Positions 1 to 18,818 of a DNA stretch of 18,818 nucleotides are shown in pieces (the first letter of the stretch is position 1; the number at the start of each line of letters is the position of its first letter). The translations under genes were made by a program, and so were the position numbers. The stretch comes from Anaerolineae bacterium (GTDB lineage: Bacteria > Chloroflexota > Anaerolineae > JAFGEY01), in NCBI GenBank assembly GCA_016929775.1, contig JAFGIE010000054.1, forward strand, positions 1 through 18,818. The letters are read 5' to 3'. The notes below the pieces were generated by a model. That model was not told where the DNA came from, did not search any database, and saw nothing but the letters and a program-made list of their open reading frames with translations.

Positions 1-478
1 CCCTCCGCTCCTGCGGGGGGACGCCGGTGAGTCCGTCGTGCGCTCGTCCCTCCGCTCCTGCGGGGGGACGCCGTGTGCGACACCGTCGTGCGCTCGTCCC
101 TCCGCTCCGCGGGGGGACGCCAGTGCCCGGACCGGCGTGAAGAGGGGAGGCAGCGCAGATGCGCCGACGCAGAGCATCGGCGCGAGCGCCGGGTGTGGCT
201 CGTCCCTCCGCTCCTGCGGGGGGACGCTAGTGCCCGAACCGGCGTGAAAGGGGGAGGCAGCGCAGACGCGCCGACGCAGAGCATCGGCGCGAGCGCGGGG
301 TGTGGCTCGTCCCTCCGCTCCGCGGGGGGACGCCGGTGCCCGGACCCGCGTGGAGAGGGGAGGCAGCTCAGACGCGCCGACGCAGAGCATCGGCGCGAGC
401 GCCGGGTGTGGCTCGTCCCTCCGCTCCGCGGGGGGACGCCAGTGCCCGGACCGGCGTGAAGAGGGCAGGCAGCGCAGA
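1..478. repeat. GC-rich tandem repeat array (two short and four long units)
   Basis: Units start with CCCTCCGCTCC(T)GCGGGG at 1, 48, 98, 204, 311 and 417. The first two are about 47-50 bp; the next three are 106-107 bp and the last is cut at about 478. Long units share a second block with the inverted repeat GCGCCGA / TCGGCGC around a 9-nt loop, and each unit start (CGTCCC...GGGACG) can also fold as a hairpin. Units are 90 percent or more alike by eye, with a few substitutions. The array runs off the left edge of the window, so its full size is unknown. It carries no unique spacers, so it is not a CRISPR. It looks like a GC-rich minisatellite or an intergenic palindromic repeat family. Confidence 0.85.
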
Positions 479-785
479 TCGTGTCGATCTCGGGCGGCGC
501 AAAGCACGCCAGCCCCGACAAGATCTGGCGCGCCATGGTGGCGCTGCGCCGCGCGTGGTCGGTCGGGTCGCCGCTCTTGTAGGTCCACAGATCGTGCAGC
601 ATGCCGGCGATCGTCGACAGCTCGGCGTCTAAGCCCCGCGCGCGAGCTAGGAGGGCGCAGGCCTGAGCCACGCCGTAGAGATGGACAAAGCCGCAGCGGC
701 GCTCCTCCACGTCCGGCTGGGCGCGCAGGACCTGGTCCACGACCTGGCGGACGCGCTCGGTGCGGTCCAGCTCGACAGCTGTCAT
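476..785 (-). pseudogene. HD-domain protein, 3' end lost into repeat array
   Basis: Reading from ATG at 785 on the minus strand gives a protein starting MTAVELDRTERV. It has the helical core of small HD-superfamily metal-dependent phosphohydrolases: H35, the HD pair at H64-D65 (motif AGMLHDLWTYK) and H77 in DHARRSA. The family-like sequence continues to about residue 104 (PPEIDTICAA), where homologues normally go on with an A-I-x-x-H-S type helix and a conserved D-A-D segment. Here the frame instead enters the tandem repeats and stays open, with no stop, to the window edge. The gene follows the upstream isomerase by 13 nt, so it is the last member of that operon. The substrate is unknown. It is probably non-functional, unless the assembly at the repeat is wrong. 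Confidence 0.7.
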
Positions 786-798
786 TGCACGCTCGCGC

Positions 799-1614
799 CT
801 ACTGGGCCAACAGGTCGCGCAGGAAGGCGACGTCGCGCGCCATATCCTCGCTCACCGCTTGTGCGGTCTGCACGCCATACTCGCGGTGGACCGAGATCCA
901 CCCATCATAGCCCGCCTGGCGCAGGCACGCCACCACCTCGGACCACGGGACCATGCCCTGCCCCAGCGGAACAGACTGCCGCCTCATGCGCATTCCGCCG
1001 GTGCTCTCGTCTCTGATCCACAGGTAGTCCTTGAACGCCGCGACCGCGATCCGGTCGCGGAGCAGGTCGAGCCCGATCCGCCACCCGCCCAGCCCGCCCT
1101 CCACCATCAGGTGGCCCGGGTCCACGTATGCGCCGACCGCGGCGGGATCGCGATCGGCGATCAGGCGCCAGACCAGCGGGGCGTAGGCCGAGACGAAATC
1201 GCCGGAGTGGTTGTGGATCACGGCGCGCACGCCCGTGCGCTGGGCTAGGGCCTCGATCCCGTCCAGGTCGCGCTGCGCGGCGTCGATTGCGCTGTGGATC
1301 GTGCCCATGCCCGCATAGCGCCAATAGCCGAGCTTGAGGTTGGGCACCCCTGCGCGCGCCGCCTCCTCGAAGATGTCGGCGGCGTAGGGCTCGCCGGCGG
1401 AGGTGATGCCGGTCGTGACCAGGGGCACTGCCAGGCCTGCGTCGCCGAGGGTACGGATTGCGGGCCCCAGCTGGGCGCGCGCGTGCTCGGGGAGGACGTG
1501 TCCGCCTAGGCGGACGGTGAGGTCTACGCCCTCGAAGCCGAGCGAGGCGATCACATGTCCGGCTGCAGCCACATCCAGCTCACCCAGGTGCTTGGAGAAC
1601 ATCATCAGCTTCAT
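799..1614 (-). CDS. Sugar phosphate isomerase/epimerase-like TIM barrel (AP endonuclease 2 family)
   Basis: The 271-residue protein has the xylose-isomerase-like TIM-barrel pattern: GFEGVDL near residues 26-32, H134/H136 in AVIHNHSGDF, D165 and H168 in YVDPGHLM, and E245 in the C-terminal SVHREY. These are at positions where the family binds a divalent metal. The C-terminal LGQGMVPWSEV...GYDGWISV segment is also typical of the family. Members isomerise or epimerise sugars, keto-sugars or inositol derivatives; the substrate cannot be read from sequence. The ATG at 1614 is preceded by GAGGTGG. It lies 32 bp downstream of the enolase-superfamily gene and 13 bp before the HD gene, so it is probably part of a sugar-acid catabolic operon. 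It is cytoplasmic, with no signal peptide. Confidence 0.85.
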   Translation of the reverse strand: MKLMMFSKHLGELDVAAAGHVIASLGFEGVDLTVRLGGHVLPEHARAQLGPAIRTLGDAGLAVPLVTTGITSAGEPYAADIFEEAARAGVPNLKLGYWRYAGMGTIHSAIDAAQRDLDGIEALAQRTGVRAVIHNHSGDFVSAYAPLVWRLIADRDPAAVGAYVDPGHLMVEGGLGGWRIGLDLLRDRIAVAAFKDYLWIRDESTGGMRMRRQSVPLGQGMVPWSEVVACLRQAGYDGWISVHREYGVQTAQAVSEDMARDVAFLRDLLAQ

Positions 1615-1646
1615 GGTCCCACCTCATGCGCGGCGCTCGCCGCGCG

Positions 1647-3056
1647 CTAGATCGCCTGCGCGCTCGCAGCTGGCTCGGGCAGCGCGCGTTCGATCTCGTC
1701 CAGGCGGTAGCCGAACCCCGGTCCGCGCAGCGTCGATAGATCCACCCTCCCCTCCCGCCTGCGGTAGAGGCCCGGGTGGACGCGCGCCTCCGCCTGCGAC
1801 GCGTCGGGGTAGAACTGCATGGCGTTGGTCTCCACGCCCATGATCGTCCCGGCGTGGGCTGCGAGCAAGACGTGCGGGATCTGCGCCAACATGGGGTTCG
1901 TCAGGTCCTGGACCATGGTGGTCATCCCGTGCGCCGCCGCCCAGCACAGGGCGAGCAGCGCGCCGGTCTGCGTTTTGCACGTCTTGAGCGCGACCCCCGT
2001 CCAGCCGAGCGACCGCCCCAGGCGGACCAACTGCCAGTCGTGCGCGCTCTCGTCCATGAACAGCGGCTTGCGCGCCGACACGCTGTGCACGTCGATCCGG
2101 TGCGCCTCCAAGTCGTAGGGGAAGGGCTGCTCGACGTACAGGATCATGCCATAGATCCGGGGGTGCTCGACCAGCAGCCGGTCGAGGATCTCGACCACGT
2201 AGCCCGGGTCGGTCACGGTGCAGTTGAAATCGGTCGTCAGCCAGTGCACGCCCCCCGTGATCGCGATCTCGCCGACGCGGACCAGCCGCCGATAGTCCCA
2301 CGCGGCATCGGTGCCGCGCAGCTTGATCTTGAGGCAGCGCAGCCCATCGCGCGCGATCCAGTCGGGCAGGGTCACCGGGTAGCCATCGTCAGGCTCCGCG
2401 CCGCTCAGCTCGGATGCGTCGACGGGATCGAGTCCCCCGACCAGGTGCCACGCCGGAAGCGTGTCGGGGCGGGGGTGCACCAGGTAGTCGCGCGGATATC
2501 GCCCTGCGAACGAGATCCCGCTGTCGGGCGCCGCCTCGACATAGTGCGCCAGGTCGTGGTTCATGTGGCGTGGCCCGTAGGTCTCGTAGACGGGCAGGTC
2601 GTGCAGCACGCCGTAGGCATCGTGCAGCGCAATGTCAAACGCCGAACAGCAGACCAGCGCTGCGAGCCAGGGCATCGCGCCGGCGGCGTCGCGCCCGGCG
2701 TTGAACGCTGCCAAGAGACCGGGCAGCACATCGCGTTGGAAGGCATGCCCCACGTGGAGCGGATGTCCCCATCTCTCGTGGCAAGCCCAGGCGGAAGCCA
2801 GGCGCACGCAGAACGCACGCAGCGCTTGGTGCCGTTCCTCGTACGAGAGCGCGCTGGGCCAGACCCACTGCACGCTGAGCGGGGTCTCTCCCCACCCTTC
2901 CGCCGACCTGCCGGCGCGATCCGCGACGCGCAGGTTGACGCGCGCGCAGGTGACGTGGGTCAGCGTCTCGGGCCCGAACTTGAGCGGGACGCGCGTCTCG
3001 ACCGGCAGGAAGCGCAGGGTCGCGGCGATGGGGCGTACGTCCGTCGGCTTGTCCAT
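1647..3056 (-). CDS. Enolase-superfamily protein (mandelate racemase/muconate-lactonising type)
   Basis: The 469-residue protein is an enolase-superfamily member. The barrel carries LKIKL (K243 and K245, KxK general base), DFN (D276), E309 in YVEQPFP, the D335-E336 pair in FMDESAHDW and K358 in ALKTCKTQTG. This is the layout of three acidic metal ligands and facing lysines of the MLE/epimerase-like subgroup, so it should remove a proton alpha to a carboxylate. It is longer than the usual 350-400 residues, with an extended N-terminal capping domain and an insertion around 180-235. The ATG at 3056 was chosen because it follows the dehydrogenase stop by 4 nt; the frame is open further upstream, but inside that gene. 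It likely acts on a sugar acid or related carboxylate with its operon partners; dehydratase, racemase and cycloisomerase activities cannot be told apart here. Confidence 0.8.
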   Translation of the reverse strand: MDKPTDVRPIAATLRFLPVETRVPLKFGPETLTHVTCARVNLRVADRAGRSAEGWGETPLSVQWVWPSALSYEERHQALRAFCVRLASAWACHERWGHPLHVGHAFQRDVLPGLLAAFNAGRDAAGAMPWLAALVCCSAFDIALHDAYGVLHDLPVYETYGPRHMNHDLAHYVEAAPDSGISFAGRYPRDYLVHPRPDTLPAWHLVGGLDPVDASELSGAEPDDGYPVTLPDWIARDGLRCLKIKLRGTDAAWDYRRLVRVGEIAITGGVHWLTTDFNCTVTDPGYVVEILDRLLVEHPRIYGMILYVEQPFPYDLEAHRIDVHSVSARKPLFMDESAHDWQLVRLGRSLGWTGVALKTCKTQTGALLALCWAAAHGMTTMVQDLTNPMLAQIPHVLLAAHAGTIMGVETNAMQFYPDASQAEARVHPGLYRRREGRVDLSTLRGPGFGYRLDEIERALPEPAASAQAI

Positions 3057-3060
3057 GGCG

Positions 3061-4068
3061 CTATGCCATCGTCTCCAGCATGTCGAGGGTGACGCCGTAG
3101 CGCAGCGGCTGTCCGGCGTAAAAGCGCTGCAGCTCCTCGACCATCCACTGGCCCTGCCGGTGACGCGTCTCGATCGACGCGCCCGCAATGTGCGGCGTCA
3201 AGATCACGTTGTCGAGCTCCCGGAATGGGTTCTCCGTGGGGAGTGGTTCCTGGTCGAACACGTCGAGCGCCGCTTGGATTCGCCCGCGCTTCAGCTCGGC
3301 AAGCAGGGCGTCATAGTCGATCACCCACGAGCGCGCCGTGTTGATAAAGCACGCCCCATCCTGCATCAGGCCGAGCTGCCGGGCGCCGATCATGTGATGT
3401 GTCTCTTTGGTCGAGGGCGCCTGCACAGAGACCACGGGGCATTCGGCGAACAGCGTGTCGAGGTCGGTCCGGTGGACGCCCAACGCGGCGGCGCGCTCCT
3501 CGCTCAGGTAGGGGTCGTAGACCCAGACCTCGGCTTCGACGGCTTTGAGCAGGCGGATGAACCAACGACCGGTGTAGCCCGCGCCAACCACGCCGACGCG
3601 CGTTCCCGCGATCTCGTGGCCCATGGGCAGCCCACGGGCTGCGCCCCAGTCCCCGTTCCGCATCAAGCGGTCGCGCAGGTGGATGCCGCGCAGGAGCATC
3701 ATGGCGAAAGCCAGCGACAGGTCCGCGACGGCGCCGGCGATCGCCGAGGCGGCGTGCGTCACGGCGATCCCGCGCTCGAACACCGGGGGCGGCAGTATGC
3801 CGCGGATGCTGCCCGCGGTGTGCGCGATCACCTGCAGCCTGTCTGCCGCGGCGAGCACCTCGTCGGTGAAGCGTGGGGTGCCCCAACTAGTGAGCACCGC
3901 GTCGTAGCCGCCGATCGCGGCAGCCAGGTCCTCCGGGCGCTGCCGCTCCTCACTGTCGAGGAAGGTGACCTCCCCCAGGTCGTGCAGCGCCTGGTCCGCC
4001 CGCGGCGCAAAGAGCTCTTGGTACAACGATGGGCGGAACGCAACATAGATGCGGGGCTTGGGTGACAT
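3061..4068 (-). CDS. NAD-dependent D-2-hydroxyacid dehydrogenase
   Basis: The 335-residue protein has both domains of the D-isomer 2-hydroxyacid dehydrogenase family. The nucleotide-binding motif GAGYTG is at 162-167, followed by D185 in VYDPY, which favours NAD over NADP. The catalytic triad is R246 (NTARSW), E274 (FDQEPLP) and H293 (LTPHIAGAS). It would interconvert a 2-keto acid and a D-2-hydroxy acid, probably of sugar-acid origin judging from its neighbours. The ATG at 4068 is chosen over in-frame upstream codons because AGGAGG lies 11 nt before it and the fold starts at PRIYVAF. It is the first gene of the minus-strand operon and has its own promoter at 4161-4189. Hydroxypyruvate/glyoxylate reductase or phosphoglycerate dehydrogenase-like roles are possible. 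Confidence 0.88.
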   Translation of the reverse strand: MSPKPRIYVAFRPSLYQELFAPRADQALHDLGEVTFLDSEERQRPEDLAAAIGGYDAVLTSWGTPRFTDEVLAAADRLQVIAHTAGSIRGILPPPVFERGIAVTHAASAIAGAVADLSLAFAMMLLRGIHLRDRLMRNGDWGAARGLPMGHEIAGTRVGVVGAGYTGRWFIRLLKAVEAEVWVYDPYLSEERAAALGVHRTDLDTLFAECPVVSVQAPSTKETHHMIGARQLGLMQDGACFINTARSWVIDYDALLAELKRGRIQAALDVFDQEPLPTENPFRELDNVILTPHIAGASIETRHRQGQWMVEELQRFYAGQPLRYGVTLDMLETMA

Positions 4069-4160
4069 GCGGGTTCGACCTCCTGTCTGGCAGTCCGGAT
4101 CTACCACGGGCGTGTGGACGATGCCGTGCGCAGCGTCCCTGGGGCGCACCAGCATGCCCG

Positions 4161-4189
4161 ATCGTAACAGGTCGCCGTTACTTTGTCAA
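4161..4189 (-). promoter_or_regulatory. Sigma70-type promoter for the dehydrogenase operon
   Basis: On the minus strand TTGACA (4184-4189) is followed after 17 bp by TACGAT (4161-4166). The -35 is a perfect consensus match and the spacing is ideal. Transcription would start near 4154, giving a leader of about 86 nt before the dehydrogenase ATG. Confidence 0.7.
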
Positions 4190-4206
4190 AACGATCGTCC
4201 CAGAAC

Positions 4207-4239
4207 CCGTTGACAAACGGTCCTCTGTCATGGTATCCT
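4207..4239 (+). promoter_or_regulatory. Divergent sigma70-type promoter with operator-like palindrome
   Basis: TTGACA (4210-4215) and TATCCT (4234-4239) are spaced by 18 bp. The -35 lies inside the perfect inverted repeat CCGTT-GACA-AACGG (4207-4220), so a repressor bound there would block it. The -35 element of the opposing promoter is only about 20 bp away, so one regulator could control both directions. The regulator is not in this window. Confidence 0.6.
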
Positions 4240-4525
4240 GTATCGCAGGTAGGAGTACGTGACGGTGACGGCGCCGTCCATCACTTATGCTGCGCGATCG
4301 GGCGTCGCGCACCTCTCCCCACACCGATCTCATCGCCGACCTGACCGCATGCCCGGCGCATAGTCAAGCCGTACCGTCCAGCCAACCCGCTAGAGATTCG
4401 TCCAATGCCCTCGGGGCCGTCTGGATAGCTGATCTATAGGGCAGGCTGTCGCTAGCCTGCCCCCGTGTGCCGCGGCGAGGGATCGCGGATGTGGACCCGT
4501 GAACCGTCAGGAGGTGGAGGCGACC
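4240..4525 (+). other. Long leader between promoter and M19 gene
   Basis: About 280 nt separate the predicted transcript start (about 4246) from the dipeptidase ATG. The stretch contains AGGAG at 4251-4255 just before a 34-codon frame (GTG at 4259, stop 4361-4363), a second frame of 50 codons without a ribosome binding site (ATG 4287, stop 4437-4439), the 12-bp palindrome GACGGCGCCGTC at 4267-4278 and the hairpin at 4439-4462. Neither small frame resembles a known peptide. No known riboswitch class was recognised. Confidence 0.4.
4439..4462 (+). other. Perfect 9-bp stem-loop in the M19 leader
   Basis: GGGCAGGCT (4439-4447) pairs perfectly with AGCCTGCCC (4454-4462) around a 6-nt loop. It is followed by two more C residues and no T run, so it is not a classical intrinsic terminator. 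It lies directly after the stop of the 50-codon frame and 63 nt before the M19 ATG. It could be an mRNA-stabilising or attenuating structure. Confidence 0.5.
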
Positions 4526-5683
4526 ATGAGCGAGGTGGAGAACAGCGTGTGGTATCAGATCCATCACGGAGAAGCGCCGATCGTGGACATGCACGTCCAC
4601 CCGTCGCTCAAGACGTTCTTGTTCAAGCGGGTGCTGACCATGCGCGCTGGCGCACACCGCGCGTTCAACCCGTTCAGCCTGCGCACCGACTTTGGCCGGC
4701 TGGCGGAGGGCGGTGTCGACGTGGTGTTGTCGGCTGCCTATGCGCCCGAGCACGACATCATCCGCGACTGTTTCTATCTGCGCGTCCTGCGTTTCGTGCT
4801 GCCGATCACCTACCTGAACATCTTTCGCAAGGACTACCTGCCCGTGACGCTGCACATCCTCGACGTGATGGAAGAGCAGGTGCGGCGCGCGCACGAGCAG
4901 GGCAAGGCGCGCGTGCAGATGGCGCGCTCGGTGCGCGAGCTGGACGCGATCCTGGCCCAAGGACCCAAGCGACCGATCGCCGTGGTTCACTCGGTGGAGG
5001 GCGCGCACAGCCTGGACGGCAAGATCGAGAGCCTGCACCGGCTGTTCGAGCGCGGGGTAGCCTACCTGACGTTGGCCCACTTTTACGAGAACCCCGCCGT
5101 GGCGCCCGTCTTTCCCTATCCAGAGAGCGTGCAGGGCCTGCGCTGTTTCCAGTACGGGCCTGACCTGACGCGTGGCCTGACGTCCTTTGGCGAAGAGGTG
5201 GTCGAAGCCATGGTCGACATGGGCATGATCATCGACGTGTGCCACTGCACGCCGTCTGCGCGCGCCCGGATCTATGACATCGTCGGCAAGCGGAGGCCGA
5301 TCATTGCCTCACACGTCGGGGCGTACGAGATCAACCCCAGTCCCTACAACCTCAAGGACTGGGAGATCAAGCGGATCGCCGATACGGGCGGGCTGTCCGC
5401 CGTGATCCTGATGAACTATTGGCTCATGGCGCACGAGACCAAGCGCGGGCTGAACTTTATCGCGCGCACGATCGACCACTTTGCCCGCGTGGGCGGGATC
5501 GACCACGTCGGGATCGGGACCGACTATGACGGGTTCACCGATCCCCCGGACGAGGTCAAAGACGCGTCCGAGTTGCCGCGGCTGACGCAGCGCCTGCTGG
5601 CGGAGGGGTTCAGCCGCACGGCGATCGAAAAGGTCTGGGGCGGCAACGCGATCCGCGTGCTGCACGACGGCTGGGGCCGGTAG
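4526..5683 (+). CDS. M19 (membrane dipeptidase)-family metallohydrolase
   Basis: The 385-residue protein has the peptidase M19 TIM-barrel pattern: metal-binding DMHVH at 21-25, bridging glutamate E158 in HSVEGAHSL, H240 in DVCHCTP, H263 in ASHVGAY and D333 in GIGTDYDGF. Family members hydrolyse dipeptides, often with a C-terminal D-residue, using two zinc ions. The first motif differs from the usual HxD form of M19 (DGHNDL), so the substrate may be another small amide. There is no signal peptide or lipobox, so it is cytoplasmic. The ATG at 4526 is preferred over the GTG at 4499 because AGGAGG and GGAGG lie at 4509-4520 in front of it. It is transcribed divergently from the dehydrogenase operon and converges on the hydrolase relic, 9 nt away. 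Confidence 0.85.
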   Translation: MSEVENSVWYQIHHGEAPIVDMHVHPSLKTFLFKRVLTMRAGAHRAFNPFSLRTDFGRLAEGGVDVVLSAAYAPEHDIIRDCFYLRVLRFVLPITYLNIFRKDYLPVTLHILDVMEEQVRRAHEQGKARVQMARSVRELDAILAQGPKRPIAVVHSVEGAHSLDGKIESLHRLFERGVAYLTLAHFYENPAVAPVFPYPESVQGLRCFQYGPDLTRGLTSFGEEVVEAMVDMGMIIDVCHCTPSARARIYDIVGKRRPIIASHVGAYEINPSPYNLKDWEIKRIADTGGLSAVILMNYWLMAHETKRGLNFIARTIDHFARVGGIDHVGIGTDYDGFTDPPDEVKDASELPRLTQRLLAEGFSRTAIEKVWGGNAIRVLHDGWGR

Positions 5684-5692
5684 GCGACCAGC

Positions 5693-5920
5693 CTAGCTCA
5701 CTGCTGCCGGCGTCCAGCGCCACCCCCGCTCCAGCTTGGTCACCAGGCCCACGCTGGGGAAGGGCGGAAAGTGCTGGCCCATGACCAGGATCTGCTCCTG
5801 CGCGACGAGGTCAAAGATGCGCCGCTTGCTTTGCTCGGCCTGTGGGGGATCGAGGTCGTAGACTGGCAGCCAGTCCGGGTGCTCGAGATGGAGGGGATGG
5901 AGGACCACGATCGCATTCCC
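5693..5920 (-). pseudogene. C-terminal relic of a metallo-beta-lactamase-fold hydrolase
   Basis: The frame ending at 5693 encodes about 75 residues typical of the C-terminus of MBL-fold metallohydrolases: VVLHPLHLEHPDWLPVYDLD, then SKRRIFDLVAQEQILVMGQH (the last metal-ligand region with HFPPFPSVGLV) and the closing WRWTP. The N-terminal two thirds, including the HxHxDH zinc motif, are missing. Upstream sequence in the same frame is only the shadow of the patatin gene, and there is no start codon with a ribosome binding site at the boundary. Homology begins within about 10 nt of the patatin stop codon, which suggests a recombination that joined the patatin gene to the remnant. Not expected to be functional. 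Confidence 0.7.
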
Positions 5921-5928
5921 GAGTGCGT

Positions 5929-6858
5929 TCAGACCCACTCCTCCTGGATCCAGCGCGCCGTCGCGTCGAGGTCGAGCTCCTGGGCAAAGCGCACCAGGTA
6001 GGGGATCTGGTCTACGGCGTCCATGGGCACCGACACGCCCGCGGGGTAGACGGGCGCGAGACGGTGGTAGCGCTGCCCCAGCATCTGCCGACACTGAAAG
6101 TCGGCGATGCCGGCGCTGCCCTCGAGCATGAGCGTGACCAGGGGGCGCGCCCACTGCACGTAGCCCCAGTTGAGGCGCTTGCCCGAGATGTAGGTCAGCG
6201 AGGCGCCGGTGCCGAGCGAGAGGAGCACGACCTCGTCCAGGGCGGGGCGCTCGCGGAACCGGGCGTCCTGCGCCTGTGCGAGCGCGCACATGCTGGGGTT
6301 TGTGGCGTATACTCCGCCGTCCACATAGCCGTCGACGGTGGAAAAGTAGGTCGGCGCGGCGGCGGTATAGAGCCCCACCCGGCGCACGAGGGCTTCGGCG
6401 TCGCTGTCCTCTCCCGGGTAGTTGTGGAACAACTTGGGCTTCCAGGTGCGCGCGTGCCCCCCGGCGCCCTCGTTGTCGAGGTCAAAGGACGTGATCAGGA
6501 CGCGCTTGGCGAGGTCGCCCAGGGTTGCGTCCCCAAAGATGCGCGCCAGCTCGCGCTCCAGGACGGCGATGTCATAGTCGGCGCCGACGAGTTTGCCCAG
6601 GTCGCGCACGTCGTCGAGCCACGTATCGGCAAAGACCGCAGGGCCCTGGCGCTCGTACAGCTCGCGGATGCTCTGCAGGTCGAGGCCATACGCGATCGCG
6701 AGCGCGAGCAGCCCGCCGGTCGAGGTGCCGGCGATCAGGTCGACCTGGCTCAGCCAGTCCTCGATGCCGGTCGTACGGGTCAGGCGCTGCATGGCGATCG
6801 CGGTGACGATGCCCTTGATCCCGCCGCCATCGAGGGACAGGATGCGGTACCTGGTCAT
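5929..6858 (-). CDS. Patatin-like phospholipase
   Basis: The 309-residue protein is a complete patatin-family lipid acyl hydrolase. The oxyanion-hole motif DGGGIKG is at residues 10-16, the nucleophile elbow GTSTGG at 44-49 (Ser46), and the catalytic Asp is D180 in the DGG motif (VDGGVYATNP). These form the Ser-Asp dyad that releases fatty acids from membrane lipids or acyl esters. There is no signal peptide, so it is cytoplasmic or membrane-peripheral. The ATG at 6858 is preceded by GAAAGGAT. Its own promoter (6891-6919) separates it from the secreted-protein gene. Bacterial patatins include housekeeping lipases and phage-defence effectors (CBASS type), but no cyclase or sensor gene is adjacent, so a defence role is unsupported. 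Confidence 0.9.
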   Translation of the reverse strand: MTRYRILSLDGGGIKGIVTAIAMQRLTRTTGIEDWLSQVDLIAGTSTGGLLALAIAYGLDLQSIRELYERQGPAVFADTWLDDVRDLGKLVGADYDIAVLERELARIFGDATLGDLAKRVLITSFDLDNEGAGGHARTWKPKLFHNYPGEDSDAEALVRRVGLYTAAAPTYFSTVDGYVDGGVYATNPSMCALAQAQDARFRERPALDEVVLLSLGTGASLTYISGKRLNWGYVQWARPLVTLMLEGSAGIADFQCRQMLGQRYHRLAPVYPAGVSVPMDAVDQIPYLVRFAQELDLDATARWIQEEWV

Positions 6859-6890
6859 GGACGTATCCTTTCAGTCGGGGTCTGAAGAGG

Positions 6891-6919
6891 ATCATACCAC
6901 AGCTCGTGCGGAGGCACAA
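6891..6919 (-). promoter_or_regulatory. Predicted promoter of the patatin gene
   Basis: On the minus strand TTGTGC (6914-6919) and TATGAT (6891-6896) are separated by 17 bp. The -10 matches consensus in five of six positions; the -35 is weaker. The leader is about 27 nt. Confidence 0.55.
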
Positions 6920-6988
6920 CTCTACATAAGACAAAGGGGTTAAGCGGGCCGAGCAGTCGCATGTACGAGGCACCTTGCCAGGGCGTCT

Positions 6989-8320
6989 CTACGGCGCGTC
7001 GAGTAGGGTCAGGCTCCCCGAGTCCCAGAAGACCTGGTTGAAGCGTGCCCAGTAGGCGAGCGGGTGTGCGTAGGCCCACACGCTGATCTGGTCGCTCTGG
7101 GCGGTTGCGGTGACCGTGAACGACGCCCAGGCGTCGTAGGGATCGCCGGTCTCGGACCACACGATCTCCCCCGAGGTGTAGGCATCGCCGCCGTAGGGAT
7201 CGATGCCGACCCGAAAGTTGAGCCCCTCGCGCAGGTCCGAGTAGTCTTCGCTGCCCCCCTCCAGCGAGCACCAGCCCATGCCCCACATGGTGAACTGGTA
7301 GGTCGCGCCGGGCGTGGTCCCGGAGACGACCTGGTAGATCCCGGCTTCGAACCCGCCCCAGCCGCTCAATCCGTACTGCTGCGAGGCCTCGCCCGTGCGG
7401 ACCCGGTGCGGTGCGTCCCGCGGGTAGCCGTACTCGGGCTGCTTGTTCTCGCCGGTTGCCGGGTCATAGTCGTCGTTCCAGAAGGGCAGCCAGTAGGGCG
7501 CGGTGCGGATCGTGCTCTCGTAGCCCGGGTAGGGCTGGTATCCTGCCAGCAGCCCCCAGTTCTGCTCCAGGTCCGGGTTCCAGAGCGAGCCCGGAGGGGG
7601 GGCAAAGTGCTGCGCAAGGATCAGGGGAAAGTAGGCGTGTGTCGGCGCCACCACGGCGAGCGAGGCGTCGTCCCAGCGGGAAAGGAATCGCTGGTCCCAT
7701 GGCTCGAGGGGGCGCGCGCAGGCATACAGGGTCACCGTCTCCGAGATGGCGCGCACGGCGATCGAGAGCCTCTGCCACTCGCCGCTGGCGGCGGTGAGCC
7801 GGTCCCACAGTAGCTCCTGGTCGCGGATCGCGAGGGGGTCGGCGCCGCCGCTGGGATCGATCCCGATCTGGGTCCCTCGCTTGTCGGGTGCAAGGCTAGA
7901 GTCGGTGCGCGCCCAGACGCCAAAGCGCACATAGTGCCCCGGCGTGACGCCGCTGACCTGCTGGTAGAGGCAGGCGTCAAAGGTCCTGAAATCGTCGCTC
8001 CGCAAGAGCTGGGCTACGCTTCCCTCGCGCACGTACTGGGTGTTGGCCTCGGCGCGCGGCGGATCGCGGTGCCAGTCCCCGCCGCTGACGTACCACATGC
8101 TCCAGCCGTGGGCGATCGCACAGTCCGTCAGGCCATCCCACTGCGCATACGGCTCCTCGAAGCCGGGGTTGGCGAGGGTGGGGAGGGATGCAAGGGTCGC
8201 ATCGACTGCCGTCGGGCTCTCTCGGTCGTTGGCGGCGGCGGAGGCGCCGGCGGCGAGCAGGACACCGGCGGCGAGCAAGGCGCATGCGGCGGCAAGCATA
8301 GCACAGCGGGTACGGGTCAT
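6989..8320 (-). CDS. Secreted protein with a duplicated beta-sandwich-like module
   Basis: The 443-residue protein starts with a signal peptide (MTRTRCAML, a hydrophobic stretch rich in Ala and Leu, cleavage likely near ASA-AA at 27-30). The rest is two related modules. In the first (about 50-225) and second (about 247-441) the same order of motifs occurs: NPGFE / NPDLE, YQQVSGVTPG / YQVVSGTTPG, GIDPSGG / GIDPYGG, and a closing W-D-x-x-S-L segment. This pattern resembles galactose-binding-like carbohydrate-binding domains, but no specific family was recognised. No anchoring motif was seen, so the protein is probably released or held non-covalently. The ATG at 8320 has AGGAGA upstream and lies 8 nt after the alpha-mannosidase stop. 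It may bind the glycan whose fragments the GH38 enzyme degrades. Confidence 0.75.
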   Translation of the reverse strand: MTRTRCAMLAAACALLAAGVLLAAGASAAANDRESPTAVDATLASLPTLANPGFEEPYAQWDGLTDCAIAHGWSMWYVSGGDWHRDPPRAEANTQYVREGSVAQLLRSDDFRTFDACLYQQVSGVTPGHYVRFGVWARTDSSLAPDKRGTQIGIDPSGGADPLAIRDQELLWDRLTAASGEWQRLSIAVRAISETVTLYACARPLEPWDQRFLSRWDDASLAVVAPTHAYFPLILAQHFAPPPGSLWNPDLEQNWGLLAGYQPYPGYESTIRTAPYWLPFWNDDYDPATGENKQPEYGYPRDAPHRVRTGEASQQYGLSGWGGFEAGIYQVVSGTTPGATYQFTMWGMGWCSLEGGSEDYSDLREGLNFRVGIDPYGGDAYTSGEIVWSETGDPYDAWASFTVTATAQSDQISVWAYAHPLAYWARFNQVFWDSGSLTLLDAP

Positions 8321-8328
8321 GGGGTCTC

Positions 8329-10878
8329 CTATCCACCCTCAAAGCCGGGCAGCTCGCCCGGGGGGACGTCGTCGCGGTGCGCCAGCCCCGCATAGATCGC
8401 AAAGGCGGGCACTGCCAGGCGCAGGCGGAAGGTCTTGATCTCGTGCGCGCGAAAGGCCACGGTCGCCGTGTCTCCTTCCCAGCGGGCGGCGTCGCTTTCG
8501 ACCGGCTCTTCGAGGTGGTTGGTCTCCTCCAAGTGCATCAGGGGCGCGGCAAAGGCGATCGTCGCCACGGTCGGCTGACCGGCGGTCTCGTAGAGGCGGA
8601 TCACGAGCGGCGAGCCAGGCCCCCAGTCCTCCTCCTCGAGCTTGAAGGCAGAGAGCACAATGTTGGTCGGCGCGACCTGGAGAAAGCCGAAGGCAGGCGG
8701 CATGGCGTGGTTGACTCCCGGCCCGATCCAGGGGGCGATCACGCCCGCGCGGCGCAGCGCCTGGCGCGCGATGAGCGGCATGTTGAAGGCCCAGCCCTGG
8801 CGCACGGTGTCGCCCGTCCGCCAATCCCCCTCGTGCGGGTAGAGGGCACAGCGGAGATCGTGGCGCCCGACGTCCGCCTCTGGATCGAGGTCTGGGATGC
8901 CGCGGACGACCGTCATGCGCATGCAGCCCGCCGCGACGTCAAAGGCATACCGGCAGTCGTTGAGCAGGCTCGCGCCACGGCGGTCGTCAGAGACGTCGAT
9001 CCAGCGCTGGGCGGGGACCTCGGCGCCGTCCATGGGGCGCTCGATGGCGCCCAGCGGGGCTTCGAACGTGGCGGCGCCCCCGGCAATGCTGGTCGGGAAG
9101 GCAGCCTTGAGGCAGCAGTCGCGCTCGTACCACGCGAGCTGCAGGCGCACCTCGAGGTGAGGCATGCCCTCGCTGAGCGCGATCTCTTGGACGATGTACG
9201 AGTCGCGGTAGCGGTAGGCGATGCGGGCGGAGGCGCGCACCGGGCCCTCGTCCACGACCTCGACCGTGATGGGCTCGCGCAGCACGTCGACCTCGTCCTT
9301 GAGGGCGATGATCCACGCCGTCGACTCGCCTGGCGTCTCGGGGATGACCTGCAGGGCGTATCCCCCTGCCGACAGCACCTCGCGTTGGGCGCGCTTGTCG
9401 TAGACGCTGACCAGGTGGCCCGTGTGCCGGTCGATCGTCGCCAGGATATCGGCGTTCTGGAGGATGATCAGGTCGCGCGCCTCGGAGACGCTGACGGCGC
9501 TCGCGGCGGACGTTGGCTGTGCCGTGGACCAGGCGCGGAAGGTACGATAGCCGAGCGAGGGCACGTCGTGCGCCAGGAAGCGGAGGTCGGCATACCAGTA
9601 GGGCCCGTCCTGGCGCACGGAGAGGGTCTGCGTGGGCACGTCCTGCCCGGCGACATCGCGCACGACGAGCTGGTCAGGCTGCGCCGCGAGGCGCAGTGTG
9701 AGGCGCACTGGCTCGCTCCGCGCCCAGGCAAGCGGGTTGTAGACGACGATCGGGACGCCCTCCCCTCGCGTGTCGAGGCGTGCGGCGATCTCGGCAAGCG
9801 CGTCGTCGAGGATGCCTTCTGCCAGGGCTTGCACGCGGTCATAGTCGGCGTCGTTGTCGCGGTACACGGGGGCGCGGGAGGTACCGGGCAGCTCGTCGTG
9901 GAACTGGTGGTGGAGCACGGTGCGCCACGCATCCTGGAAATCGACGCGCGGGTAGGCGGGCTTGCGCTGTAGGAACATGGCAAAGGTGGCAAAGCGCTCT
10001 GCGGTGAGGAGCAGGTGCTCCATGTGCCGGTTGCGCTGCTTGGCGCGCCCCTCTGATGAGCAAGAGCCGGTGAACCCTCCCCCCAGCTCGCCGCGATAGA
10101 CGGGCAGGTCGGGCTTGGGGGCGAGCACGCGCTCGAAAAAGTCCTGTGGGGTGGCGTGCACGCAGCGCGGGGCGGTCGGGTCGGCGCGCAGCGCCGCCAG
10201 GGCCTCAAAGTCGCCCGCCCGTGGACCGCCGCCGTGGTCGCCGCGACCGTAGAGGAAGAGCATCTCGTCCTCTCCCGTCATCTCGCGCCACATCTCGGCG
10301 ACCTCGAAGCAGCGCGCGCCGATCCCGGCGCTGTAGCCGTACACCGGGCTGTACGCCAGGATCCGCGAGCCGTCAGGACCCTCCCACCAGAAGGCGGGCG
10401 TATCGTCCGGCACGCCGCGCCCGTAGAGCAGGCGCTCGATGCCGCAGCCCTTGAGGATCGTGGGCAGGGTGTGCGCGTGCCCGGAGAAGGCGTCGGGCGC
10501 CCAGGCGATGGTCACCTCACAGCCCAGTTCCTCGCGCGCGTAGCGGCTGCCGATCAGGTGCTGCCGGATCATGGACTCGCCGCCGGGCATCGTGTGGTCG
10601 TACTCGACCCAGCCATCGGTGACGATCCAGCGTCCCTCAGCAATGCGCTGCCGGATCTGGGCATACAGGTCGGGGTAGTGCTGCCGGATCGCCTCATAGA
10701 GCGCGAGTTGGCTCTGGACGAACGTGAACTCGGGCACCTGTTCCATCATGCGCAGCACGCCGCGGAAGGTGTCCCGCGCAATGCGGTGCACGGTCTCGTT
10801 CCATCGCCAGCGGTAGGCGAGGTCGATGTGCGCGTGCCCGACGAGATAGAGTGTAAAGTGGGAGAGATCGTGCGCCAT
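8329..10878 (-). CDS. Alpha-mannosidase, glycoside hydrolase family 38
   Basis: The 849-residue protein starts with the GH38 zinc site VGHAHIDLAYRW (H15/H17 and D19), followed by the nucleophile segment WAPDAFSGH (D129), GRGDHGGGP at 212-219 and HHQFHDELPGTS at 323-334 with the third metal histidine. After about residue 370 come the middle three-helix bundle and the beta-rich C-terminal domains normal for the family. It hydrolyses alpha-mannosidic bonds with retention of configuration. No signal peptide is present, so it acts on imported oligosaccharides. The ATG at 10878 is chosen because GGAGGGT lies just upstream and the fold begins at LYLVGHAH; the frame is open further upstream but inside the preceding gene. 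It is in the operon with dgoD, 20 nt after the AlkD-like gene. Confidence 0.92.
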   Translation of the reverse strand: MAHDLSHFTLYLVGHAHIDLAYRWRWNETVHRIARDTFRGVLRMMEQVPEFTFVQSQLALYEAIRQHYPDLYAQIRQRIAEGRWIVTDGWVEYDHTMPGGESMIRQHLIGSRYAREELGCEVTIAWAPDAFSGHAHTLPTILKGCGIERLLYGRGVPDDTPAFWWEGPDGSRILAYSPVYGYSAGIGARCFEVAEMWREMTGEDEMLFLYGRGDHGGGPRAGDFEALAALRADPTAPRCVHATPQDFFERVLAPKPDLPVYRGELGGGFTGSCSSEGRAKQRNRHMEHLLLTAERFATFAMFLQRKPAYPRVDFQDAWRTVLHHQFHDELPGTSRAPVYRDNDADYDRVQALAEGILDDALAEIAARLDTRGEGVPIVVYNPLAWARSEPVRLTLRLAAQPDQLVVRDVAGQDVPTQTLSVRQDGPYWYADLRFLAHDVPSLGYRTFRAWSTAQPTSAASAVSVSEARDLIILQNADILATIDRHTGHLVSVYDKRAQREVLSAGGYALQVIPETPGESTAWIIALKDEVDVLREPITVEVVDEGPVRASARIAYRYRDSYIVQEIALSEGMPHLEVRLQLAWYERDCCLKAAFPTSIAGGAATFEAPLGAIERPMDGAEVPAQRWIDVSDDRRGASLLNDCRYAFDVAAGCMRMTVVRGIPDLDPEADVGRHDLRCALYPHEGDWRTGDTVRQGWAFNMPLIARQALRRAGVIAPWIGPGVNHAMPPAFGFLQVAPTNIVLSAFKLEEEDWGPGSPLVIRLYETAGQPTVATIAFAAPLMHLEETNHLEEPVESDAARWEGDTATVAFRAHEIKTFRLRLAVPAFAIYAGLAHRDDVPPGELPGFEGG

Positions 10879-10898
10879 GGTACCCTCCTCGGCAGGAC

Positions 10899-11600
10899 TC
10901 ACCCTCTGCGCCGGGGGTTCTTGAGACCCGTGTCCAGCTTGTGGCGCACCTCGCGCAGGACGCGCGCGGCAAGCACGTCTTGGTGCGCCGCTAGGAAGGC
11001 GCGTACAGCGCCGGGATCGTGAGGCGCCAGCGCGCGCAGGGCCCAGGACATCGCCTTGACGACCATGTCGTCGCGATCGCCGACCAGGAGACGGCAGACG
11101 GTGAGCGTCCGCGCCACGTCGCCGTAGCCGCCCGTGGAGCGCATGTTGAGGGCCACTGTGCTCACCAGCGCTGCACGTCGCCACCAGCGGTCCGGCGAGT
11201 GCGCCCAGCGATGGATCGCGCTGTCGTCGATCTGTCCGCGCAGCCACGCAGGCCCGGCGAGGGTGCGCGCGAAGCCGTCCACGGCCCACCAGCTGTCGAT
11301 CCCGCGTCCTAGGCGCTCCAGCTCGGCGACGCCGGTCCGGGCAAAGGCGGCTTTGTGATAGCGGATCAGCTCATACGCGGTACCCCGGTACCCATAGCCG
11401 TGCACCAGGGCGGCGACGAGCGCGTGGACGTAGGTCGCATCGGCGTCCACCAGGGCGCGGCTGTAGCGCCGGCGCAGGGCGCGCGTGGACGCTGTGTTCT
11501 GCACGGGCAGGGCGCGGATCTCGGCGTCGAACTGTGCGGCGAGGGCCCGCGCGTCCTGCGGCTGATCGTGTCTGCCATTCTCCCCTCTGGGCGGTCCCAC
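10899..11600 (-). CDS. AlkD-like DNA alkylation repair protein (HEAT-repeat family)
   Basis: The 233-residue protein is a helical-repeat member of the DNA alkylation repair family. Visible landmarks are RRRYSRAL near 43-50, SWWAVDGFA at 103-111 (position of the catalytic Trp/Asp segment), WWRRAALV at 139-146, KAMSWALRALA at 182-192 and a C-terminal VLREVRHKL helix. AlkD-type enzymes excise N3- or N7-alkylated purines by contacts through the backbone, not base flipping. The start is uncertain: GTG at 11600 lies 8 nt after the dgoD stop without a strong ribosome binding site; an ATG just downstream is out of frame. Its place between dgoD and the mannosidase is odd for a repair enzyme, so it may have a different nucleic-acid role or be a passenger. 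Confidence 0.75.
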   Translation of the reverse strand: MGPPRGENGRHDQPQDARALAAQFDAEIRALPVQNTASTRALRRRYSRALVDADATYVHALVAALVHGYGYRGTAYELIRYHKAAFARTGVAELERLGRGIDSWWAVDGFARTLAGPAWLRGQIDDSAIHRWAHSPDRWWRRAALVSTVALNMRSTGGYGDVARTLTVCRLLVGDRDDMVVKAMSWALRALAPHDPGAVRAFLAAHQDVLAARVLREVRHKLDTGLKNPRRRG

Positions 11601-11608
11601 GACGGTCG

Positions 11609-12712
11609 CTACCAGTCCACGACCGAGTTGTCGTCGGCGTCGTAGCGCTCGGGGTTGCGCCAGTCGTGGTCGATCTTGGATGCCAGTGCGTCCTCGTCGA
11701 GCTCGATGCCCAACCCGGGCCCGGTCGGCAGATCGACGTAGCCATCCCGGACGACAAAGGGCTGCGCGAGGTAGCCCTCGCCCAGCGTGGTGTGCTCCTG
11801 GGCGATAAAGTTGGGGATCGTGGCGTCGAGCTGGATGCACGCGGCGAGCGCGATCGGCCCGAGCGGGTTGTGGGGCGCGATGGCGGCATAGTAGGCCTCC
11901 GCCATCCCGGCGATGATGTGTGTCTCGTGGATCCCACCTGCGTGGCAGAGGTCGGGCTGCAGGATCGACGCCGCATGCTTTTCCAGGATCTCGCGAAAGC
12001 CCCACTTGGTGTAGATCCGTTCTCCGGTCGCGATCGGCAGGTGCGTGCCCCGCGCGATCTCTGCCATGACGTCGACGTTTTGGCACTGGCAGGGCTCCTC
12101 GATAAAGAGCGGCTGGTAGGGCTCGAGGGCCTTGATCAGCAGCTTGGCGGTCTGCGGGCTGATCGCGCCGTGAAAGTCGATCGCAATGTCCGCTTCGGGC
12201 CCGCCCGCCTCGCGCAGGGCGGCAAAGTGCTGGACGGCGCGATCGATGAACGCCATGTTTTCCACGATGCGCGCCGGTCGTCCGCCTGCCACGCCCGTCT
12301 TGAAGGCGGTAAAGCCCGCGTCGACCCACTGGCGGATCGTGTCCGGGCGCGCGCCGCCCTTGTAGAGGCGAATGCGGTCCCGGGTCGGCCCGCCGAACAT
12401 GGCATAGACCGGCACGCCGAGCGCCTTGCCCGCCAGGTCCCACAGGGCCTGCTCGACGCCGCTCAAGGCGCTGGTCAAGAGGGGCCCACCACGGTAGAAG
12501 GCGTGCCGGTACATCGCCTGCCAGTGGTGGACGACGCGGCGGGGATCCTTGCCGATCAGGTAGGGGGCGAGCTCGTCGACGGCGCGGGCGCAGGTCAGCG
12601 CGCGTCCTTCGAGGATCGGCTCGCCTAGGCCTACCAGGCCCTCGTCGGTATGGATCTTGAGAAAGATCCAGCGCGGCTTGACGAGAAATGTCTCGAGCTT
12701 GGTGATCTTCAC
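11609..12712 (-). CDS. dgoD: D-galactonate dehydratase
   Basis: The 367-residue protein lines up along nearly its full length with E. coli DgoD as I remember it, shifted by four residues. Metal ligands are D179 (in DFHG), E205 (IEEP) and E231 (GER). Catalytic histidines are H181 and H281 (APHNPLGPIAL); E306 (QEH) is also conserved, as is QPDLCHAGG at 252-260. It dehydrates D-galactonate (or a close aldonate) to 2-keto-3-deoxygalactonate. The GTG start at 12712 is chosen because AAGGAGG lies just upstream and the protein then begins MKITKLETF like other members; a longer reading from 12886 would cross the promoter. It is the first gene of the operon and is followed by the AlkD-like gene. A gluconate- or rhamnonate-type substrate cannot be excluded. 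Confidence 0.88.
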   Translation of the reverse strand: MKITKLETFLVKPRWIFLKIHTDEGLVGLGEPILEGRALTCARAVDELAPYLIGKDPRRVVHHWQAMYRHAFYRGGPLLTSALSGVEQALWDLAGKALGVPVYAMFGGPTRDRIRLYKGGARPDTIRQWVDAGFTAFKTGVAGGRPARIVENMAFIDRAVQHFAALREAGGPEADIAIDFHGAISPQTAKLLIKALEPYQPLFIEEPCQCQNVDVMAEIARGTHLPIATGERIYTKWGFREILEKHAASILQPDLCHAGGIHETHIIAGMAEAYYAAIAPHNPLGPIALAACIQLDATIPNFIAQEHTTLGEGYLAQPFVVRDGYVDLPTGPGLGIELDEDALASKIDHDWRNPERYDADDNSVVDW

Positions 12713-12800
12713 AGGATGCCCTCCTTGGGATGGTGCTGCGCCTGCCGGCTGTGTGACGGTCCACGGGGGCGCAGAGTGTGTGGGCCGGTCGAGCAAGGCC

Positions 12801-12829
12801 ATTCTAGCACCGAGGCGAGGAGCTGTCAA
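12801..12829 (-). promoter_or_regulatory. Promoter of the dgoD-mannosidase operon
   Basis: On the minus strand a perfect TTGACA (12824-12829) and TAGAAT (12801-12806) are spaced by exactly 17 bp. The transcript would start near 12794 and have an 80-nt leader. It is back to back with the hgc promoter, whose -35 begins at 12846. Confidence 0.7.
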
Positions 12830-12842
12830 AGCGCAGGTTGCC

Positions 12843-12873
12843 GATTTGACAAATCGACAAACGTCGATATAAT
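12843..12873 (+). promoter_or_regulatory. Promoter and overlapping palindromes upstream of arsR-hgcAB
   Basis: A perfect -35 TTGACA (12846-12851) and perfect -10 TATAAT (12868-12873) are separated by 16 bp. Two perfect inverted repeats overlap them: GATTTG-A-CAAATC (12843-12855) covers the -35, and ATCGAC-AAAC-GTCGAT (12853-12868) fills the spacer up to the first base of the -10. A dimeric repressor bound here would block RNA polymerase, as expected for an ArsR/SmtB autoregulated operon. The transcript would begin near 12880, with a leader of about 36 nt before the ArsR start. Confidence 0.75.
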
Positions 12874-12915
12874 TCGCCCTCGACAACGGTAGGCGAGACG
12901 TGTGGGGGTCATGAC

Positions 12916-13395
12916 GTGGACGACGGGCGGGCTGGATCTGTGGGTCAGGGCGTGTCTGTACAGCCGGATGGGCGCTGTGACGCGTGCGGGTGCGGGTGCG
13001 GCGACGCGTGCAGGTGCGGCGACGCGTGCGAGCGCGACAACGCGAGCGGCTGCGTGGACGCGGTGGCGTTTGCCAAGGCTTTGGCTGATGAAACGCGTCA
13101 GCAGATCATGGGTGAGCTGTGCTGCGTGTGGCGCAGTGTGGGAGAGGTCGTCGAGGCGTTGGAGGACAGGGTCAACCAGCCGACGGTCAGCCACCACCTG
13201 CGCATCCTGCGCGATGCGGGACTGGTGCGCGTGCGCCGGGTGGGACGACAGCGCTTCTACACGTTGAACCAAGAGCGACTGGTGGTGTGCTGCGGTCGGC
13301 TGGCAGTGACGTTCGCGCCAGAGGTCGCCGGGCGCGTCCTGCGCGCCGATCTGGATGGTGGCGAGGGGGAATGGACGACAGAGGAGCAGCGATGA
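12916..13395 (+). CDS. ArsR/SmtB-family repressor with cysteine-rich N-terminus
   Basis: The 159-residue protein contains a winged helix-turn-helix of ArsR type: FAKALADETRQQIMGELCC at 52-70, recognition helix QPTVSHHLRILRDAGLV at 88-104 and wing VRRVGRQRFYTL. ELCC (C69-C70) lies where the ELCxC arsenite/metal site of classical ArsR proteins sits in helix 3; VVCC (C125-C126) is in the C-terminal dimer helix. An extra N-terminal segment, residues 21-46, holds eight cysteines in a CxxCxCxC...CxC pattern. It is the first gene of the operon and overlaps hgcA by ATGA. It probably represses the operon until a thiophilic metal (arsenic, mercury, cadmium) binds. The GTG at 12916 has only a weak GGGGG ribosome binding site; a start at a downstream GTG would still keep the cysteine cluster. 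Confidence 0.85.
   Translation: MDDGRAGSVGQGVSVQPDGRCDACGCGCGDACRCGDACERDNASGCVDAVAFAKALADETRQQIMGELCCVWRSVGEVVEALEDRVNQPTVSHHLRILRDAGLVRVRRVGRQRFYTLNQERLVVCCGRLAVTFAPEVAGRVLRADLDGGEGEWTTEEQR
12979..13038 (+). repeat. 18-bp tandem repeats encoding the ArsR cysteine cluster
   Basis: Three units begin with GACGCGTGC at 12979 (24 bp, with one internal extra GGGTGC), 13003 (18 bp) and 13021 (18 bp, diverged at its end). They are in frame and encode DACGCG-like hexapeptides (DACRCG), so the N-terminal cysteine cluster seems to have grown by codon-phase repeat expansion. Confidence 0.75.
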
Positions 13396-14393
13396 GTGGT
13401 TTGGCTCTCGGGCGGGCTGCCATCCGCCAGACGACGAGCGAGCTGACCTGGGTGAACCGCTGGGATCACATCCAGGCGCGCTGGGGTGTGCGGCGCAGCG
13501 AGCATCGCGTCGAGCCTGGGCTGTATGCCCTGGGCGACCCGGGACCCGAGTCGCCGGTCTTTGTCACGGCCAACTATACGCTGAGTTTTGATGCGCTGCG
13601 TGCCGCACTGAGCGGGATCGACGGCTACATCCTGGTCCTCGATACAAAGGGGATCAATGTATGGTGCGCGGCGGGCAAGGGCACGTTCGGCACCGATGAG
13701 CTGGTGCACCGCATCGAGGTGGTCGGGCTGGCGGACGTGGTACGCCACCGCACGCTGATCCTGCCGCAGTTGGGTGCGCCGGGCGTCTCGGCGCACGAGG
13801 TGCGGCGGCGGTCCGGCTTCCGCGTCGAGTATGGGCCCGTGCGCGCCGAGGACCTGCCCGCGTACCTGGAGACCCACAAGGCGACGCCCGAGATGCGACG
13901 GGTGCGGTTCGCGTTGCGCGATCGGCTGGTGCTGATCCCGGTCGAGTTTGTGCACGTGCTGCGCCCCATGGCGATCGCGGGGGTCCTGCTCTGGCTGCTC
14001 GTGGGTTCGTTGGCGGCGTGGGGAGCGGTGGCGGCGATCCTGGCAGGGGCAGTGCTCTTTCCGATCCTGCTGCCATGGTTGCCGACGCGTGCGTTCAGCA
14101 GCAAGGGCTTCCTACTCGGCGGGGCAGTGGGCATTGCGTTCGCCTTGCTTGCCTTCTACGGGGGGAGGGATCTGGCCTTGTGGCGGCGCGTGGGATGGGC
14201 GCTCGCCTACGTACTGGCGCTGCCTCCCATCACGGCTTACCTCGCGTTGAACTTTACCGGTTCGACGACCTACACCTCAAAGAGCGGGGTCCAGCGCGAG
14301 ATGGACACCTACATCCGGCCTATGGCCTGGACCTTTGCACTGGGCATGGCTGTGACACTGGTTTCGAGCATCTTTCAGTGGATAGGGAGCTAG
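13392..14393 (+). CDS. hgcA: HgcA, corrinoid-dependent mercury methyltransferase
   Basis: The 333-residue protein has the diagnostic HgcA layout. The N-terminal corrinoid-binding domain carries the cap-helix motif NVWCAAGK at 89-96, with C92 as the expected lower-axial ligand of the cobalt, shared with no other protein family in this form. The C-terminal half has about five membrane helices (roughly 187-207, 211-230, 237-256, 265-284, 311-328) and the conserved NFTGSTTYTS...SGV loop at 287-300. HgcA transfers a methyl group from methyl-corrinoid to Hg(II), forming methylmercury, at the cytoplasmic face of the membrane. The ATG at 13392 overlaps the arsR stop (ATGA), and hgcB follows after 1 nt, so the three genes are translationally coupled. 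Upstream in-frame starts lie within arsR and are rejected. Confidence 0.96.
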   Translation: MSGLALGRAAIRQTTSELTWVNRWDHIQARWGVRRSEHRVEPGLYALGDPGPESPVFVTANYTLSFDALRAALSGIDGYILVLDTKGINVWCAAGKGTFGTDELVHRIEVVGLADVVRHRTLILPQLGAPGVSAHEVRRRSGFRVEYGPVRAEDLPAYLETHKATPEMRRVRFALRDRLVLIPVEFVHVLRPMAIAGVLLWLLVGSLAAWGAVAAILAGAVLFPILLPWLPTRAFSSKGFLLGGAVGIAFALLAFYGGRDLALWRRVGWALAYVLALPPITAYLALNFTGSTTYTSKSGVQREMDTYIRPMAWTFALGMAVTLVSSIFQWIGS

Positions 14394-14394
14394 G

Positions 14395-14970
14395 ATGGAG
14401 ATGACGTCATCGTGTTGTGCGGGCGCGTGCGCCTGTGCGCTGGATGTGGTCGTGAGCGGCACGTACCTGAACTCGCTGACTTACGATGCCGCTCTGTGCG
14501 TGAACTGTGGGATGTGCTTGGTCGTCTGCCCGCACGGTGTGTTCGAGCCCGGGGTGCGGGTAGTCACGCTCGTGCGCCCCGAGGCGTGCATAGAGTGTGG
14601 CGCGTGCCAGCGCAATTGCCCGACTGGCGCGCTGGAAGTGGACAGCGGTGTGGGCTGCGCGGCGGCGATGATCCGCGCGGCGCTGACCGGGAGCAGCGAC
14701 GTGACCTGCGGTCCTAGCGATGGTGGAGACTGCTGTGGGCAGGCCCGATCAGCGCCTCAGGATGAGGGGGCCTGCTGCGGGCAGGCGCGCTCCGCTCCAC
14801 AAGACGCAGGTGGGTGCTGCTGCGCGGGCGGCGACGCGAATGACGATCCGTGCTGCGCGCAGTCGGGGCCCAAAGTCCACATCCACCGCGGCTGCTGCGG
14901 CGCGGACAACGATCCGTGCTGCGCGGACGAGGAGGCGTGCTCTGCCGGCGCGGGCGGGTGTTGCGGATAA
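14395..14970 (+). CDS. hgcB: HgcB, two-[4Fe-4S] ferredoxin with a long CC-rich tail
   Basis: The 191-residue protein contains two ferredoxin cluster motifs: CVNCGMCLVVCP (C35, C38, C41, C45) and CIECGACQRNCP (C65, C68, C71, C75), the latter characteristic of HgcB, plus C88. HgcB reduces the HgcA corrinoid for re-methylation and its C-terminal cysteines are thought to hand over Hg(II). Typical HgcB has about 95-105 residues and ends with one vicinal Cys pair. Here residues 105-191 form an added tail with CC at 113, 127, 153, 167, 175 and 189, CCC at 141-143 and single C105 and C182. The N-terminus also has C7, C8, C12 and C14, giving about 30 cysteines in total. The ATG at 14395 lies 1 nt after the hgcA stop. 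Confidence 0.95.
   Translation: MEMTSSCCAGACACALDVVVSGTYLNSLTYDAALCVNCGMCLVVCPHGVFEPGVRVVTLVRPEACIECGACQRNCPTGALEVDSGVGCAAAMIRAALTGSSDVTCGPSDGGDCCGQARSAPQDEGACCGQARSAPQDAGGCCCAGGDANDDPCCAQSGPKVHIHRGCCGADNDPCCADEEACSAGAGGCCG
14731..14814 (+). repeat. In-frame 42-bp duplication in the HgcB tail
   Basis: Two adjacent 42-bp units (14731-14772 and 14773-14814) each encode CCGQARSAPQD plus three residues. The protein copies differ at two positions, while the DNA shows several silent changes, so the duplication is not recent and the peptide seems to be under selection. A second loose repeat, NDDPCCA / DNDPCCA, follows at residues 150-156 and 171-177. Confidence 0.8.
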
Positions 14971-14974
14971 CGAC

Positions 14975-15003
14975 GTCCCCGTTCTCTCACAGGGAACGGG
15001 GAC
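14975..15003. terminator. Hairpin between convergent hgcB and gyrB
   Basis: GTCCCCGTTC (14975-14984) pairs perfectly with GAACGGGGAC (14994-15003) around a 9-nt loop. It begins 4 nt after the hgcB stop and ends 28 nt before the gyrB stop. There is no T run on either side, so termination may be by stem alone or by Rho, but the position fits a bidirectional terminator. Confidence 0.6.
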
Positions 15004-15031
15004 CTGGTGCGCCGCGTGACCGCGCGCCCGG

Positions 15032-18087
<3,056 letters not shown>

Positions 18088-18112
18088 ACGTCGACGCTCC
18101 TTTCTAAGGCGT

Positions 18113-18141
18113 ATTCTAGCATGGTTCGGATGGTTGGGCAA
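18113..18141 (-). promoter_or_regulatory. Promoter of the membrane protein-gyrB operon
   Basis: On the minus strand TTGCCC (18136-18141) and TAGAAT (18113-18118) are separated by 17 bp. The leader to the TTG start is short, about 20 nt, and holds the AAAGGAG site. Confidence 0.6.
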
Positions 18142-18155
18142 TCGGGCTTGCCGGA

Positions 18156-18183
18156 TTGACGTCCCGGCGCGATGTGTTACAAT
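18156..18183 (+). promoter_or_regulatory. Promoter of the AMMECR1 gene
   Basis: TTGACG (18156-18161) and TACAAT (18178-18183) lie 16 bp apart, divergent from the membrane protein promoter 15 bp away. The transcript should start near 18190. Confidence 0.65.
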
Positions 18184-18225
18184 GGAGATAGCGATCGGGG
18201 GGCGGGTTGGTTGGAGGAGGTAGCG

Positions 18226-18753
18226 ATGGGCGTCCATCATCCATTGGTCGAACTGGCGCGAGAGGCGATCGAGGCGTATGTGCGTGAAGGTCGGGTGATC
18301 TATGCCCCAGAGGTGCTGACGCCAGAGATGCGCGAACGCGCGGGGACGTTTGTCTCACTGCATGACGCGCGGCAAGCACTGCGCGGGTGCATCGGCACGT
18401 TCCTGCCCACACGGGAAACGGTGGCCCTGGAAGTGATCCACAATGCGATCTCGGCGGCGACGCGCGACCCGCGCTTCCCGCCGGTCATGCCGAGTGAGCT
18501 GGCGGGCCTCGAGATCAAGGTAGACGTGCTCAGCGAGCCGGAGCCCGTGCCCGGGCCCGAGGCGCTCGACCCGGTGCGCTATGGCGTGATCGTGGAGGCC
18601 AAGGAGGGCTGGCACCGGCGTGGGCTGTTGCTGCCCGACCTGGAGGGTGTGGACACCGTGGAAGAGCAGATCCGGATCTGCCGCCTCAAAGCCGGGATCG
18701 GTCCGCGCGAGCCGGTCGCGCTATCGCGTTTCGAGGTGCGCCGCTACACGTGA
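18226..18753 (+). CDS. AMMECR1-domain protein
   Basis: The 175-residue protein is a single AMMECR1 domain, with the family signature LRGCIG at 52-57, FVSLHD just before it and the typical DPRFPPV segment at 81-87. The C-terminal SRFEVRRY also fits. In bacteria this domain often occurs with a MEMO1-like protein and a radical SAM enzyme (AmmeMemoRadiSam genes), and its exact chemistry is not settled. Those partners are not in the window. The ATG at 18226 is chosen because GGAGGAGG lies 5-12 nt upstream; earlier in-frame ATGs overlap the promoter. The 65 bases after the stop contain nothing recognisable. Confidence 0.9.
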
Positions 18754-18818
18754 GCGCAGACTGGCGCCACACGCCGCCCAGCGCCTGATCTACCGTGCGC
18801 CCTGTGTGCGACGGACCC

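What the first reader, a model, noticed from the sequence alone, without database searches (positions are those of the whole stretch)
12843..15003. Complete mercury-methylation operon: arsR-hgcA-hgcB
HgcA carries NVWCAAGK with Cys92 and a five-helix membrane domain; HgcB carries CIECGACQRNCP. hgcAB is the established genetic requirement for methylmercury formation. The three genes are coupled (ATGA overlap, then 1 nt) behind one strong promoter and end at a hairpin. The bacterium is therefore predicted to be a mercury methylator, in a lineage (probably Chloroflexota) for which methylation is known mainly from metagenomes.
Basis: partly seen in the sequence, partly recalled or inferred. Interest (0 to 1): 0.95.

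Follow-up and report, generated by a model that had tools for sequence, protein, structure and literature searches.

The report
Arsenic-switch operon for mercury methylation
This contig, likely from an Anaerolineae bacterium, carries the mercury-methylation genes hgcA and hgcB behind a regulator gene and a control site that relatives use in front of their arsenite-methylating genes, so the bacterium is predicted to make the neurotoxin methylmercury and arsenic would likely switch it on.

Summary
In detail: arsR (12916-13395), hgcA (13392-14393) and hgcB (14395-14970) are intact and coupled as described. HgcA scores 451.9 bits against the curated HgcA model (cut-off 275), carries Cys92 and places inside HgcA, outside CFeSP and HgcAB-like proteins. 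HgcB passes its model only just (99.7 against 99).

(1) The ArsR belongs to a subfamily with two invariant Cys pairs that in Anaerolineae usually stands before arsM (arsenite methyltransferase). Its 28-bp promoter/operator (12846-12873) is shared: 41 exact sites in 396 genomes; of 30 sites fetched, 27 have arsR within 150 nt and 28 have arsM downstream. In one genome the site stands directly before hgcA. So hgcAB is predicted to be arsenic-controlled. (2) HgcB ends in a 103-residue tail with 17 Cys in 8 CC pairs (median 4 Cys in 92 other loci); a peptide repeat in it has changed mainly by synonymous substitution. Similar tails arose repeatedly.

ArsR control of hgcAB, arsM near hgcAB, and Chloroflexota HgcA are already in print; the shared arsM-type operator and CC-array tail were not found in the searches made here. 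No activity was tested.

The parts
12846..12873 (+). Promoter with overlapping operator TTGACA-AATCGACAAACGTCGA-TATAAT; the inverted repeat ATCGAC-N4-GTCGAT is at 12853-12868
   Evidence: 12 of 12 sigma-70 hexamer match; 0 mismatches to the operator motif of arsR-arsM loci, the only site with at most 6 mismatches in the window; motif tested in 396 genomes
12916..13395 (+). arsR: ArsR/SmtB repressor of the arsM-linked subfamily, Cys pairs C69-C70 and C125-C126
   Evidence: NF033788 72.6 bits, cut-off 55; the four Cys invariant in 50 aligned; the GTG start is supported by relative P0242, which begins alike, but a database prediction of this same contig (P0241, 113 aa) starts downstream at 13054
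12916..13053 (+). Cys-rich N-terminal extension of ArsR (9 Cys), coded by an 18-bp DNA repeat
   Evidence: P0242 has an extension with 4 Cys, P0243 one with none; tandem repeat at 12990-13029, 95% matches
13392..14393 (+). hgcA: corrinoid-domain plus membrane-domain mercury methylation protein, Cys92 codon at 13665-13667
   Evidence: NF040863 451.9 bits, cut-off 275; tree; Foldseek best match 9a0b, the HgcAB model, E 7.2e-21
14395..14970 (+). hgcB: dicluster ferredoxin with Cys73-equivalent C88 and a long CC-rich tail
   Evidence: NF040864 99.7 bits, cut-off 99; homologues
14659..14967 (+). HgcB C-terminal tail, 103 residues, 17 Cys, 8 CC pairs
   Evidence: Counts against 92 loci and 119 homologues; codon test of the internal repeat
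14731..14814 (+). Two tandem copies of the peptide CCGQARSAPQD-x-G-x (14731-14772 and 14773-14814) inside the tail
   Evidence: 9 synonymous and 2 non-synonymous codon differences
14975..15003 (.). 13-pair hairpin between hgcB and the convergent gyrB; possible transcription end, no T-run

Best explanation
It is an arsR-hgcA-hgcB operon whose regulator and promoter/operator are of the kind that relatives use before arsenite methyltransferase genes (arsM), so it is predicted to make methylmercury and to be switched on by arsenite or a related thiol-binding metal. Predicted cycle: the ArsR dimer sits on the inverted repeat between -35 and -10 and blocks RNA polymerase; As(III), or perhaps methylarsenite or Hg(II), bound by the Cys pairs C69-C70 and C125-C126 releases it; HgcA and HgcB are then made together. 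HgcB electrons reduce the corrinoid of HgcA, S-adenosylmethionine methylates it (as reported for ND132 HgcAB, PMC11588087), and Hg(II) is handed over by C-terminal Cys pairs of HgcB. Here the eight CC pairs of the tail would act as a multi-site loading array in place of the usual one or two. Shown here: the genes, family membership, shared operator, invariant Cys pairs, the tail and its conserved repeat. Inferred: ligand, derepression, methylation, the tail's role.
For: HgcA and HgcB pass curated models; HgcA tree position; Cys92. Operator: 0 mismatches in the window; 24 of 32 distinct relatives measured have at most 2 mismatches, 680 shuffles never under 5; 41 exact sites in 38 of 396 genomes, control pattern 0 in the rows; of 30 fetched, 27 with arsR within 150 nt and 28 with arsM downstream. 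On the 15 sites not used to derive the motif, arsR is within 150 nt in 14 and arsM downstream in 14. The same site stands directly before hgcA in G313/L097. arsM within 1.5 kb of hgcAB in 9 of 93 loci. C69, C70, C125, C126 invariant in 50 ArsRs. Tail counts, codon test, at least 7 changes on the tree.
Against: No activity, ligand or binding was measured. The window has no arsM, and the ligand of this ArsR subfamily is not known from any call. 8 of the 32 relatives measured lack a good operator (4-10 mismatches) and one of 30 sites (L179) has neither gene. Only 2 of the 22 hgcA-bearing class genomes carry an exact site (G241, G313), so most hgcAB in the class are controlled otherwise. Two studies seen in passages found arsR absent from their hgcAB contigs (PMC10349881) or not close to hgcAB (PMC12953829). 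HgcB is only 0.7 bits over its cut-off. One contig, no reads, no genome.
Confidence: 0.68

Rival explanations
1. An ordinary hgcAB pair with a local ArsR; the regulator answers to another metal (Hg, Cd, Zn) or to redox, and the likeness to arsM loci is only shared ancestry.
For: At least five Cys layouts of ArsR-type genes stand before hgcA in 18 of 88 loci, so ArsR association is not tied to one sensor. Structure relatives include Ni-, Zn- and Cd-linked regulators (SrnR, CzrA, CadC; the metals are partly recalled).
Against: Not only the protein but the operator is kept identical to that of arsR-arsM loci, and arsM and hgcAB share clusters in 9 of 93 loci.
Confidence: 0.22
2. The CC tail is neutral repeat growth: slippage in GC-rich DNA that happens to code Cys.
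For: GC of the tail is 0.72; a 21-bp tandem repeat at 14896-14941; the ArsR extension is such a DNA repeat.
Against: The 14-codon repeat has 9 synonymous against 2 non-synonymous codon differences, 0 of 100000 random draws as conservative; CC pairs exceed shuffles, 15 of 20000; CC-rich tails arose at least several times with unlike linkers.
Confidence: 0.2
3. An HgcA-like corrinoid protein that does not methylate mercury (CFeSP, or the HgcAB-like family of the same class).
For: Weaker HgcA matches below the cut-off are common in the class (160 of 396 genomes match at all, 22 over the cut-off).
Against: 451.9 bits for HgcA against 218.5 for HgcAB-like and 75.8 for AcsC; tree; Cys92.
Confidence: 0.04

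Closest known systems
HgcAB of Pseudodesulfovibrio mercurii ND132 (PMC7305189, PMC11588087; passages)
   Same: Corrinoid domain with cap Cys, five-helix membrane domain, dicluster ferredoxin, Cys73-equivalent, C-terminal CC
   Different: ND132 HgcB has one C-terminal pair (C94, C95); here 8 CC pairs and 17 Cys beyond the Cys73-equivalent
ArsR-controlled hgcAB in ND132 (Gionfriddo 2023; not held, known only through passages of PMC10349881 and PMC12953829)
   Same: An ArsR-type gene before hgcAB; hgcAB transcription reported to answer arsenic
   Different: Other lineage; whether the ND132 operator is of the arsM type was not seen
arsR-arsM operons of Anaerolineae (L143-L169, L173-L202 in part)
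   Same: Same ArsR subfamily with both Cys pairs in most, same promoter/operator
   Different: hgcAB in place of arsM; no arsM in the window
arsR/arsM/hgcAB clusters (L012, L013, L015, L107, L114; general remark in PMC7438021)
   Same: Arsenic-methylation and mercury-methylation genes side by side
   Different: The window keeps only the arsM-type control, not the arsM gene

Membership tests
HgcA (mercury methylation corrinoid protein) | Passes curated HgcA model | tested here: met
   451.9 bits, cut-off 275
HgcA (mercury methylation corrinoid protein) | Cap-helix Cys in N(V/I)WCA(A/G)GK | tested here: met
   NVWCAAGK, Cys92, invariant in 30; the motif form is recalled. The model is of low confidence at 88-96
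HgcA (mercury methylation corrinoid protein) | Five-helix membrane domain after the corrinoid domain | tested here: met
   Helices 175-203, 206-229, 235-257, 263-288, 297-332
HgcA (mercury methylation corrinoid protein) | Groups with HgcA, not with CFeSP or HgcAB-like proteins | tested here: met
   118-row tree, quick method with one support value
HgcA (mercury methylation corrinoid protein) | Forms methylmercury | not testable with these tools
   needs an assay
HgcB (mercury methylation ferredoxin) | Passes curated HgcB model | tested here: met
   99.7 bits, cut-off 99: only just
HgcB (mercury methylation ferredoxin) | Two CxxCxxCxxxCP motifs, Cys73-equivalent, C-terminal Cys | tested here: met
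   C35/38/41/45, C65/68/71/75, C88, terminal CCG (protein printed); the features as named in PMC7305189
ArsR/SmtB metalloregulators | Winged-helix ArsR fold and model score | tested here: met
   72.6 bits, cut-off 55; Foldseek SrnR 7p6f, CzrA, ArsR 6j05
ArsR/SmtB metalloregulators | Binds its operator, released by metal | not testable with these tools
   needs a binding assay
arsR-arsM operon | arsM-type operator and ArsR subfamily | tested here: met
arsR-arsM operon | arsM in the operon | tested here: not met
   No ArsM hit in the window; hgcA stands in that place. So it is not filed as an arsR-arsM operon, only as sharing its control

The most novel reading that the evidence does not exclude
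Mercury methylation has taken over the enzyme slot of an arsenite-methylation operon: arsenite, sensed by an arsM-type ArsR on an arsM-type operator, turns on methylmercury production, and an HgcB with an eight-site thiol array loads the mercury. HgcAB would then be one arm of a SAM-fed methylation response to thiol-seeking elements, which would explain why hgcAB and arsM keep meeting in the same clusters.
Probability: 0.3. Interest if true: 0.78.

Novelty: new variant of a known kind. Interest (0 to 1): 0.6.

Why it matters
What switches hgcAB on, and what it is for in the cell, are open questions. An operator defined by sequence and shared between arsenite methylation and mercury methylation makes a direct test possible: does arsenic raise methylmercury production in Anaerolineae? 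It also gives a pattern by which such arsenic-controlled methylators can be recognised in sediment data. The recurrent CC-array tails are a natural experiment on how HgcB takes up Hg(II).

Tried and rejected
Rejected: HgcA as CFeSP or HgcAB-like protein. Hairpin as a proven intrinsic terminator. The ArsR N-terminal Cys cluster as a selected metal site (DNA-level repeat, relative P0243 has no Cys there). Selenocysteine in hgcB: hgcB is open to TAA 14970 without an inner stop.

Led nowhere or replaced: tRNA and Rfam scans of the window found nothing. Counts of HgcB tails used looser motifs (over-counted L049 and L051); one search replaces both; L015 could not be measured. In one search the row named window was measured on a region that ends short of the operator; the true site is scored in another line of the same call; L112 repeats L015 and is not counted; five loci without a core match (L094, L107, L114, L162, L165) were not measured. 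12 ArsR rows without a core match were left out of the ArsR tree. In one search a simple text pattern missed one of the two Cys pairs in seven L rows, at least one of them (L015) only because the pattern was too strict; so 'invariant' is claimed only for the 50 aligned (the window and 49 of the other 119 listed). One search printed no result; one search repeats it. That P0246, P0264, P0311 and P0319 lie beside hgcAB rests on equal contig lengths only.
Full report
OBSERVATION. The three genes are there as described. arsR runs from GTG 12916 to TGA 13395, hgcA from ATG 13392 to TAG 14393, hgcB from ATG 14395 to TAA 14970. A 12-of-12 promoter lies at 12846-12873 and a strong hairpin at 14975-15003 (stretch z -4.28), without a T-run. 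gyrB is convergent downstream; a galactonate-dehydratase-type gene of the mandelate racemase superfamily is divergent upstream.

HGCA AND HGCB ARE GENUINE BY SEQUENCE. NCBIfam gives HgcA 451.9 bits (cut-off 275) and HgcB 99.7 (cut-off 99). The search for HgcA relatives was capped at 7998 proteins, 120 listed; the best other than the window's own is 85% identical (P0123). Cys92 of NVWCAAGK is invariant in 30 aligned sequences. In a 118-row tree with three AcsC and eight HgcAB-like rows, the window lies in a starred clade of 12 HgcAs (quick method, one support value). The predicted structure (pLDDT 81; under 50 around Cys92) has five long helices after residue 175. Its best PDB match is the published HgcAB model 9a0b (E 7.2e-21, TM 0.47), then CFeSP chains. 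By sequence the only PDB relatives at E up to 0.01 are CFeSP.

LINEAGE. No genome is held for the window. Of 12 hgcA-bearing genomes searched with its GyrB, 11 matched: nine at 60-69% for the best match, G054 and G291 only at 46-56%. In the class of G001, the genome of an Anaerolineales MAG (L005), 374 of 396 genomes matched, the best at 72-73%. In the same sample 160 genomes match the HgcA model at all and 22 are over its cut-off. The five best GyrB matches (G015, G080, G213, G067, G082) are not among the 22, so the trait is patchy. GC of the operon (0.677) equals that of the window (0.678).

THE REGULATOR IS OF THE ARSM KIND. The 30 best ArsR relatives with loci in the class sample (L143-L172, 54-69% identical) lie in genomes none of which is among the 22 with HgcA. 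Of 24 neighbour genes scanned (21 downstream on the same strand, 3 opposite) 18 are ArsM-type arsenite methyltransferases; a profile built from these finds ArsM in 20 of the 30 loci. C69, C70, C125 and C126 are invariant in 50 aligned ArsRs. In the model (pLDDT 78) the first pair follows helix 59-68 and the second lies in helix 119-133. In the ArsR tree the window joins P0242 and P0243 (98*); hgcAB-linked L012, L014 and L015 fall elsewhere among arsM-linked rows, which suggests more than one pairing, but there are only 102 columns and most forks are weak.

THE OPERATOR. Upstream of these arsR genes stands TTGACAWATHGAY-N5-TCDATATAAT. The window has it without mismatch, and nothing else on either strand comes within six mismatches. 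Of 32 distinct relatives measured, 24 have at most two mismatches (18 none) and 8 have 4-10; 680 shuffled regions never came below five. A scan of 396 genomes found 41 exact sites in 38 genomes, control columns zero. Of 30 sites fetched, 27 have arsR within 150 nt, two more at 345 and 357 nt, 28 have arsM downstream in the locus, one (L179) has neither. Half of these loci had helped to define the motif; on the 15 that had not (L176, L179, L181, L182, L184, L185, L187, L189, L190, L194-L198, L202) arsR is within 150 nt in 14 and arsM downstream in 14. Of the 11 sites not fetched, six precede arsR matches by coordinates, one (G313, L097) precedes hgcA itself by about 105 bp with no arsR found in that locus, and four were not checked. 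Only 2 of the 22 hgcA-bearing class genomes carry an exact site (G241 and G313), so this control is a minority form.

ARSENIC AND MERCURY METHYLATION GENES MEET OFTEN. In 9 of 93 distinct hgcA loci arsM lies within 1.5 kb on the same strand: arsR-arsM then hgcAB in L012 and L013 (643 bp gap in L013); hgcAB then arsM in L015, L094 (partial), L097, L107 and L114; arsM then hgcAB in L010 (Methanoperedens) and L102. Flanks were 1.5 kb for 13 of the loci and some contigs are short, so this is a lower bound. An ArsR-type gene found with a narrow profile lies just upstream in 18 of 88 loci with enough DNA, in at least five Cys layouts by eye. Minimum changes on the HgcA tree: 5 for arsM, 12 for ArsR.

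THE HGCB TAIL. After the Cys73-equivalent (C88) HgcB has 103 residues with 17 Cys and 8 CC pairs. Of 120 listed homologues, the window's own included, only P0002 has more (23 Cys, 10 CC). In 92 of 93 hgcA loci that could be measured the median is 4 Cys; seven have 8 or more and one (L101) has 18. 41 of 92 exceed the 'up to four' named in PMC7305189 (passages), so longer tails are common but arrays of this size are rare. The eight rows of 93 with at least 8 Cys need at least 7 changes on the tree. The two copies of CCGQARSAPQD-x-G-x differ at 9 synonymous and 2 non-synonymous codons; random placement of the 13 substitutions never did as well in 100000 draws. The frame is therefore translated and the peptide has been under selection. 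CC pairing exceeds a shuffle of the same residues (15 of 20000 as high).

HOW IT MOST LIKELY WORKS is set out in Best explanation. Its functional steps lean on papers seen in passages: Cys73 and the C94/C95 pair of ND132 HgcB (PMC7305189); SAM as methyl donor (PMC11588087); ArsR-type genes and arsM near hgcAB (PMC7438021); the arsenic response in ND132 as reported in PMC10349881. The ND132 regulator paper itself is not held. Against the reading, PMC10349881 found no arsR on its own selected hgcAB contigs and PMC12953829 found arsR genes not close to hgcAB.

NOVELTY. Full-text searches for hgcA+hgcB+ArsR, HgcB with vicinal or C-terminal cysteine, hgcAB+Anaerolineae, hgcAB+arsM+arsenic, ArsR-like regulator+hgcAB, HgcB+cysteine-rich, HgcB+C-terminal tail, co-regulation and HgcB+arsenite methyltransferase listed no paper that by title or abstract start treats an arsM-type operator before hgcAB or CC-array HgcB tails; most listed papers were not opened, and the library lacks most subscription papers. 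I file it as a new variant of hgcAB operons.

Noticed in passing
window 14395-14436: The N-terminus of HgcB also holds Cys (MEMTSSCCAGACACA); HgcB has 30 Cys in 191 residues in all.
   Followed up: no
window 12979-13048: GC-rich 18-bp tandem repeats code the Cys-rich N-terminal extension of ArsR; probably repeat slippage.
   Followed up: partly
L097 1369-1396: The arsM-type operator stands directly before hgcA with no arsR in that locus; an arsR relative lies elsewhere in that genome (G313), so control could be in trans.
   Followed up: partly
L010 4936-5823: Methanoperedens MAG with arsM just before hgcAB: the pairing is not limited to Chloroflexota.
   Followed up: no
L115-L122: HgcA-like genes below the HgcA cut-off, each with an HgcB-like neighbour, are present in class genomes and form a separate branch; function unknown.
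   Followed up: partly
L101, L028, L103, L049, L100: HgcBs with CC-array tails built from unlike short repeats, in separate parts of the HgcA tree except L100 and L103, which are sisters.
   Followed up: partly
window 12801-12829: An 11-of-12 promoter-like site on the minus strand faces the divergent dehydratase gene.
   Followed up: no
window 73-632: Overlapping open frames with repeated peptides (such as SIGASAGCGSSLRSAGG) suggest repeated DNA at the start of the contig.
   Followed up: no
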